This document shows, in pieces, positions 1 through 64,000 of a DNA stretch of 64,000 nt. Made by a program: the position numbers and the translations under genes. Position 1 is the stretch's first letter. Each line of letters starts with the position of its first letter. Origin of the DNA: Flaviaesturariibacter aridisoli (GTDB lineage: Bacteria > Bacteroidota > Bacteroidia > Chitinophagales > Chitinophagaceae); contig NZ_SKFH01000016.1 of assembly GCF_004343705.1 (NCBI RefSeq), forward strand, positions 1 to 64,000. Direction: 5' to 3'. The notes under the pieces are model-generated. The model searched no databases. It was not told the DNA's origin and saw only the letters and a list, made by a program, of their open reading frames with translations.

Positions 1-124
1 AGCAGATCTTTTACAAGAGGCGCCGTCCGCACGCGTGCGGGCGCTTCCTTTTACACAAAAGCCGGCTGCGCCGGCCCGTGGCTGTGCCATTGTTTCAGGG
101 CGGGCGTTAGCGTAACTTCCTCAT
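1..124. other. Leader region with two GC-rich hairpins
   Basis: This stretch has no gene. It carries a perfect hairpin around 21-45 (GCGCC...GGCGC with the inner arms CCGCAC/GTGCGG) and a second, GCCGGCTGCGCCGGC, around 61-75. A TAACTTC word about 12 bases before the ATG at 125 resembles the Bacteroidota -7 box in weak form. The hairpins may be the terminator of a gene lying upstream of the window. Confidence 0.4.
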
Positions 125-694
125 ATGCTTATCGTAACCGACGCGGAGTTGACAGGGTATGTGCAGAAAAAGGAGCTCGTGACGCTGTTCCGCAGTTTCG
201 ACGAGCCCGACCTGTATGTAAGCGGGTACCTGCTCGTCTTCTCCACCGACCTGCTGCTGCTGCAACGGGAAGATGAGTTTCTCCTCAACGGCTATTCGGT
301 CCTGCGGCGCCGCGACCTGGAGGGCATCCGCTGCGGTCCCTACGAAAAAACGCTGCACAAGATCCTGCGCGCAGAAGGGGTGCTGGAAGGAACCTTCGGC
401 ATCGAGCCGCCGCTCCCGCCCGACAGCTGGCCCGACCTTTTCCGCGCACTGAAGCGCCGCGATCTGCACGTCATCGTTGAATGCGAGGAAGAAGAAGAGC
501 CCGGTTTTTTTATCGGGCCTGTGGAGCTGGTGAGCCTCCACAGCGTGGGGGTGCAGACCTACGATCCGGATGGACAGCTCGCGGGGCAATGGAGCATCAT
601 CCCCTTCGAAAACATCACGAAGGTGACCTTCGGCGACCGCTACACGACGGTGTTCCGGAAGTACCTGAAGCCGCCGCGTAAGAAAAAATCCTGA
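125..694 (+). CDS. Hypothetical protein with two similar halves
   Basis: I do not recognise this 189-residue protein. It has no signal peptide or membrane segment, so it is probably cytoplasmic. The two halves look alike: residues about 25-80 and 125-182 both run beta-rich hydrophobic strands, a short turn, a strand, then an aromatic/basic helix (ending HKILR in one and FRKYL in the other). This suggests an internal duplication of a small beta-barrel-like unit. An acidic run of five glutamates lies at about residues 121-125 and the tail is basic (PPRKKKS). The ATG follows a TAACTTC word closely, and the gene is followed after 29 bases by a membrane-protein gene in the same direction. Confidence 0.6.
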   Translation: MLIVTDAELTGYVQKKELVTLFRSFDEPDLYVSGYLLVFSTDLLLLQREDEFLLNGYSVLRRRDLEGIRCGPYEKTLHKILRAEGVLEGTFGIEPPLPPDSWPDLFRALKRRDLHVIVECEEEEEPGFFIGPVELVSLHSVGVQTYDPDGQLAGQWSIIPFENITKVTFGDRYTTVFRKYLKPPRKKKS

Positions 695-723
695 TCTTCC
701 GTTTTCCACACATTCCCAACGCT

Positions 724-1278
724 ATGAACCCTACCGAACGCATCGAAATTCCGCACAGCAAAGGAAAGCTTGTAAAACTGTTGCTGCTATCGTTGGCCTT
801 TGTGGCCGCGGGCGCCTGGCTGCTGCTGTCCCGCCCCGAAAGCGACCGCTCCATTTTCAACGACCCGGCAGCCCGCTCCGTCGCCGGGGGCCTGTCGATC
901 CTCTTTTTCGGGTGGAGCGGTTTCTTCTTCGCGCGGAAGCTGTCCGACAAGCGGCCGGCCTTTATCATCGACCGCAACGGCATCGAAGACAACAGCAGCG
1001 CCTTTCCCAACGGCTTCGTGCCCTGGACCGACATCGCGGGCTATTCCACGGTGCGGGTGATGAACCAGCAGTTCCTGATCATCAGCGTACATAACCCCGA
1101 ACAATACCTGGCGCGGCAAACGAGTTTTTTGGGGAAGCAGGGCGCCCGCCAAAACTACAAGCGCTATGGCTCCCCGCTGGCGCTGTCGTCCAACGCGCTT
1201 CCGTACAACCTGCACGAGCTGGAAAGCTTATTGCGGTTGAAGCGCGCGGAATACACCAATAACCGGGTAACCGGTTAA
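724..1278 (+). CDS. STM3941-family membrane protein
   Basis: A 184-residue protein resembling the STM3941 family, whose function is unknown. The N-terminus has the IEIPHSKGK motif seen in that family, followed by two membrane segments (about residues 18-35 and 50-68) and a soluble, beta-rich PH-like domain in the second half that should face the cytoplasm. It starts 29 bases after the preceding gene and may share its transcript. Its stop is directly opposed to the stop of the inositol monophosphatase gene, with one base between them, so the two genes converge with no room for a separate terminator. Family assignment is by recognition of the N-terminal motif and the layout only. Confidence 0.6.
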   Translation: MNPTERIEIPHSKGKLVKLLLLSLAFVAAGAWLLLSRPESDRSIFNDPAARSVAGGLSILFFGWSGFFFARKLSDKRPAFIIDRNGIEDNSSAFPNGFVPWTDIAGYSTVRVMNQQFLIISVHNPEQYLARQTSFLGKQGARQNYKRYGSPLALSSNALPYNLHELESLLRLKRAEYTNNRVTG

Positions 1279-1279
1279 T

Positions 1280-2059
1280 TTATTCCGGTGCGTTTCCTTT
1301 GACCCACTCCAGCAGCTCGTCGTGGATGACGCTGTTGGTGGCCACGATGCCGGGCTGGTAGCAATCGAAGGGATCGCCGTTGAGGCGGGTAACGCGGCCG
1401 CCGGCTTCTTCCACGATGATCCATCCGGCGGCGCTGTCCCAGGCCTGGAGCTTGTGCTCGTAGAAGCCGTCGAAGCGGCCGGCGGCTACCCAGCACAGGT
1501 CGATGGCGGCCGAGCCGAGGCGGCGCACGGGGATGCCGCGGCGGATAAAGCGCTCGAACACCTGCAGCGGCCCGTTGGGCTCGTCGAGGTAGGTGTAAGG
1601 AAAGCCGGTGACCATGCAGGCGTTGATCACCTTGTCTTTTTTAGAAACGTGGATCGGCTTGCCGTTGAGGGTGGCGCCCTTGCCGCGCTCGGCTAGGTAC
1701 AATTCGTCCATGAACGGGTTGTACACCCCGCCGAGCACCATTTTGCCTTCGTGCTCGAGGCCAATGGAAATGGCGCAGATGGGAATGTGGTGGGCGAAGT
1801 TGACAGTACCGTCGATGGGGTCGATGATCCACTTCCAGGGCGACGATTGCTCGTTGGCGCCCGACTCTTCGCTGAGGATGGCGTGGTCGGGGTGGGCGGC
1901 GCGGATGACATCCATAATCGCCTTCTCCGAGGCATGGTCCACCTCGGTCACGAGGTTGTTGATCCCCTCCTTGTTGCTCACTTCAAAGGCACGGTCGGAA
2001 AAGCTGCGGATGGCAGCGGCGCCTGCATCGATCGCCGCACGTAGGGTGGTCATTGACAT
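1280..2059 (-). CDS. Inositol monophosphatase family protein
   Basis: A 259-residue metal-dependent phosphatase of the inositol monophosphatase/SuhB family, which hydrolyses myo-inositol phosphates or related phosphate esters in the cytoplasm. The metal-binding motifs are present: SEESG around residue 68, the core DPIDGTVNFAHHIP around residue 81, and the C-terminal WDSAAGWIIVEEAGG. The length is normal for the family. The start is supported by a TATCTTTG box five bases upstream of the ATG. Members with different substrates (inositol-P, fructose-1,6-bisphosphate, PAP, histidinol-P) share these motifs, so the substrate is not settled by sequence. Confidence 0.9.
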   Translation of the reverse strand: MSMTTLRAAIDAGAAAIRSFSDRAFEVSNKEGINNLVTEVDHASEKAIMDVIRAAHPDHAILSEESGANEQSSPWKWIIDPIDGTVNFAHHIPICAISIGLEHEGKMVLGGVYNPFMDELYLAERGKGATLNGKPIHVSKKDKVINACMVTGFPYTYLDEPNGPLQVFERFIRRGIPVRRLGSAAIDLCWVAAGRFDGFYEHKLQAWDSAAGWIIVEEAGGRVTRLNGDPFDCYQPGIVATNSVIHDELLEWVKGNAPE

Positions 2060-2063
2060 GGGG

Positions 2064-2071
2064 CAAAGATA
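2064..2071 (-). promoter_or_regulatory. -7 box TATCTTTG of the inositol monophosphatase gene
   Basis: Read on the reverse strand this is TATCTTTG, an exact match to the Bacteroidota sigma-A -7 consensus TAnnTTTG. It sits five bases before the ATG, so the message would be nearly leaderless. No clear -33 TTG was found. Confidence 0.5.
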
Positions 2072-2075
2072 GGTT

Positions 2076-2128
2076 TAGGGGGTTTAGGGTTTAGAGGGGT
2101 TTAGGAGGTTTAGGAGGTTTAGGGGGCT
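2076..2128. repeat. GGTTTAG-type reiterated words
   Basis: Several direct copies of GGTTTAG with small variations (GGGTTTAG, GAGGTTTAG) lie between the phosphatase promoter and the next repeat. A shorter version of the same word set occurs at about 22552-22580, before another gene. Both are intergenic and gene-proximal. Confidence 0.6.
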
Positions 2129-2192
2129 GGCGCCAGCGACGCCTGCCGGGCGGCGTTGAGAGAAAGTTTCGTAGAAGAGCAGAAGCGTTTTG

Positions 2193-2312
2193 AACCGCGA
2201 AGAAGAGAATAAGCTGTTACGCGAAGGGCTACGAAAATGTCCCGCAAGCGGGACATGTTTATTGAAACAAAAACTTAGCGGAATAACTTCTTTCCTTTTT
2301 TTCTTCGCGGTT
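2193..2312. repeat. 120-bp palindromic element with CCGCGAAG ends and a hairpin core
   Basis: The element begins AACCGCGAAGAA and ends TTCTTCGCGGTT, a 12-bp perfect terminal inverted repeat. Its centre is a separate hairpin, TGTCCCGCAAGCGGGACA. A second copy of similar length lies at 35644-35765 with the same arms and a different central hairpin. A 65-codon reading frame that starts at its left edge is not considered a gene. Confidence 0.75.
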
Positions 2313-2399
2313 CCGACCCTTATTGCCCTTCGCCTCCTTAACCTGCTGCACTTACGAATAACATTCCGTTCACGTTTCCCGGACTAACTTGCCCTCATC

Positions 2400-3152
2400 G
2401 TGAACCTCCGGCTACTGCTCCTGTTTTCTTTTACCCTTTTGGGCGCCCTGGGCGCCTCGGCCCAGTATACGCTGAAGGGCACGGTCTACGATTCTTCCCG
2501 CAATTATGCGCTTTCCGCCGTCATCGTATCCAGCACCGCCGGCAACAGCGTGGTCACGGGTGCCGAAGGCGCGTACAGCCTGCCGGTGTCGGACAAAGAT
2601 TCGGTGTGGTTTACCTTCCTCGGCAAGCCCACGCTGAAGTATGCCGTCAAAACGATCCCCGATCTCAGCCAGTTCGACATCGCCCTGCGCGTGCCGGCCA
2701 CGGGCAGCCGCTACAAGGTGCTGAAAGAAGTGGTGGTGTATGGCCGCAACTACCGCATCGACTCGGCGCGCAACCGCCAGGAATATGCGCGGGCCTTCGA
2801 CTTCCAGCGGCCCAACCTGGGCACCATGACCTCCGTGGGCGCCGGGGGCGCGGGCATCGACGTCAACGAGCTCATCCGCCTTTTCCAGTTCCGCAAAAAC
2901 AAAAGCTCCGCCCGCTTCCAGGCCCGCCTGCTGGCCGAAGAGGAGCAGAAATATATCGACAACCGCTTCAGCAAGCCCCTCATCCGCCGCCTCACCGGCC
3001 TCACCGGCCCCGACCTCGACGCCTTCCAGGAGCGCTTCCGCCCCTCGGTGGAATTCACCCGCGGCGCCTCCGACTACGACTTCCAGACCTATATCAAACT
3101 CTGTTACGATGCCTGGATGGGAAAAACACCCGCGCCACCGGAGCAGCAATGA
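2400..3152 (+). CDS. Secreted protein with carboxypeptidase-regulatory-like domain
   Basis: A 250-residue exported protein starting at GTG. Residues 1-21 form a signal peptide ending ASAQ. Residues about 23-105 match the carboxypeptidase-regulatory-like beta-sandwich (LKGTVYDSS...A.I..S..GN...T...G.Y), common at the N-terminus of Bacteroidota outer-membrane proteins. The rest is helical and basic, with no TonB-dependent barrel, so this is the short, barrel-less type of unknown function. No ATG is available in frame nearby, and the signal peptide starts exactly at the GTG. Confidence 0.7.
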   Translation: MNLRLLLLFSFTLLGALGASAQYTLKGTVYDSSRNYALSAVIVSSTAGNSVVTGAEGAYSLPVSDKDSVWFTFLGKPTLKYAVKTIPDLSQFDIALRVPATGSRYKVLKEVVVYGRNYRIDSARNRQEYARAFDFQRPNLGTMTSVGAGGAGIDVNELIRLFQFRKNKSSARFQARLLAEEEQKYIDNRFSKPLIRRLTGLTGPDLDAFQERFRPSVEFTRGASDYDFQTYIKLCYDAWMGKTPAPPEQQ

Positions 3153-3154
3153 GT

Positions 3155-3210
3155 GACCGGTTAACCGGGTAATTAATTAACCGGTCAATCGATTAACCGG
3201 TTACCTGATT
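3155..3210. repeat. TTAACCGGTTA-type reiterated words
   Basis: Four or five copies of (T)TAACCGG(T)TA or close variants fill the space before the channel gene. The same word recurs at 1262-1278, where it forms the 3' end of the STM3941-family gene, and at 28885-28930. The word is itself palindromic. Confidence 0.6.
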
Positions 3211-3213
3211 GAT

Positions 3214-3221
3214 TATCTTTC
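3214..3221 (+). promoter_or_regulatory. -7 box TATCTTTC before the TMEM175-type gene
   Basis: TATCTTTC differs from TAnnTTTG only in the last base and lies four bases before the ATG at 3226, the same placement as other boxes in this window. Confidence 0.4.
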
Positions 3222-3225
3222 TCCC

Positions 3226-3870
3226 ATGAGTGACCATCTGCAACACGAGCTGAAAAAGGAATTCCAGCTGGAGCGCATGATCCTGTTCAGCGACGCGGTT
3301 TTTGCCATCGCCATCACCCTGCTGGCCATCGAGCTGAAGGTGCCGAAGTTTGACCGGCACGCCGTCACCGACGCGCAGCTGCGGCACCAGTTAGGGGAGA
3401 TGATCCCCGAATTCATCGGCTTCCTTGTTTCCTTCATCATCATCGGCGTGTATTGGACCGTGCACCACCGGATCTTCAGCTTCGTGGTCAACTACGACCG
3501 GCGCCTGCTCTGGATGAACCTGTATTTCCTGCTCGGCGTGGTGCTGATGCCTTTCAGCTCGGGCTTCTACAGCGAATATGTACTCAGTGGCGTCAGCACG
3601 CCGGTGATCGTTTACTGCGCCAATATCATCCTGCTGGGCGGCATGAACCTCGCCATCTGGCTGTACGTCAAAAACCCCAAGCGCGGCCTGGCCGAAGGCA
3701 TCGACGCTACCGAAGGCCGGTACTTTATCTTCCGTGCCCTCACGCCGCCGCTGATGTTTGTGCTGATGGCTATCGTGTATGCCAATGCCCCGCGCACGGC
3801 TTTCTGGATCCCGATGTGCATCCCGATCGTGCTGCGCGTAGCCAAACCGCTGTTCCTTAAGAAGCGCTGA
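3226..3870 (+). CDS. TMEM175-family (DUF1211) potassium channel-like protein
   Basis: A 214-residue integral membrane protein with the family signature FSDAVFAIAITLLAIELKVP at residues about 22-41. In characterised TMEM175 channels this FSD-containing first helix lines a potassium-selective pore. About six hydrophobic segments follow, consistent with a single six-helix repeat that would assemble as a tetramer in the inner membrane. The protein is monocistronic. Assignment to the family is firm; ion selectivity is inferred from relatives only. Confidence 0.85.
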   Translation: MSDHLQHELKKEFQLERMILFSDAVFAIAITLLAIELKVPKFDRHAVTDAQLRHQLGEMIPEFIGFLVSFIIIGVYWTVHHRIFSFVVNYDRRLLWMNLYFLLGVVLMPFSSGFYSEYVLSGVSTPVIVYCANIILLGGMNLAIWLYVKNPKRGLAEGIDATEGRYFIFRALTPPLMFVLMAIVYANAPRTAFWIPMCIPIVLRVAKPLFLKKR

Positions 3871-3980
3871 TGTCGGATGCCTGATGTCTCATATGAAAAG
3901 GATTGCTACGCGATCCTTTTTTGCTTTGCGGACGACATTGAAAAACAAATCAAACATCCGAGATCCGACATCAGACATTT
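3868..3980. repeat. Inverted-word element around a terminator-like hairpin
   Basis: Left words GATGTCGGATG and CCTGATGTC, right words CATCCGAGATCCGACATC and AGACAT form an imperfect inverted pair. Between them lies AAAGGAT-TGCTACGCG-ATCCTTTTTT, a hairpin with a T run that would end transcription of the upstream channel gene. The layout (inverted reiterated words outside, terminator inside) recurs elsewhere in this window with different words. Confidence 0.6.
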
Positions 3981-3995
3981 CTCTAAATTGCCTTC

Positions 3996-4541
3996 ATGGA
4001 ACCAGACCAACTTACCCTCGGCATCGGCACGCGCCTGCAGCATACGCAGTTCGGGCCCGGCGTCGTTACCGGCGTGCGCTTCGCCAGCTACCTCATCACG
4101 TTCATCTACCACGGCACCAAGGAGATCGACAAGAACGACAGCGCCCTCGAAGAGATCATTCCCGACAACGTATCGCCGGAGATCGAAACGCACAGCGACG
4201 TGGAGCGTTCCCTCGTGAAGATCCTGCGCCTCTGGGGCGGCATCACCGAGCCCGCTCCGCTTGGCGACCGCTGGCAAAAGGGAATGCTGCTGCTGCAGCC
4301 CGCCGACAAATCACTCAAGGCCAAGGAAGTGCCCATCGAAGACTTCTTTCACAAGATCGTGATGCTCCGCGACCGCCTGCGCGTGCTCGAGCAGCAGATC
4401 AACGCGCACAAGGTGCTCACCGACGAAGACAAGGTGAACCTGCAGCAATACATCACCCGCATCTACGGGTCGCTCACCACGTTCAACGTCCTCTTCCGCG
4501 ATAGGGATCATTGGTTTGTGGGAGAGAAAGGAAAAGAATAA
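3996..4541 (+). CDS. Conserved-looking hypothetical protein with an SH3/Tudor-like N-terminus
   Basis: A 181-residue soluble protein that I cannot name. Residues about 9-45 (GTRLQHTQFGPGVVTGV followed by beta strands) resemble the small SH3/Tudor-like modules of CarD- and UvrD-type proteins, which begin V.H..FG.G.V. The rest is helical and charged, with a likely coiled coil around residues 105-155. There is no signal peptide. The start ATG is preceded by TTGCCTTC. Nucleic-acid or RNA-polymerase contact is possible by analogy but not shown. Confidence 0.6.
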   Translation: MEPDQLTLGIGTRLQHTQFGPGVVTGVRFASYLITFIYHGTKEIDKNDSALEEIIPDNVSPEIETHSDVERSLVKILRLWGGITEPAPLGDRWQKGMLLLQPADKSLKAKEVPIEDFFHKIVMLRDRLRVLEQQINAHKVLTDEDKVNLQQYITRIYGSLTTFNVLFRDRDHWFVGEKGKE

Positions 4542-4545
4542 AGAA

Positions 4546-4615
4546 GGCAGCGCAAATGATTACATGAGTACATGAGGTAAGAGGGGAAGGCCCATTTCCT
4601 TCCCCATGTAATCTT
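4546..4615. repeat. ACATGAGTACATGA-type element with hairpin core
   Basis: GATTACATGAGTACATGA on the left and CATGTAATC on the right are inverted arms around the hairpin GGGGAAGG-CCCATTT-CCTTCCCC. It lies between convergent genes and could terminate both. The same arms frame the four-helix-bundle gene at 10.7-11.3 kb. Confidence 0.6.
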
Positions 4616-4618
4616 CCC

Positions 4619-6601
4619 TCAATACGCCAGCAGGCGCTCTACGTATTCCCCCAGTCTCGACTTCGCCATAAAATTCTTTTCCAGTTCCATATTGAAGGGC
4701 ACCGGCGTATCCAGCGAAGCGCAGCGCAGCACGGGGCCGTCGAGCCATTCGAAGCAGTTTTCCGCGATCCAGGCCGCGAGCTCGCCGCCGATGCCCCCAA
4801 TGAGCGTGTCTTCGTGCAGCAGCAGCACCTTACCGGTTTTGCGCACCGCCGCGCGGATGGCGTCGTAGTCGAGCGGAAGCAGCGTGCGCAGGTCGAGTAT
4901 CTCGATGGCGTACTCGGGGTGCGCGGCGGCGTAGTCTTCGGCCCAGTGCACGCCGGCGCCGTAGGTGATGATGCTGATGTCGTCGCCGGTGCGTACGGTG
5001 CGGGCTTTCCCGATGGGCGTTTCGTAATAGCCCTCGGGCACGGCGCCGCTCACACTGCGGTAAAGGCCCTTGTGCTCAAAGTAGATCACGGGGTTGGGGT
5101 CGTTGAAGGCCGCGATGAGCAGGCCTTTGGCGTCTTCGGGCGAGGAAGGATAAACGACTTTCAGCCCCGGTGTTTTTACAAACCAGGCTTCGTTGCTCTG
5201 GCTGTGGAACGGGCCGGCGCCCACGCCGCCGCCGGTAGGCATGCGGATCACTACGTCGGCATTCTGGCCCCAGCGGTAGTGGATCTTGGCGAGGTTGTTC
5301 ACGATCTGGTTGAAGCCTACGGTGGCGAAGTCGGCAAACTGCATTTCCATCATCGCCTTGAACCCTTCGAGCGAAAGGCCGAGGGCCGCACCTACGATGG
5401 CGCTTTCGCAGAGCGGCGTGTTGCGCACGCGCTCCTTGCCGAACGTTTCCACAAACCCCTCGGTGATCTTGAAGGCGCCGCCGTATTCGGCGATGTCCTG
5501 TCCCATCAGCACGAGGTTGCTGTGGCGCTCCATGGATTGGTGGAGGCCTTCCTTCAAAGCATCAATAAACCGAAGCTCGCGTCCCCCTTCCCCCCGCGAT
5601 GGGGCCAGGGAATGGGCCGGGTGGGGCGCATACACGTCGTTCACTTCCTTTTTCGTATCCACCACGATCGGTGCCGAGTCGAAGCCGATCTTCAGCTCGC
5701 TTTCGATCTTCAGCTTGTATTCGTTCCGTATTTCTTCAATGCTGCTGTAATCGAGAATACCTTCTTCGTGCAGCCAGCGTTCGTAGTTGGTGATGGGGTC
5801 TTTCTCCGCCCATTCGTCGAAGAGCTCCTTGGGTACGTATTTCGTTCCCGAGGCTTCTTCGTGGCCCCGCATGCGGAAGGTCATGCACTCTACGAGGAAG
5901 GGCTTCTGCTCGCGGAGGCAATAGTCGCGCACCCCCTTGATGGTGTCGTAGACCGTAAGAATGTTATTGCCGTCGATCACCACGCTTTCCATACCGTAGC
6001 CTTTGGCGCGGTCGGAAAGCTGGGCGCAGCGGTACTGCTCGCGCACGGGAGTAGAAAGGCCGTAGCCGTTGTTTTCGATAATGAAAATGACCGGCAGGTC
6101 CCACACGGCGGCGGTGTTGAGGGCCTCGTGAAAGTCGCCTTCGGAGGTGCCGCCGTCGCCGGTAAAGGCGAGTGACACTTTTTGTTCCTTCCGAAGCTTG
6201 TGCGCCAGGGCCACGCCGTCGGCGATGGCGAGCTGGGGGCCAAGGTGGGAGATCATGCCGCAGATATGGTGCTCGCGGGTGCCGAAGTGAAAGGAGCGCT
6301 CGCGGCCGAGCGAATAGCCGTCCTGTGCGCCCTGCCATTGCTTGAAGAGGCGGCTCAGCGGCATATTGCGGGTGGTGAACACACCGAGGTTGCGGTGCAG
6401 GGGCATCACCCACTCGTCGGGCTGCAGCGCCATGGTGGCGCCAACGGCGATGGCCTCCTGCCCGATGCCGCTGAACCACTTCGAAATGCGGCCCTGCCGC
6501 AGCAGCACGAGCATCTTCTCCTCGATGAGGCGCGGCCAGAGCAGCTTCTTATAGATATCGGTCAGCTGGCCGGCATCGAGGCCGCGGCGTTGAAACTCCA
6601 T
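4619..6601 (-). CDS. 2-oxoacid dehydrogenase E1, alpha/beta fusion
   Basis: A 660-residue thiamine-diphosphate enzyme in which the alpha and beta E1 subunits are joined in one chain. It decarboxylates a 2-oxoacid and passes the acyl group to the lipoyl E2 of a pyruvate or branched-chain 2-oxoacid dehydrogenase complex. Residues 1-320 are the alpha part, with the ThDP motif GDGGTSEGD...NN at about 149-178; residues 342-660 are the beta part with its transketolase-like pyrimidine and C-terminal domains. Residues about 327-340 of the linker (HPAHSLAPSRGEGG) are encoded by an inserted dispersed repeat. The substrate cannot be fixed; no E2 or E3 gene is in the window. Confidence 0.88.
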   Translation of the reverse strand: MEFQRRGLDAGQLTDIYKKLLWPRLIEEKMLVLLRQGRISKWFSGIGQEAIAVGATMALQPDEWVMPLHRNLGVFTTRNMPLSRLFKQWQGAQDGYSLGRERSFHFGTREHHICGMISHLGPQLAIADGVALAHKLRKEQKVSLAFTGDGGTSEGDFHEALNTAAVWDLPVIFIIENNGYGLSTPVREQYRCAQLSDRAKGYGMESVVIDGNNILTVYDTIKGVRDYCLREQKPFLVECMTFRMRGHEEASGTKYVPKELFDEWAEKDPITNYERWLHEEGILDYSSIEEIRNEYKLKIESELKIGFDSAPIVVDTKKEVNDVYAPHPAHSLAPSRGEGGRELRFIDALKEGLHQSMERHSNLVLMGQDIAEYGGAFKITEGFVETFGKERVRNTPLCESAIVGAALGLSLEGFKAMMEMQFADFATVGFNQIVNNLAKIHYRWGQNADVVIRMPTGGGVGAGPFHSQSNEAWFVKTPGLKVVYPSSPEDAKGLLIAAFNDPNPVIYFEHKGLYRSVSGAVPEGYYETPIGKARTVRTGDDISIITYGAGVHWAEDYAAAHPEYAIEILDLRTLLPLDYDAIRAAVRKTGKVLLLHEDTLIGGIGGELAAWIAENCFEWLDGPVLRCASLDTPVPFNMELEKNFMAKSRLGEYVERLLAY

Positions 6602-6628
6602 ATAGCGCTATTTTGGGGCCCAAAAGTA

Positions 6629-6970
6629 TCAATCCCCCTTCACAATACGGTCGATGAGCAGGGAAAGTGCCGCAACGGCGAAACCTACCGCCAACGGGCG
6701 GGCCCAGCCAATGATGTCGAAACCGGGAATGTAGCGGTCGCTGACCCTGATCAGCAGCACGTTGGCAGCGGTGAGTACAAGGATCAGCGTATACACCGTG
6801 ACGGGGAAGCGCTTCGTCACCTGCCCGGGCTTGACGAAGCTGTCGAGCAGGGCGATCACAACGGCCGCCAGCAGCGTGCCCGCCGGGTCGCGAAGCTGGC
6901 TGCCGGGCATGTACCAGAAAAGAAAATAAGCCAGCGCCGCCGGTATGAAAAAACGAAGCAGAAAGTTCAT
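6629..6970 (-). CDS. Phage-holin-4-family (YvlD-like) small membrane protein
   Basis: A 113-residue protein with four hydrophobic helices separated by short loops, matching the phage holin 4 superfamily/YvlD layout (N-terminal helix, GTLLAAVVIALLDSFVKP second helix, conserved LLIDRIVKGD end). Despite the family name there is no phage gene nearby, and chromosomal members are of unknown function. It lies 27 bases upstream of the E1 fusion gene on the same strand and may be co-transcribed. Confidence 0.65.
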   Translation of the reverse strand: MNFLLRFFIPAALAYFLFWYMPGSQLRDPAGTLLAAVVIALLDSFVKPGQVTKRFPVTVYTLILVLTAANVLLIRVSDRYIPGFDIIGWARPLAVGFAVAALSLLIDRIVKGD

Positions 6971-6989
6971 GGGGGCGGAAGATAGAGAT

Positions 6990-7080
6990 ACCGAATGAAT
7001 AATGTTTAATATTTAATGACTAATAGGTAAGGAAGGGAAAGCCCATTAAACATTCGCAATTATTGATTAAACATTATTCA
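6990..7080. repeat. TTATTCAATA-type reiterated words
   Basis: Inverted copies of GAATAATG/CATTATTCAAT and ATTAAACATT surround a short GGAAGGGAAAGCCC core. The right arm overlaps the 3' end of the dsbA-like gene. Larger copies of the same word family lie at 37430-37530 and 40690-40790. Confidence 0.55.
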
Positions 7081-7762
7081 ATGCCCGCTCCAGGCGGGCT
7101 TCCAGGTCATCGTAGTGTGTATAACCACTGGCGAGCAGGTAAAACCTGAGGTCGTCTACCTGTAGTAATACGGCCGGGAAGCCGGTTACCTGCAGCTGTT
7201 GCACGAGCGAGAATTCGTACAGCGCCTGGTCGCGGTATTCTTCGGAAGAAAGCCTGGTATAGAAATCGTCTTCGCTGATGCCGTACTTCGGCAGCAGGTG
7301 GCGATAGGCCTCGGGGTCGGTGAGGTCGCGGCCCTCGAAGTTGAGCGCATACTGCAGGTCAGACGCGATCTCCACCTGCCGCTCCGGCGCGGCTTCCTTC
7401 AGGATGCATAGCGCAATGGCCGGCATCGTGGAGTCGGGAAACCAATCCGTGTCGTCGGGGTGAAACACGTGCCACAGGAAGTCTTCACCGAACCTGACGC
7501 CGGTAAGCTCCTCCACGCGCGTATACGCCGTCTGGATGTATTTTGCAATGGGCCCGAAATGCTGCGGCGTCTCCGGCCGGATCATGCCGCCCGACAGCAC
7601 CTCAAAACGAAGCTTGTCCTTGTACTCTTCGGCCAGTCGCTTGATGACCGGCGAAAAGCCGTAGCACCAACCACACCAAGCATCGTAACAGTAATAAACG
7701 GCCCCCTGTCCCCCGAAGGGGGCACTCAGGTTTGATGCGTCTTCCTTGTTTTCCACGTTCAT
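7067..7762 (-). CDS. DsbA-family thioredoxin-fold protein
   Basis: A 231-residue protein of the DsbA/FrnE-like group, with the redox motif CGWC at residues 30-33 in the context YYCYDAWCGWCYGF, followed by the helical insertion typical of DsbA proteins. No signal peptide is evident, so a cytoplasmic oxidoreductase role is likely. The start at 7762 is chosen over a longer upstream frame that has an unrelated N-terminus. Residues about 12-21 (LSAPFGGQGA) come from a dispersed repeat in the gene start; relatives normally begin a few residues before the YCYDA motif. It lies downstream of polA on the same strand. Confidence 0.8.
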   Translation of the reverse strand: MNVENKEDASNLSAPFGGQGAVYYCYDAWCGWCYGFSPVIKRLAEEYKDKLRFEVLSGGMIRPETPQHFGPIAKYIQTAYTRVEELTGVRFGEDFLWHVFHPDDTDWFPDSTMPAIALCILKEAAPERQVEIASDLQYALNFEGRDLTDPEAYRHLLPKYGISEDDFYTRLSSEEYRDQALYEFSLVQQLQVTGFPAVLLQVDDLRFYLLASGYTHYDDLEARLERALNNV

Positions 7763-7880
7763 TTTACAATAACTCCAAAAATACAGATGGGTCGCTGCGC
7801 GAACCATTTGTCAACTTTAAGAATAGCCCAGATCAATTAAGCAACTTCGGCCTAAGTGTCCCCTTCGGGGGACAGGGGGC
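7701..7880. repeat. 180-bp element with 30-bp inverted ends, spanning the polA stop to the dsbA-like start
   Basis: The left end 7701-7730 (GCCCCCTGTCCCCCGAAG...) and the right end 7851-7880 are inverted copies with two mismatches over 30 bases. The right end finishes at the last base of the polA stop codon; the left end lies in the coding start of the dsbA-like gene. A pair in the same arrangement, 182 bp long with an unrelated interior, lies between recA and uvrB. Confidence 0.75.
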
Positions 7881-10678
7881 TAGTGTGCTTCCAGCCAGTT
7901 CGTTCCGCTGCCTACTTCGGCAATCACGGGGATGTCGTTCGGCAGCACCATCGCGCTTTGCATCGCTTCCAGGATCACCGGCTGCACGAGCTCGAGCTCT
8001 TCCCTGACGACGTCGAACACGAGTTCGTCGTGCACCTGCAGGATCATGCGGCTCCGGAAGCCGTGCTTTTTAAAGGCGTTGTGCACGTTCACCATCGCGA
8101 GCTTGATCATGTCGGCCGCGGTGCCCTGAATAGGCGAGTTGATGGCGTTGCGCTCGGCGAGCGCGCGCACGGTGAAGTTGGCGCTGTTGATGTCGCGGAG
8201 CCAGCGCTTGCGGCCCAGCACCGTCTGCACGTAGCCGTGCTCGCGGCAGAAGTTGATGGTGCCATCCATATACGCGGTGATGCCGGCAAACTCCTGGCGG
8301 TAGTTGTCGATGATCTCTTTTGCTTCGGCGCGGGGGATACGCAGGTTCTCGGCAAGGCCAAAGGCGCCTTGCCCGTAGATGATGCCGAAGTTGACACTCT
8401 TTGCTTTCGAGCGCTGCACCTTCGTCACTTCCTCTTCACCCACGTTATACACCTTGGCGGCCGTAGCGGTGTGTACGTCCTTACCCTGGCGGAAAGCGTC
8501 GCACATGGCGGGGTCGCCGGAGAGGGCGGCCACGATGCGCAGCTCGATCTGCGAGTAGTCGGCCGAAACGAGGATATGGTTTTCGTCGCGGGGAATGAAG
8601 GCCTTGCGGATCTCTTTGCCCCGCTCGGTGCGGATGGGAATGTTCTGGAGGTTGGGGTTGTTGCTCGACAGGCGGCCGGTGACGGCCACGGCCTGCGCGA
8701 AGTTGGTGTGGATGCGGCCCGTGCGCGGGTTGATCAGCTCGGGCAGCGCGTCTACATAAGTCGAGCGCAGCTTCGTGAATTCGCGGTAGGCGAGGATGTG
8801 GTCGCAGAGCGGGTGCTCTTTGGCCAGTTTGCTCAGCACGTCTTCGCCGGTGGCGTATTGGCCGGTCTTCGTCTTCTTCGCTTTGGGGTCGAGCTTCATC
8901 TGCTCAAACAGCACCTCGCCGAGCTGCTTGGGCGAACCCAGGTTGAAGCGCTGGCCGGCGAGCTCGTATACCTGCTCTTCATGGGTACGCGCTTCTTCTT
9001 CGAGCTGGCGCGAATAGGCGCGGAGAAAGTCCACGTCCACGCGCACGCCTTCGAACTCAATGTCGCGCAGCACCTTCACCAGCGGCATCTCCACGTCGTC
9101 GAACACGCGGCGCACGTCCGACGCGGTCATCTGCGGCTCAAACACGGGCTTGAACTGCAGCGTGATGTCGGCATCTTCCACCGCGTATTCCTTCACCTTC
9201 TGCAACTCCACGTCGCGCATGGTGCCCTGGTTCTTTCCTTTCTTGCCAATGAGCTCCTCGATGTGAATGGGTTCGTAGCCGAGGTACTTGGCGGCGAGCC
9301 AGTCCATGTTGCGCTTGCCGTCGGGCTCTATGAGGTAGTGGGCCAGCATCGTGTCGAAGAGGCGGCCTTCGATCTCGAAGCCATACCACTTCAGCATCAG
9401 CAGGTCGTACTTGGTGTTGTGGCCGACCCACAGCTTGTCGGGCCGCGCAAACACGGGCGCGAAGCGCTTCAGTATTTCTACAACTTCTTCTTTTTTCACG
9501 GGCAGCGGCACATACCAGCCTTTGCCGGTCTCCACGGAGAAGCTCATGCCCACCAGGTCGGCGGTGTTGGCGTCGATGCCGGTGGTTTCGGTGTCGAAGG
9601 AGATCTCGGGCGAGCGGTCGAGAGCGGCGAGCAGCTCGGTCCATTCGCCTTCACTTTCCACCAGCGTATAGTCGTGCGGCGTGTTGCCGATGTTCTTTCC
9701 GGGCGTTACCACGTTGTTGGACGGTTCTTCGCCGGGCACAGCGTCGAAGAGGCCGGGCTGCTGGCCGGCGGACTTGCGGGCGGGCGCGTCGGGCAGGTTG
9801 TCGCCGAGGAGGCGGTTGATGAAGGTGCGGAATTCGAGCTCCAGGAATACCTCGCGGAGGGCGTCTTTGTTCCATTCCTTGAGGCGGAAGTCTTCTTCGT
9901 GGAATTCCACGGGCACGTCGGTGATGATGGTGGCGAGGCGCTTGCTCATGAGGGCCTGCTCCTTGCCTTTGCGCACCTTTTCACCGATGGCGCCCTTGAT
10001 GCTATCTGCGTTTTCGAGCACGTTTTCGAGGGTGCCGAATTCGGTGAGCAGCTTGCAGGCGGTCTTCTCGCCCACGCCGGCGATGCCGGGGATGTTGTCT
10101 ACCGCGTCGCCCATGAGACCGAGCATGTCGATCACCTGGCTCACGTCTTTGATGCACCACTTGTTGCACACCTCTTCGGGGCCCATGATCTCCACTTCGC
10201 CGCCCTGGTAGCCGGGCTTGTAGATCTTCACCTTGTCGCTCACGAGCTGGCCGTAGTCTTTGTCGGGCGTCACCATGTACACTTCGTAGCCCAGTTTTTC
10301 GGCCTGCTTCGACAGGGTGCCGATCACGTCGTCGGCTTCGAAGCCTTCGCTTTCGAGGATGGGAATATTAAAGGCCCGCAGCATCCGCTTGATGTCGGGG
10401 ATGGAAGCGGAGATGTCTTCGGGTGCTTCCTGGCGGTTGGCTTTATAATCGGCGAAGTCGGCCATGCGGCCGGCGGGCGCGCCGCCTTCGAAGCACACGG
10501 CCATGTGCGTGGGCTTCTGGTTGTTGATCAGATCGATGAGCGTATTGGTGAAGCCGAACTGGGCATTGGTATTTCTTCCTTTCGACGTCACGCGCGGGTT
10601 GCGGAGCAGCGCGTAATACGCCCGGAAAATGAGCGCCATGGCGTCGAGGAGGAATAATTTCTTTTCGGGAGATTCCAT
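7880..10678 (-). CDS. polA: DNA polymerase I
   Basis: A 932-residue family A polymerase that fills gaps, removes RNA primers and acts in excision repair. Domains in order: 5' nuclease (residues about 1-290), 3'-5' proofreading exonuclease (about 340-525) and polymerase (about 560-932). The exonuclease motifs FDTETTG, VGHNTKYD and YAVEDAD are intact, so proofreading is expected; many family A enzymes have lost it. Polymerase motifs A (DYSQIELR), B (RSKAKSVNFGIIYGQG) and C (QVHDELVFD) are intact. It is monocistronic or leads into the dsbA-like gene. A large open frame antisense to it is a high-GC shadow. Confidence 0.97.
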   Translation of the reverse strand: MESPEKKLFLLDAMALIFRAYYALLRNPRVTSKGRNTNAQFGFTNTLIDLINNQKPTHMAVCFEGGAPAGRMADFADYKANRQEAPEDISASIPDIKRMLRAFNIPILESEGFEADDVIGTLSKQAEKLGYEVYMVTPDKDYGQLVSDKVKIYKPGYQGGEVEIMGPEEVCNKWCIKDVSQVIDMLGLMGDAVDNIPGIAGVGEKTACKLLTEFGTLENVLENADSIKGAIGEKVRKGKEQALMSKRLATIITDVPVEFHEEDFRLKEWNKDALREVFLELEFRTFINRLLGDNLPDAPARKSAGQQPGLFDAVPGEEPSNNVVTPGKNIGNTPHDYTLVESEGEWTELLAALDRSPEISFDTETTGIDANTADLVGMSFSVETGKGWYVPLPVKKEEVVEILKRFAPVFARPDKLWVGHNTKYDLLMLKWYGFEIEGRLFDTMLAHYLIEPDGKRNMDWLAAKYLGYEPIHIEELIGKKGKNQGTMRDVELQKVKEYAVEDADITLQFKPVFEPQMTASDVRRVFDDVEMPLVKVLRDIEFEGVRVDVDFLRAYSRQLEEEARTHEEQVYELAGQRFNLGSPKQLGEVLFEQMKLDPKAKKTKTGQYATGEDVLSKLAKEHPLCDHILAYREFTKLRSTYVDALPELINPRTGRIHTNFAQAVAVTGRLSSNNPNLQNIPIRTERGKEIRKAFIPRDENHILVSADYSQIELRIVAALSGDPAMCDAFRQGKDVHTATAAKVYNVGEEEVTKVQRSKAKSVNFGIIYGQGAFGLAENLRIPRAEAKEIIDNYRQEFAGITAYMDGTINFCREHGYVQTVLGRKRWLRDINSANFTVRALAERNAINSPIQGTAADMIKLAMVNVHNAFKKHGFRSRMILQVHDELVFDVVREELELVQPVILEAMQSAMVLPNDIPVIAEVGSGTNWLEAH

Positions 10679-10713
10679 CGTACGAAGGTAGAGGCCGGGA
10701 AGGAAAAAAGGAT

Positions 10714-11270
10714 GGCAGATTACATGAGTACATGATTAAATCACTACATGAGTGGATAGGTGGTTTTCGCTGATGAAAAAAACAGGAATGCGGGGGTAAA
10801 AGCCCATGGCCGGACAAAACAGGCGATTCATTTTCGCACAAAATAGAAGGTCAATGAATCAGAAGGTGGTAGATCTCGAAACGCGGCTCATTGCTTTTGC
10901 GGCACGGATGGTGATTGTCTCTGCAAACTTGCCCAAAACGGCAGCGGCAAAACACTTTTCCGACCAGTTGGTTCGCAGCGGCACGGCACCGGCGTTGCTG
11001 TACGGAGAAGCACAAGGTGCGGAAAGCCGTGCCGATTTTGTACATAAGATGAAAGTCGCGCTCAAAGAATTGAAGGAGACTTTTATCAACCTGAGGATTA
11101 TCCGTGTGTGCCGATGGATACCGGAAGAGGAGCTGGCGGCAGATATCATCGAAAACAATGAGCTCATTTCCATTTTCGTCAGCAGTATCAAAACAGCGGT
11201 CGGCAAGCCCACAAATGCGTAGTCCCTCAACCTCATGTAATCATGTACTCATGTACTCATTTGATCTGCC
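10714..11270. repeat. 557-bp segment with inverted 22-bp ends enclosing the four-helix-bundle gene
   Basis: The left end GGCAGATTACATGAGTACAT and the reverse complement of 11249-11270 (GGCAGATCAAATGAGTACAT) match at 20 of 22 positions. Between them lies only one gene. The arms belong to the same word family as the hairpin element at 4546-4615, here with a gene in place of the hairpin. Confidence 0.65.
10854..11222 (+). CDS. Four-helix-bundle protein (S23/IVS-like)
   Basis: A 122-residue all-helical protein of the four-helix-bundle family first seen as open frames inside 23S rRNA intervening sequences and related to the avd accessory proteins of diversity-generating retroelements. The typical features are the early RLIAFAARMV helix, LVRSGTAPALLYGEAQGAESRADFVHK-type central segment and LKELKET helix. 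The start at 10854 follows a long in-frame extension without resemblance to the family. The gene is enclosed by inverted repeats (10714-11270). The function of stand-alone copies is unknown. Confidence 0.8.
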   Translation: MNQKVVDLETRLIAFAARMVIVSANLPKTAAAKHFSDQLVRSGTAPALLYGEAQGAESRADFVHKMKVALKELKETFINLRIIRVCRWIPEEELAADIIENNELISIFVSSIKTAVGKPTNA

Positions 11271-11391
11271 CTTCCCGCGCGATCCTGCTGTTTCTTCCGA
11301 CCGAGAGCTGAATAATGGTAAAAGGGCCAAAATCAAAACCCCGCCAAAGCGAGGTTCTGATTTACCTAAAAACGAATAAAAACATGAACCC

Positions 11392-11562
11392 TTACCGGGC
11401 AGAGAGGGAACCGGTTGCATCCGCCGGCGGCGCCTGCAGCGTTTGGGTCTTGTAGTACTCCTGCAGATCTTCGTCGCTATACGAGAAGTTCAGGTAAAGG
11501 GCTACGACAAGGGCCAGTAACAAAACAGCATTCAGCCAGCGGTTGGAAGTTTCGGTTCTCAT
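11392..11562 (-). CDS. Small single-pass membrane protein
   Basis: A 56-residue product with one hydrophobic helix (residues about 10-27, WLNAVLLLALVVALYLNF) and an acidic/polar tail. I do not recognise it. The start at MRTETSN is chosen over an earlier one ten residues upstream because the upstream residues are polar and unrelated. The region from 11223 to 11391 before it holds only repeat arms and no gene. Confidence 0.45.
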   Translation of the reverse strand: MRTETSNRWLNAVLLLALVVALYLNFSYSDEDLQEYYKTQTLQAPPADATGSLSAR

Positions 11563-11706
11563 AAGATTGGATTTGGATATTGGATGACACAAACCTAATC
11601 TCCTTCTAATGTCGCGGCAAGTTTGGAAAAGGCTTTTTTGAAAAATCGGGCGTTTCTGCGCAGGGGCGTATCGTAGATCTACGAACGCGCGATCGTAAGT
11701 CCCCGC

Positions 11707-11714
11707 TATCTTTG
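11707..11714 (+). promoter_or_regulatory. -7 box TATCTTTG
   Basis: Exact TAnnTTTG match, three bases before the ATG at 11718. The spacing again implies a very short or absent leader. Confidence 0.5.
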
Positions 11715-11717
11715 ATT

Positions 11718-12437
11718 ATGACCCGGACCTTCCGTACCCGCGCGGGCGCCTATGAAGAGATGCGCCGGCGCTTTTTCAGCCGTGTACTTCCCATTTTACT
11801 TATTGCCGGCGGCGTTGTGGGCGGCATCCAGCTTTGGGCGCGCCCGCCGCGCGATGGGCTTTGGGGGCTCGCCTTCCCGGTGCTGCTGTTCGGCGGCATC
11901 ATCACCTTCGCCTGCTTGCGGGTGCTGGGGCGCTACCGGCGCTTCTTCCGCTCCTTCCGCCTGGAGGTTTCCGACCGCGAGCTCACCCGCCACGCGGAAG
12001 GCGCCGAACCACTGACGCTGCATGCGTACGATATCTCGTCCATCGAAGAAGATAAAAGCGGCGCCCTGGTCATCCGGGGCCGTGAGCCGCGGCATACGAT
12101 CGTGGTGCCCGCGCAGGTGGAAGAGCGCGCCGAGCTGCTGGACCGGCTCAACAGCCTGCAGCCCGTCACCATCGGCGTGGTGGCCACGGCTTTTGAAAAA
12201 GGCCGGGCGCTGCGGGGCGTCCTCCGCCTGGTGGGCGTGGTGCTGGTATCGACGGTCCAGAACGACCTCCTTTTCGTGCCGGCTGTTGCCCTTACCCTTG
12301 TGCTGCTGGCCTGGGACAGCTACGATGTGCAGCGCATCGGCCGGCCCGCATCCCGCCGGGCGCCGCGGCTGGCGGCCAACGCTTTCTTTGCGTTGCTGGT
12401 GCTGTTCCTCGCCTGGAGCCACTGGTATCTTCGCTGA
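11718..12437 (+). CDS. Multi-pass membrane protein of unknown function
   Basis: A 239-residue protein with a pair of N-terminal helices (residues about 20-37 and 47-70), a soluble beta-rich central section (about 75-150) and further helices at about 167-198 and 210-230. The central section is likely cytoplasmic and has the strand pattern of PH-like domains seen in small Bacteroidota membrane proteins. I cannot name the family. The ATG at 11718 is supported by the adjacent promoter box; an in-frame TTG lies six bases earlier. Confidence 0.6.
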   Translation: MTRTFRTRAGAYEEMRRRFFSRVLPILLIAGGVVGGIQLWARPPRDGLWGLAFPVLLFGGIITFACLRVLGRYRRFFRSFRLEVSDRELTRHAEGAEPLTLHAYDISSIEEDKSGALVIRGREPRHTIVVPAQVEERAELLDRLNSLQPVTIGVVATAFEKGRALRGVLRLVGVVLVSTVQNDLLFVPAVALTLVLLAWDSYDVQRIGRPASRRAPRLAANAFFALLVLFLAWSHWYLR

Positions 12438-12507
12438 CCGGCAACCCCGTTAGCGGCGAAGACGCCTAAAGCCGGCAACAACGTTTTTCCAACCTTAAAC
12501 GGCTGCT

Positions 12508-13098
12508 ATCTTCCTCCGCTTACTTCTTGGTACCTCGCTTGCCGTTGGGGCTACCGCGGCTTCCGCCCAACTCACCGACCGCGCCATCCACGACCTCAAG
12601 ACCGGCCGCCGGCGCGATGATACGAGCTTCGTGTACACGCTGCCTTACGCCGCCGGCGCGCGCTACCTCTTTGTGCAGGGCGCCAACAGCAAGATGTGCC
12701 ACCGGGCCGAGTTGTCGTATGATTTCAAAATGAAAAAGGGCAGCACCGTCTGCGCTGCGCGCGGCGGCGTGGTGGAAAGCGCCCGTGCCGACTCCGACAA
12801 AGGCGGCCTGCAGCCCGAAAACCTGGCCGACGGCAACTTCGTCATCGTGCGGCACGCCGACGGCGGTAAAGCCTGCTACTGGCACCTGCAGCAAGGCGGC
12901 GTGCTGGTGGCCGTGGGCGACAGCGTCCGCGCGGGGCAGCCCATCGGGCGCTCGGGCAATACGGGCTACACGGCCTTTCCGCACCTGCACTTCCAGGTAT
13001 ACGACGGGCAGGACCGCGAGATCCTCGTGCGCTTCGCCACCCGCAAGGGCGTGCGCTACCTTCGCCCCGGGCGCTCGTACCGAAGCGTGGCGCGCTGA
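12508..13098 (+). CDS. M23-family peptidoglycan endopeptidase without a standard start codon
   Basis: A secreted LytM/M23 metallopeptidase. The zinc and catalytic features are seen: an early H...D segment (CHRAELSYDF), then GNFVIVRHADGGKACYWHL and the terminal HLHF motif in GNTGYTAFPHLHFQV. The frame is open from a stop at 12496 and encodes a good signal peptide (LRLLLGTSLAVGATAASAQ) from about 12514, but no ATG, GTG, TTG or CTG lies in frame before 12631, which is inside the mature protein. The ATC at 12508 is given here as the earliest possible start; the boundary is uncertain. A start-codon mutation, a rare ATC start or a sequencing error are all possible. Confidence 0.65.
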   Translation: MFLRLLLGTSLAVGATAASAQLTDRAIHDLKTGRRRDDTSFVYTLPYAAGARYLFVQGANSKMCHRAELSYDFKMKKGSTVCAARGGVVESARADSDKGGLQPENLADGNFVIVRHADGGKACYWHLQQGGVLVAVGDSVRAGQPIGRSGNTGYTAFPHLHFQVYDGQDREILVRFATRKGVRYLRPGRSYRSVAR

Positions 13099-13134
13099 TT
13101 GCCCCGGCGTACCTTTAGCCAACGAAAGTTCCCG

Positions 13135-13452
13135 ATGCCCCTCGTATCCTGTCACCATCGCCCCGACCGCTCCTTTTATTGGAAAGGCAAGCCCTTCCCG
13201 GTCTGTGCCCGCTGCACGGGGCTTTACCCTGGTCTGGCGGCGTTCCCGCTGTTCCTTTTTGGAGTGCTGCAGCTGCCGTCGCTGGCAGCCGCGGCGCTGC
13301 TGCTGCCGATGCTGATCGACGCGGGTACGCAGGCCGGCGGCTGGCGCGAAAGCCGCAACTGGCTCCGCTTCGTTACGGGCCTCGCCGCCGGCGTGGGTGC
13401 GGCCGCCCTGGCGGTTAACGGAGCGGGGTTCCTCGACCGAGTTCTTTTCTAA
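13135..13452 (+). CDS. DUF2085 membrane protein
   Basis: A 105-residue protein with the DUF2085 hallmark: an N-terminal CHHRPDRSF, then PVCARCTGLYPG, followed by two or three membrane helices. The paired cysteines and histidines suggest a metal- or redox-sensitive site at the membrane surface. The function is not known. The start at 13135 is chosen because the CHH motif lies a few residues inside, as in relatives. A TACCTTTAG word about 28 bases upstream could be its promoter. Confidence 0.7.
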   Translation: MPLVSCHHRPDRSFYWKGKPFPVCARCTGLYPGLAAFPLFLFGVLQLPSLAAAALLLPMLIDAGTQAGGWRESRNWLRFVTGLAAGVGAAALAVNGAGFLDRVLF

Positions 13453-13469
13453 ACCAATCGTTCCAACGC

Positions 13470-14387
13470 ATGTTTGCAAGACGCCTGTTGCCGCTCCTGG
13501 CCCTTCTGCAACTTTCCACCGTGGCCGTTGGCCAAGCCACCCACCGCCTCCGCGACCGCAGGACCGGCGCGCCCGTGCCCTGGGCAACGATCAAAGTGCT
13601 GAACCGCCCGCAGGGTGCCGTGGCGAACGGGGAAGGGTTTTTCGAACTTACCCTCAATGGGGGCGATACCGCCCTGATCAGCAGCGTGGGCTATGCGCCA
13701 AAGCACTTGACGCAGCTCCCCGACGTGATCGACCTGGAGCCCGTGGCCAGGCCGCTCGATACGGTGCGGGTGCGGCAGACCGTACCCGTCCGCACGTTGC
13801 TCCTCGGAAACGGCGTGCCTTTCCTGGATATCAAATTGAGTTGCTCCATTTCCGGGAATTCTCCTGCAGGTATCTGTTTTCCCTGGGGAGTGGGGAACGA
13901 TGAGGGAAAAGCGGAGTTTGCCGAGCGCATGGAGCTGCCCGACAGCACCCGCGCCTACCGGCTGCTGCGGCTGTGGCTGCCTACGCGCAAGACCGACTGC
14001 TATGGAAAGCTGCTCGTGCACCTCTATGCCGAAGACCCCCTCACGGGTGGCCCCGGCGAGGAACTCTGGGTAAAGCTCATCGAGGTAGACGCAGCCTCGG
14101 TGCGGCGCAACCGGCTAAAGATCCTCGTGGACCTGACGGCCGAAGCAGTACAGCTGCCGCCGGGACAGGCGTTTTTCGTCAGCACCGGCTGGCCCCCGGG
14201 TACGCCGCATACCTGCTTTTCCATCATCCCCCTTTTCCGCGGCACGCAATCCAACACCTGGCGCCGTTATGTGCGCAGTAATGGATTTTCGTTCTTTCCC
14301 TCGGAAATGAACTGGGTGGACGAGCCGGGCGGTCACGCGGCCAATACGGTGTACGCCGCCGAGCTCGAAGAGCGCGTCTACAAATAA
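13470..14387 (+). CDS. Secreted protein with carboxypeptidase-regulatory-like domain
   Basis: A 305-residue exported protein. Residues 1-22 are a signal peptide ending VAVGQ. Residues about 24-95 form a carboxypeptidase-regulatory-like fold (RLRDRRTGAPVPWATIKV...NGEGFFEL). The C-terminal 200 residues look like a second beta-sandwich and have no name that I recognise. It lies 17 bases after the DUF2085 gene and could be co-transcribed. No anchoring or sorting tail is seen. Confidence 0.65.
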   Translation: MFARRLLPLLALLQLSTVAVGQATHRLRDRRTGAPVPWATIKVLNRPQGAVANGEGFFELTLNGGDTALISSVGYAPKHLTQLPDVIDLEPVARPLDTVRVRQTVPVRTLLLGNGVPFLDIKLSCSISGNSPAGICFPWGVGNDEGKAEFAERMELPDSTRAYRLLRLWLPTRKTDCYGKLLVHLYAEDPLTGGPGEELWVKLIEVDAASVRRNRLKILVDLTAEAVQLPPGQAFFVSTGWPPGTPHTCFSIIPLFRGTQSNTWRRYVRSNGFSFFPSEMNWVDEPGGHAANTVYAAELEERVYK

Positions 14388-14399
14388 TTCCGGATGTAC

Positions 14400-15116
14400 C
14401 TAAAACCCGCCCAGGCCTTTCCCGCTGCCTGAGTTTTTGCGTTTACCACCGCTTGCCCGGCCGCCGCTGCTCTTGCGGCCGCCGTTTCCGCCCCGGAAGT
14501 AATACGAAAAGTTGAGGCTCCAGGTGCGCATCTTCAGCGCCGGCTGGTTGCTGCTGGCGTTGACGTTTTTCAGCCCGAGGTCGTACAGCACGTGGAAGCC
14601 GAGGCGGCTGCCCATAACGAATCCGGTGCCGAACTGCAGGCCCGCGTCGAAGGGGGTGAAGTCGGCCGCGTCTTTGCCGCCCACCCGGAAGGAAACGTCG
14701 GCCTCGCTGCCGTCGTAGCGCTTCTGCGTTTGCTTCGCCTGCACCAGGTAGCCCACGTAGGGGCCGGCGCCGATGTCGAAGCGGAAGCCGTCGCCGAGGG
14801 AGGAGCCGCCGTAAAACGGCGCGGCCAGCTGCACGAAGCCGAGGCGGTTGAGGTACTTCTCGTTGGGGTTGGTGCTGCCGATGGGAATGGCGGGATACAC
14901 CGTGGCGCCCTTGACCGACCAGGTGAGCGCCGGCTGCCAGACCATCGTGCCGCGCAGGGCCTTGCGGTAAACGAGGCCCGCATTGAACGACATCAGGGGC
15001 CCGCGGTCGGACACGTACGAATACTTTGCGATGTTCAGTCCGCCGCTGAGGCCCACCTGCGCGCCGGCGCCGCCGGCGAGGAGGAGCGGCAGAAAGGCTG
15101 CAATTGCTTTTTTCAT
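14400..15116 (-). CDS. Outer-membrane beta-barrel (porin-family) protein with a Gly/Lys/Ser tail
   Basis: A 238-residue protein with a signal peptide (ending GGAGAQ) and alternating strands of the small eight-stranded outer-membrane barrel family (VGLSGGLNIAKYSY at the start of the barrel, LNFSYYFRG as the expected last strand, near residue 207). It continues for about 30 residues of glycine, lysine and serine (GGRKSSGGRASGGK) and ends GLGGF. Such proteins usually finish at the last strand, so the basic tail is an extension. It faces the DUF2085-side genes convergently. Confidence 0.7.
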   Translation of the reverse strand: MKKAIAAFLPLLLAGGAGAQVGLSGGLNIAKYSYVSDRGPLMSFNAGLVYRKALRGTMVWQPALTWSVKGATVYPAIPIGSTNPNEKYLNRLGFVQLAAPFYGGSSLGDGFRFDIGAGPYVGYLVQAKQTQKRYDGSEADVSFRVGGKDAADFTPFDAGLQFGTGFVMGSRLGFHVLYDLGLKNVNASSNQPALKMRTWSLNFSYYFRGGNGGRKSSGGRASGGKRKNSGSGKGLGGF

Positions 15117-15270
15117 GTGTGCGTGGTTGTGATGCCGTCAAATGTAGCGGCGCCGGTGACGCGCCGAAATACCCTCCAGACGGTAAATCCGGCGGCGCGG
15201 CCGCGCTTTGGGAAACGGCACGGCGGCGTACCTTCACCCCGCATTTTCGCCCAACCCTAAACCCGCCCTC

Positions 15271-16053
15271 ATGACCCACGCCGAACTCCTGCGCCGGGTA
15301 GAATGGAAAGACCTCCGCCGCCTCACGCTGCGCGAGCTCCTCATCGAGAACAACCTCACCATTCCCTGGTTCCTCGCCTCTATGGCCCTCGCTTATTTTC
15401 ACTACTACCTCCTCGCCCTTCCGTTCTCCGCTTTCTTCTTTCTTACGGCCTTACGCCAGGTACACAACGGCTTCCACAACTCCCTCGGCACGAACCGCTT
15501 TCTTACCTGGTTCACCCTCTACAGCAACAGCATCCTGATGATGGTGTCCATCCACGCCGTAAAGTTCAACCACCTGCGGCACCACAAGTATTGTCTCGCC
15601 GAGGAAGACTACGAGGGTAAGTCGGCGGGCATGAGCTGCTGGGGCGCCATCCTTTACGGGCCGGTCCACATCTTTCTCATTCACAAAGTGACGCTGCAGC
15701 TGGGCAACGCGCGCTACCGCCGCAACCTGCTGCTGGAGCTGGCGTCCATCGCCCTGTTTGCGGGGCTCGTGTGCTACTTCCAGCTGCACTTCCTTATCTA
15801 CCATATCATCGTGATGATCGTTGGTGAATTCCTCATGGCCTTCTTCGCCGTATGGACCGTGCACCACGACACCCACGACGCACCGGAGCTCGCACGCACG
15901 CAGCGCAGCGGCTGGAAGAACAGGATCACCTTCAGCATGTTCTACCACCTCGAGCACCACCTGTTTCCCGCCGTGCCCACCATCAAGCTTCCCGAGCTCG
16001 CCCGCCGCATCGACGCCGCCGTTCCGGAGATCGAAAAGCGGAGTACGTTCTGA
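15271..16053 (+). CDS. Membrane fatty acid desaturase/hydroxylase family protein
   Basis: A 260-residue integral membrane di-iron enzyme. The histidine boxes are HNGFH-type near residue 65, HLRHH around residue 97, HHDTHD around residue 195 and HLEHH near residue 227, in the order and spacing of the fatty acid desaturase superfamily. It would introduce a double bond or hydroxyl into an acyl chain or a terpenoid at the inner membrane. The start at 15271 follows the promoter-like TACCTTCAC. The stop overlaps the ATG of the next gene (TGATG), so the two are translated together. Confidence 0.8.
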   Translation: MTHAELLRRVEWKDLRRLTLRELLIENNLTIPWFLASMALAYFHYYLLALPFSAFFFLTALRQVHNGFHNSLGTNRFLTWFTLYSNSILMMVSIHAVKFNHLRHHKYCLAEEDYEGKSAGMSCWGAILYGPVHIFLIHKVTLQLGNARYRRNLLLELASIALFAGLVCYFQLHFLIYHIIVMIVGEFLMAFFAVWTVHHDTHDAPELARTQRSGWKNRITFSMFYHLEHHLFPAVPTIKLPELARRIDAAVPEIEKRSTF

Positions 16054-16832
16054 TGAGACGCCTGCTTCCGGTACTCCTGCTCCTGCTGGCCTGTGGCCAC
16101 CAACGGGAGCCCGACGCCATTCGCAAACCCGATGGCACAAAACCTGCGGCTGTAGCCGCGCCGGCCGCCGAAGTGCGCGCCTTCGACAGCAGCAGCGCCC
16201 GCTGGAACGCCTATGCCCAACGGGTGGCCCTGCGCCCGCAGGAGGAGCGAACCCGCCAGGTGCATGCCGACAGCGTGTTCACGATCGGCCGCCACCGCGT
16301 GGAATGCCACGACACCGACAGGGAGACCTGGCTGAAGATCGACGGACGCGTGATTCGCCTTGCCGGCAAGGTGACGCTCAACGGGGTCACCGACCGGTCG
16401 CCCGACAGCGTCGACTTCGCCAACAACAGGCTTTGGGCACGCCTGTACCGCCACGGGGAAAAGGAACTGCTGCTGCTGGCGCTCGGCTCCGAACCCTGCA
16501 CGGGACTGGGCTGCTCGGTAAAGGAATTCCTGCTGTACGATGTGGCTACCCGCGCGCTGTCCTTCTTCGGCTCCTTCCGTGGCGACGATCACCCGCTCGT
16601 GCTCCTGTACCAAAACGAATTCGCCTTTGTAGCCGAAGACTTTTCCGGCGACCCGCAGGGCAGCACCGCGATGACCTTTCGCCAGCACCTGTATGCGCGG
16701 GCGGCCAACGGTCGCTTCCGGTCCGTGACCGATGCGCAGGGCCGGCCCTATGAGCGGGTCGTGGTGGAGGAAGCGACCGACGACCGCTACCCGGGCCGCC
16801 AGCGCCTGCACTGGTTCGAGCCGGTCCGCTGA
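16053..16832 (+). CDS. Lipoprotein of unknown function
   Basis: A 259-residue exported protein beginning MRRLLPVLLLLLACG, with a lipobox (LACG) that predicts lipid attachment at Cys14. The mature part is beta-rich without a family that I recognise. The ATG overlaps the stop of the desaturase gene by one base, implying translational coupling, but nothing in the protein suggests a role in lipid modification. Confidence 0.6.
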   Translation: MRRLLPVLLLLLACGHQREPDAIRKPDGTKPAAVAAPAAEVRAFDSSSARWNAYAQRVALRPQEERTRQVHADSVFTIGRHRVECHDTDRETWLKIDGRVIRLAGKVTLNGVTDRSPDSVDFANNRLWARLYRHGEKELLLLALGSEPCTGLGCSVKEFLLYDVATRALSFFGSFRGDDHPLVLLYQNEFAFVAEDFSGDPQGSTAMTFRQHLYARAANGRFRSVTDAQGRPYERVVVEEATDDRYPGRQRLHWFEPVR

Positions 16833-16864
16833 CTTTTGCCGAAAAGCTGTAAACTGCGCCCCAA

Positions 16865-17560
16865 ATGCTTTTCATGCGCTTCCGACTCCTGCCCCTGCTG
16901 TGCCCGCTCCTGCTCCTTTCCTGCGCCGATGCACCCACGCCTGCGCCCGAAGCGGAGGGGATGAAGGCGGTGACGGCGGTGTTCGGCGGGTCGGTGGATA
17001 CGGCACGCCGCGCACCCCGCAACTTCGTGCTGACACTGGCGCGCTCCGCGGCCGTGGACAACAACTATTTCCCTTCCAACAAGCACGTGGCCTCGGGCGC
17101 TGCCTATGCCTTTTACGAAGGCCTCGGCGCCGCCGCCGGCCGCTACGACAGCATCGTGGTGGGCGTGCAGCCCACGGGCCGCCCGTTGGAAGAAGCGACC
17201 TTCAGCCACGCCCAGCTGGCCGAGGCCGCCTCGGTGATGCCCTTCGTGCAGGAACTCACGGGTCGCCTGCGCCGCAAGCAATACGAGGGGCTGGCGAACT
17301 ACTTCGCGTACGACCCGGCGCTCATGACGCGTCCCCTCGACTCCGTGCTGGCTACCCTGCGCGCGCAAACCGAGCGCAACCGCTACGATACCTTTCAGCC
17401 CACGGGCTTCCGCCCGATGGAGCGCCCCGGCAGCAACCGACTGATCGTCGTATCCGGACTGCTTTCGCAGGACGGCGGCAAGCCCACGCCTTTCAGCGTG
17501 GCCGTAGATCCCGCATCGCAACCCCGGAAGGCGTATTTCGCGCTGTTTGCTTTGTATTAA
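16865..17560 (+). CDS. Lipoprotein of unknown function
   Basis: A 231-residue protein with a hydrophobic leader and lipobox LLSC (Cys about 19). The mature part has two sections, a beta-rich N-terminal half and a helical stretch near residues 115-175. I do not recognise a family. It begins 32 bases after the previous lipoprotein gene in the same direction, so the three genes desaturase, lipoprotein, lipoprotein may form one unit. A second ATG nine bases downstream is also possible. Confidence 0.6.
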   Translation: MLFMRFRLLPLLCPLLLLSCADAPTPAPEAEGMKAVTAVFGGSVDTARRAPRNFVLTLARSAAVDNNYFPSNKHVASGAAYAFYEGLGAAAGRYDSIVVGVQPTGRPLEEATFSHAQLAEAASVMPFVQELTGRLRRKQYEGLANYFAYDPALMTRPLDSVLATLRAQTERNRYDTFQPTGFRPMERPGSNRLIVVSGLLSQDGGKPTPFSVAVDPASQPRKAYFALFALY

Positions 17561-17610
17561 GAAAGCTGTTCCCACGAGGGCTGCTCCCTTAAAAAGATGC
17601 ATTTCCCACA

Positions 17611-18029
17611 GGGCAAGGTTTCTCGCAGAGGGCGCAACGCGTTTTCGCAGAGGGCACGGAGACGTTTGCGCTACCAACAGATACGTGGGCCGTTCAGCAG
17701 ATCTGAAGCGTTGCTTCGGCCCGGGTGCGGGAGGGCTGCAAGCAGCGAAGGAAAGGCAACATTCTTTCCCGGCGAGGGCGGCCTTCGGCCGCCCTCGCCC
17801 TTTATTATCCCTTCCTTGACGGCCGTCATCCCGTTCGCCTGCGAACGGGATCTCTTGCGAAAGAGGAATGCGTATTGCGAACAGGGCCTCGCCTGCCCAA
17901 TGTTCGCCCTTCCGCTGCTTGCAGCCCTCTTGCACCCCTAATGATAATCGACCTGCACAACCGGAAGTCCTGTCCAAGTGTCCTGTTGGTGAAGTACCAG
18001 CCTCGGTGCCCTCTGCGAGAAACCTTGCC
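17611..18029. repeat. 419-bp fold-back element with nested inverted repeats
   Basis: The 515-base space between two genes is filled by this structure. The outer arms 17612-17633 and 18008-18029 are perfect 22-bp inverted copies (GGCAAGGTTTCTCGCAGAGG...). Inner arms near 17727-17765 and 17898-17932 (GAGGGCTGCAAGCAGCG / CGCTGCTTGCAGCCCTC) are also inverted, and a third GC-rich hairpin (GAGGGCGGCC-TTC-GGCCGCCCTC) lies inside at about 17773-17796. Several short frames in it are not considered genes. Confidence 0.75.
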
Positions 18030-18076
18030 TTGAGGGGAATGCCGATCTACCCGTCCCGTTGCTACCTTGAAGCCCC

Positions 18077-18448
18077 ATGGCGTCCTTCCTGCTTTCCCTG
18101 GCCTACCGTGTGTTCCGGAATCCCTTCGGCGCCTGGGCCCTGCTGGCCCTCACCCTGGCGCTGGGCATCACGGCGCTGCTCAAAGCCCTGTGCTGGCTGC
18201 TGGCGCCGGTGCTGCTGCGCCCCGACACGCTGCGCAGCTTTTTCCAGCTGGCGCCCTTCGGCTTCATCCCGCTGGCGCTCTACCTGGGCCTTGCCGAATA
18301 CCGCTGGAAAACGATGCAGCAGGGCCGCCACCCCGTGGCCCGCTGGAGCACCCGCAACGCGCTGCTCGCCGTTACGCTCTGGCTGCTGGCGCTGCTGGGG
18401 CTGCTGCTGTTCAATGTAAAGGCGTTTCCCGCCGCCCCGGTTTCCTGA
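18077..18448 (+). CDS. Small membrane protein
   Basis: A 123-residue protein with three or four hydrophobic helices (residues about 15-45, 58-72 and 93-113) and few charged residues. No family recognised. The ATG lies just after the fold-back element and is preceded by TACCTTGAAG, a weak promoter-like word also seen ahead of other genes here. Confidence 0.55.
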   Translation: MASFLLSLAYRVFRNPFGAWALLALTLALGITALLKALCWLLAPVLLRPDTLRSFFQLAPFGFIPLALYLGLAEYRWKTMQQGRHPVARWSTRNALLAVTLWLLALLGLLLFNVKAFPAAPVS

Positions 18449-18544
18449 TTACCGCCTGCTCCGTGGCCACAAGCACCGCCACCGTGCCCGCGCAACCCGT
18501 TGAAGAAATACCTACCTTACCGGTACAACCAGCCTACTACCGCC

Positions 18545-19525
18545 ATGAACGTACGCAGCACTTACGCCCTGCCCAGCCTCCTTTTGCCGGCCCTGCTCCT
18601 GGGCGCGTGCGAAAAGAAAAGCACCGTGCCGCCGCCGGCTACGCCCTACAACGGCCCGCGCGACACACTCACAACCGGCTGGTCGGCCTACAACACGGGC
18701 CTGCCCGGGAGCATCTACGACATCTACTTCACCGACAACCAGCGTGGCTACGCCTGCGGCACGGCGGGCATCTACCGCTCCACCAACGGGGGCACTTCGT
18801 GGGTGGACTATGCCTCGCCCTATAACCCGGGTAATATCGCGGCCTTCGGCAGCAGCGCCGCCGTGTTTACCGGCACCGACAACAAGATCATCAAGACCAT
18901 CGACGGCAGCAGCTTCTTCTCGTATATCTATAACACGCGCGATGTGTTCACGAACTTCCACGACGTATACATGCCTGCGGCCGGCACCTGCTACGCCACC
19001 AGCGCCCGCTATTTCTGGAAGATTAATCCCAGCTCGCAAGCGGCCGATACGCTGTACAATTTCGGCTCCTTTGCCAACACCCGCACAACGCTCCACTTCA
19101 TCGACGCGTCCAACGGCTGGGTGAATCGGGAGGGGCGCCTCTACCGCACGGCCGACGGCGGCACGAGTTGGACCGCCGGCTTCAGCGCCAGCGGCAACGC
19201 CGGGGGTATCGAATTCCTGAATGCCCAGACGGGCTACTTCGCGGCGGGCCGCACCGTGTACAAGACCGTCGACGGCGGCGCCACGGCCACGCCCGTGCTG
19301 ACGGCCTATACCGGCACGACGGGTTATATGGACGTGGACTTCCTCGACAGCGCCAACGGCTACGTGAGCGACGGCAGGCGGGTGTATAAAACCACCGACG
19401 GCGGCGCCCGCTGGAACGTGGTGCTCGTGTTCCTGAACCTCACCATCAACGAGATCCACTTCAGCGCGGCCAACCGCGGCTGGGCCGCCTGCAACTACGG
19501 CTACGTGGCCCGCTTCGTACAATAA
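18545..19525 (+). CDS. Lipoprotein with YCF48/BNR-type beta-propeller repeats
   Basis: A 326-residue exported lipoprotein (lipobox LGAC, Cys about 21) made of repeated blades of the YCF48/BNR type: T-D-N-Q-R-G-Y-A-C-G...YRSTNGGTSW, DASNGWVNREGRLYRTADGGTSW, NAQTGYFAAGRTVYKTVDGG and SANGYVSDGRRVYKTTDGGARW. The T/S-x-D/N-G-G-x-x-W Asp-box is visible in most blades. Such proteins are surface or periplasmic propellers with varied partners. The start at 18545 is chosen because it opens the signal peptide; an upstream in-frame ATG lacks one. Confidence 0.75.
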   Translation: MNVRSTYALPSLLLPALLLGACEKKSTVPPPATPYNGPRDTLTTGWSAYNTGLPGSIYDIYFTDNQRGYACGTAGIYRSTNGGTSWVDYASPYNPGNIAAFGSSAAVFTGTDNKIIKTIDGSSFFSYIYNTRDVFTNFHDVYMPAAGTCYATSARYFWKINPSSQAADTLYNFGSFANTRTTLHFIDASNGWVNREGRLYRTADGGTSWTAGFSASGNAGGIEFLNAQTGYFAAGRTVYKTVDGGATATPVLTAYTGTTGYMDVDFLDSANGYVSDGRRVYKTTDGGARWNVVLVFLNLTINEIHFSAANRGWAACNYGYVARFVQ

Positions 19526-19563
19526 CGGCGCTCCTGCCTGCCATGACCGGTCACCCCTCCATG

Positions 19564-19836
19564 AATGTTGCGGGAGGGGTCTGCAACATTCATTCTGGTA
19601 AAATGAACATTGCGGGAGGGGCTTGCAACGTTCATTTTACCATCCGCAACATTCATTTTGTCATCGGAAACGTTCGTTTCGCCAACCGCAATGTTCCTTC
19701 CGGCATCCGCAACGTTGCTTTTGCGGCCGTGAACATTCCGGTTGCCATCCGCAACATGAAGTGGGGCGGCGCCAACGTTCCCTTCCGGACCCGCAACCTT
19801 CGGGGCCGGTGCCGCAACCTTGCAGGCGGGGTACCG
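19564..19836. repeat. Thirteen exact-length 21-bp tandem units
   Basis: Thirteen consecutive 21-base units each begin AAC or AAT followed by RTTC or a close variant, with CCATCCGC as the commonest ending. There is no length variation across the array. It occupies most of the 384-base gap between two genes. The units keep an open frame on the plus strand (a heptad beginning Asn-Val/Ile in every unit), but no clear ribosome site or continued protein supports translation. Confidence 0.85.
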
Positions 19837-19909
19837 TATTTTCCGACCGTATTTCTACGTTGGCCGGAATGGCCGGGCTTACTAGATTCGGTTTCTAAAT
19901 TCTTATTTC

Positions 19910-20281
19910 ATGGCAAACACAAACCCCAGGATCCGCATTCCGCAGGATCCCAAAGGACTGCTGGCGCTGGCCGGCGACGTGAGCGCCCAACATGTGCTGC
20001 TGGGCGCGGCATCTCCCCTCAACGCGATGGAAGACAACAACTGGACGCAGGTACTCCCCGACCTGCAAAAAGCGACGTCCCTCCAGGAAAAGATCACCGC
20101 CATGGAGCGCCAGCTCGAAGAGCTGTACGGCGAGCGCAACCGCTACCTCCCCGCCATCAAGGGCGCCGTTACCGCCAGCCGCGACGCGCTGAAAGGCACC
20201 TATGCAAAGAATTTGAAGAAACTGGGTGAGTTCGGCTTTACGGTCGATCACACGCCGAAGGCGAAGAAAGTTACGGGTTAG
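19910..20281 (+). CDS. Hypothetical soluble protein with a coiled-coil centre
   Basis: A 123-residue cytoplasmic protein, no signal peptide. Residues about 57-80 form a charged amphipathic helix (LQEKITAMERQLEELYGERN) likely to be a coiled coil, followed by a basic C-terminus. I do not recognise a family, although the size and the codon use resemble its neighbours. The gene ends directly at a strong terminator hairpin. Confidence 0.6.
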   Translation: MANTNPRIRIPQDPKGLLALAGDVSAQHVLLGAASPLNAMEDNNWTQVLPDLQKATSLQEKITAMERQLEELYGERNRYLPAIKGAVTASRDALKGTYAKNLKKLGEFGFTVDHTPKAKKVTG

Positions 20282-20290
20282 GAAGAAGGA

Positions 20291-20316
20291 GCCGGGCGCT
20301 CGCCCGGCTTTTTTTT
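20291..20316 (+). terminator. Intrinsic terminator
   Basis: GCCGGGCG-CT-CGCCCGGC is an eight-base-pair perfect stem followed by eight T residues, ten bases after the stop of the preceding gene. Confidence 0.9.
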
Positions 20317-20349
20317 AAAAGCAATAAGAGGCTGTCTAAAATTAATTCT

Positions 20350-20615
20350 TTGGAAATGCGTCGGTAACGAACTGCCCCGGAGGGGCAGCCTGTCGGTAGC
20401 CCCGGGTGCAACCCGGGGTTAATGCGGGTAGGAACAAAGCGCATCCGCCAGCTGGCGGGGTGCCACCGCATAGAATGGGCCTTCCCCGGGGGCTTAAGCC
20501 CCAGGGATAAAATGGCGCCCCTACAGGGCGCGCCTTCGCGGCCGGGCGTATCCTACCCCGGGCGTGCCGCCCGGGGCTAACGATATTCCGCCCCCTTCGG
20601 GGCGGGTACCTACCG
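20350..20615. repeat. Cluster of GC-rich palindromes
   Basis: Successive hairpins GCCCCGGAGGGGC, AGCCCCGGGTGCAACCCGGGG, CCGCCAGCTGGCGG, CCCCGGGGGCTTAAGCCCC, CGCCCCTACAGGGCG, CCCCGGGCGTGCCGCCCGGGG and CCGCCCCCTTCGGGGCGG follow one another. The arrangement is typical of a known type of dispersed bacterial repeat in which the loops are always GC-rich and non-coding. Nothing in the region from 20317 to 20744 looks like a gene. Confidence 0.75.
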
Positions 20616-20673
20616 CGCTTGTTTGGTGTTGCCATGCGATGACGCGTTTCGTGCCTATACGGACATGGTAACA

Positions 20674-20698
20674 AGACGCACATAGTGCGTCTCTACGG
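20674..20698 (+). repeat. REP-like palindrome, distant copy
   Basis: AGACGCACATAGTGCGTCTC followed by TACGG matches the palindromes around the RAYT gene at 38.7-39.5 kb, but lies 18 kb away. Confidence 0.75.
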
Positions 20699-20744
20699 AA
20701 CCCCGACTTAACTACTTCCTTCCCGAATGCCGTACCTTACCCGT

Positions 20745-21539
20745 ATGTCGCAATACATCATCGCCGGCGGCGCCTCGGGCAAAGAGCGCCTGGCGCTCCT
20801 CGGCCGCATCCTCAACGGCGGCACGCTCGACCTGCTGCGCCGCCTCGAGCCCGGCCCCGTACACCGCTTCCTCGACCTGGGCTGCGGGGGCGGATCGTTG
20901 TCAATAGCCGCCGCAAAGACCGGCTATGCCCAGCAGGTGACGGGCATCGACTTCGACGAAAAACTGATCGGGCTGGCGCGGAAAGATGCGGCCGAAGAGG
21001 GCGTTCCGAATGTCACCTTCACCCAGGGCGATGCGACTTCGTTCGACAGCACGGATACCTACGATGTCGCTTATGCGCGCTTCCTCTTTTCCCATATGAC
21101 CGACGCCGGAGCCGTGCTCCGCAACCTCGCCAGGGCCGCCCGCCCCGGCGGGCTCGTGCTGCTGGAGGACGTCGATTTTGCCGGCCACTTCTGCTACCCG
21201 GCCAGCGCCGCCTTTGACCGCTACGTAGACTGGTACGAGCGCGCCGCGCGGCACAACGGCCAGGACCCGCACGTTGGCCGCCGCCTGTTTGAACTCCTCG
21301 GCACCGCCGGCCTTCAAGAGGCCGGCTTCGACCTGCTGCAGCCCGTCTTTCACAAAGGCGCCGGCAAATGGATGGCGGTCTATACCCTCGAAAAGATCGG
21401 CCCGGCGCTGCTGCAGCAGGGGCTGGCAACGGAAGAAGAATGGCAGGTGACCGTGGATGAACTGAAAGCCTTTACCGCCGACCCGCGCACGATCATCAGC
21501 ATGCCGCGGATCTTCCGGGCCTGGGCCCGCCTTCGCTGA
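20745..21539 (+). CDS. Class I SAM-dependent methyltransferase
   Basis: A 264-residue enzyme with the Rossmann-fold motif I FLDLGCGGGSLSIA at about residues 46-59, motif II VTGIDFDEKLI, motif III-like FTQGDAT and a GGLVLLEDVDF strand. It transfers a methyl group from S-adenosylmethionine; the substrate is not evident, and the C-terminal helical cap suggests a small molecule. The start at MSQYIIAGG is preferred because TACCTTACCCGT immediately precedes it and because the upstream six residues are unrelated to the fold. Confidence 0.85.
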   Translation: MSQYIIAGGASGKERLALLGRILNGGTLDLLRRLEPGPVHRFLDLGCGGGSLSIAAAKTGYAQQVTGIDFDEKLIGLARKDAAEEGVPNVTFTQGDATSFDSTDTYDVAYARFLFSHMTDAGAVLRNLARAARPGGLVLLEDVDFAGHFCYPASAAFDRYVDWYERAARHNGQDPHVGRRLFELLGTAGLQEAGFDLLQPVFHKGAGKWMAVYTLEKIGPALLQQGLATEEEWQVTVDELKAFTADPRTIISMPRIFRAWARLR

Positions 21540-21571
21540 CGCTACGGCGGGCGGCCGCAAGCGGCCTTGTT

Positions 21572-21650
21572 CGCTACGGCACAACGGCGCGGCGGCGCCA
21601 CGACACGCTACTGCTGGTTAAACGTATCGTAGCGCCGTTGTGTCGTAGCG
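21572..21650. repeat. Inverted repeat in the methyltransferase-hydrolase gap
   Basis: CGCTACGGCACAACGGCGC at 21572-21590 and GCGCCGTTGTGTCGTAGCG at 21632-21650 are inverted with one mismatch. Further GC-rich hairpins (GCGGCCGCAAGCGGCC upstream, CGCCGCAGGCG and GCCGCTTGCGGC downstream) continue to about 21690. The rest of the gap to 21776 shows nothing further. Confidence 0.65.
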
Positions 21651-21776
21651 ACGTTGCGACGCGCCGCAGGCGCAACCGCCGCTTGCGGCGCCCCCGACCC
21701 TGGTTTCGGTGGAGGGGTCTGGAAAAAGACTTGGCCCTTGCCGGGTTTCTGCGGAACTTGATCGCAAATCGCTTCC

Positions 21777-22544
21777 ATGAGCTTCCGTCGCTTCCTGCTC
21801 CTGCTGCTTTGTGCCTGCGGACTCCATGCCGCGCAAGCGCAGCCCCCGCGCTTCAGCCGCCAATCCTTTGTGTCCGACAAGGGCGACACCCTGCGTTACC
21901 GCCTGCTGGAGCCCGACTACAATAAGGGCCGCCGCTACCCGCTGGTGATCTTCCTGCACGGCTCCGGGGAGCGCGGCAACGACAACGAGTCCCAATTGAA
22001 GTGGGGCGTCGGCGCCTTTGCCAGCGACGAGAACATGAGCCAGTACCCCGCCTACGTCCTCGCGCCGCAATGCCCGGCCGGCCAGCAGTGGGGCCACTTC
22101 AACAACTTCGGCGACGTGCAGGGCGCGCGCCTGGACGCTGCCCCCAGCAAACCGATGGAGCTGGTGCTGGCGCTCGTGCGCAAGCTGTGCGCGCAGGGCC
22201 TCATCGACACGACCCGCATCTACCTCACCGGCCTTTCGATGGGCGGCATCGGCACCTTCGACGCGCTGCAGCGTTACCCGAAGCTGTTTGCAGCCGCCGT
22301 GCCCGTGTGCGGCGGCGGCGACCTCAGCGGGGCGCCCGTATTCGCCGGCGTGCCGATCTGGATCTACCACGGCGCCGAAGACCCGGCGGTGCTCCCCGAC
22401 TATTCGATCCAGATGGTGCAGGCGCTGACCAAAGCCGGCGCCCACCCGGGCTTTACACTGCTTCCCGAGGTAGGCCACTTTTCCTGGATCGCGGCGTATA
22501 ACGACAAGATGCTGCTGCAGTGGTTGTTCCGGCAGCATAAGTGA
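21777..22544 (+). CDS. Secreted alpha/beta-hydrolase (esterase or peptidase-like)
   Basis: A 255-residue exported hydrolase. A signal peptide (ending HAAQA) precedes an alpha/beta-hydrolase domain. The oxyanion-type strand FLHGSGERGND, nucleophile elbow GLSMGGIGTF (Ser in GLSMGG), acid in YHGAEDPAV and the histidine in EVGHFSW are all present, so the triad is complete. It resembles periplasmic carboxylesterase/feruloyl-esterase-like and poly-hydroxyalkanoate depolymerase-like proteins; the substrate is not known. Confidence 0.82.
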   Translation: MSFRRFLLLLLCACGLHAAQAQPPRFSRQSFVSDKGDTLRYRLLEPDYNKGRRYPLVIFLHGSGERGNDNESQLKWGVGAFASDENMSQYPAYVLAPQCPAGQQWGHFNNFGDVQGARLDAAPSKPMELVLALVRKLCAQGLIDTTRIYLTGLSMGGIGTFDALQRYPKLFAAAVPVCGGGDLSGAPVFAGVPIWIYHGAEDPAVLPDYSIQMVQALTKAGAHPGFTLLPEVGHFSWIAAYNDKMLLQWLFRQHK

Positions 22545-22619
22545 AGAAAGGTTTAGTGAGGTTTAGAAGGGTTAAGAAAGGTTGGAGCACTTTGTACATT
22601 TTTGAAAAATCGTGACGCG

Positions 22620-23300
22620 ATGAAACAAGCCGTACTCGGATTCGGCAACAGCAGCAAGCCCGTGCTGGAAAGCCGGGAAGCGCTTTTCCCGGGGTGGACC
22701 TTCGGCGTGCTCGACAGCTGGTCGGTAGTGCAAACGCTGCAGGTGCCGGAAGTAGACGAAGACGGTGCGGAGACGGTGTTCTTTTCCGACTACAGCCAGT
22801 TTATCGAGGAGCCTTCGGTGGGCCTGCGCTTCGGCGGGGACAAATACCGCCCGTCCGACACGGAGAAAATGCTCCGTTTTCTGCCGCACTACGAAGACTT
22901 CCTGGAAGCGGAGAAAACCGGCTTGCCGGCCATCACGGAAAGCCTGCGCCCATTCGGCCGCATCGTGGCGACGGCCGACTTGTCGGCGGCGCTCGCCACT
23001 TGCTGGCTGGCGGACTTACTGCGCGTGTTGGCACCCTACGGACCCGAACTGATCGTACTTTCTGTTTACCCGGCGCCGTTCCAGGGCGAGCGCACCCGGC
23101 GCTTCGCACAGGGAGTGAGCGAAGCCCTCATGGACCTGCCGGTGAAGCATTTTACGCTGTTCAGCGCCGACGTTGGCCGCGACTGCGGCCACATGACCCT
23201 GCCGCAGTATTTCAACGTGCTGCAAAGTCTCCACGGCGATGCGCTCAGCGCTTGCCTCAGGGGTGAAGCGCCCGATCCCGAATGGTTTCAGGCGATCTGA
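22620..23300 (+). CDS. Hypothetical protein, possibly a divergent tubulin/FtsZ-like fold
   Basis: A 226-residue soluble protein that I do not confidently recognise. The N-terminal strand QAVLGFGNSS and a mid-region strand-helix-strand (residues about 113-170, RIVATADLSAALATCWLADLL then LIVLSVYPAPFQGERTRRFAQG) are laid out like the GTPase core of FtsZ, where GGGTGTGAAP is followed by TVAVVTKPFxFEGxRR. The glycine-rich phosphate loop itself is not conserved here, so GTP binding is doubtful. It stands alone. Reported as unknown with a structural suggestion only. Confidence 0.5.
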   Translation: MKQAVLGFGNSSKPVLESREALFPGWTFGVLDSWSVVQTLQVPEVDEDGAETVFFSDYSQFIEEPSVGLRFGGDKYRPSDTEKMLRFLPHYEDFLEAEKTGLPAITESLRPFGRIVATADLSAALATCWLADLLRVLAPYGPELIVLSVYPAPFQGERTRRFAQGVSEALMDLPVKHFTLFSADVGRDCGHMTLPQYFNVLQSLHGDALSACLRGEAPDPEWFQAI

Positions 23301-23349
23301 AAACGGATCTGATACCTGCGCACGTCGTCTAGGTGAAAGCTTCTTATTG

Positions 23350-23357
23350 TAACTTTC
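23350..23357 (+). promoter_or_regulatory. -7 box TAACTTTC
   Basis: Near match to TAnnTTTG, six bases before the ATG at 23364. Confidence 0.4.
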
Positions 23358-23363
23358 AACAGC

Positions 23364-23978
23364 ATGCTCCTCCGGTTTCTTTTCCTTATTTCTTCATTCA
23401 ATCCTTTGTTGCCGGCGGCCCAAACCTGCCGCCACACGAAGCTGTCGCGGCAGTTCGACCTGCGGGTGCAGCTGCAGCGCCGGGAAGGTGACGACGAGCA
23501 TTCGGGCATCATCCACATCCGTATTTATTCGAAAGGAAAAGCGACGCCGCGGCAACGGCTGGAGCTTCCATCGGCGCTGCTCTATTCCTCCGAATACGCC
23601 GGCTGCAGCAACGTGCGCTCCTACAGCACAGGATGGGGCAACCAGCGCGAAGTGGTGGACCAGGACTTTGGCGACATCGTGGTGGCCGACCTCAATTTCG
23701 ACGGCCGCGACGACCTGGCCGTGAAGCACGACTCGGGCGGCAACTCGGGCGCCTATTATACATTTTACCTGCAGCAGCCCGACGGCACTTTTGCGCTCCA
23801 TGCTTTTCTCACCCGCGAGGTACAGGTGTTTCCCGAAAAGCGCGACCGGCGGCGCCGTGAGCTTACGGCTGCCTGGCCGCACTACTGCGGCGTGGGGCTG
23901 CATACCTACCGTTGTGCCACCGACGGGAACACCTATCGCTTTGTGCGGCGAAAGATGCTGGGCAATTGCGAGTATTGA
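23364..23978 (+). CDS. XAC2610-like secreted protein
   Basis: A 204-residue exported protein. The signal peptide ends near PAAQ. The conserved part, DFGDIVVADLNFDGRDDLAV followed by SGAYYTFYLQ, is the XAC2610-type beta-propeller-derived segment, with a calcium-binding-like D-x-N-x-D-G-x-D loop. The C-terminus has paired cysteines (about 168, 175, 192) that may form disulfides outside the cytoplasm. The function of the family is unknown. Confidence 0.7.
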   Translation: MLLRFLFLISSFNPLLPAAQTCRHTKLSRQFDLRVQLQRREGDDEHSGIIHIRIYSKGKATPRQRLELPSALLYSSEYAGCSNVRSYSTGWGNQREVVDQDFGDIVVADLNFDGRDDLAVKHDSGGNSGAYYTFYLQQPDGTFALHAFLTREVQVFPEKRDRRRRELTAAWPHYCGVGLHTYRCATDGNTYRFVRRKMLGNCEY

Positions 23979-24040
23979 ATGGCTTTGCAGGAAAAACGGT
24001 TGTCCGTATACGTTTATCGGTTCTGGAGCGTTGAAGCGAT

Positions 24041-24802
24041 ATGCGCGCTCAATTCCTTGCCTTCTTTCTGCTATGTGCGGCAGGGGCAGCTGCCCAGGCG
24101 GATGCTTCGTTGACTTCAGCGCAACGGTTCGTGCAAGAGCATGGCATTCGCCTGAACACCGTCACGCCCCTGCCGGGCTTCCGTCTATATTACAACTGCG
24201 ACTCCTTCCTGTTCCTACGTGGTGATTTTGGCGACACCATTCGCATCTTGACACCGGGCCTATCATCCCGTACCTCTCAGGCCGAAATGCTGGAGCTGTT
24301 GCGATCGCCGGACTATGGCCGGACTGTTTTCGTGGAAAGCATCATGGACGATTCGGACCTCTATGTGAGCTATTACCGCGAAACGATGTTTTTGCGCCGG
24401 CATGATTCCTTGTTTGAATTTGTCGATACCTTGTCCTACCCGCCGCTGTATCAGGAAGTGCTGACGCGCTTGTTTTCCGACAGTACCAGCGATGCAGAAC
24501 AGGCCCGGCTTCAGGCCCGGCTCGACAGTATCCAAAAGGATCACGAGACGCGAAGCCGCCTTACCACCAAGTTGATCTTCGCGCCCAAAGCTTTTGCGAG
24601 AAGCCGGCGCCGGCGCTTTCCCCGGCGCCTCAACCCAGTGGGGGATTGGATCCTTCTCGAAGACAAGAGTCGTGTCATGGGCCGCTGGGTATATACCATC
24701 CGGATCAACAACAACGAAAAAAAAGGCGAAGAAACGAGTTATGCTTATGCGATTGATGAGCACTTCCGGTTCTTCTGGTGGGAGTTTTGCCCGGGACGCT
24801 GA
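24041..24802 (+). CDS. Secreted hypothetical protein
   Basis: A 253-residue exported protein with a signal peptide MRAQFLAFFLLCAAGAAAQ. The body is mixed alpha/beta, with a helical charged stretch at about residues 145-180 and an aromatic C-terminal end (FRFFWWEF). No family recognised. It lies 62 bases after the XAC2610-like gene in the same direction. Confidence 0.6.
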   Translation: MRAQFLAFFLLCAAGAAAQADASLTSAQRFVQEHGIRLNTVTPLPGFRLYYNCDSFLFLRGDFGDTIRILTPGLSSRTSQAEMLELLRSPDYGRTVFVESIMDDSDLYVSYYRETMFLRRHDSLFEFVDTLSYPPLYQEVLTRLFSDSTSDAEQARLQARLDSIQKDHETRSRLTTKLIFAPKAFARSRRRRFPRRLNPVGDWILLEDKSRVMGRWVYTIRINNNEKKGEETSYAYAIDEHFRFFWWEFCPGR

Positions 24803-24814
24803 TCATAGCGCATC

Positions 24815-24850
24815 GCGGAACTCCAAACTACAAACCCCAAACTACAAACT
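24815..24850. repeat. AACTACAAAC-type reiterated words
   Basis: CCAAACTACAAACCCCAAACT followed by further ACAAACTAC copies fills the space between the convergent hypothetical gene and uvrB. This is a low-complexity word set found only here. Confidence 0.45.
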
Positions 24851-26891
24851 ACTTCACCTTCATCCCTTCCAGTTTCTTCTGTAGGGCAAACATTTCATCC
24901 CGCAACCTGGCCGCTTCCATGAAGTCCATGTCGCGGGCGGCTTTTTCCATTTCCTTTTTTGTTTTGTTGATGGCTTTTTCAATGAGCGGGATGGTAGCGT
25001 ACTCTTCGGCGTCTTCGGCGGCGGAAGCAGTACGGCTAGCGATCTCCGGCATCGCGAGGGGCGAGTCGGCATCGTAACCCTTGATGTCGAGCACGGAGGT
25101 CTGGGCCATCACCTGCTCGATGGACTTGCGCACCGTGGTGGGGGTGATGCCGTGCAGCGTATTGTAGGCGAGCTGCTTCTCGCGGCGGCGCGTCGTTTCG
25201 TCGATCGTGCGTTGCATCGATTCGGTGATGCTGTCGGCGTAAAAGATCACCAGGCCTTCCGAGTTCCGCGCCGCGCGGCCCGCGGTTTGGGTCAGCGAGC
25301 GTTCGTTGCGGAGGAATCCTTCCTTGTCGGCGTCGAGGATGGCCACCAGCGACACTTCGGGCAGGTCGAGACCTTCGCGGAGCAGGTTCACGCCCACCAG
25401 CACGTCGATGGTGCCGAGGCGCAGCTGGCGCAGGATCTCGATGCGCTCGAGGGTGTCCACATCGGAGTGTATGTAGCGACTCTTGATATCGATCCTGGCG
25501 AGGTATTTATCCATCTCTTCGGCCATGCGCTTCGTGAGCGTCGTCACCAGCACGCGATCACCTTTCTTCACCCGCTTGTCGATCTCGTCGAGCAGGTCGT
25601 CAATTTGGTTTACCGAGGGGCGGATCTCGATGGGCGGCTCCAGCAGTCCCGTGGGACGCACCACCTGCTCTACCACCACGCCGCCGGTCTGTTCCAGCTC
25701 GTAGTCGCCGGGGGTGGCGCTTACGTATACCACCTGGTTGATCAGGTTTTCGAATTCGTGGAAGTTGAGGGGGCGGTTGTCGAGCGCCGACGGCAGGCGG
25801 AAGCCGAAGTCCACGAGCGTGAGCTTGCGGCTGCGGTCGCCGCCGTACATGCCCGACACCTGGGGGATCGTCTGGTGGCTTTCGTCGATCATGCACACGA
25901 AATCTTTGGGAAAGTAGTCGAGCAGGCAGAACGGGCGTGTACCCGGCTTGCGGCGGTCGAAGAAGCGCGAGTAGTTTTCGATGCCATTGCAGAAGCCCAG
26001 CTCGCGGATCATCTCGAGGTCGTATTCCACGCGTTCCTTGATGCGCTGGGCTTCGATGAACTTGCCCACGCTCTTGAAGTATTCCACCTGCGCGGCGAGC
26101 TCGTCCTGGATCTCGTAGATGACGTCGCGCATGATGTCTTTCGGCGCCACGTAGAGGTTGGCGGGAAAGATGGCGCAGTTGTCGAAGGAGCCGATGCGCT
26201 TGGAGCTTTGCACGTCGATGGATTCGATGCTCTCGATCTCGTCGCCGAAGAAGGTAATGCGGTAGCCCACGTCGAGGTAGGGCAGGTTGATGTCCACGGT
26301 GTCGCCCTTCACGCGGAAGGTGCCGCGGGTAAAGTCGACGGTGGTGCGGGTATACAGCGAGGACACGAGGTCGTGGAGAAAGCTTTGCCGGCTTTTGCGT
26401 TCGCCCTTGGCGATGCGGATGATGCCGCTCTCGTAGTCGGTGGGGTTACCCATACCGTAGATGCAGCTCACGGAGGCCACCACGATGATGTCGCGGCGCC
26501 CGGAGAGGAGGGAGGTGGTGGCGCGGAGGCGCAGCTTGTCGAGCTCCTCGTTGATGTTGAGGTCCTTCTCGATATAGGTGTCCGTTGTGGGCAGGTAGGC
26601 CTCGGGCTGGTAGTAGTCGTAGTAGCTCACGAAGTACTCCACGGCATTGTCGGGGAAGAACTGCTTGAACTCGCCATAGAGCTGGGCCACGAGGGTCTTG
26701 TTGTGGGTGAGCACGAGGGTCGGCCGCTGCACGTTCTGGATCACGTTGGCCATCGTGAAGGTCTTGCCCGAGCCGGTCACACCGAGGAGCACCTGGTGGC
26801 GCTCGCCGCCGTTGATGGCTTCGGTGAGCTGTTGAATGGCCGTGGGCTGGTCGCCAGCGGGCTGGTAAGGGGATTGGAGTTGGAAGGGCAT
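24849..26891 (-). CDS. uvrB: Excinuclease ABC subunit B
   Basis: A 680-residue DNA helicase-like subunit that verifies damage in nucleotide excision repair, loaded by UvrA and joined by UvrC. It has Walker A GVTGSGKT, the beta-hairpin segment YYDYYQPEAYLP that clamps DNA, DESHQT as the Walker B equivalent, the ATPase motifs VGVNLLREGLDLPEV and QTAGRAARN, and a C-terminal UVR domain (MDFMEAARLRDEM) for UvrC. The start MPFQLQSPYQPAGDQP is the usual family start; an in-frame ATG ten codons upstream lies in a dispersed repeat and would add MPPLGDRGPI. It lies downstream of recA on the same strand. Confidence 0.97.
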   Translation of the reverse strand: MPFQLQSPYQPAGDQPTAIQQLTEAINGGERHQVLLGVTGSGKTFTMANVIQNVQRPTLVLTHNKTLVAQLYGEFKQFFPDNAVEYFVSYYDYYQPEAYLPTTDTYIEKDLNINEELDKLRLRATTSLLSGRRDIIVVASVSCIYGMGNPTDYESGIIRIAKGERKSRQSFLHDLVSSLYTRTTVDFTRGTFRVKGDTVDINLPYLDVGYRITFFGDEIESIESIDVQSSKRIGSFDNCAIFPANLYVAPKDIMRDVIYEIQDELAAQVEYFKSVGKFIEAQRIKERVEYDLEMIRELGFCNGIENYSRFFDRRKPGTRPFCLLDYFPKDFVCMIDESHQTIPQVSGMYGGDRSRKLTLVDFGFRLPSALDNRPLNFHEFENLINQVVYVSATPGDYELEQTGGVVVEQVVRPTGLLEPPIEIRPSVNQIDDLLDEIDKRVKKGDRVLVTTLTKRMAEEMDKYLARIDIKSRYIHSDVDTLERIEILRQLRLGTIDVLVGVNLLREGLDLPEVSLVAILDADKEGFLRNERSLTQTAGRAARNSEGLVIFYADSITESMQRTIDETTRRREKQLAYNTLHGITPTTVRKSIEQVMAQTSVLDIKGYDADSPLAMPEIASRTASAAEDAEEYATIPLIEKAINKTKKEMEKAARDMDFMEAARLRDEMFALQKKLEGMKVK

Positions 26892-26896
26892 AATCG

Positions 26897-27078
26897 GCCC
26901 CCTGTCCCCCAAAGGGGGCACTTAGGGCGAAGTGTTTTTTAGTTAAACGAACATTTACTCAAATCTACGTTCAAGACAAAGGCCGGAAGCGCAAACGCTT
27001 CCGGCCTTTTATTGCTTTAGGAATGACTGCTACCGTAAGACGGCGCCACTTAAGTTCCCCCTTTGGGGGACAGGGGGC
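26897..27078. repeat. 182-bp element with 28-bp inverted ends between recA and uvrB
   Basis: The left end 26897-26924 (GCCCCCTGTCCCCCAAAG...) and the right end 27051-27078 are inverted with one mismatch in 28. The right end stops six bases before the recA stop codon on the plus strand; the left end lies five bases from the uvrB start. The interior holds the recA terminator. It has the ends and size of the element at 7701-7880 but a different interior. Confidence 0.75.
26978..27010 (-). terminator. Intrinsic terminator of recA
   Basis: GGCCGGAAGC-GCAAAC-GCTTCCGGCC is a ten-base-pair perfect stem, flanked by AAA on one side and TTTT on the other. It lies 79 bases past the recA stop on its strand, inside the 182-bp repeat element, and could act in both directions. 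Confidence 0.85.
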
Positions 27079-27084
27079 GGGGGT

Positions 27085-28086
27085 TTACGCATTCTGCAGT
27101 TCCTTGATCTTCTCGCGGATCTTGCCTTCGATCTCGTCGGCAAGGGCAGGGTTGTCCTTCAGGAGGCCCTTCACGCCTTCGCGGCCCTGACCGAGCTTGT
27201 CGCTGTTGTAGGAGAACCAGGAGCCGCTCTTCTGAACGATGCCCATTTCCACGCCCATGTCGAGGATCTCACCGATCTTGGAGATGCCTTCGCCAAACAC
27301 GAGGTCGAACTCGGCGGTGCGGAACGGGGGGGCGACCTTGTTCTTCACCACTTTCACTTTCACGCGGTTACCGATGGCCTCTTCGCCGTCCTTGATCTGG
27401 GTCATGCGGCGGATATCGAGGCGTACGGAGGCGTAGAACTTGAGGGCGTTACCGCCGGTGGTGGTTTCGGGGTTGCCGAACATTACGCCGATCTTCTCGC
27501 GGAGCTGGTTGATGAAGATGCAGATGGTGTTCGTCTTGGAGATGGTAGCGGTGAGCTTCCGCAGGGCCTGCGACATGAGTCGGGCCTGCAGACCCATCTT
27601 GGAATCACCCATTTCGCCTTCCAGTTCGCCTTTGGGCACGAGGGCGGCAACGGAGTCGATCACCACCACGTCGAGGGCGCCGGAGAGGATGAGTCGGTCG
27701 GCGATTTCGAGGGCCTGCTCGCCGTAGTCGGGTTGGGAGATAAGTAGGTTGTCGATGTCCACACCCAGTTTCTGGGCATAAGCGGAGTCGAAGGCGTGTT
27801 CGGCGTCAATGATGGCGCACATGCCGCCCTTCTTCTGGGCTTCTGCGATGACGTGGGTGGCGACGGTGGTCTTACCCGAGGATTCCGGACCGTAAATTTC
27901 GATCACCCGGCCCTTCGGGAGGCCGCCGATACCGAGGGCCGCGTCGAGGCCGATGGAACCGGTAGAGATAACCTCCTGGGTCTGCTCACCACGCTCATTC
28001 ATCATCATCACGCTGCCCTTACCAAAATCCTTGTCGATCTTGTCCATGGTAAGTTTCAGCGCCTTTAATTTTTCAGCATTTGACAT
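27085..28086 (-). CDS. recA: Recombinase A
   Basis: A 333-residue ATP-dependent strand-exchange protein for homologous recombination and SOS co-protease activity. Walker [10 protein letters not shown], Walker B-type [10 protein letters not shown], the L2-loop-adjacent [20 protein letters not shown] and the C-terminal domain ending EKIKELQNA are present. The start [24 protein letters not shown] is the standard one; the longer frame begins with unrelated residues. I see no clear LexA site upstream. It is followed by uvrB across an inverted-repeat element. Confidence 0.98.
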
Positions 28087-28283
28087 TGTCGTACGTATTT
28101 GTAGTGTTAGTGAAACAGGCCTTTGAAGGTACACTTTCGGAGCCGGTTCCGGGATTGATTAATTGCATGTAAAGCTAATGATTTTAGCAAAATAATCCGT
28201 GTTTTTTTTCCCCGTCTTTTACCCAAAAAAAGGTGAAAGAAACGGGGGTGAAAAACACTACTTTCCGGTGCGAAAAACAACGT

Positions 28284-28886
28284 ATGCCCGACGCCGTAAA
28301 ACCTGCCACAGCAAAGGTCCTTGCCTACCTCGAAAGGCTTCCCGCCTGGAGCCGCGCCCTCGGCGCCGAACTGCGCCGCATCGCCCTGGCCGCCGACCCC
28401 TCCATCGAAGAGGAGTGGAAGTGGGGGCCCAATTACGGCAGCCACGGAATGGTCTGCGGCTGGAGCGCCTTTAAGGGGCATGTGAAACTCACCTTCTTCA
28501 ACGGGTCGGCCATGAGCGACCGGCTGCGGCTTTTCAACCACTGCGTGGATAATGACTTCAACCGCTCCATTAAATTTACCCGGCCCGAGGAGATCAACGC
28601 CACGCAGTTGACGGAGTATATCCGCGAGTCGGTCGCAGTGAACCGCGCCGGGTTCAAGCGGGTGGCCAAAAACGAAAAGGCCGAAACCCCGCCCGGACTG
28701 CGGGCGGCGCTGGAAAAGAACAGGAAAGCCCTGGACTTTTTCGAGGCCCTTACCCCGGGCTACCGCAACGACTATATCGAACAGGTGGTCTCCGCCAAAC
28801 AGGAAAAGACCCGCGCGGCCCGCATTGAGAAGATTGTGGCCGCCTGCGCCCAAGGGCGGAAGCCGAATGAAGCGTACAAAAAATAA
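28284..28886 (+). CDS. DUF1801/YdeI-OmpD-associated family protein
   Basis: A 200-residue soluble protein. The N-terminal ~120 residues follow the YdhG/DUF1801 fold (LERLPAWSRALGAELRRIAL...SIEEEWKWGPNY...VKLTFFNGSAMSD) and the last 60 match the helical YdeI/OmpD-associated tail (ALEKNRKALDFFEALTPGYRNDYIEQVVSAK). The function is unknown; members are sometimes linked to bacteriocin tolerance without a mechanism. The start MPDAVKP is chosen because the upstream residues are not conserved in character. Confidence 0.75.
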   Translation: MPDAVKPATAKVLAYLERLPAWSRALGAELRRIALAADPSIEEEWKWGPNYGSHGMVCGWSAFKGHVKLTFFNGSAMSDRLRLFNHCVDNDFNRSIKFTRPEEINATQLTEYIRESVAVNRAGFKRVAKNEKAETPPGLRAALEKNRKALDFFEALTPGYRNDYIEQVVSAKQEKTRAARIEKIVAACAQGRKPNEAYKK

Positions 28887-28983
28887 CCGGATCAACCGGT
28901 TAATGAATGAACCGGTTAATGAATTAATGGGAAGCCGTCCCCGGCCTCCCGCCCCCGACTTCCGACTTTAAGACTTTAAGTAC

Positions 28984-28991
28984 TATCTTTA
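28984..28991 (+). promoter_or_regulatory. -7 box TATCTTTA
   Basis: A near match to TAnnTTTG, 19 bases before the ATG at 29011, so this gene has a short leader. Confidence 0.4.
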
Positions 28992-29010
28992 CTTTCGTAA
29001 TAACTGCAAT

Positions 29011-29487
29011 ATGAAAAAATACTTCTTTGTACTCTTTCTCGCCACTGGTATCGCCGCCGGCGCACAGGAATCCAACGCACCGGTAGCCGCCGCCAAGGGA
29101 ATCAGCTACGGATCGGCCGTACCGACCGGCGTCAACATCCTCTCCACGGAAAAGGTCAACTACGAAGTGAAGGAAGGCCAGCCCTACACCGGCGTGGTGG
29201 AAGGCAAGGTGAAGGAAGTGTGCCAGACTATGGGTTGCTGGATGAAGCTCGAAACGCCCGACGGCACCATCATGGTGAAAATGAAGGATCACTCCTTCTT
29301 CCTCCCCAAAAACATCGTAGGCCACACCGTGCAGGTGGCCGGCACCGCCGAGGTGAAAGAAGAAACCGAAGCCAAGCGCAAGCACTACGCCGAGGACGCC
29401 GGCAAGCCGAAAGCCGAGGTAGCCAAGATCAAAGGCACCGCCAAGGAAGTACAGATCCAGGCTACGGGCGTGACCGTGATCGACTAA
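29011..29487 (+). CDS. DUF4920 secreted protein
   Basis: A 158-residue exported protein. The signal peptide ends GAQE. The DUF4920 core KEVCQTMGCWMKLETPDG...VKMKDHSFFLPKNIVGHTVQVAGTA is clear, with a conserved CQTMGCW pair of cysteines that could bind a metal or form a redox centre. The fold resembles small OB-type beta-barrels that occur near copper or peroxide functions in other organisms. A terminator follows. Confidence 0.8.
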   Translation: MKKYFFVLFLATGIAAGAQESNAPVAAAKGISYGSAVPTGVNILSTEKVNYEVKEGQPYTGVVEGKVKEVCQTMGCWMKLETPDGTIMVKMKDHSFFLPKNIVGHTVQVAGTAEVKEETEAKRKHYAEDAGKPKAEVAKIKGTAKEVQIQATGVTVID

Positions 29488-29516
29488 GCCTATCGCGAAC
29501 AAATGCTTTATAAATG

Positions 29517-29539
29517 GACCCGCCCCGGCGGGTCTTTTT
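29517..29539 (+). terminator. Intrinsic terminator
   Basis: GACCCGCC-CC-GGCGGGTC, a perfect eight-base-pair stem followed by TTTTT, 29 bases after the DUF4920 stop. Confidence 0.85.
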
Positions 29540-29595
29540 CTTTTCTTGCAAGGGCTCCGCTTCTTTAGTCCCGTTAGTTTTTGTACATTGGTAGT

Positions 29596-29976
29596 ATGGC
29601 CGCGCTGACCACCATAACCCGCCCCGCGATCGGCTTTGCCGTGCAGGCCGACGCCCTCGAGGAGCGCAGCACGGTGGTACACTGCCGCCTCACCATCGCC
29701 TGCCTGCTCCGCATCGCGCCGCAAACCTGGCTGGTGCAGGACGACGGCCGCCGCCGCGCGCTCGTGGGCGCCTACCGCATCGTGCAGGCACCCGCCTGGG
29801 CGTTCGTCGCCCCCGACCACTGCTTTACCCTTGTTTTCGAAGGCCTTTCCGCCGGCTGCCGCCGCTTCGACCTGATCGAAGACATCGAGGAATTATATCC
29901 CTTCCGCTTTACCGGCATCCTGCGCAACGGCACCGACGTGTACCACCTGGAGTACCCGAACTTTCCGCTCGATTGA
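29596..29976 (+). CDS. Hypothetical soluble protein
   Basis: A 126-residue protein with no signal peptide or membrane helix. It is beta-rich with a helical middle and ends with an aromatic/acidic YHLEYPNFPLD. I do not recognise a family. The promoter-like TAGTTTTTG lies 12 bases before the ATG. The stop is followed immediately by the reiterated CGTGAGG words. Confidence 0.5.
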   Translation: MAALTTITRPAIGFAVQADALEERSTVVHCRLTIACLLRIAPQTWLVQDDGRRRALVGAYRIVQAPAWAFVAPDHCFTLVFEGLSAGCRRFDLIEDIEELYPFRFTGILRNGTDVYHLEYPNFPLD

Positions 29977-30099
29977 AGGCGTGAGGCGTGAGGCGTGAGT
30001 TGCTGTCGCCCGATTACGAAGAACGGATGCCCAGGGCATCCGTTCTTTATTGCCGCGCCTTACGGCTCACGGCTCACGCCTCACGCCTCACGCTTCACG
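29976..30099. repeat. GTGAGGC/GCCTCAC word element with terminator core
   Basis: Three copies of GCGTGAG on the left and the inverse CTCACGC words on the right surround AAGAACGGATGCCC-AG-GGCATCCGTTCTT, a strong hairpin with a downstream T-rich end. A copy with a different hairpin occurs at 44948-45090, and solo halves occur at about 34708-34790 and 43118-43155. Confidence 0.75.
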
Positions 30100-30111
30100 T
30101 ACCTTCGCCGC

Positions 30112-31656
30112 ATGCCCTCCCAGCCCAACTATCGCATCCGCCTGCTTTTTCTCATCCTCGTCGCCTCAGGCCTCCGACTGTTGCTGGCCGGCCTGTTCGA
30201 GCTGGGCAACGACGAAGTGTATTACTGGACCTACGCGCAGCACCTGCAGTGGAATTATTTCGATCACCCGCCGCTGGTGGCGCTGTGGATCCGCCTCTTT
30301 ACCGGCAACCTGCTGTTGCAGTACAACGAGATCTTCGTGCGCCTCGGCTCCATCGTGAGCTGCGCGCTGGCTTCTTCCCTGCTGTTTCATGCGGTGCGGC
30401 GGCTCCATTCGGCGCGGGCCGGCTGGATCGCCGCGGTGCTGTACCACTGCTCCGTCTACGCGGGCATCATCGCCGGCCTGTTCATCCTCCCCGACTCGCC
30501 GCAGATGCTGTTCTGGTGCGCAGCCCTCTACGCCACCGTCCGCATACACGAGAACGACCGCCGCTGGGGTCCCTGGCTCGCCTTCGGTCTGCTGGCCGGG
30601 CTGTCGGTGTTGGGTAAAGTGCACGGCATCTTCCTCTGGTTCGGCATGGGCCTGTACCTCCTCTTCCGCCAACGCGCCTGGCTGAAGCGCCCGCAGCTGT
30701 ATGTATCGGGCCTGCTTACGGCCGCCGTTATCAGCCCCATCCTGCTCTGGAACCTGGAGAACGACTTTATCACCTACCGCTTTCACAGCGAGCGCGTAAC
30801 AGTGCGGGAATGGGCGCTCAACGGCAGCGGCTTCGCCCGCGAGCTGGGCGGCCAGGTGCTTTATAACAACCCTGTAATCGTGTTGCTTCTGGTAATGGCC
30901 CTGCTGGCGCTCCGCAAGCGCCGCTTTCCGTTGCCGCCCGCCGCGCGCCTTTTTCTCTGGATCGGGCTGCCGATGATCGGCGTGCTGCTGCTGCTGTCGC
31001 TGCTGCGCGACACGCTGCCCCACTGGAGCGGCCCCGGCTATGTTACGCTGCTGCCCATAGCGGCCGTCTACCTCGCTGAAGGCGCCCCCCGCCGAACCGC
31101 CCGCTACCTGGCCGGCGCCCGCGGCTTTATCCTCACGCTCTGTATCCTTGCACTCGGCCTCACCTGGGCCTGGCCGGGCACGATGGGCTCGAAAGACCGG
31201 CAGGACTACGGCTTCGGCGACTTCACCCTCGACCTGCACGGCTGGGGCGAGGTGGCACCGCGGTTTGCGGAGCTCTATTACCGCGAAAAGGGCAACGACA
31301 TGCCCTACGGTGCGCCGCTGGTAGCCTACAAATGGTTTCCCGCTGCCCACGAAGACTACTACTGGTGCGCGCCGAACGACATCCCGGTGCTCGGCCTCGG
31401 CGACCTGCACGACTTGCACCACTATGCCTGGGTAAACCGCTGGCGCCTGCACAACATCGATCCCAGCAAGGCCTGGTGCGTGGTGCCCTCCAACGAATAC
31501 TTCGACGCCCGCACACAGTTTGCCCGCTGGTACCACCGCGCCGACTCGGTGACCACCTTCGTGCAGGAGCGCGGCGGAACGCCCGCCCGGTATTTTACCG
31601 TTTGGAAACTGAGTGGCTGGAAGAAAGCGGCGGTGATCCCGGTGCAGCGGCATTGA
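30112..31656 (+). CDS. Glycosyltransferase family 39 (ArnT/PMT-like)
   Basis: A 514-residue membrane glycosyltransferase with about eleven to thirteen helices. The conserved N-terminal loop ELGNDEVYYW...NYFDHPPL carries the acidic residue and the DHPP motif of the ArnT and dolichyl/undecaprenyl-phosphate-sugar-dependent family. It would take a sugar from a lipid-phosphate carrier and attach it to an outer-leaflet acceptor such as lipid A or an envelope glycan. The GtrA-family protein nearby (opposite strand) is often involved in flipping such carriers, but this pairing is inferred. The C-terminal domain is soluble, outside the membrane. Confidence 0.85.
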   Translation: MPSQPNYRIRLLFLILVASGLRLLLAGLFELGNDEVYYWTYAQHLQWNYFDHPPLVALWIRLFTGNLLLQYNEIFVRLGSIVSCALASSLLFHAVRRLHSARAGWIAAVLYHCSVYAGIIAGLFILPDSPQMLFWCAALYATVRIHENDRRWGPWLAFGLLAGLSVLGKVHGIFLWFGMGLYLLFRQRAWLKRPQLYVSGLLTAAVISPILLWNLENDFITYRFHSERVTVREWALNGSGFARELGGQVLYNNPVIVLLLVMALLALRKRRFPLPPAARLFLWIGLPMIGVLLLLSLLRDTLPHWSGPGYVTLLPIAAVYLAEGAPRRTARYLAGARGFILTLCILALGLTWAWPGTMGSKDRQDYGFGDFTLDLHGWGEVAPRFAELYYREKGNDMPYGAPLVAYKWFPAAHEDYYWCAPNDIPVLGLGDLHDLHHYAWVNRWRLHNIDPSKAWCVVPSNEYFDARTQFARWYHRADSVTTFVQERGGTPARYFTVWKLSGWKKAAVIPVQRH

Positions 31657-31842
31657 CCCATCCCCGGCCCTTCCCGAGGCGAAGGGTGCCTGTGTGAAGC
31701 AGGTCTTATTGCCATTTTCTGTACCCAGGTCATAGTCTCTGACTGCAAAGCCCCGATGCCTACAGCATCGGGGCTTTGCGTTCCCCGCTCCTTTGGAGCG
31801 GGGTCAGGGGTGAGGTTTGTTCCCCTTCCCTTCGGGAAGGGG
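31657..31842. repeat. Gap filled by CCCCTTCCCTTCGGG-type repeats and hairpins
   Basis: Three related palindromic words, CCTTCCCGAGGCGAAGGG, CCCGCTCCTTTGGAGCGGG and CCTTCCCTTCGGGAAGG, and the hairpin AAAGCCCCGATGC-CTACA-GCATCGGGGCTTT (about 31747-31778), occupy the gap between the convergent GT39 and GtrA genes. The last hairpin can serve as a terminator for both. No gene is visible. Confidence 0.65.
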
Positions 31843-32232
31843 TCAGGGGATGGGTCGGAACGTAAAAAACGCATTCGCCCCGTAATTCCAGAAAAAGACG
31901 ATCACGATGGCAATGGCCTTGCTGAGGTAGAAATTGAGCTTGCGGTGGTTGAGGAAATAGATGATCGCGGTATTGAGACCGAGGCCCACCAGCGACACGG
32001 CCACGAAGCGAACCAACTGCCCTTGCACGTTCGGCGTGTGCGAACCGAAGGTCCAGGCGCGGTTGAGGAGGAAGTTGAGCACCACGGCGCAGCTGAAGCC
32101 GAGGGCGTTGGCCACGTAGCGGTTGATGCGCACCTTTTCCTTGAACAGCCAGGTAATCCCGAAATCGACTACCATGCCCAGCAGGCCCACAAGGCCGAAT
32201 TTCAGGAGTCGGAGCAGGTGCTGAAGGATCAT
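31843..32232 (-). CDS. GtrA family membrane protein
   Basis: A 129-residue protein with four membrane helices and the GtrA-type pattern: N-terminal FGLVGLLGMVVDFGITWLF, central NALGFSCAVVLNFLLNRAWTF, C-terminal FFWNYGANAFFTF. GtrA proteins are thought to carry lipid-linked sugars across the inner membrane for surface polysaccharide synthesis. The start MILQHLL is chosen because the upstream residues are polar and the hydrophobic segment begins soon after. It converges with the GT39 gene. Confidence 0.82.
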   Translation of the reverse strand: MILQHLLRLLKFGLVGLLGMVVDFGITWLFKEKVRINRYVANALGFSCAVVLNFLLNRAWTFGSHTPNVQGQLVRFVAVSLVGLGLNTAIIYFLNHRKLNFYLSKAIAIVIVFFWNYGANAFFTFRPIP

Positions 32233-32365
32233 GTTGGCGCAAAAATACGCCCTGGCCCTGCTGCGCTTCCGGATTTCAGCAGCAGAAATATCGGATTGCA
32301 CTTAGCCGGACTACGGTCAATTCCGGATTATCTGAAACTTGCGCAGCACCGAAAAAACTTGCGCT

Positions 32366-32373
32366 TAACTTTA
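32366..32373 (+). promoter_or_regulatory. Promoter with TTG and TAACTTTA boxes for the small membrane peptide
   Basis: TAACTTTA matches TAnnTTTG except in the last base. A TTG lies at 32339-32341, 24 bases upstream, close to the expected spacing for a -33 box. The ATG at 32395 is 21 bases downstream. Confidence 0.4.
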
Positions 32374-32394
32374 GCGGAGCCAAACATACTTCCT

Positions 32395-32520
32395 ATGAGA
32401 TTGCTTGCGATGAACGGACTTGAGTCGGCCACTGTGCTGCTGTTCGTATTCAACCTGTCCTTTCTGCTGTTGCTGGCGCTGGTGCACGAACGGCCGCTCC
32501 GAAACAACGAAAATGCATGA
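32395..32520 (+). CDS. Small membrane peptide (41 residues)
   Basis: A 41-residue product beginning MRLLAMNGLESATVLLFVF with one membrane helix (about 10-30) and a polar tail HERPLRNNENA. It is preceded by a promoter-like pair of boxes and followed directly by an intrinsic terminator, so it may be a separate transcription unit that encodes a micro-protein. No name recognised. An alternative explanation is a short non-coding transcript. Confidence 0.5.
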   Translation: MRLLAMNGLESATVLLFVFNLSFLLLLALVHERPLRNNENA

Positions 32521-32523
32521 AAA

Positions 32524-32553
32524 AGCCCCTCGCTGAAACGAGGGGCTTTTTTT
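32524..32553 (+). terminator. Intrinsic terminator
   Basis: AGCCCCTCG-CTGAAA-CGAGGGGCT stem of nine base pairs followed by seven T residues, immediately after the stop of the 41-residue peptide. It may also serve the opposite-strand ABC-F gene, which ends at 32568. Confidence 0.85.
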
Positions 32554-32567
32554 ATTCAGTAGGCGGA

Positions 32568-34208
32568 TCAGGCGGGAATGGCCTTGCCGTACATCTCGGC
32601 GCGCAGTTCTTTCACACGCTTGTCTTCCATGTATTCGTCGAAGGTCATGAGGCGGTCGATGATGCCGTTGGGCGTCAGCTCGATCACGCGGTTGGCCACC
32701 GTTTGCAGGAAAGTGTGGTCATGCGAGGTGAGGAGCACGATGCCGGGGTAGGCCTGGCAACCTTCGTTGAAGCTCTGGATGCTTTCGAGGTCGAGGTGGT
32801 TGGTAGGCTGGTCGAGCATGATGAGGTTGGGGTTCTGCAACATCATGCGCGAGATCATGCAGCGCACTTTCTCACCACCCGACAGCACGTTGGTCTTCTT
32901 CTGGATGTCGTCGCCGTTGAACAGCATCTTGCCCAGGAAGCCGCGGAGGAAGGGCTCATCGGCGTCGGTCACGTGCGGGGGCACGTACTGGCGCAGCCAT
33001 TCCAGCAGGGTCAATCCTTCGGTAAAGAACTCGTTGTTCTCCACCGGCAGGTAGGCCTTGGTGATGGTGGTGCCCCATTCGAATTTGCCGCCTTCGGCGT
33101 CGCGGAGGCCGTTGATGATCTCGTAGAACACGGTTACGGCCGAGGGGTCGCGGCTGAGGATGGCGATTTTTTCGCCTTTATTGACCGAGAAGTTCACTTT
33201 GTCGAACAGCTTGCGTCCGTCCATTGAAGCCCTCAGGCCTTCCACGTTGAGGATCTGGTTGCCTACTTCGCGCAGGGGCTGGAAGATGATGCCCGGGTAG
33301 CGGCGGTTGGAGGGCTCGATCTCTTCGATGTTGAGTTTTTCGAGGGCCTTCTTCCGCGAGGTGGCCTGCTTCGACTTGGAGGCGTTGGCCGAGAAGCGGG
33401 CGATGAACTCGATGAGCGCGGCGCGCTTGTCTTCGGTCTTCTTGTTCTTGTCGGAAAGCTGGCGGGCCATCAGCTGCGAGCTTTCGTACCAGAAGGTATA
33501 GTTACCGGTGAATACCTTGATCTTGGAGCGGTCTACGTCGGCCACGTGCGTACACACGGCGTCGAGGAAGTGACGGTCGTGGGAAACCACGAGCACCACG
33601 TTCTGGTAGTCGGCGAGGAAGTTTTCGAGCCAGCCGATCGTTTCGATGTCGAGGCCGTTGGTCGGTTCGTCGAGCAGCAGGATATCGGGGTTGCCGAAGA
33701 GGGCCTGCGCCAGCAGCACGCGCACCTTCATGTTGGAGGGAATGTCCTTCATGAGGCTGTGGTGGAAGTTGCCGTTCACACCCAGCTCGTTGAGGAAGGT
33801 GGCGGCATCGCTTTCGGCGGTGTAGCCGCCCATTTCGCCAAATTCGGCTTCGAGCTCGGAGGCTTTCATGTAGTCGTCTTCGGTGGCTTCGGGGTCGGCG
33901 TAGATGGCGTCTTTCTCGTGCATCACCTTCCACATTTTCTCGTGGCCCATGAGCACGGTGTTGAGCACCGTCACCTCGTCGAAAGCGAACTGGTTCTGCT
34001 TCAGCACGGCCATGCGCTCGCCGGGGGTGATATCGATCTTGCCTTTGTTGGGCTCAATCTCGCCGGAGAGGATCTTGAGGAAGGTCGACTTGCCGGCACC
34101 GTTGGCACCGATCACGCCGTAGCAGTTGCCCTTGGTAAACGTGATGTTGACTTCGTCGAACAACACGCGCTTGCCAAAGGAGAGGGAAACGTTATTGACA
34201 CTGATCAT
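32568..34208 (-). CDS. ABC-F family ATPase with complementary degenerate sites
   Basis: A 546-residue soluble protein with two ABC domains joined by a linker, as in ribosome-associated ABC-F proteins (EttA, Uup, YbiT). Domain 1 has Walker A GANGAGKST and Walker B LLLDEPTNGLD, but its signature motif is IPSNMKVR, not LSGGQ. Domain 2 has an intact LSGGEKVR signature and IMLDQPTNHLD, but its Walker A is SRDPSAVTV in place of GxNGxGKST. Only one composite ATP site, Walker A of domain 1 with the signature of domain 2, therefore looks complete. I believe related Bacteroidota proteins share this pattern. Confidence 0.88.
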   Translation of the reverse strand: MISVNNVSLSFGKRVLFDEVNITFTKGNCYGVIGANGAGKSTFLKILSGEIEPNKGKIDITPGERMAVLKQNQFAFDEVTVLNTVLMGHEKMWKVMHEKDAIYADPEATEDDYMKASELEAEFGEMGGYTAESDAATFLNELGVNGNFHHSLMKDIPSNMKVRVLLAQALFGNPDILLLDEPTNGLDIETIGWLENFLADYQNVVLVVSHDRHFLDAVCTHVADVDRSKIKVFTGNYTFWYESSQLMARQLSDKNKKTEDKRAALIEFIARFSANASKSKQATSRKKALEKLNIEEIEPSNRRYPGIIFQPLREVGNQILNVEGLRASMDGRKLFDKVNFSVNKGEKIAILSRDPSAVTVFYEIINGLRDAEGGKFEWGTTITKAYLPVENNEFFTEGLTLLEWLRQYVPPHVTDADEPFLRGFLGKMLFNGDDIQKKTNVLSGGEKVRCMISRMMLQNPNLIMLDQPTNHLDLESIQSFNEGCQAYPGIVLLTSHDHTFLQTVANRVIELTPNGIIDRLMTFDEYMEDKRVKELRAEMYGKAIPA

Positions 34209-34224
34209 AGTAAGTTGGGAGCGA

Positions 34225-34365
34225 AGCGGTTTATTGGTTTATTGGTTAAGTAGTTAATTAGTGGGGCGCTTCAAAAAGACCACGCTGACTGGTTATGAAA
34301 AGCGCGAACGGTGCCGCGAACAGTACCAATAAACCAATAAACTAATTGACCAATAAACGCGCCCT
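34225..34365. repeat. TTTATTGG-type reiterated words
   Basis: GTTTATTGGTTTATTGGTTA on the left and ACCAATAAACCAATAAACTA on the right are inverted word sets around a GCGC-containing core. The element lies upstream of the ABC-F gene, which reads away from it. Confidence 0.65.
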
Positions 34366-34498
34366 CAGGCGCCGCTCCGGGCGCGCAAAGGTACGTTTTT
34401 CACACCCTTTTCCACAGCCGTGTTTCGTTAAGGATTCCCCTTTTTTCGGCCGAATGGCAAAGTACTTGTATTAGACAGGTCGACTAAAGATGCTAATC

Positions 34499-34705
34499 AT
34501 GAAATATACCTTTCCCAAGGTGCTGCTGGGCTGTCTCCTGCTCGCCGCCTGCAGCAAGTCCGGTACCCTCAACGAGCTGAGCGCCGAGCGCGCCCCCGCC
34601 CGCCTCGGCGTCGTCCGGCAGCTCGACAACGTGGAGCTGCCCCCGGCGCCCATCCCGGCCGATACCCTGGAGATCGACTCGCTCCGGCACCCGGGAACGA
34701 ACTAG
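34499..34705 (+). CDS. Small lipoprotein
   Basis: A 68-residue exported lipoprotein, leader MKYTFPKVLLGCLLLAAC with lipobox LAAC (Cys about 18). The mature part of about 50 residues is polar with a proline-rich stretch. I do not recognise it. The start at MKYTF is favoured over an in-frame ATG nine bases upstream. The 3' end is followed by the CGTGAGG-type repeat words. Confidence 0.55.
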   Translation: MKYTFPKVLLGCLLLAACSKSGTLNELSAERAPARLGVVRQLDNVELPPAPIPADTLEIDSLRHPGTN

Positions 34706-34792
34706 TTCGCCAGGCGTCAGGCGTGAACAACGAGCCCTTGGTTTAACGTCTCACGCTTGACGGTTCACGCCTCACGTTGTACCTTACGCTTC

Positions 34793-35668
34793 ATGTGGCA
34801 AGCGATACTCGACCATTTCAGCAACCTGGAGCAACGACCCCTGGAGCGCCTCGCCTTCCTCGTGGGCGGCCTGCTCCTGTTCTGGATCATCGAAGGCGCC
34901 ATCCCGCTGCTGGAGCCGCATTACAAGCGAACGAAATTGCGGCACGCGGGCGTCAACTTCGGTTTTACGCTCATGCACCTCGCCATCCACACCGGGCTGG
35001 CCGTAGTGATCGTACTGCTGAGCGACTGGTGCCGCCGGCAAGGCTTCGGCCTCGTCTACTGGACCGGCGCCGGGGTATTGGGTACGATCCTGATCTCGTT
35101 CCTCGTGCTGGACTTTTTCGGTGGCTGGCTGGTGCACATCACCGAACATAAGCTGGCGCTCCTGTGGCGCTTTCACGTGGTGCATCATGCCGACAACAAC
35201 GTGGACGTCACCACGGGCCTGCGCCACCACCCCGTGGAAAGCGTGCTCCGCGGCCTTTTCTTTATCGCCGGCATCGGGCTGTCGGGCGCGCCGATGTACG
35301 CCGTGATGATCTTCCAGACGGCACTCGTGCTGGCCACCGCCTTTACCCACGCCAACATCTCGCTGCCCCGCTGGCTCGACCGCGGCCTCAGCTACGTGTT
35401 CGTTTCGCCCAACATGCACAAGGTGCACCACCACTGGCAGCAACCCTTCACCGACTCCAACTACGGCGCCGTGCTCTCCATCTGGGACCGCCTCCTGGGC
35501 ACCTACCGCCGCCTCGACCCGAAAGACATCCGCTACGGCCTCGACCGCTATTACCCGAATGAAGAAGACGAGAATTTCGGCATGCTGCTAAAGAAGCCGT
35601 TCCAACCTTTAGAGAAAGATTTTAAAGAAGAAAAAGCGTTTTTAACCGCGAAGGAAACAAGAGAATAA
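34793..35668 (+). CDS. Sterol desaturase/fatty acid hydroxylase family membrane protein
   Basis: A 291-residue di-iron membrane enzyme. Histidine motifs HITEH, HVVHH at about residues 126-130, HH(P) and HANIS, and the terminal HKVHHHW are in the order of the fatty acid hydroxylase superfamily, which contains sterol C4/C5 enzymes and bacterial lipid or carotenoid hydroxylases. The substrate is probably a bacterial sphingolipid, hopanoid or carotenoid, not a sterol. The C-terminal ~10 residues (LTAKETRE) are encoded by the left arm of a dispersed palindromic repeat, so the reading frame ends inside the repeat. Confidence 0.82.
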   Translation: MWQAILDHFSNLEQRPLERLAFLVGGLLLFWIIEGAIPLLEPHYKRTKLRHAGVNFGFTLMHLAIHTGLAVVIVLLSDWCRRQGFGLVYWTGAGVLGTILISFLVLDFFGGWLVHITEHKLALLWRFHVVHHADNNVDVTTGLRHHPVESVLRGLFFIAGIGLSGAPMYAVMIFQTALVLATAFTHANISLPRWLDRGLSYVFVSPNMHKVHHHWQQPFTDSNYGAVLSIWDRLLGTYRRLDPKDIRYGLDRYYPNEEDENFGMLLKKPFQPLEKDFKEEKAFLTAKETRE

Positions 35669-35765
35669 GCGTTTCGCGAAGAGGATAATAAAGCCTCGCC
35701 TATGGCGAGGCTTTATTAACGATTCAACTTCGCGTACCAACTTCTTTTCTTCTTTTCTTCGCGGT
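35644..35765. repeat. 122-bp palindromic element, second copy of the CCGCGAAG type
   Basis: Begins AACCGCGAAG and ends TTCTTCGCGGT, with a central hairpin AAAGCCTCGCC-TAT-GGCGAGGCTTT. The arms match the copy at 2193-2312 (including AGAGAATAAG and TTCGCG), but the central hairpin does not. Confidence 0.75.
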
Positions 35766-35798
35766 GAGAAACCTTGTTTCTCCCCTCACTTTCCCTCC

Positions 35799-36089
35799 AT
35801 GCAACACCCGTCCGTCCGCCGCCTTCATATCCTGGGCTATGCCGAAGCCGTTTCCTGGCTGCTGTTATTGTTCATCGCCATGCCGCTCAAATACATCTGG
35901 GGCCAGCCCCTGATGGTGAAGTACGTGGGCTGGATCCACGGTGTGCTGTTCATCCTGTACTGCGCGCACCTGCTGATCGTGAAAAGCCTCCTGAAGTGGC
36001 CGTTCAGCAAGCTCGCAACGGGTGGCATCGCCGCCTTCCTGCCCTTCGGCACGCTTTGGTTCGACAAGCGAATAGAGCGGGTTGAATAG
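35799..36089 (+). CDS. DUF3817 membrane protein
   Basis: A 96-residue protein with three membrane helices and the DUF3817/YvaD-type pattern: an early RRLHILGYAEAVSWLLLLFIAMPLKY, GWIHGVLFILYC and a C-terminal LPFGTLWFDKRI. The function is unknown; members often lie near lipid or respiratory genes. It stands downstream of the palindromic repeat and upstream of kdsB in the same direction. Confidence 0.7.
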   Translation: MQHPSVRRLHILGYAEAVSWLLLLFIAMPLKYIWGQPLMVKYVGWIHGVLFILYCAHLLIVKSLLKWPFSKLATGGIAAFLPFGTLWFDKRIERVE

Positions 36090-36158
36090 CTTTACCGGTT
36101 GTAAACGATCCTGTTTCGAAAAGGGCGCATCTTTGGGAATATTCAAAACGAATAACGT

Positions 36159-36908
36159 ATGTCCGAACTAAGTGCCCCCTTGGGGGGACAGGGGACCGTA
36201 ATAGCCGTCCTTCCCGCCCGCTACGCGGCCACCCGCTTCCCCGGCAAGCTCCTGCAGCTGCTGGGCGATAAGACCGTGATCCGCCGTACCTACGAGGCGG
36301 CGCAGGCCTCGGGGCTTTTCGATGAAGTGCTGGTAGCCACCGACTCGCCCGAGATCCGCGCCGAGGTGGAAGGTTTCGGCGGCCAGGTGGCCATGACCCG
36401 CGCCGACCACGAAAGCGGTACCGACCGCATCGCCGAAGCCGTGGCCGACCGCGATGTGGACATCGTGGTCAACGTGCAGGGCGACACACCCTTTATCAAC
36501 ACAAAAGCCCTGCGGCAGCTGATCGACCTGTTTGAAGACGAATCCGTGCACGTGGCCTCGCTCATGGACCGCATCACCGACCCCGCCGACCTGGCCAATC
36601 CCAACGTGGTGAAGGTGTGTACCGACCTAAGGGGCAACTCCCTCTTTTTCAGCCGCAGCCCGGTGCCTTTTCCGCGCGCGCAGGACATCGACATCCCGCA
36701 CTACCGCCACATCGGCGTCTATGCCTTCCGAAAGGCCGCACTGCTGCAGTTCACGCAGTGGCCGATGACGCCCCTGGAGGCCGCCGAAAAGATCGAGTGC
36801 CTCCGTTTTCTCGAACACGGCGTGCCGCTGCGCATGGCGCTCACAGAACCCATCGGTGTGGATATCAACACGCCCGAGGATCTTGAAAAAGCAAAGTCGC
36901 AGTTGTAA
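36159..36908 (+). CDS. kdsB: 3-deoxy-manno-octulosonate cytidylyltransferase
   Basis: A 249-residue enzyme that activates Kdo with CTP to CMP-Kdo, used to build the inner core of lipopolysaccharide. The family motif VLPARYAATRFPGKLL, the metal-site region VNVQGDTPFI and RHIGVYAFRK are present. The first ~11 residues (SELSAPLGGQG) come from a dispersed repeat at 36169-36196; the normal family start would be near VIAVLPARY. A CATCTTTG box lies about 24 bases before the ATG. Its presence supports an LPS-bearing outer membrane. Confidence 0.95.
   Translation: MSELSAPLGGQGTVIAVLPARYAATRFPGKLLQLLGDKTVIRRTYEAAQASGLFDEVLVATDSPEIRAEVEGFGGQVAMTRADHESGTDRIAEAVADRDVDIVVNVQGDTPFINTKALRQLIDLFEDESVHVASLMDRITDPADLANPNVVKVCTDLRGNSLFFSRSPVPFPRAQDIDIPHYRHIGVYAFRKAALLQFTQWPMTPLEAAEKIECLRFLEHGVPLRMALTEPIGVDINTPEDLEKAKSQL
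36169..36196 (+). repeat. Solo copy of the CCCCC...GGGGGACAGGGG repeat in the kdsB start
   Basis: TAAGTGCCCCCTTGGGGGGA followed by CAGGGGAC matches the inverted ends at 7701-7880 and 26897-27078. No inverted partner is visible within a few hundred bases. It is translated as part of KdsB. Confidence 0.75.
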
Positions 36909-36933
36909 CTTACCCACTCAACCCGGTTGCCCA

Positions 36934-37422
36934 ATGAAAATAGTCATCCTGCTCTTTCAATCCCTGGCCCTGCTGGCCTGTTCGGGCAACGACCCTGTTG
37001 CCACCCCTAAGGAAGCTGACGGCAACACCGCCGCAACAACAGAAACACTGGCCACCGCATCTTCCGACGCCGGACGCGGTCACTACGAAGGCGTATTCAG
37101 CAACGGTATGAAAGAAACGTTCCTTTCCTTCGATGTGTCGAAAGACGGCAATGAGGTACGCAACCTCACGTTCAAAGGCTGGTGGTACTGCGACAGGCGC
37201 CTCACCCAGGAGCGGGGCATCGGCCCCCAAAAAGGGTTCGCCATCCGTGCAAACAAGGTGGACGGCGTGGTATCGGAGCCCGAAAACGGCGGCGCATCGG
37301 CGGTGCGCTTCGAGTTGCACGGCACCTTCAGCGGCAACAAGGCCAGCGGCACGTTCCGGATGAATATCAACGGCCTCGGTTGCGACACCTACGTGCTCAA
37401 CTGGACCGCCAACCGTAAATAG
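36934..37422 (+). CDS. Lipoprotein of unknown function
   Basis: A 162-residue exported lipoprotein with lipobox LLAC (leader MKIVILLFQSLALLACSG, Cys about 16). A threonine/alanine-rich linker (about 25-45) leads to a beta-rich domain of about 110 residues, with cysteines near residues 89 and 151. No name recognised. It starts 25 bases after kdsB and is probably co-transcribed, though no link to Kdo is evident. Confidence 0.6.
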   Translation: MKIVILLFQSLALLACSGNDPVATPKEADGNTAATTETLATASSDAGRGHYEGVFSNGMKETFLSFDVSKDGNEVRNLTFKGWWYCDRRLTQERGIGPQKGFAIRANKVDGVVSEPENGGASAVRFELHGTFSGNKASGTFRMNINGLGCDTYVLNWTANRK

Positions 37423-37534
37423 GGCGCAATATTTATTGAATAATCAATATTGAATATTGCATAAGTACTTTGTCGACCGACCAGACCCTATTCAATAAAC
37501 ATTATTCAATAGATATTATTCAATAGCATTTCCC
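37423..37534. repeat. TTCAATA/TATTGAA word element
   Basis: TATTTATTGAATAATCAATA on the left and TATTCAATAAACATTATTCA on the right are inverted low-complexity arms. The same family occurs at 6990-7080 and 40690-40790. The right arm continues up to the corA start. Confidence 0.65.
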
Positions 37535-38632
37535 ATGGCGTCCCGCAACTACCTCCGCTTCCTGCTTCCCGACGTGCTTTTCGGACCGAAGCGCACGAAG
37601 GAAATCCTGCACGTGAACCCCACCGTGGAGCGCCTGCCCACGCCCGTGACCGCCATCAGTGTTTACGTGTACAACTACGATGGGCAGGCCATGCACGAAC
37701 ATCGCTTTGAAAAGGTGGATGACATCTTTTCGTGCAAGAACAACGGGCTCATTTCCTGGATCAATATCGACGGCATCCGCAAAGAAGATGTGGAAAAAGT
37801 ATGCGCCCATTTCGACATCCACCCGCTGCTGGCCGAAGACATCCAGAGCCGCGGGCAGCGCCCCAAGATGGACGAGGTGGACGGCATTCTCTACTGCCTG
37901 CTCAACATGCTTTATTTCGACCCCAAGGAATCCAGCGTGGACCATGAGCAGGTAAGCATCGTGCTCGGCCGCGACTTCGTGATCACCTTCCAGGAAGACC
38001 CCGCGCGCGACGTGTTTACGCCCGTGCGCGAACGCCTCAAGATGGTCAACTCCAAGCTGCGCCAGCGCGGCGCCGACTACCTCTGCTACTCGCTGCTCGA
38101 CGTTATTGTGGACAACTACTTCCTGGTGATGGAAAAGCTCGGCGAACGCATCGAGGAGCTCGAGGAGGAAGTGGTGCGCAACAACAGCAACATCACCATG
38201 GCGCGGATCAACAACCTGCGCAAGGAGCTGATCGTGCTCAAGCGCAACATCATGCCCGTGCGCGACCTCGTGAGCAACATCATCCGCAGCGAAAGCGGCC
38301 TGCTGGAAGAAAGCACCAACAAGTATTTCAAAGACGTATACGACCATATCGTACAGGCCGCGGACCTCTCCGAAAACTACCGCGATATCATGATGTCGAT
38401 GCAGGATCTCTACATCAACAACGTCAACCTGCGCATGAACGAAGTGATGAAGGTGATGGCGGTGGTTACCTGCCTGCTGGCGCCCGCCACCGTTATCGGC
38501 GGCATCTTCGGAATGAACTTCGAGCAGATCCCGCTGCTGCACAACAAATGGGGCTTCCTCATTTCTGTTTGCCTGATGCTCCTCATCCCGGTATGGATGA
38601 TCGGTGTGTTCCGCAGAAGGGGCTGGTTTTAA
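37535..38632 (+). CDS. corA: Magnesium/cobalt transporter CorA
   Basis: A 365-residue pentameric divalent-cation channel of the inner membrane. The long cytoplasmic N-terminal domain (residues 1-~300) is followed by two C-terminal helices, with the selectivity motif GMN in FGMNFEQIP between them (about residues 328-330). The N-terminal domain has the HPLLAEDIQ and RMNEVMKV helices typical of CorA. The length is usual. Magnesium is the likely main substrate. Confidence 0.93.
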   Translation: MASRNYLRFLLPDVLFGPKRTKEILHVNPTVERLPTPVTAISVYVYNYDGQAMHEHRFEKVDDIFSCKNNGLISWINIDGIRKEDVEKVCAHFDIHPLLAEDIQSRGQRPKMDEVDGILYCLLNMLYFDPKESSVDHEQVSIVLGRDFVITFQEDPARDVFTPVRERLKMVNSKLRQRGADYLCYSLLDVIVDNYFLVMEKLGERIEELEEEVVRNNSNITMARINNLRKELIVLKRNIMPVRDLVSNIIRSESGLLEESTNKYFKDVYDHIVQAADLSENYRDIMMSMQDLYINNVNLRMNEVMKVMAVVTCLLAPATVIGGIFGMNFEQIPLLHNKWGFLISVCLMLLIPVWMIGVFRRRGWF

Positions 38633-38675
38633 TCCCGGGGGATGGGTGGCGGCACTATGGGTGCGTTTTTATAAA

Positions 38676-38701
38676 AGAGACGCATATGATGCGTCTCTAC
38701 G
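38676..38701 (+). repeat. REP-like palindrome upstream of the RAYT gene
   Basis: AGAGACGCATATGATGCGTC followed by TCTACG. It lies between corA and the RAYT gene, 86 bases before the RAYT start, and differs from the other copies in its central bases only. Confidence 0.8.
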
Positions 38702-38786
38702 TGGGGAAAAAAACGGGAATTCCTGTTGGTTTTCACATGGCTGCCACCTACGTCGTTTTGAATTTTGGTGCTACAAACGGCGTATC

Positions 38787-39335
38787 ATGGAAGAACGTTT
38801 TCGCAATAAATACCGAATCGGAAGCGCCCGGCTGAAGGGATACGATTATAGCCGGGGTGGATATTATTTCGTCACCATTTGCACAAAGAACCGGGAGCGG
38901 TTTTTCGGAACGCTGACCAACGGGAAAATGCAGCCATCCCCTGTAGGACGTATCGCTGAAGATTATTGGATGCGTATACCGGAACATTTCCCGTTTGCAC
39001 AGGTGGAGGCCTTTGTGTTGATGCCGGATCACGTGCACGGTATTCTTTTTTTCAAGAACCAATCTATTCTTCAGCAGGACACATTTCCGGCCGACGATGC
39101 GTCGGAAGTGACGGTTCCGAAAGAAAAAGGAGCATCGGCCGGAGGTATTTTCGGCCCACAGTCAAACAACCTCGCTTCGGTAATCCGCAATTACAAAGGT
39201 GCCGTGAGCTCTTATGCCAAACACAACGGCATTCCCTTTCAATGGCACGCACGTTTTCATGATCGGATCATCCGTTCGCCGAAAGGCCTGGAGGCCGTGC
39301 GCCGGTATATTGAAAACAATCCGGCGAAGGGATGA
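38787..39335 (+). CDS. REP-associated tyrosine transposase (RAYT, Y1-type)
   Basis: A 182-residue single-strand HUH-type transposase of the IS200-like Y1 superfamily. Motifs: RGGYYFVTICTKNRERFFG at the start, the HUH equivalent VLMPDHVHGIL at about residues 75-85, and the C-terminal FHDRIIR then RRYIENNPAKG, whose tyrosine corresponds to the catalytic residue in known RAYTs. Such enzymes bind and cut REP palindromes and are usually single-copy and not self-mobile. Four REP-like palindromes flank this gene (one upstream, three downstream) and two more copies lie elsewhere in the window. The start at 38787 precedes the conserved region by about 20 residues. Confidence 0.9.
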   Translation: MEERFRNKYRIGSARLKGYDYSRGGYYFVTICTKNRERFFGTLTNGKMQPSPVGRIAEDYWMRIPEHFPFAQVEAFVLMPDHVHGILFFKNQSILQQDTFPADDASEVTVPKEKGASAGGIFGPQSNNLASVIRNYKGAVSSYAKHNGIPFQWHARFHDRIIRSPKGLEAVRRYIENNPAKG

Positions 39336-39345
39336 TTTCATCACC

Positions 39346-39464
39346 CGTAGAGACGCACCATGTGCGTCTCCTTGATTCCGTGTCGGCAATGAAGAGACGC
39401 ACATGGTGCGTCTGTACGGATGCGGTGTTGCCGGATAAAAGAGACGCACATGGTGCGTCTCTTC
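39346..39464. repeat. Cluster of three REP-like palindromes after the RAYT gene
   Basis: Three copies at 39346-39370, 39393-39419 and 39440-39464 share GAGACGCAC...GTGCGTCTC with CATG-type centres. The first is in the opposite orientation from the next two, as shown by the CGTAGAG and CTCTACGG/CTGTACGG tails. The region from 39336 to 39467 contains no gene. Confidence 0.85.
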
Positions 39465-39467
39465 AAA

Positions 39468-40133
39468 TTATTTTTCAAAATCCTTTTGCACCAGGTCGGC
39501 GGGATTGCCGGTGAGCAGGGTCGGATAGGTGCTCGTCCAGCGGCGGCCGCTGGCCAGGTCGTATTTGTGCAGGAGCACGCGGTAGCGGTAGGTACGGTCC
39601 TGCCCGCGCCCTTCGAGCTGCGCCTGCGCCAGCAAAACGGTGTGCGGATCGCTCCACACCGCGTCGAGGCTGAGGGCGCCGGGGCCGGCAAAGAGCAGCT
39701 GGCGGCGCGTGCCTTTGGGGAAATCGAGCGCGGCGATCTGCATATCCGGACCGGCGCCTTCGAGCACGGCGCGTCCGCCGCGGCGTTCGATGGTATAATT
39801 GTACGATACGAGGTCGATGGCGCGGCTGCTGTCGGCATTGTACAGGAGCCAGGGCTTCCAGTTCTCGAATTCCCGCCGGTCGAAGCGGAGTGTGTCGGGC
39901 GCCAGCGACCCATCATCCGCGAAAGCGGAAAAATTTTTTGGATCGAAGCCCGCATCCACGCCTTTCATCACGGAAAAGAGCGCGGTCAGCGCCGTGGCCT
40001 GCGTCTCCACAGGCTGCTCGTCGTGCGCCTTCGTAACCAGCGTGTCGGACGACGCGGGTGCGTCGCTGTTGTCGGAGGCATTGCAGGCGGCGAGTACGAT
40101 CAGTATCGGTAAGACAGGGATTATTCTTTTCAT
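39468..40133 (-). CDS. Lipoprotein of unknown function
   Basis: A 221-residue exported lipoprotein (leader MKRIIPVLPILIVLAACN, lipobox LAAC, Cys about 17). The mature part begins with a polar linker and continues as a beta-rich domain with WKPWLLYNADSSRAIDLVSYNY and a DPHTVLLAQAQL segment; I do not recognise a family. Its ATG overlaps the stop of the DUF2480 gene by four bases (ATGA), so the two are translationally coupled. Confidence 0.6.
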   Translation of the reverse strand: MKRIIPVLPILIVLAACNASDNSDAPASSDTLVTKAHDEQPVETQATALTALFSVMKGVDAGFDPKNFSAFADDGSLAPDTLRFDRREFENWKPWLLYNADSSRAIDLVSYNYTIERRGGRAVLEGAGPDMQIAALDFPKGTRRQLLFAGPGALSLDAVWSDPHTVLLAQAQLEGRGQDRTYRYRVLLHKYDLASGRRWTSTYPTLLTGNPADLVQKDFEK

Positions 40134-40684
40134 GACGCTTGCGACCCCCCTCCTTCGGAGGGGTTTGGGGAGGCTTTCTTTTTATACACCGGCACCGTGC
40201 TGCAGGGCTCACCGTACATCACGCTTTTGGCCAACGGCAACAGCTTTTGCGTGATGGCCGCATAAGCGTAGGGCTCGATGGCCACGTCGCCGCAGCCCTT
40301 CACCACCACGCGCTGGTCCTCATAGTCGGCGGCGTTGACGGCCTGGATATTATTCAGCACGATGTGTTTATACAGCTCGGTCTCGCTGCCCACGAACACC
40401 TCGCGGGCTACGGGCTGCAGGTAGCTCGCTACCAGCATATAGGCCCACACGGGAATGATGGCGTCCACGCTGCAACCCACGGCCACGTACTTGCCGGCCC
40501 ATTCGTTCCAGTCTTTCGCCTTGAGGGCTTCGCGGAAATCCTTTTCCTTCAGGATGAGGCCCATAAACAGGTGGTCCTTCAGGTCGAAGAAGGCGATGGG
40601 TGCTTTCGGGAGAAAGGTTTCGAGGTCGAGGGTCAGCAGGCCGGCGGCCGCGACTTTATTGACGAAGGGGGTGTTTTCGGTCAT
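40130..40684 (-). CDS. DUF2480 family protein
   Basis: A 184-residue cytoplasmic protein of the Bacteroidota DUF2480 family, with AFFDLKDHLFMGLILKEKDFREALK at about residues 31-55, WAYMLVASYL, and VKGCGDVAIEPYAYAAITQKL near 149-170. The cysteine pair (about 90 and 151) is notable. The function is unknown. The last ~14 residues (KKKASPNPSEGGGS...) are encoded by a palindromic repeat copy at 40143-40175 (CCCCTCCTTCGGAGGGG). It leads a two-gene operon. Confidence 0.75.
   Translation of the reverse strand: MTENTPFVNKVAAAGLLTLDLETFLPKAPIAFFDLKDHLFMGLILKEKDFREALKAKDWNEWAGKYVAVGCSVDAIIPVWAYMLVASYLQPVAREVFVGSETELYKHIVLNNIQAVNAADYEDQRVVVKGCGDVAIEPYAYAAITQKLLPLAKSVMYGEPCSTVPVYKKKASPNPSEGGGSQAS
40143..40175. 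repeat. CCCCTCCTTCGGAGGGG repeat inside the DUF2480 gene end
   Basis: A palindromic word of a type related to those at 31657-31842, here read in frame as PNPSEGGG at the C-terminus of the DUF2480 protein. Confidence 0.65.
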
Positions 40685-40689
40685 GTGCG

Positions 40690-40790
40690 GGGCATTGAAT
40701 AATGTCTATTGAATAATAGCTATTGAATATCGGAGGGAAAGTCAAACCGTTATTCCATATCCAATAATGATTATTCGATCTTCAATAGAA
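40690..40790. repeat. TTGAATAAT word element
   Basis: GCATTGAATAATGTCTATTG and related words occur on the left, with inverted AATAATGATTATTCGATCTT words on the right. It occupies the gap upstream of the DUF2480 gene. Confidence 0.6.
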
Positions 40791-40818
40791 AAGGCCCTCC
40801 AAAGTTACTGGAGGGCCT
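40791..40818 (-). terminator. Intrinsic terminator of the PpiD-like gene
   Basis: AAGGCCCTCCA-AAGTTAC-TGGAGGGCCTT, an eleven-base-pair stem with T or A runs at both ends, 25 bases past the stop of the foldase gene on the minus strand. Confidence 0.85.
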
Positions 40819-40842
40819 TTTCGATACCGAAACATTTAACGC

Positions 40843-43002
40843 TTAATAGAACTTGGCGCGGTAGTCTTTGATGCTGGCGGCTTTTTTCAGGGCCTCGATG
40901 GGGCTGGCCTGGCCGGCGCGCTGGCGGGCGTCCTGCATCAGCAGGGCGCGTTGCTGCTCGATGCCGGCGGCTTCGGCGGCGGCGGCGCTCACGTTGTCTA
41001 CACGGAGCACGTATACGGCACCCTGGCCTTCGATGGCTTCATTCACCACCTTGCCTTTGTTGGCGGGGTTGAAGGAAGCACCGATCACTTTGTACTCGAA
41101 GCCGAGCACGTTGTTGTTGCCATTGAAGTGCAGGCTGTCGGCGGTGGCGATGGGCTGGTTCACCTTGGAGGCTACCGCTTCGAGGGTGCTGATCGTACCG
41201 ATATTCTTCTTGATCTGCTCGGCTTTTTTCTTGTTGCGCAGCACGGGCTCGAGGGCAGCGCGGGCCTGGGCAACGCTCTGCACACCGGCGGGGTTGATGG
41301 CGGTAACCACGGCCACAATGTACCCACCCGAGGTGAGGCGTTGAACGGGGAGCACCTCGCCTTTGCTGGCGGTGAATACTTCTTTCACCAGCGGGCGCGA
41401 GGTACCGGCACCCGGGATGTTGAAGTCCAGTTCGCGCAGGTCGGCCGTCTGCTTGTTGATGCCTTTGGCGCGGAGGTTCTTGTCGTAATTCTGGTTGAAC
41501 GATTCGAGGCTGCGGCTGTCGGCGGCAAACTGCGAAGCGGCGGTGTTGGCGTCGTTCTCGGTCTGGTCGCCGGTTACGATGGGGCGGGCCATGTAAGCGA
41601 TCTTGTACGCCATGTCGGAGCCGCGGGCGCCGAGCACTTCGATGATGTGGTAGCCGAAGTCGGTCTTTACCACGCCGCGCTGGCCGGGGCTGTGGGTAAA
41701 GATGAAGTCGTTGAACTGGGGCACCATGCGGCCGAAGCCGATGCTGTCGTATACGCCGCCCTTGTCTTTCGAACCCGGGTCGTCGGAATATTTCGTTACG
41801 AGGCTGTCGAAGCGGGCGCCGCTGTTGATGGCGTTGAGGATCGAGTCGGCGAGCGTCTTGGCGGCGGCGTCTTCACGGCCGGGCACCTGCTGGCCCGACT
41901 GCGGGTCTACGCGGGCTACGCTGAGCAGGATGTGCCGCACCTTCACGGTGTCGGCGATGTTCTTGGCTTCCACGATGCGCGACAGCACCAGGTACGACTG
42001 GTTGTTCTGCTGGTTGCGGTCGAGGTAAGGACCGTAGGTCACGCCCACGCCGGCGGCGAGGATGGAGTCTTTGTTGGGCTGCTGCATCTGCTTCTTGCTC
42101 ACGAGGCCGTCGTAGTAAGGCATCGTGCTGCTGTTGACGGCAGTGAACTGTGCATAATTGGTCGTGGTGTCGAAGCCGGCGCGGAGCTTTTCGAGCTCGC
42201 TGCGCGTAGCGGCGGTGTCGGCGGCGGTGGGCAGGGTGGGGAAGAGCACGTAGGAAATGCTGCGGGTCTCTTCTTTCTGCTCGTACTCGGTGCGGTGCTT
42301 CTTGATGTACTGGTCGATCTCGGCGTCGGTCACCTTCACGGCGGAGTCGGAGACCGTGGTGTACGGAATCGCTACATAAGAGGCGCGGGCCACGAGGGCG
42401 TTGTCGGCGGTCTGCTTTTCCACCAGCCACTTGGGCATATAGATGGTGTTGCTCAGCAGGGCGCTGTATTTTTCGGAAGCGCGTTGCTTGCGCAGGCTTT
42501 CAAAGTAGTTGGCGAGTTGCTCCTTGTCTTCGGGCTTGCCTTGCTTCTTGATCTGGTTCACGGCCTGCACGGCGAGGGCGCCGTTGTACTGACCGGTGGA
42601 GTCGGTAAAGCGCTGGCGCAGGTCGGCGGGCGGGTTGGCGCCGAACAGGTAGTCATTCATTTCCTTGGTGGTCACGGTGATGCCCAGCTTTTCGTACTGG
42701 TCGGCCAGCAGGTTCTCGGCGATCTCCTGGTTCCAGGTCTGCTCAATGAGGCCCTGGCGGCCGGCGTCGCCCACGTTGTAGCCCTGGGCCTTCTGCATGT
42801 CCTCCATGTTCTTCAGCTTGGCCTCGAACTCGGTAAGCTCAACTTTCTTTCCGTTGATCTTACCCACGGTGGTCGTGTTGCCGCTGAAGAGGTTGCTGCG
42901 GCTCGAAAAGGCGTCCATCAAAATGAAGCCCAGGAGGGACACGGCAATGAGCACAACCATCAAACGTGCGTACTTGTCCCTGATGTTCTGAATAACTGAC
43001 AT
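40843..43002 (-). CDS. PpiD-like periplasmic foldase (SurA_N and rotamase domains)
   Basis: A 719-residue membrane-anchored chaperone/peptidyl-prolyl isomerase. A single N-terminal helix (residues about 13-31, MVVLIAVSLLGFILMDAF) anchors it to the inner membrane. A SurA_N-type helical domain follows (to about 230), then a parvulin rotamase domain at about 340-460 (VRHILLS...FDSLVTKYSDDPGSKDKGG...FNDFIF) and a C-terminal helical/second PPIase-like section. It would assist folding of exported proteins. The conserved rotamase residues (H, D, P of the signature) are partly present, so enzyme activity is plausible but not certain. Confidence 0.9.
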   Translation of the reverse strand: MSVIQNIRDKYARLMVVLIAVSLLGFILMDAFSSRSNLFSGNTTTVGKINGKKVELTEFEAKLKNMEDMQKAQGYNVGDAGRQGLIEQTWNQEIAENLLADQYEKLGITVTTKEMNDYLFGANPPADLRQRFTDSTGQYNGALAVQAVNQIKKQGKPEDKEQLANYFESLRKQRASEKYSALLSNTIYMPKWLVEKQTADNALVARASYVAIPYTTVSDSAVKVTDAEIDQYIKKHRTEYEQKEETRSISYVLFPTLPTAADTAATRSELEKLRAGFDTTTNYAQFTAVNSSTMPYYDGLVSKKQMQQPNKDSILAAGVGVTYGPYLDRNQQNNQSYLVLSRIVEAKNIADTVKVRHILLSVARVDPQSGQQVPGREDAAAKTLADSILNAINSGARFDSLVTKYSDDPGSKDKGGVYDSIGFGRMVPQFNDFIFTHSPGQRGVVKTDFGYHIIEVLGARGSDMAYKIAYMARPIVTGDQTENDANTAASQFAADSRSLESFNQNYDKNLRAKGINKQTADLRELDFNIPGAGTSRPLVKEVFTASKGEVLPVQRLTSGGYIVAVVTAINPAGVQSVAQARAALEPVLRNKKKAEQIKKNIGTISTLEAVASKVNQPIATADSLHFNGNNNVLGFEYKVIGASFNPANKGKVVNEAIEGQGAVYVLRVDNVSAAAAEAAGIEQQRALLMQDARQRAGQASPIEALKKAASIKDYRAKFY

Positions 43003-43117
43003 AGGTGGAGTTTCGGTATTTATTTTATTACAGAGTGGGCAAATTTAGGGGTTTCGGGGTTATCAACAAATTGTGGAAAACCGCAATACGGGCCGTTTTT
43101 TAGGGCTTTTCGCCGGG

Positions 43118-43155
43118 TCGTGAGGCGTCGGGCGTGAGGCGTGAGGCGTGAGCCG
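43118..43155. repeat. GCGTGAGG half-element
   Basis: Four or five GTGAGGCGT words occur in a row with no inverted partner. The family is that of 29976-30099. It borders the left edge of the repeat array at 43.18 kb. Confidence 0.55.
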
Positions 43156-43169
43156 TCAGTGGTCTGGTT

Positions 43170-43403
43170 CCTTTATGCAAAGGATCCTCTTTCCGCGGCC
43201 TACAGGGTGGGGGACGGACAAAAAAGATCTTTTTTGGGGAAATAACAGGGGGGAGAAGGGCAGAAAAGATCTTTTTTCCCCAACCTACAGGGGGGTGGAA
43301 GCCCGAAAAAGATCTTTTTTCCCCAACCTACAGGGGGGTGGAAGCCCAAAAAAGATCTTTTTTCGGCAAACTACAGGGGGGCAGGCCCAAAAACCTTTTT
43401 CGG
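43170..43403. repeat. 43-bp tandem repeats centred on GATC palindromes
   Basis: The GATC centres begin at 43183, 43226, 43268, 43311 and 43354, that is 43, 42, 43 and 43 bases apart; a degenerate sixth (AAAAACCTTTTT) follows near 43390. The central core of the best units is AAAAAAGATCTTTTTT, followed by CCCCAACCTACAGGGGGG. A period of 43 bases is four helical turns, so the A/T tracts lie on one face of the helix. The region has no gene. Confidence 0.85.
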
Positions 43404-43514
43404 ACTTCTGCCCGGGGGAAAGGCCTGCCGGGAAAATTTTGGGGGCTGTCGATCTTATTATATGGTGCAGGGAAATGCATTTCGGATATTCATCGGGAGA
43501 CGCACGTGTATAGC

Positions 43515-43540
43515 GAGACGCACATGGTGCGTCTCTACGG
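43515..43540 (+). repeat. REP-like palindrome in the origin-like region
   Basis: GAGACGCACATGGTGCGTCT followed by CTACGG, a near-exact copy of those around the RAYT gene, with a half copy GAGACGCACG at 43497-43506 beside it. Confidence 0.8.
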
Positions 43541-43549
43541 GGACCGTTT

Positions 43550-43934
43550 TTCCCTGTGGATAACGGTGGAAAACCGGGGCATAACCCCCGTGGAACGGGT
43601 GGGTGAAACGTGCACGCGGGTGGAACAACCGCGTCGCCGGCGGTCGGGGTTCGAAAGCACGTGGGTTATCCGCAACTTATCCCGGTCTCATTCACAACCC
43701 GAAAAAAGACCATATGTCCGGAACGGTTTTCACAGGGCTCTATCCACAGGGTGGTGAAAAAGAGGAGGAATGAAGCGTCACCCGGTACCTTTGCTGGGGA
43801 TAAACGGTGGATAGCGGTGTATAACTGCACCCTTTTTGTAAACTCCCGAATGGGCGGAACCGTTATCCCCAAATCCACAGCCCTAATAGTAATAGGTCTC
43901 TTTTAAATAAATAAGGAATACTATAAGTTATTAT
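43550..43934. other. Candidate replication origin: DnaA-box cluster and AT-rich end
   Basis: The region contains TGTGGATAA at 43555-43563 (exact reverse complement of TTATCCACA), TTATCCGCA at 43666-43674, CTATCCACA at 43740-43748, TGGGGATAA at 43795-43803 and TTATCCCCA at 43863-43871, each differing from the DnaA-box consensus at one position at most, plus weaker copies. It ends in an AT-rich stretch (43885-43934) that contains TTTTAAATAAATAAGG. There is no gene between 43003 and 43934. A dnaA gene is not in the window. Whether this is the chromosomal origin is an inference. Confidence 0.55.
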
Positions 43935-44947
<1,013 letters not shown>

Positions 44948-44948
<1 letters not shown>

Positions 44949-45090
44949 GCGTGAGCCGTGAAGCGTGAGGCGTGAGGCGTGAGCCGTCACTGACGCCTGA
45001 TAACGGAAGAACGTCCCGCAAAGCGGGACGTTCTTAATTTCTGCACATCGGCCTGCGCGCGGTTGACGCCTCACGCCTCCCGCCTCACGT
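44948..45090. repeat. GTGAGGC/GCCTCAC word element with terminator core
   Basis: Words GTGAGGC on the left and GCCTCAC on the right surround AAGAACGTCCCGC-AAA-GCGGGACGTTCTT (45006-45034). This is the same design as 29976-30099, with the identical flanking AAGAACG/CGTTCTT but a different inner stem. The hairpin is a likely terminator for nadA. Confidence 0.75.
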
Positions 45091-45298
45091 TTTGGCTTTT
45101 CCCCAACAGCAGTGCGGCAAGAAAATTTTTAGATTCCCTGTTTTCGCTGTAAAATTGCAGCGGAATCCCGTTCGGAACCCTTCCTGCACCAATCCCCCTT
45201 TACCGGTTATTTCTCAGGTATTCCGTTCAAAACCATTCAAAAAAGATCATTCACGCCATCGGTTCTTTTAGCCGTGTGACTAAAACTCAAGCACTCGT

Positions 45299-47200
45299 AT
45301 GTACGATATTTTGCAGTTGAACGACATGCTCGTTCCTGAATTGCTGGACGTTGCTGAACGTCTTCAGATCGACAACGCCCGGAAATTAAGCAAGCAGGAT
45401 CTGATCTACAAAATCCTCGACAAACAGGCACTCACCGCCAGCCCCGCCGCCAAGCAGGACGACGGCAAGGGCGCGCGCAACCGCCGTACCCGCATTGTAA
45501 AAGCATCTACCGCCAACTCCACCGAAGAAGCCATCGTGGAAGATACATCCGAAGAAACCGAAGAAGCGCCCGTAGCCGAAGAGCCCAAGAAGGGCGGACG
45601 CCGCGGCGCCGGCCGCAACGAAGGCGAGCGGAAAGCCGCTCCCGAGCGTGCCGCCCGCGCTGAAGCCGCTCCCGAACGCACGGCAGCAGCCCCTCAGGCC
45701 TCCGCCGCTCCCAAAAAAGAAGAGCAGCGTCCCGCGCAAAACGAGCGCGGCGCACAGGGCGACCGCACGGCAAACGCCGAGCGCCCCAAGCGTGGCCGCC
45801 CGCGTAAGAACGAGACCCAGCCTTCGCAATCGGAGCTCCCCATGGAAACCGACGCCGCCATCGCCGAAGCGCAGGCGCCCTCGGCCGAGAGCAAAAGCAA
45901 TAGCCAGCAGCAGCCGGCACAGCCGCAGGGGCCCCAGCCCCAGCAGGGTCAGCCCGGTCAGCCTGGCGATGTGCAGATACCCGAGCGCATGATCTCCGCG
46001 CCCAACATCAACAAGTTTTTCCAGAAAGCGGAAGGGGCTTCCCGCGGCAATAGCAACCGCAACGAAAATCCCTTCAATGTGGAGTTCGACGGCCAGGTGA
46101 TCGGTGAAGGCGTGCTCGAGATGATGCCCGACGGCTACGGGTTCCTGCGCTCTTCCGACTACAATTACCTCTCCTCGCCCGACGACGTTTATGTATCGCC
46201 TTCGCAGATCAAACTGTTCGGCATCAAGCCGGGCGATACCGTGTTCGGCAGCGTGCGTCCGCCGAAAGAAGGAGAGAAATATTTCGCGCTGCTGAAGGTG
46301 GAAACCATCAACGGCAAAACGCCCGAAGCCGTGCGCGACCGCGTGCCCTTCGAATACCTTACACCGCTGTTCCCCTTCGAAAAGCTCAACCTGTTCATGG
46401 CGCCCAATGGCTACAGCACGCGCATCATGGATCTCTTTACCCCCATCGGTAAAGGCCAGCGCGGACTCATCGTGGCCCAGCCGAAAGTAGGTAAGACCGT
46501 ACTGCTGAAAGAAGTGGCCAATGCTATTGCAGCCAACCACCCCGAAGTATACCTGATGGTGGTGCTCATCGACGAGCGCCCCGAGGAAGTGACCGACATG
46601 GAGCGCTCCGTGCGCGCCGAGGTGATCGCCTCTACGTTCGACGAGCCCGCAGAAAAGCACGTGAAGGTGTCTACTGTTGCCCTCAACAAGGCCAAGCGCC
46701 TCGTAGAGTGCGGCCACGATGTGGTGATCCTGCTCGATTCGATTACCCGCCTGGCCCGCGCCCACAACACGGTTGCGCCCTCTTCGGGTAAAGTGCTTTC
46801 CGGCGGTGTGGAAGCCAACGCGATGCAGAAGCCCAAGCAGTTCTTCGGTGCAGCCCGTAAGATTGAAAACGGCGGCTCGCTCACCATCCTGGCCACCGCG
46901 CTGATCGACACCGGCTCCAAGATGGACGAAGTGATCTTTGAAGAATTCAAAGGCACCGGCAACATGGAGCTGTCGCTCGACCGCCGCCTGGCCAACAAGC
47001 GCATTTTCCCCGCCATCGACCTCGTGGGTTCCTCTACCCGCCGCGACGACCTGCTGCTGGAGCGCGACGTGCTGCAGCGCATGAACCTGCTGCGGGTATA
47101 CCTCAACGACATGAATCCCGAAGAGGCGATGAACGAGTTGCTCCGCCGCATGCGCGGTACGAAAAGCAACGAAGAGTTCCTCGCTTCGATGAACGGTTGA
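45299..47200 (+). CDS. rho: Transcription termination factor Rho with a long N-terminal insert
   Basis: A 633-residue hexameric RNA-dependent ATPase that ends transcription. Order: Rho_N helical domain (residues about 6-42), a ~185-residue low-complexity segment rich in Ala, Glu, Pro, Gln and Arg (about 45-235), RNA-binding cold-shock-like domain (about 250-335, [17 protein letters not shown]), and the ATPase core with Walker A AQPKVGKT near residues 394-401, Walker B VVILLDS and secondary-site loops. Core Rho is about 420 residues, so the insert explains the extra length. Such inserts are known in Bacteroidota Rho. The upstream leader of 200 bases is gene-free. Confidence 0.97.
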
Positions 47201-47267
47201 AGCCCTGGTGCTTCGTCGGCTTCAAAGGGAAAAAGAAGATAATTCCCCAGCGTAAACAATATTCTAA

Positions 47268-47290
47268 AGTCCCCTCCAAGGGGACTTTTT
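47268..47290 (+). terminator. Intrinsic terminator
   Basis: AGTCCCCT-CCA-AGGGGACT followed by TTTTT, 68 bases after the rho stop. Confidence 0.85.
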
Positions 47291-47315
47291 CATTTCTTAC
47301 TCAGCCATTCACGCA

Positions 47316-47360
47316 TGTTTGTCAGCCTGAGCGCAGCCGAAGGCTGTGGTATCTCCGCCC
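47316..47360. repeat. GTCAGCCTGAGCGCAGCCGAAGG-type dispersed repeat
   Basis: The segment starting GTCAGCCTGAGCGCAGCCG and continuing AAGGCTGTGGTATCTC is a known kind of intergenic repeat in Bacteroidota (CCTGAGCGnAGCGAAGG followed by ATCTC). It lies in the gap before the lipoprotein gene. Confidence 0.6.
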
Positions 47361-47419
47361 CAGCCCGGCCGATAGGAACCATTTTTGCAGGCTGAGTAAC
47401 GAAACAAACTCAACGCAAG

Positions 47420-48103
47420 ATGAAACAAGCAAAATGGCTGAGCATTGCTGCCTTCGCAGCTACGCTGGCCGCCTGCAATGGCAATGGCACCAATAACGGC
47501 ACAGCCGATACCACCGCCACCACCACCACTACCACTACAACGGAATCGACCGGCGCCACGGCCAGCACCGGCAACTACGCCGCTATGGCCGACTCCTTCC
47601 GCGTCAACAGCCAGGCGGGTAATTACCTCGACGCAAAAACGGGTAAGCCCATCCGCATTAAGTATGATGCTACCACGCGCCGCGCAGTCAACGAAGAAAC
47701 CAATCAGCCGGTATGGCGCTATGTAGACCGCCGCACCTGGTGGGTATACGGTGCCGACAACGACAACTGGAACCAGGTGGGTGAAGCCCGCATGGATGGC
47801 TCTACCCTGAAATACAAGAGCTCGTCCAACGACAACTGGCTGAGCTACGATGAGCGCTGGAGCGAAGACGACCAGCGGTATATGAACTCGATGAACGATA
47901 CGACCACGGTAGCCGGCAGCACCGAGGATGCCGCAACGGGTTCCAATGGCGAAGTAAAGGTGAAAGACAACGGCAATAAAGTGAAAGACAAGGATGTGAA
48001 GGTCAAGACGAGCAATGAAGGCGACATCAAGATCAAAGACAAGCAGACCGGTGAAAAAGTGAAATACAATGCCGACAATGGCAAGGTGAAATCCGGCCAT
48101 TAA
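47420..48103 (+). CDS. Lipoprotein with a repetitive charged tail
   Basis: A 227-residue exported lipoprotein (lipobox LAAC, Cys about 19). A threonine-rich linker with eight consecutive threonines follows. The central domain (about 50-150) has a WRYVDRRTWWVYGADNDNW motif and looks beta-rich. The C-terminal 60 residues are nearly all Lys, Asp, Val, Gly and Asn in repeats of VKDxGNKVKDKDVKV type. No family recognised. It lies between rho and mnmH and is followed by a strong terminator. Confidence 0.65.
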   Translation: MKQAKWLSIAAFAATLAACNGNGTNNGTADTTATTTTTTTTESTGATASTGNYAAMADSFRVNSQAGNYLDAKTGKPIRIKYDATTRRAVNEETNQPVWRYVDRRTWWVYGADNDNWNQVGEARMDGSTLKYKSSSNDNWLSYDERWSEDDQRYMNSMNDTTTVAGSTEDAATGSNGEVKVKDNGNKVKDKDVKVKTSNEGDIKIKDKQTGEKVKYNADNGKVKSGH

Positions 48104-48129
48104 CCAGTGCTTCACCCTTAACCAACGAG

Positions 48130-48154
48130 AGCCCCTCCTGTGAGGGGCTTTTTC
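48130..48154 (+). terminator. Intrinsic terminator
   Basis: AGCCCCTC-CTGT-GAGGGGCT, eight base pairs, followed by TTTTT, 27 bases past the lipoprotein stop. Confidence 0.85.
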
Positions 48155-48304
48155 GTGAGTGAAAGAACGGATACGCAGATTTGTTATGATTTATTATGAT
48201 CTGATTCGCGGTAATACAATCCGCGTAAATCTTAATCATCATAAAAGATCTGCGTTCTTTCTCTCCAGCGCGCGTGCGCGCCACGAATCCCGATCTTTGC
48301 CCCC
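48155..48304. other. Gap upstream of the selenium operon
   Basis: The gap holds inverted AT-rich words (ATCTGCGTTC on the right and GAACGGATACGCAGATTTGT on the left). The sequence GATCTTTGC at 48292-48300, just before the GTG at 48305, resembles TAnnTTTG in six of eight positions and may be the promoter. Confidence 0.4.
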
Positions 48305-49360
48305 GTGCCCATTCAACGCCACCCCATAGAGGAATTCCTCACCCTTTGCAAAGACGCACTGCTCTTCGACGTACGCTCGCCGGGCGAGTATGAGCACGCG
48401 CAGCTGCCGGGTGCGGTGAGCCTGCCGCTGTTCACCAACGAGGAGCGCGCGCTGGTGGGCACCGCCTACAAGCAGGTGAGCCGCGAGCACGCCATCAAGA
48501 TCGGCCTCGACGCCTTCGGCCCCAAGATGCGCAACATGGTGGAAACCGTGGAGCGCGCGGCTAAGAGCAGGGGGCTCGACAGCACCGCGCCGGTATATCT
48601 CTACTGCTGGCGCGGCGGTATGCGCAGCGGCGCCGTGGCCTGGTTGCTCGGGCTTTACGGCTTCGACGTACACGTGCTCGACGGCGGCTACAAAGCTTTC
48701 CGCAACTGGGTGCTCGAACAGTTTACCCTCGCCTATCCCTTCCGGGTGCTTGGTGGCTATACCGGCAGCGGCAAGACCGAATTACTGCACCTCCTCAAAG
48801 CAGCCGGTGAACTCGTGATTGATCTGGAAGGATTGGCCGGCCACAAGGGCTCCGCCTTCGGCAACATCGGAATGCCGGCGCAACCGTCGCAGGAGCTATT
48901 CGAAAACCTGCTGGCACTTCAACTCGACGCCGCCCGCTCACGGCTCACGGCTGACGGCTCACGATTGTGGCTCGAAGACGAAAGCCAGCGCATCGGCCAA
49001 CGGCACATACCCCATGCACTCTGGCCGCAGTTGCTGGCCGCCCCGATCTCTTTCGTCGACATTCCCTTTGAAGCGCGGCTCCGGCATATCGTGGAAGAGT
49101 ACGGCGTACTGGACCGGGAACGTCTCCGCGACGCCATCGGCCGTATCAGCAAACGCCTTGGGGGCCTCGAAACAAAAATGGCCCTGCAGCACCTTGATGC
49201 CGGCGACCTCACAGCCTGCTTCGCCATCCTGCTGCGTTACTACGATAAATTGTACCTTAAAGGACTGCACGGCCGCCAGGATCTCGAAGGGCGCCTGCAA
49301 ACCATTTCCGTAACCGATGTGACACCCGAAAATGTGCACGCTATCCTGTCTGCCCTATGA
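48305..49360 (+). CDS. mnmH: tRNA 2-selenouridine synthase
   Basis: A 351-residue enzyme that replaces sulfur by selenium in the wobble uridine of certain tRNAs, using selenophosphate. The N-terminal rhodanese domain (DVRSPGEYEHAQLPGA, catalytic Cys in LYCWRGGMRSG near residue 101) is followed by a P-loop domain (GGYTGSGKTELL, about 150-161). It begins with GTG. Residues about 211-220 (RSRLTADGSRLW) come from an in-frame copy of the CTCACGGCTCACGGC repeat; relatives have a shorter link before the LEDES segment. Its stop overlaps the next start by four bases. selD two genes on would supply selenophosphate. Confidence 0.93.
   Translation: MPIQRHPIEEFLTLCKDALLFDVRSPGEYEHAQLPGAVSLPLFTNEERALVGTAYKQVSREHAIKIGLDAFGPKMRNMVETVERAAKSRGLDSTAPVYLYCWRGGMRSGAVAWLLGLYGFDVHVLDGGYKAFRNWVLEQFTLAYPFRVLGGYTGSGKTELLHLLKAAGELVIDLEGLAGHKGSAFGNIGMPAQPSQELFENLLALQLDAARSRLTADGSRLWLEDESQRIGQRHIPHALWPQLLAAPISFVDIPFEARLRHIVEEYGVLDRERLRDAIGRISKRLGGLETKMALQHLDAGDLTACFAILLRYYDKLYLKGLHGRQDLEGRLQTISVTDVTPENVHAILSAL
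48936..48963. repeat. CTCACGG word repeat inside mnmH
   Basis: GCTCACGGCTCACGGCTGAC followed by GGCTCACG belongs to the word family of 29976-30099 and 44948-45090, here embedded in frame in a coding gene. Confidence 0.7.
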
Positions 49361-50214
49361 AACGAATTTTTTTCTTTTGGATGACCCTTCTTTCTTTCGC
49401 CGCCGGTGCGCAGGAAGTAACCGGCCTTTATACCGGTACGCTGCGCAACGACAGCACCGGGCTGGTGCAGCAATACGAGCTGTCGCTGCAGCAACGCGGT
49501 GAAAAGGTGGAAGGCTACGCTTACACGAGCTTCTTGCTGAATGACCGCTTTCACTTCGGCTTCCGCAAGGTGCGGGGCGATGTGAAGGAAGGACTGATCC
49601 TGCGCCTGCACGAAGACGAAATGCTCGAGAACAATTTTCCAGCCCCGCCGCCGAAAGGTATCCGCCGCATGCTGGTGGTAGAGCTGATCAACGGTATCGA
49701 TTCGCTGAAGGGCAAATGGTCCACCAACCGCACCCGGCAATGGGCGCCGGCAACCGGCACCTTCGCATTGAAGCGCAAGCGCGACAGCACATCCTCGGCC
49801 CTCGTGGCCAAGCTGCGCGAGCACTACCCGCCGCCGGCAGCGAAGGCCGAACCGCCGCGCCCGCTGGCTTTCACGGAGCGGCAGGTGCAAACCATCCAGA
49901 ACGTAACTCTCCGTGCCGACAGTGTGGAGATCGCGCTTTACGATAACGGTCTTGTAGACGGCGACAGCGTGAGCGTGTATCTCAACGGGCAACCGTTGGT
50001 GCAGCATGTGCGCCTCAGCGAGCATGCCTTCCGCTATACCGTGCGCCTGAAACCGGGCGTAGTGAACGAGCTGTCGCTCATGGCCGAAAACCTGGGATCA
50101 CTGCCGCCTAATACGGGACTGCTGGTGCTGCAAAGCGGCAGCGCCCGCTACCAGGTTTATTTCAGCGCCGACCTCAAAACCAACGCACGCATACTGATCC
50201 AAAAACCGAATTGA
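49357..50214 (+). CDS. Secreted hypothetical protein between mnmH and selD
   Basis: A 285-residue exported protein with a signal peptide (ending FAAGAQE). The N-terminal part (about 20-135) is a beta-rich domain (GLYTGTLRNDSTG...YAYTSFLL...FGFRKVRG). A second domain (about 180-285) has LRADSVEIALYDNGLVDGDSVSVYLNG, a beta-sandwich of a type seen in many secreted Bacteroidota proteins. It overlaps mnmH by four bases and selD by one, so it is fixed in a selenium operon by position. I know of no selenium role for it. Confidence 0.65.
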   Translation: MKRIFFFWMTLLSFAAGAQEVTGLYTGTLRNDSTGLVQQYELSLQQRGEKVEGYAYTSFLLNDRFHFGFRKVRGDVKEGLILRLHEDEMLENNFPAPPPKGIRRMLVVELINGIDSLKGKWSTNRTRQWAPATGTFALKRKRDSTSSALVAKLREHYPPPAAKAEPPRPLAFTERQVQTIQNVTLRADSVEIALYDNGLVDGDSVSVYLNGQPLVQHVRLSEHAFRYTVRLKPGVVNELSLMAENLGSLPPNTGLLVLQSGSARYQVYFSADLKTNARILIQKPN

Positions 50215-51266
50215 TGGAACCCACGAACGAACTGAAGCTTACCCAGTTTTCCAAAGGCGGCGGCTGCGGCTGCAAGATCGCACCCTCCGTACTGCAGGAG
50301 ATTTTACAGGGCGGCAGCAGCGGCTCTTTTCCCAACCTGCTCGTAGGCCACGGCAGCAACGATGACGCGGCCGCCTGGCGCCTGCAGGGCGAGGACGTGG
50401 TGATCTCCACCACCGACTTCTTTGTGCCCATCGTCGACGATCCCTACGACTTCGGACGCATCGCCTCGGCGAATGCTATCAGCGACGTGTATGCCATGGG
50501 CGGAAGGCCGCTGCTGGCCATCGCCATCCTGGGCTGGCCGGTGGAAAAATTGCCGGTAGCCGCCGCACAACAAGTGCTGGCCGGCGCCCGCGCCATCTGC
50601 GCCGAAGCGGGCATCCCGTTGGCCGGTGGCCACAGCATCGACACATCGGAACCGATCTTCGGACTTGCCGTTACCGGCCTGGTAAAGGAACCCGACCTGA
50701 AACGTAACAACACGGCGCAGGAAGGCGACCTGCTCTTTCTCAGCAAACCGGTAGGTGTCGGCGTATTCGCTACCGCGCTGAAGCGTGGCCTCCTGGCTGA
50801 AGAACACTATGCACCGCTCCTAACACAAATGACGGCACTCAACAAAGTGGGCGCAGCGCTGGGTGCGGTCGAAGGTGTGCACGCGCTCACCGACGTTACG
50901 GGCTTTGGACTGCTGGGGCACCTGCTCGAGATGGCCGAAGGCTCTGGATTAAGTGCGGAGCTGCAATACGGCAAACTGCCCAAGCTGGATGGCCTCGATA
51001 CCTACCTGCAGCAGCGTACCATTCCCGATGCTACTTTCCGTAACTGGAACAGCTACAACAAGGAAGTGCAGTTTGAAAAAGGCGTGAACGTGATGGAAGC
51101 GTTCAATGTGCTGCCCGACCCGCAGACCAATGGTGGTCTGCTGATCGCCGTAGCTCCTGAAGCTGCGGAGGAAGTTCAGGAACTGTTGCGGAAGGAAGGC
51201 TGTTATGCCGAGCCGGTCGGCCGCTTTATTGCGAAAGGGGAGAAGCGCCTGCTGGTGCTGCCTTAG
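50214..51266 (+). CDS. selD: Selenide, water dikinase (selenophosphate synthetase)
   Basis: A 350-residue ATP-dependent enzyme that makes selenophosphate from selenide. The catalytic residue lies in the loop KGGGCGCK; it is Cys18, not selenocysteine. The glycine-rich GHGSNDDAA and TDFFVPIVDDPYDFG motifs bind ATP and metal. ATG 50214 overlaps the preceding TGA. With mnmH in the same operon and no selA, selB or selC seen, the local genes point to selenouridine in tRNA. The last 41 bases overlap the 3' end of the convergent ctlX gene. Confidence 0.95.
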   Translation: MEPTNELKLTQFSKGGGCGCKIAPSVLQEILQGGSSGSFPNLLVGHGSNDDAAAWRLQGEDVVISTTDFFVPIVDDPYDFGRIASANAISDVYAMGGRPLLAIAILGWPVEKLPVAAAQQVLAGARAICAEAGIPLAGGHSIDTSEPIFGLAVTGLVKEPDLKRNNTAQEGDLLFLSKPVGVGVFATALKRGLLAEEHYAPLLTQMTALNKVGAALGAVEGVHALTDVTGFGLLGHLLEMAEGSGLSAELQYGKLPKLDGLDTYLQQRTIPDATFRNWNSYNKEVQFEKGVNVMEAFNVLPDPQTNGGLLIAVAPEAAEEVQELLRKEGCYAEPVGRFIAKGEKRLLVLP

Positions 51267-52179
51267 GTGTCAGAAAGATCTCGCACAACATACAACGCAC
51301 GCTGCCGCCATTTACGCGCTCGATGGTGGGCACGGCAATGGGCAGCAAGGTGCCGTATTGCTCGAGCTTATTTTTTGTGGCCGGTCGAAAAACATCGAAA
51401 GCAGTTTGGCTGAGCGCAATGACCCGCTCGCCTTTCCGGTTTTGCAGCTGCAGCAGGTTGGCGCCAAACGCTTCGAGTTCGGCGAAGTCCAGGTCGATCC
51501 ATTCGTGGCCGCTCTCGGCCAGGCGGCGCTGCACCTGCATTTGTTCTTCTTCGTTTACTAACGCGGCACTACAGCCGAGGGCAAAGCCGTCGCCGATGCT
51601 GAGCAGCACGTTGGTATGGTAGATGGGCCGGCCTTGTGCGTCCTGCGCATCAAAAGAAACCGGGGCATAGCCGTGAGCGCCGGCCAGCAGCATCAGTGCC
51701 TCGCGGCTCGTGCGCGGCGACAGTGCCGCATAAGCTGTTTTCCCGCTGTGGTCAAACACGATGCTGCCCGTTCCTTCGAGGAACAATCCATTCTCTTCAA
51801 GAAAAGACCAGTCGTTTACACGCTCCACGTTGAACAGCCGTTGCAATAAGGTAACGATGCCGCTGCGTCGTTCGGCGCGCCGGTTGGGTGCAAACAGCGG
51901 GTAGAGGTGCACCCGTCCATCGGCGGTTGTGCTGAGCCAGTTGTTGGGAAACACGGCATCGGGCTTCACGGGTTGCGGTGAGTCTTCAATCACCAGCACT
52001 TCCACGCCTGCGCGCTGCAGTTGCTGCACCATCCCATCAAACTCCTGCCGGGCAAGGGTTTGCAACTCCTCCGTAGAAATACGGGAGGGCTGCTGAAAGT
52101 AATTGTTCACCGCTGTCTCTTCGTTGTAGCGAAAGGCTGCAGGTCGGATCATCAGCACGGTGCCGGCGCAGGAGTTCAT
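51226..52179 (-). CDS. ctlX: Citrulline utilization hydrolase CtlX (arginine-deiminase-like)
   Basis: A 317-residue guanidine-group-modifying enzyme of the arginine deiminase/dimethylarginine dimethylaminohydrolase fold, similar to CtlX proteins. The signatures are MIRPAAFRYNEETAVNNYFQ at the N-terminus, DAVFPNNWLSTTADGRVHLYP around residue 73, H-containing YHTNVLLSIGDGFALGCSAAL and the C-terminal CMLCEIFL with a cysteine that could be the nucleophile. The substrate is probably an arginine/citrulline-like molecule. Its start overlaps the pterin dehydratase stop by four bases. It converges with selD with a 41-base overlap. Confidence 0.85.
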   Translation of the reverse strand: MNSCAGTVLMIRPAAFRYNEETAVNNYFQQPSRISTEELQTLARQEFDGMVQQLQRAGVEVLVIEDSPQPVKPDAVFPNNWLSTTADGRVHLYPLFAPNRRAERRSGIVTLLQRLFNVERVNDWSFLEENGLFLEGTGSIVFDHSGKTAYAALSPRTSREALMLLAGAHGYAPVSFDAQDAQGRPIYHTNVLLSIGDGFALGCSAALVNEEEQMQVQRRLAESGHEWIDLDFAELEAFGANLLQLQNRKGERVIALSQTAFDVFRPATKNKLEQYGTLLPIAVPTIERVNGGSVRCMLCEIFLTPKAAPAGASPLSQ

Positions 52180-52406
52180 ACCAGCGCGTTGATCGATTGG
52201 GAAAGGCGGCGGTCTTTATCGGTCACCACGTCGCCGGCATCGTGCGTAGACAACCATAGCTCTACCGTGTTCCAGGTGTTGGTCCATTTGGGATGATGAT
52301 TCTGCGCTTCGGCAATCAAAGCCACACGCGTCATGAATGCAAACGCTTCACTGAAGTCTTTAAATGTAAATTTTCGGTAGAGGCTGTTGTTGGTTTCTTC
52401 CCACAT
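52176..52406 (-). CDS. 4a-hydroxytetrahydrobiopterin dehydratase (PCD)
   Basis: A 76-residue protein of the pterin-4a-carbinolamine dehydratase family. The motif EAQNHHPKWTNTWNTVELWLSTHDAG carries the conserved HHP and the tryptophan/histidine sites. It regenerates tetrahydrobiopterin after aromatic amino acid hydroxylation, although bacterial PCDs are also molybdopterin-linked. The start MWEETNNS is chosen because MYVM precedes it without a family match. It sits in one operon with ctlX, with a four-base overlap. Confidence 0.88.
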   Translation of the reverse strand: MWEETNNSLYRKFTFKDFSEAFAFMTRVALIAEAQNHHPKWTNTWNTVELWLSTHDAGDVVTDKDRRLSQSINALV

Positions 52407-52424
52407 AACGTACAAGTTTTAAGC

Positions 52425-52483
52425 CTGAAGTGCGCTCGGAATTTGCGTGTTGAATTCCGACTTCCCATTTCCGACTTGGTTAC
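52425..52483. repeat. TTCCGACTT-type reiterated words
   Basis: TCCGACTTCCCATTTCCGACTT and a more distant TGAAGTGCGCTCGGAA form an inverted pair in the 77-base gap between two operon genes. The same TTCCGACTT word starts the gap at about 28957. Confidence 0.45.
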
Positions 52484-52927
52484 TTAAAACACGAGGTGTT
52501 CTTTATTCTTGATCTGTTCGTTGGTCATTTCCACCACCAGCTGCACGCCCTTGATGCTGCGTATGGTTTGCAGCACCGAATCCATTTCGGTATCGCTCAC
52601 GGGATCACCTTTGAACAACCAGAGAAAATCCAGGTGACGGAATTCCGGCAGCAGGTACTCGCCATCGTATTGGTTGTTGTAGAGGTAATGCGTGAGGCTG
52701 GTGTTTGGCTGCAGATATTCAAAAACGGTAAAGAAGTAGTCGCGGTTTTTGCGCTTCAGCTGGATCTCGATCTCGTTGTTGATCCGGAAGTCGATACCCA
52801 TCACCTGGTTGATGTGCCAGCAGAAGGTATAGTCGCGCAGGGGCGCCATGATGCCCAGGAGGCGGGTGTCCTCAAAAAAGCTGTCCGTCATCTCCCTATG
52901 GTCCAACACGAGTTTCATCTGCGCCAT
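52484..52927 (-). CDS. IPExxxVDY family protein
   Basis: A 147-residue cytoplasmic protein found in Bacteroidota. The family name motif is represented here by a divergent MAPLRDYTFCWHINQ stretch near residues 27-41, and the rest (LKRKNRDYFFTVFEYL...YLLPEFRHLDFLWLFKGD) fits the family's pattern. Function unknown. It lies 14 bases after the M28 peptidase gene and 77 bases before the pterin dehydratase gene. Confidence 0.7.
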   Translation of the reverse strand: MAQMKLVLDHREMTDSFFEDTRLLGIMAPLRDYTFCWHINQVMGIDFRINNEIEIQLKRKNRDYFFTVFEYLQPNTSLTHYLYNNQYDGEYLLPEFRHLDFLWLFKGDPVSDTEMDSVLQTIRSIKGVQLVVEMTNEQIKNKEHLVF

Positions 52928-52941
52928 TGCTGCTTGCTTTT

Positions 52942-54591
52942 TTAAAATTGTACGGTTGTCGTGGCTTCCTGGCCGCCACGCTGGTAAGTTACCGTCGTGC
53001 TGTCGCCCTTCTTGAATTTCCCCAGGGCTTCCATGTAATTCTCCACCGAGGTTACCTTGTGCGGACCGAGGGCCGTGATGATGTCACCTGCTTGCAGGCC
53101 GGCCTTTTGTGCCGGGCGGCCGTCGCTGACACCGTCCACTTTTACACCCGCACCGGCGAAAGTGTAATCGGGCATAATGCCGAGCGTAACGCTGAATCGG
53201 GCCGAGCCCATTTGTACTTCGCGGGTTTTGCTGAAGGCGAGGCGGCCGGCGCCATCGGTGTGCTGCACGAGGCTCAGGATGTGGCGCAGCACCTGCACCT
53301 CTCCATTGATATTGAGTTTGTCGGCCACATCGCTCGGCTTGTGGTAGTCGCTGTGCAGGCCGGTGAAGTAAAACAGCACGGGAATGTCTTTGCGATAAAA
53401 GGACGTATGATCGCTGGGGCCGGTGCCGCTGCTGTCGAAGCGGTACACCAGGTCGCCGGCGGTGAGCGCTTTTTTTCCTGTAAGGCCATAGAGTTGCCCC
53501 CAGGATGGCGAGGTGCCGTAGCCGCCGATGGTGAGTACATGCGTCGAGTCGTTGAGACGACCGAGCATGTCGAGGTTCACCATGTAGTTGATGCTCTTCA
53601 GGTCGATGGTAGGATGCTCCACGTAATACTTCGAGCCGTAGAGCCCGAGCTCCTCGCCCGAGAAGGCGATGAACAGGTAGTTGTTGTGCTTGTATTTCGA
53701 TGCCTTCAGCAGGCGCGCCAGCTCCATCAGTGCCGCCGTGCCACTCGCGTTGTCGTCGGCACCATAATGAATTTGCTTATCGGTACCACGGTACATGGAG
53801 TTGCCGTCCTCGCCGTGGCCGAGGTGATCGAAGTGCGCACCAAACACAATGGTTGTCGGCGCGCCATTGTCGATATAGCCCACCACGTTGTGGCCCTCGC
53901 GGGTTTGCGGGCTTACCTGCGACACGAGCGTTACATCGTGCGAGGCGCTTTCGTCGGAAAAGTATTTTTTAAAAGCTTCCTTGCGGAGATAGAGTACCGG
54001 GATCTCCACGCGCGGGCGGTGGTCTTTGGGCTCAAAGGCCAGGCCGTCATCAATGGAGGAACTATTATACAGCAGCAGGGCTGTGCCGCCGCGCTTTTTT
54101 ACGCTGGCCGCCATTTTCTGGAGGGCTTCCTCGAGGTCGAAGTGGGGGTTCTGCTTGTTTTCTTCGAGCAGCTCCTTCATGTCGCGAAACCAGGGACTGC
54201 CCTGCTCCTCGAGCGCGAGCGCCGGGCTTCCTTTCACCTGGGCGTTGCCGCTCCAGGCCAGCGGGAAATAATCCTGGTTCAGCCGGAGCTCGTTTCCGTT
54301 CACCAGCAGCTTGGTTCCTTCCACCTTTAATCCGTCGTTTACTTCGAAAGCCTGGAGAAATCCGTCGCTGCCTTTTTGGGCGAGGCCGGCCTTTCCAAAC
54401 TGAAGCATGATGTATTCGGCGGCGAGGCGCTCGCCTTCGGTGCCGGTGCGGCGGCCTTCGAGTTCCCGCGAAGTAAGGAACGTGACGTGGCTACGCAGGT
54501 TGGCCGCCAGTTCGGCGTCTTCCTTGCGGGATTTCTGAGCCAATGAAGAAGCCGACAAAAGGACCAACAGAGGCAGCAGGTACAAGCGCAT
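52942..54591 (-). CDS. Secreted M28-family metallopeptidase with C-terminal PDZ domain
   Basis: A 549-residue exported aminopeptidase-like enzyme. Signal peptide ends SSLAQ. The zinc-binding motifs are clear: HFDHLGHG, DDNASGTAALMELARLL, SGEELGLYGSKYYV and SDHTSFYRKDIP. A C-terminal PDZ-like domain (about 455-549, LGIMPDYTFAGAGVKV...AGLQAGDIITALG) follows. It would act in the periplasm or on the cell surface. The start at MRLYLLPLLVLL is chosen as the first residue of the signal peptide. It is the first gene of a four-gene reverse-strand operon. Confidence 0.9.
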   Translation of the reverse strand: MRLYLLPLLVLLSASSLAQKSRKEDAELAANLRSHVTFLTSRELEGRRTGTEGERLAAEYIMLQFGKAGLAQKGSDGFLQAFEVNDGLKVEGTKLLVNGNELRLNQDYFPLAWSGNAQVKGSPALALEEQGSPWFRDMKELLEENKQNPHFDLEEALQKMAASVKKRGGTALLLYNSSSIDDGLAFEPKDHRPRVEIPVLYLRKEAFKKYFSDESASHDVTLVSQVSPQTREGHNVVGYIDNGAPTTIVFGAHFDHLGHGEDGNSMYRGTDKQIHYGADDNASGTAALMELARLLKASKYKHNNYLFIAFSGEELGLYGSKYYVEHPTIDLKSINYMVNLDMLGRLNDSTHVLTIGGYGTSPSWGQLYGLTGKKALTAGDLVYRFDSSGTGPSDHTSFYRKDIPVLFYFTGLHSDYHKPSDVADKLNINGEVQVLRHILSLVQHTDGAGRLAFSKTREVQMGSARFSVTLGIMPDYTFAGAGVKVDGVSDGRPAQKAGLQAGDIITALGPHKVTSVENYMEALGKFKKGDSTTVTYQRGGQEATTTVQF

Positions 54592-54832
54592 TCGATAAGG
54601 TTTATGGGAGTGAAACAAAAGTAAGGATAGGTTCTTTGGGATCTCCCGGTTTTTAAGGTTTGGAGGCTATTCGTTTACCGGTGTTTCGCTAATAGGACGC
54701 ATCCTGGAAGAATAAGGTTGGTAGCGGGCTGGTTACCAGGTAACTAAGGGACCCATTCCACCAATAAACCTTTGGTAAAACTCCTGAATTCGTAACCCCA
54801 GCCGCGACGGGCAGTTTAACTTTGCGCCACTC
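54592..54832. other. Gap before feoB with weak promoter signals
   Basis: No gene is seen. The 240-base stretch separates the divergent M28 peptidase operon and feoB. TAACTTTG at 54817-54824 lies directly upstream of the feoB start. I see no clear Fur box, although AT-rich TTTAAGG and AATAAACC words are present. Confidence 0.4.
54817..54824 (+). promoter_or_regulatory. -7 box TAACTTTG of feoB
   Basis: Exact TAnnTTTG match, eight bases before the GTG start. Confidence 0.5.
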
Positions 54833-56950
54833 GTGGCGAAACGGACCATACATATCGCTTTAGTGGGCAACCCGAACAGCGGCAAAAGCTCGCTTTTCAA
54901 CAGCCTCACCGGCCTCAACCAAAAGGTGGGCAACTTCCCGGGGGTGACCATGGAGAAGAAGACGGGCACGCTGCGTCTTTCCGAGCAATTCAGCGCCAAC
55001 CTGGTAGACCTTCCCGGCACCTACAGCCTTTACCCGAAGCGCCTCGACGAATGGGTAAGCTACCGCGTACTGATCGGGCAGGATCCCGAAGTGCATCCCG
55101 ATGTGTTCGTGGTGGTGGTCGACGCTTCCAACCTGAAACGCAATCTCCTGTTCTGCACCCAGATCATCGACCTGAAAAAGCCGGTGGTGCTGGCCCTCAC
55201 GATGGTGGATCTCGCCCGCCGCAAAGGCATCGAGATCAACCTGGCCGAAATGGAGCGGGAACTCGGCGTACCCATCATTGCCGTTAACCCGCGCAAGGGC
55301 AAAGGCATCCCGCAGCTGAAGAAAGCGATGGAGCTGACAGCCACGCAGGTGTATAAAGTTCCCGCCCGCGATTTCATCGACCACCGCGAGCTGGCCGGCG
55401 CCGCCATCAGCGACGTGCAGGCCCTGCTGCCCGAGGTGAGTGATTATTCGGCCATCCATTACCTGATTAACCACGAGCATTTCGACCTGCCGCAGCCGAT
55501 CCAGGACAACATCGAAAGCATCGAGGAGCGGCACCAGTTCAACCACACCCGTACGCAGGCCAGCGAGATCATGCAGCGCTACACACGTATCAAGCATGTG
55601 ATGCAGGCCTCCGTATCCGAGCCCGACCCGAAGCAGCAAACGCTGTTCACCGACCGGCTTGATAACCTGTTGCTGCACCGCAAGTGGGGCTACCTCATTT
55701 TGCTGGCGGTACTCTTCTTGTTATTTCAATCTGTATTTCTACTGGCCCAGTACCCGATGGACTGGATCGATTCCGGCTTTGCGGCCGCCAGCGGCTGGTT
55801 GTCGAACGTGCTGCCCGACGGCTGGTTCAGCGACCTGCTGATCAACGGTGTGGTGGCGGGCCTCGGGGGCATCCTGGTGTTCGTACCGCAGATCATGATC
55901 CTCTTCGGGCTCATCACGCTATTGGAAGACACGGGTTATATGGCGCGCATTTCTTTTCTTACCGACCGCCTCATGCGCAGTGTTGGCCTGAATGGTAAAA
56001 GTGTAATGCCGCTGATCTCCGGCTTTGCCTGCGCCGTGCCCGCGATCATGAGTGCCCGCGCCATTGAGAACCGGAAGGAACGCCTGCTCACCATTCTGGT
56101 CACCCCGCTGATCTCCTGCTCCGCGCGCCTTCCGGTGTACGTGATCCTTATCGGGCTGGTCATCCCGAATACCTATTACATCGGTTTCGTAAGCCTGCAG
56201 GGCCTGGTGATGATGGGACTGTATTTACTGGGGCTCCTGATGGCGCTGTTCGTGTCGTGGGTAGCCAAGCAGTTCATCCGCATCAACGAGAAGAGCTTCT
56301 TTATCCTCGAGTTGCCCATTTACCGCGCGCCCCGCTGGAAGAACGTAGGCACCACGATGGTGCAAAAGGCCCGTGTGTTTGTCACCGAGGCCGGCCGCGT
56401 GATCATGATCATCAGCCTGGCGCTCTGGGCACTCAGCACCTTCGGACCTTCGAAGCGAATGGATGCTGTGGAAGCGCAACGCGCACAGGCGGTGAAAGAA
56501 AACAAATTGTCGGCCGAAGATATCCAGACAGCCTACCGTGCGTCGAAGCTGGAGGCGTCGTATGCCGGCATACTCGGCCAGGCCATCGAGCCGGCCATTA
56601 AGCCGCTCGGCTACGACTGGCGCATCGGCATTTCCCTCATTACTTCGTTTGCCGCGCGCGAAGTGTTTGTGGGCACAATGGCCACGCTGTATAGTGTGGG
56701 TGAAAACGATGAAGGCCAACGCCTCAGCCAAAAGCTGCGTGACGCGAAGAAGGAGGACGGCACACCGCTGTTCACGCTCGCCACGGGCGTGTCGCTCATG
56801 ATCTTTTATGTGTTCGCCATGCAGTGTATGAGCACGCTCGCTGTAGTGCGTCGTGAAACCAAATCCTGGAAGTGGCCGCTCATTCAGTTTACCTATATGA
56901 CGGCCATCGCGTATGTCATGAGTTTTATCGCCTACCAGATCTTCAGCTGA
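54833..56950 (+). CDS. feoB: Ferrous iron transporter B
   Basis: A 705-residue inner-membrane Fe(II) transporter with an N-terminal G-domain (G1 GNPNSGKSSLFNSLTG, G3 DLPGTYSL and a family-type G4 region) and a C-terminal pore of about ten helices in two Gate regions (VPQIMILFGLITLLEDTGYMAR and FAAREVFVGTMATLYS, with the NeoB-like conserved elements). The start is GTG. The partner feoA lies at 60.7 kb on the opposite strand with nadD, not directly beside feoB. The C-terminus lacks a cysteine-rich FeoC-like tail. Confidence 0.95.
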   Translation: MAKRTIHIALVGNPNSGKSSLFNSLTGLNQKVGNFPGVTMEKKTGTLRLSEQFSANLVDLPGTYSLYPKRLDEWVSYRVLIGQDPEVHPDVFVVVVDASNLKRNLLFCTQIIDLKKPVVLALTMVDLARRKGIEINLAEMERELGVPIIAVNPRKGKGIPQLKKAMELTATQVYKVPARDFIDHRELAGAAISDVQALLPEVSDYSAIHYLINHEHFDLPQPIQDNIESIEERHQFNHTRTQASEIMQRYTRIKHVMQASVSEPDPKQQTLFTDRLDNLLLHRKWGYLILLAVLFLLFQSVFLLAQYPMDWIDSGFAAASGWLSNVLPDGWFSDLLINGVVAGLGGILVFVPQIMILFGLITLLEDTGYMARISFLTDRLMRSVGLNGKSVMPLISGFACAVPAIMSARAIENRKERLLTILVTPLISCSARLPVYVILIGLVIPNTYYIGFVSLQGLVMMGLYLLGLLMALFVSWVAKQFIRINEKSFFILELPIYRAPRWKNVGTTMVQKARVFVTEAGRVIMIISLALWALSTFGPSKRMDAVEAQRAQAVKENKLSAEDIQTAYRASKLEASYAGILGQAIEPAIKPLGYDWRIGISLITSFAAREVFVGTMATLYSVGENDEGQRLSQKLRDAKKEDGTPLFTLATGVSLMIFYVFAMQCMSTLAVVRRETKSWKWPLIQFTYMTAIAYVMSFIAYQIFS

Positions 56951-58252
56951 TTATTTTTTCTTGGCCGCGGCTGCCAGGTAATCCGTTACCATATAGCAAA
57001 ACGCTTTGATGCCGGTTTTGAACCCGCTTTCATCCAGGTAAAAGTCCGGGGTATGGTGCGCTGCCGTCGACTTCGGATCGGCGTCTTTTGGCATTCCGCC
57101 AACGTACAAAAAAAGCGAAGGCACTTTGTCTCCGAAAAAGGAAAAGTCCTCCGCGCCCGTTACAGCTTCCATCAACTGCACGTTGGCCGCGGCTTTGCGG
57201 AGCGATGGCAACATTTGCTCGGTCAGTTTCGGATCGTTGTACGTCACCAGGGTTTTGTGTTCGAAGGTCACAGTGGCCGTTGCCCCCGACGCTTCGGCAA
57301 TGTGTTCGGCGGTGCGGGTCACGCGCTGCAGCACATCCTGCTGCATCAACTTGTCCAGCGTGCGGATGGTGCCGCTCAGCACCACCTGCTCTGGAATGAT
57401 GTTCTCGCGCACGCCGGCCTGTACCATGGTAGTGGAGATGACGACCGCGTTTTTCGTCAGCTCCGACTGTCGGCTTACGATTGTTTGCAGCCCATTGATG
57501 ATCTGTGCGCCGATCACCACGGGATCGATCCCCATCCAGGGTTGGGCGCCGTGCGACTGCTTTCCTTTGATGGTAATGTGAAACCAATCGGCCGCGGCCA
57601 TCATTCCTTCGGCACGATAGCGAATCGTGCCCACGGGTGTTTGTGCGTTGATGTGCAGACCAAACAAGGCATCCACCTTCGGGTTGTCCAACACACCTTC
57701 TTTGATCATAAGGGCAGCGCCGCCTTCTTCGCCGGCAGGTGCTCCTTCCTCCGATGGCTGGAAAATGAATTTCACCGTTCCGGGAAGGTCTTTCTTCAAG
57801 GGCGCGAGCACATCGGCTACGGCCAGCAACATCGCTACGTGGCTGTCGTGGCCACAGGCGTGCATCACGCCTACTTCCTGGCCATTGTATTGCGTACGTA
57901 CTTTCGAGGCGAAGGGTACATCGGTTCGCTCGGTCACCGGGAGGCCATCCATGTCGGCGCGCAGGCCAACGACTGCGCCGGGCTTGCCACCGCGCAGGAT
58001 TCCGACCACACCAGTATGGGCCACGCCTTCCTGCACGTCAAAGCCAAGCGCGCGCAAATGATCCGCGATCAGTTTGGCGGTGCGGCTTTCGCGGTTGCCG
58101 AGTTCGGGCGCCGCATGTAGGTCGCGTCGCCAGGCAATGCACTGGGGCTCGATGCGATCGGCGCCTCTTTCGATTGAAGAAGCAAAGCGATCCTGTGCGG
58201 AAGTGGTCACGGTGGAGAGCAGAAGCAAAGGCAGGATGATGGAGCGCGTCAT
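56951..58252 (-). CDS. Secreted M20-family amidohydrolase/peptidase
   Basis: A 433-residue exported metal-dependent hydrolase. A signal peptide (ending TTSAQ) precedes the M20 domain, with HACGHDSHVAML (metal ligands), the catalytic region around RADMDGLP and EEG...EEGGAAL, and the dimerisation lid (about 180-300). It resembles amidohydrolases of the aminoacylase/IAA-amino-acid hydrolase group that cleave N-acyl amino acids. It is convergent with feoB, whose stop lies at the same site. Confidence 0.88.
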   Translation of the reverse strand: MTRSIILPLLLLSTVTTSAQDRFASSIERGADRIEPQCIAWRRDLHAAPELGNRESRTAKLIADHLRALGFDVQEGVAHTGVVGILRGGKPGAVVGLRADMDGLPVTERTDVPFASKVRTQYNGQEVGVMHACGHDSHVAMLLAVADVLAPLKKDLPGTVKFIFQPSEEGAPAGEEGGAALMIKEGVLDNPKVDALFGLHINAQTPVGTIRYRAEGMMAAADWFHITIKGKQSHGAQPWMGIDPVVIGAQIINGLQTIVSRQSELTKNAVVISTTMVQAGVRENIIPEQVVLSGTIRTLDKLMQQDVLQRVTRTAEHIAEASGATATVTFEHKTLVTYNDPKLTEQMLPSLRKAAANVQLMEAVTGAEDFSFFGDKVPSLFLYVGGMPKDADPKSTAAHHTPDFYLDESGFKTGIKAFCYMVTDYLAAAAKKK

Positions 58253-58305
58253 GTGAGCATTTGTATGGGAAAGATACTTAGGCCTTTTCGTTAATTTAGC
58301 CCCTC

Positions 58306-59550
58306 ATGTTGCTGCGCCATATACCTTTTCTTAAATCGGTGTTCCTGCATGCCCTTACGGCGGTGGGTGGACCGCAGGCCCATATGGCGATGATGCTGAA
58401 AACCTTTGTGCGGCAAACGCCCTACGTGACGGAAGAGGAGCTGCTCGAATACAATGCATTTTGCAACCTGTTGCCCGGGGCTTCGTCTACCCAAACGTTG
58501 ACGCTGATCGGGTACAAGCGGGGAGGAGTGGTGCTGGCGGTGCTGACGCTGCTGGTTTGGATAGCCCCGGCCTGCATCCTGATGGGTGCTTTATCATTCT
58601 TGCTTCCGCACCTCGATCGGCGCTCAATGCACACCGATATTTTCCGCTACATACCGGCGATGGCTATCGGCTTCCTGGCCTATGCCTCGGTGGCCGTGTT
58701 CAACAAGTCGGTGCGTAATACTATCACCTGGATCATCATGCTGTTGTGCACCGTGGTCACCTACTCGTTTTTCCAGTACCCCTGGATCTTCCCGGCGCTG
58801 ATCCTGTTGAGCGGTGCGGCGACCAATTTGAGCCGCAAGCGTATTCCGCAACGGGAGGTGAAGCCGCGAAAGATCAAGTGGTGGAACATATGGTTGTTTG
58901 CGATCATATTTATGTTTGCCGGTGTGCTCAGTGAGTCGGCCCGAACCAACAACTGGCCCGACCGGAAACCTATTAATCTTTTTGAGAATATGTACCGGAT
59001 GGGCAGCTTTGTGTTCGGCGGCGGTCACGTGCTGATGCCCCTGATGTACGAGCAGTTCTCCGTGCGGCCCAACGACACGCTGGTGCGGGCCAACAATCCC
59101 AACGCGATCCGGATCGACAAAGAGGAGATGATGACGGGTATCGGCCTGGTGCGCGCTATGCCCGGACCGGTGTTCTCTATCGGTTCATTCACCGGCGGTA
59201 TGGCGCTGCGCAACGAAGGGCCTTGGCACCAGGTGCTGGGCTGCGTCATCGGCACGGTCGCCATCTTTCTGCCCAGTGCGTTACTGGTGCTGTTCTTTTT
59301 CCCGATCTGGACAAACCTAAAAAAGTACGCGGCCATTTATCGCTCCCTCGAAGGGATCAATGCCGCCGTAGTGGGTATTATGATCGCGGCTACATTCTAC
59401 ATCGCGCGCGACGTGGCAATGTTCGACGGCCATAGCCGGAGCCTCCTCAACATCGCGGTGATCGTCGCTACGTTTTTGTTGCTGCAGTTCACCCGCGTCA
59501 TCTCCCCGGTGCTCGTTGCCGGCTGCCTGCTGCTTGGCTATTTCGCATAG
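58306..59550 (+). CDS. chrA: Chromate transporter, long-chain ChrA
   Basis: A 414-residue membrane protein with two CHR domains in tandem. Each begins with a [13 protein letters not shown]-type or [13 protein letters not shown] segment (first near residue 18, second near 230), which include the GGP/GGG motif of the family. It exports chromate or a similar oxyanion. The genes around it do not add a resistance cassette. It begins 53 bases after the start of the divergent M20 gene. Confidence 0.9.
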
Positions 59551-59664
59551 GCCACCTCGTTAGCGGGTACCAACCGCTTGCTGCAGGTGTCCAGCCGTTT
59601 TCGCCAAGCCCTATTTCTTTCGAAAAACTTACAGGTGCCTTCGGGATTCAATAAAAGCCTTTAT
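59551..59664. other. Gap after chrA
   Basis: No gene. It contains a weak unit of the following repeat (CAGGTGCC...GCCTTTATA near 59631-59664), no terminator hairpin with a clear T run, and no promoter. Confidence 0.35.
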
Positions 59665-59945
59665 AAGATGTTGTTACTGCCTTTCGGCTAGCGGATACTG
59701 GTGCTAAGAAGTTGTCGGTGCCTGTCCCGAACGAAGGAGGCATTCCTAACTTTTTATAGGTGCCTATCCCGTTCGATGGAAGTCTTCCTAAGATGTTTTT
59801 ACTGCCTGTCCTGTTCGAAGCAACCACTTACAAAAAGTTGGGAGTGCCGTTTTCTACGGAAAAGGTCTTCCCAAGATGTTTTTGGTCCCCGGAACGTATG
59901 CGACAGGCCTTCCAAAGATGTTTTCACGATTTGCGAGCTTGGGCG
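59665..59945. repeat. Degenerate 42-bp tandem repeat array
   Basis: About seven units of 41 or 42 bases each begin AGATGTTTTT or a variant and end with TTCCTA/TTCCCA. In between, a GTGCCTGTCCCGTTCGA-like core recurs. Unit lengths are 41, 42, 42, 42, 41 and 42. The consistency argues for a real array despite substitutions. An open frame through it (92 codons from 59701) with a 14-residue periodicity (RCLSRS-type) is not supported as a gene. The rest of the gap, 59946-60093, is unremarkable. Confidence 0.7.
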
Positions 59946-60093
59946 AATCCAGAAGGTAGGCTTCGGGGAAGGCTAGGGGCGTCTGCCTAATGATAAACCG
60001 GCTCCCTTCAACAGGTTGGGTTAGCCGAAATGCTGCCTTGGAAGAATACCCCTTTCTGCTTTAGGACGGTCAGTGCCTGGAGACCATTCCGGT

Positions 60094-60696
60094 CTACGTG
60101 CCCCCTTTGGGGGACAGGGGGCCGGGAGTGGTATAGAACCGGCTGGCCGCGATTTCATCGGCCACTACTTCAGGCACCAGGTAGCGGATCGACTTGCCGG
60201 CTTGCACCAGTTTCCGGATATGCGTTGCCGATATCTCCAACAAGGGCGCCTGCAGCAGTTGTACCTCCGCTCCGAGGGTATCCGTCACCGGGAAGCCGGG
60301 GCGCAGGTAGACCAGGATCGGGTAGTGGCGGATAATGGCTTCCGGGTTCTTCCAGTTATTGAGGTTCTGGAATGAGTCCGAGCCCATGATGATCTTGAAG
60401 CGGTGGGTGGGATACTTCTCGGAAAGATGCGCCAGGGTAAAGGCGCTGTAAGATGGGCGGGGGAGGCCAAACTCCACGTCGGAGGCGCGGAGCCGGTCGT
60501 CTCCCTCAATTGCTTTCTGAACAAGGTGCAGGCGGTCGTATTCGTTGAGGAGGCTGGCAGAAGGCTTGAAGGGATTCTGCGGGGACACAACAAACCAGAC
60601 TTTGTCCAGCCCGCCTTCATTCAGCACGTGCGAGGCAATGATAAGGTGGCCGGTATGAATAGGGTTGAAGGAACCGAAGTAAAGGCCGATGTTCAT
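60094..60696 (-). CDS. nadD: Nicotinate-nucleotide adenylyltransferase
   Basis: A 200-residue enzyme that joins nicotinate mononucleotide to AMP in NAD synthesis, downstream of the NadA product. Motifs GLYFGSFNPIHTGHLIIA (nucleotidyltransferase H-x-G-H) and ISATHIRKLV at the C-terminal end are typical. The last ~9 residues (GPLSPKGGT) are encoded by the repeat at 60096-60123. It follows feoA by three bases and would be co-transcribed with it. Confidence 0.95.
   Translation of the reverse strand: MNIGLYFGSFNPIHTGHLIIASHVLNEGGLDKVWFVVSPQNPFKPSASLLNEYDRLHLVQKAIEGDDRLRASDVEFGLPRPSYSAFTLAHLSEKYPTHRFKIIMGSDSFQNLNNWKNPEAIIRHYPILVYLRPGFPVTDTLGAEVQLLQAPLLEISATHIRKLVQAGKSIRYLVPEVVADEIAASRFYTTPGPLSPKGGT
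60096..60123. repeat. Copy of the CCCCC...GGGGGACAGGGGG repeat at the nadD 3' end
   Basis: ACGTGCCCCCTTTGGGGGAC followed by AGGGGGCC is the same family as the inverted ends at 7.7 and 26.9 kb. It is read in reverse orientation to kdsB's copy and is part of the coding end of nadD. Confidence 0.75.
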
Positions 60697-60699
60697 GGC

Positions 60700-60924
60700 T
60701 TATTGTTCAACGATGATTTCCTGGGCTTCGTTGCGGCGCAGGCTGAGGGAATAGCCAGCGACTTTGATCGAGATCGGGTCGCCGAGGGGGGCCACCTGCT
60801 CTACTACTACTTCCTCGCCCGGGATGCAACCCATCTCCATCAGTTTCAGTTCAAGCTCTGAGCTGCTGAAGCTGTGGATGAGGCCGCGTTGGCCCTGGCG
60901 GAGTTCAGATAAGCGTTTCGTCAT
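60700..60924 (-). CDS. feoA: FeoA-type ferrous iron transport protein A
   Basis: A 74-residue SH3-like beta-barrel protein of the FeoA family (FSSSELELKLMEMGCIPGEEVVVEQ and SIKVAGYSLSLRRNEAQEI). In studied systems it contacts FeoB and promotes Fe(II) uptake. It is unusual here to be in an operon with nadD, about 4 kb from feoB and on the opposite strand, with the chrA and M20 genes in between. A ferric-uptake regulator site is not evident. Confidence 0.92.
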   Translation of the reverse strand: MTKRLSELRQGQRGLIHSFSSSELELKLMEMGCIPGEEVVVEQVAPLGDPISIKVAGYSLSLRRNEAQEIIVEQ

Positions 60925-60976
60925 GAGAGGACAAAGCTAAGGCAGGTATTGGGTGCGCTTTCCCGAATTTTGGGTC

Positions 60977-61426
60977 ATGAACTCCTCTGCCATTCACTTT
61001 CACTACACGGATCAGCGCTTCCACTTCACCAAACGTACCGAACTGAAGGCTTTCCTGCTGAAGTTAGCCAAGGCAGAGGGGCAGAAGGTGGGTGGGATCA
61101 ATTACATCTTCTGTTCCGATGCCTATTTGCTGGAGATAAACCAGCAGCACCTCAACCACGATACCTATACGGACATCATAACCTTCCCGTACAATGCTCC
61201 GGGTGCGCCCATTGAATCGGACATCTATATCAGTATCGATCGCGTTCGGGAGAATGCTCAAAACTTCGCGGTTCCCTTTGCCGCTGAGCTCTACCGGGTC
61301 ATGTTTCATGGTTTATTACATCTCTGCGGGTATAAAGACAAGTCAAAGGTGGAACAGGCCAAAATGCGCGAGCGGGAGGATTACTGGTTGAAGCGCTACA
61401 CCGGTTCCACGTGGAACAAGGGATGA
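60977..61426 (+). CDS. ybeY: rRNA maturation endoribonuclease YbeY
   Basis: A 149-residue zinc-dependent ribonuclease for 16S rRNA processing and ribosome quality control. The zinc-site motif reads HGLLHLCGYKDKSKVEQAKM, where the third histidine of the usual H-x3-H-x5-H (HGxLHLxGYDH) is not present and an Asp/Lys pair stands in its place; I recall this as common in Bacteroidota. The start MNSSAIHF is chosen over an earlier ATG. The last codons carry the first of two parS-like palindromes. Confidence 0.9.
   Translation: MNSSAIHFHYTDQRFHFTKRTELKAFLLKLAKAEGQKVGGINYIFCSDAYLLEINQQHLNHDTYTDIITFPYNAPGAPIESDIYISIDRVRENAQNFAVPFAAELYRVMFHGLLHLCGYKDKSKVEQAKMREREDYWLKRYTGSTWNKG
61404..61417. other. parS-like site 1 in the ybeY 3' end
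   Basis: GTTCCACGTGGAAC is a perfect 14-base palindrome that matches the ParB-binding parS core (TGTTNCACGTGNAACA). It lies within the last codons of ybeY and encodes GSTWN there. A second copy lies 46 bases away. Confidence 0.75.
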
Positions 61427-61449
61427 GCAGGGTGTGGCGCTATGGCCCA

Positions 61450-61463
61450 GTTCCACGTGGAAC
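61450..61463. other. parS-like site 2 upstream of mnmG
   Basis: A second exact GTTCCACGTGGAAC, 32 bases after the end of the first, in the ybeY-mnmG gap. The spacing of the two starts is 46 bases. Two exact copies of a 14-base word so close together are very unlikely by chance. Confidence 0.75.
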
Positions 61464-61494
61464 GCTTTTAACAGGTGGCGCCCGCCCGTTTCGG

Positions 61495-61502
61495 TAATTT
61501 TG
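61495..61502 (+). promoter_or_regulatory. -7 box TAATTTTG of mnmG
   Basis: Matches TAnnTTTG exactly and lies seven bases before the ATG at 61510. Confidence 0.5.
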
Positions 61503-61509
61503 CACCCTT

Positions 61510-63372
61510 ATGTTTCCTGTTTACGACGTCATTGTAGTAGGCGCGGGGCACGCCGGCTGTGAGGCCGCCGCCGCTGCAGCCAACCTTGGTTCAAAGGTGC
61601 TCCTGGTTACCATGAACATGCAGACTATTGCACAAATGAGCTGCAACCCGGCCATGGGCGGTATTGCGAAAGGCCAGATTGTGCGTGAAGTGGACGCTTT
61701 GGGGGGCTACTCGGGTATAGTCTCCGATGCTTCCATGATCCAGTTCCGCATGCTCAATCGATCCAAGGGGCCTGCCATGTGGAGCCCCCGCACGCAGAAT
61801 GACCGCATGTTGTTCGCCCAGAAGTGGCGGGAGATGCTCGAAGAGACCCCGAACGTCGACTTCTACCAGGATATGGTGCGTGAGCTGATCGTAGAAGGAG
61901 GCACCGTAGCCGGTGTTGTCACGGGTATGGGGCACAGCATCCGCGCCCGGGCCGTGGTGCTCACCAACGGAACCTTCCTGAATGGGGTGATCCACATAGG
62001 GGAGAAGCGCCTCGGCGGAGGCCGGGTGGCCGAGCGTGCTGCCGAAGGCATTACCGAGCAGTTGGTGAGCCTGGGCTTTGAAAGCGACCGGCTGAAAACG
62101 GGCACCCCGCCCCGTGTAGACGGTCGTTCCCTCGACTACAGCAAGATGGAAGAGCAGAAAGGCGATGACGAGATTGTCGGCTTTTCCTACCTGGATACGC
62201 CCAAGCCTAAGGAACAACGCAGTTGCTGGGTCACATATACCAGCAACGAGGTGCACGATATCCTGAAGTCCGGCTTTGACCGCAGCCCTATGTACACCGG
62301 CCGCATTGAAGGAACCGGTCCCCGCTACTGCCCGAGCATTGAAGACAAGATCAACCGCTTTGCCGAGCGCGACCGCCACCAACTCTTTGTAGAGCCCGAA
62401 GGCTGGAATACCGCCGAGATCTATGTGAATGGCTTCTCCACCTCCCTGCCGGAAGAAGTGCAGCACGATGCCCTGCGCCGTGTGGCCGGCTTCGAGAATG
62501 TGCGGTTCTTCCGTCCCGGTTATGCCATCGAATACGACTACTTCCCGCCTACACAGCTCCAATACAGCCTGGAAACGAAAGGCCTGAACAACCTGTTCTT
62601 CGCTGGGCAGATTAACGGAACGACCGGTTACGAAGAGGCGGCCTGCCAGGGATTAATGGCCGGTATCAACGCCCACCTGAAAGTGCGCGGTGAAGCGCCG
62701 CTCATCCTGAAGCGTAGCGAAGCTTACATCGGGGTGCTGATCGACGACCTGATCTCCAAAGGCACGCAGGAGCCCTACCGGATGTTTACTTCGCGCGCCG
62801 AATTCCGTACGCTGCTGCGGCAGGACAATGCCGACCTGCGCCTGACCGAGCTCAGCTACCGGCTTGGCCTGGCCAGCGAAGAGCGGATGCAGAAAGTTCT
62901 GCGCAAACGCGCCGATGTGGATGCCATCAAGGAATACATGGGTGCCACACAACTGGAGCCGGCAGAGATCAACCCGTTCTTCGAGTCCATCAGCAGTGCG
63001 CCGATTACCGAAAAGCAGAAGCTCGAAAAAATCATCCTGCGCCCGGGGGTGCAACTCGACGCCCTTCAGCAGGTGGTGCCGCGCATAGGGACAGAGCTCC
63101 AGGTTTATGGAGTTGAAAGCCGCGAACAAGCGGAGATCCAGGTGAAGTACCAGGTCTATATCGATAAAGAGCGGGAACTGGTGGCGCGTATGAGCCAGAT
63201 GGAAACACTCGCCATTCCCGAGCAGTTTGACTACCACCGCATCCAGTCATTGGGTATCGAAGCCCGCGAAAAACTCAGCAAAGTGCGCCCACAAACGCTG
63301 GGACAAGCAAGCCGCATCTCGGGTATCAACCCCAGCGACATCCAGATCCTGATGGTATTTATGGGTCGATAG
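61510..63372 (+). CDS. mnmG: tRNA uridine 5-carboxymethylaminomethyl modification enzyme MnmG (GidA)
   Basis: A 620-residue FAD-containing enzyme that, with MnmE, builds the cmnm5 group on the wobble uridine of certain tRNAs. The N-terminal dinucleotide fold VIVVGAGHAGCEAAAAAANLG, the signature CNPAMGGIAKGQIVREVDALGG and the C-terminal helical domain (ending SGINPSDIQILMVFMGR) are present. In many bacteria gidA is near the replication origin. mnmE is not in the window. With mnmH it acts on the same class of tRNA wobble bases. Confidence 0.97.
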   Translation: MFPVYDVIVVGAGHAGCEAAAAAANLGSKVLLVTMNMQTIAQMSCNPAMGGIAKGQIVREVDALGGYSGIVSDASMIQFRMLNRSKGPAMWSPRTQNDRMLFAQKWREMLEETPNVDFYQDMVRELIVEGGTVAGVVTGMGHSIRARAVVLTNGTFLNGVIHIGEKRLGGGRVAERAAEGITEQLVSLGFESDRLKTGTPPRVDGRSLDYSKMEEQKGDDEIVGFSYLDTPKPKEQRSCWVTYTSNEVHDILKSGFDRSPMYTGRIEGTGPRYCPSIEDKINRFAERDRHQLFVEPEGWNTAEIYVNGFSTSLPEEVQHDALRRVAGFENVRFFRPGYAIEYDYFPPTQLQYSLETKGLNNLFFAGQINGTTGYEEAACQGLMAGINAHLKVRGEAPLILKRSEAYIGVLIDDLISKGTQEPYRMFTSRAEFRTLLRQDNADLRLTELSYRLGLASEERMQKVLRKRADVDAIKEYMGATQLEPAEINPFFESISSAPITEKQKLEKIILRPGVQLDALQQVVPRIGTELQVYGVESREQAEIQVKYQVYIDKERELVARMSQMETLAIPEQFDYHRIQSLGIEAREKLSKVRPQTLGQASRISGINPSDIQILMVFMGR

Positions 63373-63391
63373 ATAAAAGCTGAACCTGATA

Positions 63392-63426
63392 AAAAATAAG
63401 CGCCTTGATCAGGCGCTTATTTTTTG
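63392..63426. terminator. Bidirectional terminator between mnmG and the helicase-like gene
   Basis: AATAAGCGCCT-TGATC-AGGCGCTTATT with A6/T6 runs on both sides. The stop and last codons of the reverse-strand gene (63409 on) are inside the hairpin, so its C-terminal KISA is encoded by the stem. Confidence 0.85.
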
Positions 63427-63999
63427 AGCGAATATGCGGTGGTTGAGCACGGCTCTTATTTCACCGAATGTATACTCGTCGCCCAGCTTATTCTTGATGA
63501 GCCCCAAGCTCTCGGTGCCCACCTCGTCCATGACCTTCAGGATGTTCTTCACTTTCTCTTCTTCAACCACTTCAGTAATGGCCAGGCGCCCGTCACGGAC
63601 AAACTGGGCCAAGTGGCTTTCCACGGTGCTGATGGCAAGGTTGCGCACGGTAGCGATCTCGTCGATGCTTTTGCCGGCGCGGAACAGGTCGAACGTGATT
63701 TCCTGGCTGGCGCCTTTCTCGGTCTTCCCCTTCGTTTCTTTCGCCTCCTTTTTAACCGGCCCGGCCTCCGCGGGGTTCAGGGACTGGTAACGGGCAAAAT
63801 CGTGGAAGAAGCGCAGCTCACCGTAGGAAGCCGTCATCAGCCGTTGTAGCTGCTGCCAGATGAATCCTTCCAACGTACGCAGGTCTTCCTTGTATTTCTT
63901 GACGCGTGTATTATAAGATAAATCTTTAATGTGAGCTTGGAGCGGTTGCAGCAGGTGCTCGGCGATGAAGCCCGCGAAATAGGCCACGGCTTTCTCCAT
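63409..63999 (-). CDS. C-terminal part of a helicase-like protein with a helix-turn-helix (partial)
   Basis: The last 196 residues of a gene that continues beyond the right edge. The visible part has a helical segment with TLEGFIWQQLQRLMTASYGELRFFHDFARYQ, a lysine-rich linker, and a helix-turn-helix region FDLFRAGKSIDEIATVRNLAISTVESHLAQFVRDGRL that resembles the HTH_40/RQC-like tails of PIF1- or RecQ-type Bacteroidota helicases. The ATG at the window edge may be internal. The N-terminal motor domain is not seen, so the helicase call is inferred. Confidence 0.6.
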   Translation of the reverse strand: MEKAVAYFAGFIAEHLLQPLQAHIKDLSYNTRVKKYKEDLRTLEGFIWQQLQRLMTASYGELRFFHDFARYQSLNPAEAGPVKKEAKETKGKTEKGASQEITFDLFRAGKSIDEIATVRNLAISTVESHLAQFVRDGRLAITEVVEEEKVKNILKVMDEVGTESLGLIKNKLGDEYTFGEIRAVLNHRIFAQKISA

Positions 64000-64000
64000 C

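Follow-up and report, generated by a model that had tools for sequence, protein, structure and literature searches.

We assign the intergenic region at positions 43003–43934 of the analyzed Flaviaesturariibacter aridisoli DNA, with a probability of about 0.94, as the chromosomal replication origin (oriC) of this bacterium, of a Chitinophagaceae type. An origin had been proposed at this place by a sequence-only reading of the window, a 64,000-bp stretch that corresponds to bases 1–64000 of contig C16 in an 84-contig draft assembly of 4.37 Mb. For nadA, the closest named matches came from Chitinophagales/Chitinophagaceae. Most tests on relatives supported the proposal: a module of DnaA boxes and trinucleotides is conserved, GC skew reverses at this place in several genomes, 13 of 15 genomes have parS-like sites, and the module persists where nadA is missing or lies elsewhere.

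Features of the region and its surroundings (window coordinates, strand):
40843–43002, minus strand: gene for a SurA/PpiD-like peptidyl-prolyl isomerase, neighbor on the opposite flank of the gap
43003–43934, no strand: intergenic region, proposed oriC, based on box density and on boxes and module conserved in relatives
43060–43068, plus strand: DnaA box TTATCAACA, one mismatch
43072–43080, minus strand: DnaA box TTTTCCACA, one mismatch
43179–43363, no strand: array with GATC centers at 42–43-bp spacing, four perfect AAAAGATCTTTT palindromes and one degenerate unit
43555–43563, minus strand: exact DnaA box TTATCCACA, the sole exact box in 64 kb
43666–43674, plus strand: DnaA box TTATCCGCA, one mismatch
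43740–43748, plus strand: DnaA box CTATCCACA, one mismatch
43795–43803, minus strand: DnaA box TTATCCCCA, one mismatch
43863–43871, plus strand: core DnaA box 1, TTATCCCCA, one mismatch (at most two mismatches in 35 of the 47 family loci used)
43871–43879, plus strand: core DnaA box 2, AAATCCACA, two mismatches (at most three mismatches in 44 of the 47 family loci used)
43880–43882, no strand: GC spacer GCC, with equal spacing in relatives
43883–43894, minus strand: four DnaA-trio-like trinucleotide steps, top strand CTA ATA GTA ATA, bottom strand 3'-GAT TAT CAT TAT-5'
43890–43934, no strand: AT-rich stretch (82% A+T), proposed unwinding element, adjoining the boxes and AT-richest in the gap
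43935–44948, plus strand: nadA, quinolinate synthase, a neighbor not considered part of the mechanism
61404–61417, no strand: parS-like palindrome GTTCCACGTGGAAC at the end of ybeY
61450–61463, no strand: second parS-like palindrome GTTCCACGTGGAAC, between ybeY and mnmG/gidA

A box-dense intergenic region upstream of nadA

The gap spans 932 bp up to the nadA start codon at 43935, which bears out the earlier description of a gene-free stretch ending just before nadA, then given as 43003–43933 (931 bp). A scan for sigma-70-type promoters returned none (0.9 expected), and terminator-like sites numbered three versus 1.3 expected. DnaA boxes with at most one mismatch clustered above chance, with seven in the 932 bp compared to an expectation of 0.16, the mean of first-order Markov copies of the gap (maximum of three among 2,000 copies). 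The window as a whole contained 21 such boxes including these seven, and outside the neighborhood of the gap no 500-bp stretch of the 64 kb held more than two. The sequence-only reading had listed the exact box at 43555–43563 and four one-mismatch boxes at 43666, 43740, 43795 and 43863, and had noted a box density unmatched elsewhere in the window; all of this was recovered, together with two boxes at 43060 and 43072 that it had overlooked. Across the whole F. aridisoli genome, the exact word TTATCCACA occurred 14 times versus 19 for the reversed control and is, therefore, not enriched genome-wide. A Chitinophaga locus near nadA (L058) contained 29 boxes with at most one mismatch, eight of them exact, outside the 1.5-kb upstream region.

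An unwinding-type module conserved in many Chitinophagaceae

At its nadA end, the gap carries a module in the order TTATCCCCA, AAATCCACA, GCC, CTA ATA GTA ATA and AT-rich DNA, in which core box 2 begins 8 bp after the start of core box 1. The AT-rich tail, previously placed at 43885–43934, held up at 43890–43934 and ties with a stretch at 37427 as the 45-bp A+T maximum of the window. This layout shares with the basal unwinding system (BUS) of B. subtilis oriC, as described in the accessible excerpts of PMC6669920, PMC10721633 and PMC8287927, two co-oriented boxes, a short GC spacer and at least four NAN steps followed by AT-rich DNA. The BUS rule of PMC8287927 calls for two paired boxes, one with no more than two mismatches and the other with no more than four, a spacer of at most 16 bp and at least three consecutive NAN trios. 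The window agrees with this rule: its boxes have one and two mismatches, box 2 is separated from the first trio by 3 bp and box 1 by 11 bp, and four NAN trios follow one another. Unlike in the B. subtilis BUS, the two core boxes share one base and the module is not linked to dnaA. A further difference concerns the trios themselves, for which the same excerpts give 3'-GAT-5' as the B. subtilis preference, whereas T or C starts trios 2–4 here on the expected strand. For C. difficile, PMC7561715 gives the trio block as CACCTACTACTATTACTACTATGA, corresponding to 3'-GAT/AAT-5' on the same strand.

We searched 147 family genomes with the module pattern CACANNNNTAATARTARTR. At least one match was present in 98 of them, giving 118 matches in total versus 15 for the reversed control; F. 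aridisoli has a single match, at 43876–43894. The module lies 39–172 bp upstream of the nadA match and on the same strand in 82 of the 147 genomes, and G005 carries it at that place on the opposite strand. No exact match was found in 49 genomes, including seven of the 12 without nadA; among these 49, a variant occupies the same place in G097 and G126 and another stands elsewhere in G030.

Module segments were found in 72 of 110 loci and in none of the other 38, many of which come from other families. Of the 72, 47 were aligned, 22 were omitted (Sphingobacteriaceae-type or chance alignments, and L022 with its other spacing) and three were left out as duplicates, one of which, L072, is yet distinct and shows the same pattern as the 47. 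The search pattern itself fixed CAC, TAATA and the following A/G, and with them the middle base of the first two trios, so conservation at these positions is not evidence. Three columns left free by the pattern, at offsets 6 (T), 7 (A) and 9 (T), are invariant in the 47 loci, all of which contain four or more steps that retain the middle base. On the expected (bottom) strand of the window, 3'-GAT-5' occurs only at trio 1 of four, and trios 2–4 begin with T or C. Across the family, steps 2–4 likewise start with T or C on this strand, with step 4, free of the search pattern, doing so in 47 of 47 loci. Sphingobacteriaceae-type segments showed no regular three-base repeat.

The module occurs independently of nadA

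Thirty-five of the 118 matches lie away from nadA, and 14 of these were inspected. The module was accompanied by boxes in seven (G067, G016, G105, G119, G124, G092 and G090) and by one box in G132, while six (G136, G056, G104 at 920641, G035, G042 and G052) resembled chance matches, lying in reading frames or having no box cluster. A nadA match is missing in 12 of the 147 family genomes; five of the 12 (G067, G016, G105, G119 and G132) have the module next to the isomerase gene, accompanied within 700 bp by one to four boxes. The module also adjoins this gene in G124, where nadA is on another contig. The nadA region of G092 has neither box nor module, the latter standing elsewhere with seven boxes within 700 bp. 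In G030, nadA and the module share a contig but are ~330 kb apart; the module is also away from the isomerase gene, in a 3-kb stretch that contains 16 boxes. A nadA operator was rejected because the module exists without nadA.

Several further loci were recorded. L269 (G090:C37:180993) has the module on a contig other than that of nadA, with five boxes within 700 bp, and is perhaps a moved origin. A class-wide search with a sequence model matched 26 of 197 genomes, including four family members; the matches outside the family were mostly weak. Among ten class-wide matches examined, none stood beside nadA (found in three of the ten) or the isomerase gene (found in all ten). L276 (G233) and L277 (G162), from two other Bacteroidia families, contain a similar box and TAATA module with DnaA boxes, in genomes without a nadA match; they look like origins in other settings. 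The G162 module adjoins ybeY-like and nadD-like genes; in the window, genes of these kinds are found ~17 kb from the origin. In both searched genomes of genus g13, the nadA alignments contain one in-frame TAA (G103:C1:193440-194429 and G013:C2:1330483-1331472).

GC skew and parS-like sites in relatives

GC skew was determined at fourfold degenerate sites per gene strand and averaged. G017 (single contig, 4.90 Mb, 20 stretches) was negative in all stretches sampled between the contig start and nadA, positive in those spanning 2.45–4.2 Mb and again slightly negative at 4.7 Mb. At the level of genes, nadA and nine sampled far-side genes were negative, and seven genes past the gap, from 2376323, were positive (0.02 to 0.13). 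G106 (single contig, 40 stretches) showed a less clean turn from negative to positive at the same place (4046216–4046668), with seven negative, two positive and one zero value for ten genes on the nadA side and seven positive and one zero value for eight genes past the gap; a short stretch at the contig start was negative again. We further compared the flanks in ten single-contig genomes as the right-minus-left skew difference. Positive differences were obtained for G106 (+0.234), G126 (+0.120), G049 (+0.108), G104 (+0.107), G097 (+0.100) and G109 (+0.099) and small changes for G145 (+0.039, one stretch per side) and G021 (+0.025). The six largest differences had p < 0.05 on the genes of at least one strand, and of both strands in G106 and G109. 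The single-contig congener G004 showed no skew change (−0.009), and G078 changed in the opposite sense (−0.276) with both strands differing, in a genome along which skew jumps. The window, part of a draft assembly, showed no skew flip. Skew thus backs the site for much of the family and gives no signal in the genus of F. aridisoli.

Resembling the parS/ParB sites near bacterial origins, palindromes of the type GTTCCACGTGGAAC or GTTTCACGTGAAAC occur near the proposed origin, one to four per genome where found, a likeness that concerns the DNA palindromes only. F. aridisoli has two occurrences of GTTCCACGTGGAAC, at 61404 and 61450, and one looser match, GTTGCACGTGCAAC, on another contig (C2:76768). 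The search covered 15 genomes, 13 with GTTCCACGTGGAAC and nine (seven shared) with the wider GTTNCACGTGNAAC, the latter leaving out G017, G049, G097, G104, G021 and G078. With either C or T accepted at the variable position, 13 of the 15 genomes had sites, 29 in total, all 2.9–17.6 kb from the module or, for G145, where the exact module was not found, from nadA. The distance was 4.5 kb in the congener G095 and 3.6–4.2 kb from the moved module of G030; G004 and G126 had no parS-like site. The reversed control gave no match with GTTCCACGTGGAAC and, with GTTNCACGTGNAAC, one palindromic match each in G004 and G106. On the basis of the consensus, we take the palindromes at 61404 and 61450 and the sites in relatives to be putative parS sites.

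A local GATC array

The sequence-only reading had also described five units with GATC centers 42–43 bases apart. The spacing was confirmed, with centers at 43183, 43226, 43268, 43311 and 43354 (43, 42, 43 and 43 bp) and a further GATC at 43451, but one of the five units, the first, is degenerate; the remaining four are perfect AAAAGATCTTTT palindromes, compared to 0.13 expected in the window. The idea that the array belongs to the origin was not supported. Its exact 14-mer AAAAGATCTTTTTT, restricted to the array in the F. aridisoli genome, is missing from the origin regions of two congeners, being absent from G004 and present once in G095 on another contig, and the array was for this reason rejected as a conserved origin element. 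As it is not conserved, a role in initiation is unproven; the array could be a recent local duplication. One strand of it folds somewhat better than shuffled sequences (z = −2.75, with one of 200 equally good), which was discounted as a signal because repeats alone would yield such folding. The word AGATCT, termed an ATP-DnaA box in the accessible part of PMC10225481, is present in four array units and also at 14 other window positions and was, therefore, given no weight as evidence for ATP-DnaA boxes.

The dnaA locus and DnaA residues

In F. aridisoli, dnaA is located on contig C31 and, thus, not linked to the proposed origin, and in 11 single-contig relatives it lies at least 0.4 Mb from nadA. 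Origins in Bacteroidota need not adjoin dnaA and have mostly been located by skew plots. A dnaA-linked origin with better boxes, a result that had been named as contradicting the proposal, was not found: the 4.4-kb dnaA locus is box-poor, with two one-mismatch boxes, and an origin there was rejected on these grounds.

According to the accessible part of PMC10721633, Arg202 and Glu228 of B. subtilis DnaA contact the trio guanine, 3'-GA-5' is the preferred pair and changing all trios to 3'-AA-5' leads to a defect. Compared to B. subtilis DnaA (entry 8btg), the F. aridisoli protein keeps the adenine contact Asn187 and differs at the two other residues, with Ile aligned to Arg202 and Ala to Glu228. 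Among 20 further Bacteroidia DnaAs, 13 from the family and seven from outside it, 18 carry Ile at position 202, one Thr and one Gln; the residue at 228 is always Ala, Val, Ile or Met, and 17 retain Asn187. Including F. aridisoli, all 21 lack Arg or Lys at 202 and Glu or Asp at 228. Four comparisons were made outside Bacteroidia: the two positions are Arg and Glu in B. subtilis, T. maritima and A. aeolicus, and Lys and Glu in E. coli. Both A. aeolicus and E. coli have Gln where B. subtilis has Asn187.

Proposed mechanism and alternative readings

We infer that initiation in F. aridisoli would start with DnaA, provided by the dnaA gene elsewhere, loading onto the box cluster. A DnaA oligomer would then grow from the tandem boxes at 43863–43879 across the steps at 43883–43894, capturing one strand, whereupon the AT-rich DNA at 43890–43934 would melt, helicases would load and two forks would depart in opposite directions. 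Binding of ParB to the parS-like sites at 61.4 kb would allow segregation of the newly copied origin.

In 82 of 147 family genomes, the module lies upstream of nadA at a distance common for promoters. The region might instead regulate nadA or the divergent isomerase gene, with DnaA or another protein controlling transcription and the trinucleotide block belonging to a promoter. We consider this very improbable, since the module is present in five genomes without a nadA match and in G124 with nadA elsewhere, and since G092 and G030 have module and boxes away from nadA, in G030 also away from the isomerase gene. Moreover, neither a skew reversal nor parS-like sites would be expected of a promoter. 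Box clusters also exist for DnaA titration or regulation, as in datA and DARS of E. coli, and taken alone do not prove an origin; together with the lack of a skew change in the genus, this leaves a slight chance that the cluster serves such a role. The skew reversal at this place in several relatives, the unwinding-type module beside the boxes and the nearby parS-like sites argue against it and for an origin.

Another alternative accepts the origin and concerns the mechanism, so that its odds stand outside the sum shared by the readings above. On the top strand, 5'-TAA TAG TAA TAG-3' equals 3'-[G/A]AT-5', the published preference, inverted relative to the boxes, and DnaA might capture this strand. 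The variable top-strand base is indeed a purine in 47 of 47 loci at the step free of the search pattern. The boxes here presumably stand in the published B. subtilis orientation. Reversing box 6 or boxes 6/7 inactivated the B. subtilis origin according to the excerpts of PMC6669920, which speaks against an inverted arrangement. In addition, the guanine-reading residues of DnaA are replaced, so a guanine preference need not exist. Capture of the top strand appears unlikely. As trios 2–4 lack the preferred guanine, either Bacteroidia DnaA needs no guanine or the top strand is captured, and we favor the former, a guanine no longer needed, matching the lost Arg/Glu pair.

A broader and more tentative idea, to which we give somewhat less than even odds, is that the origin-opening code of Bacteroidia was retuned: DnaA may have lost its guanine-reading pair and the trios become 3'-[T/C]AT-5' with the adenine contact kept, so that the protein and its origin would have changed in concert, giving a trio code that varies between phyla. 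In the sequences compared, the change in trio bases alongside that in DnaA residues is a correlation. As the trio pattern was seen in Chitinophagaceae only and the Sphingobacteriaceae-type segments have no regular repeat, extending the idea to Bacteroidia as a whole relies on DnaA. Because both the motif and the proposed reading residues differ from the model, the system offers a natural test of how DnaA reads single-stranded origin DNA.

Relation to known origins and uses of the module

Chromosomal origins as a kind are known, as is a Bacteroidota origin apart from dnaA (PMC8994065, accessible part). This predicted origin, from Elizabethkingia meningoseptica, resembles the one proposed here in its few DnaA boxes (three reported), AT-rich elements and distance from dnaA; the portion of PMC8994065 available gives no neighboring gene and no comparison of relatives. 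A literature search that covered few subscription journals returned no origin placed at nadA, no DnaA-trios in Bacteroidota and no item pairing 'DnaA-trio' with 'Bacteroides'. The Bacteroidota trio pattern may possibly have been noticed earlier, as PMC8287927, to judge from its accessible part, covers nine phyla. The short conserved module marks the proposed origin at the base-pair level in many Chitinophagaceae, including draft assemblies and genomes with weak skew, and provides a defined fragment for replicating plasmids and for coverage-based growth estimates.

Other repeats in the window

An open reading frame at 38604–39335 encodes an MPDHVHG-type motif, known from REP-associated transposases; its last 206 residues had no Pfam match. 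Several copies of the palindrome GACGCACATGGTGCGTCTC flank this frame closely on both sides. The window contains ten strand matches to GACGCACATGGTGCGTCTC with at most three mismatches versus 0.03 expected, with copies at 20675, 38679, 39350, 39396, 39443 and, inside the origin gap, 43517–43535. The gap also includes a 7-bp tandem repeat of the GTGAGGC type (43112–43167), related copies of which are spread across the F. aridisoli genome and make up most of 79 matches.
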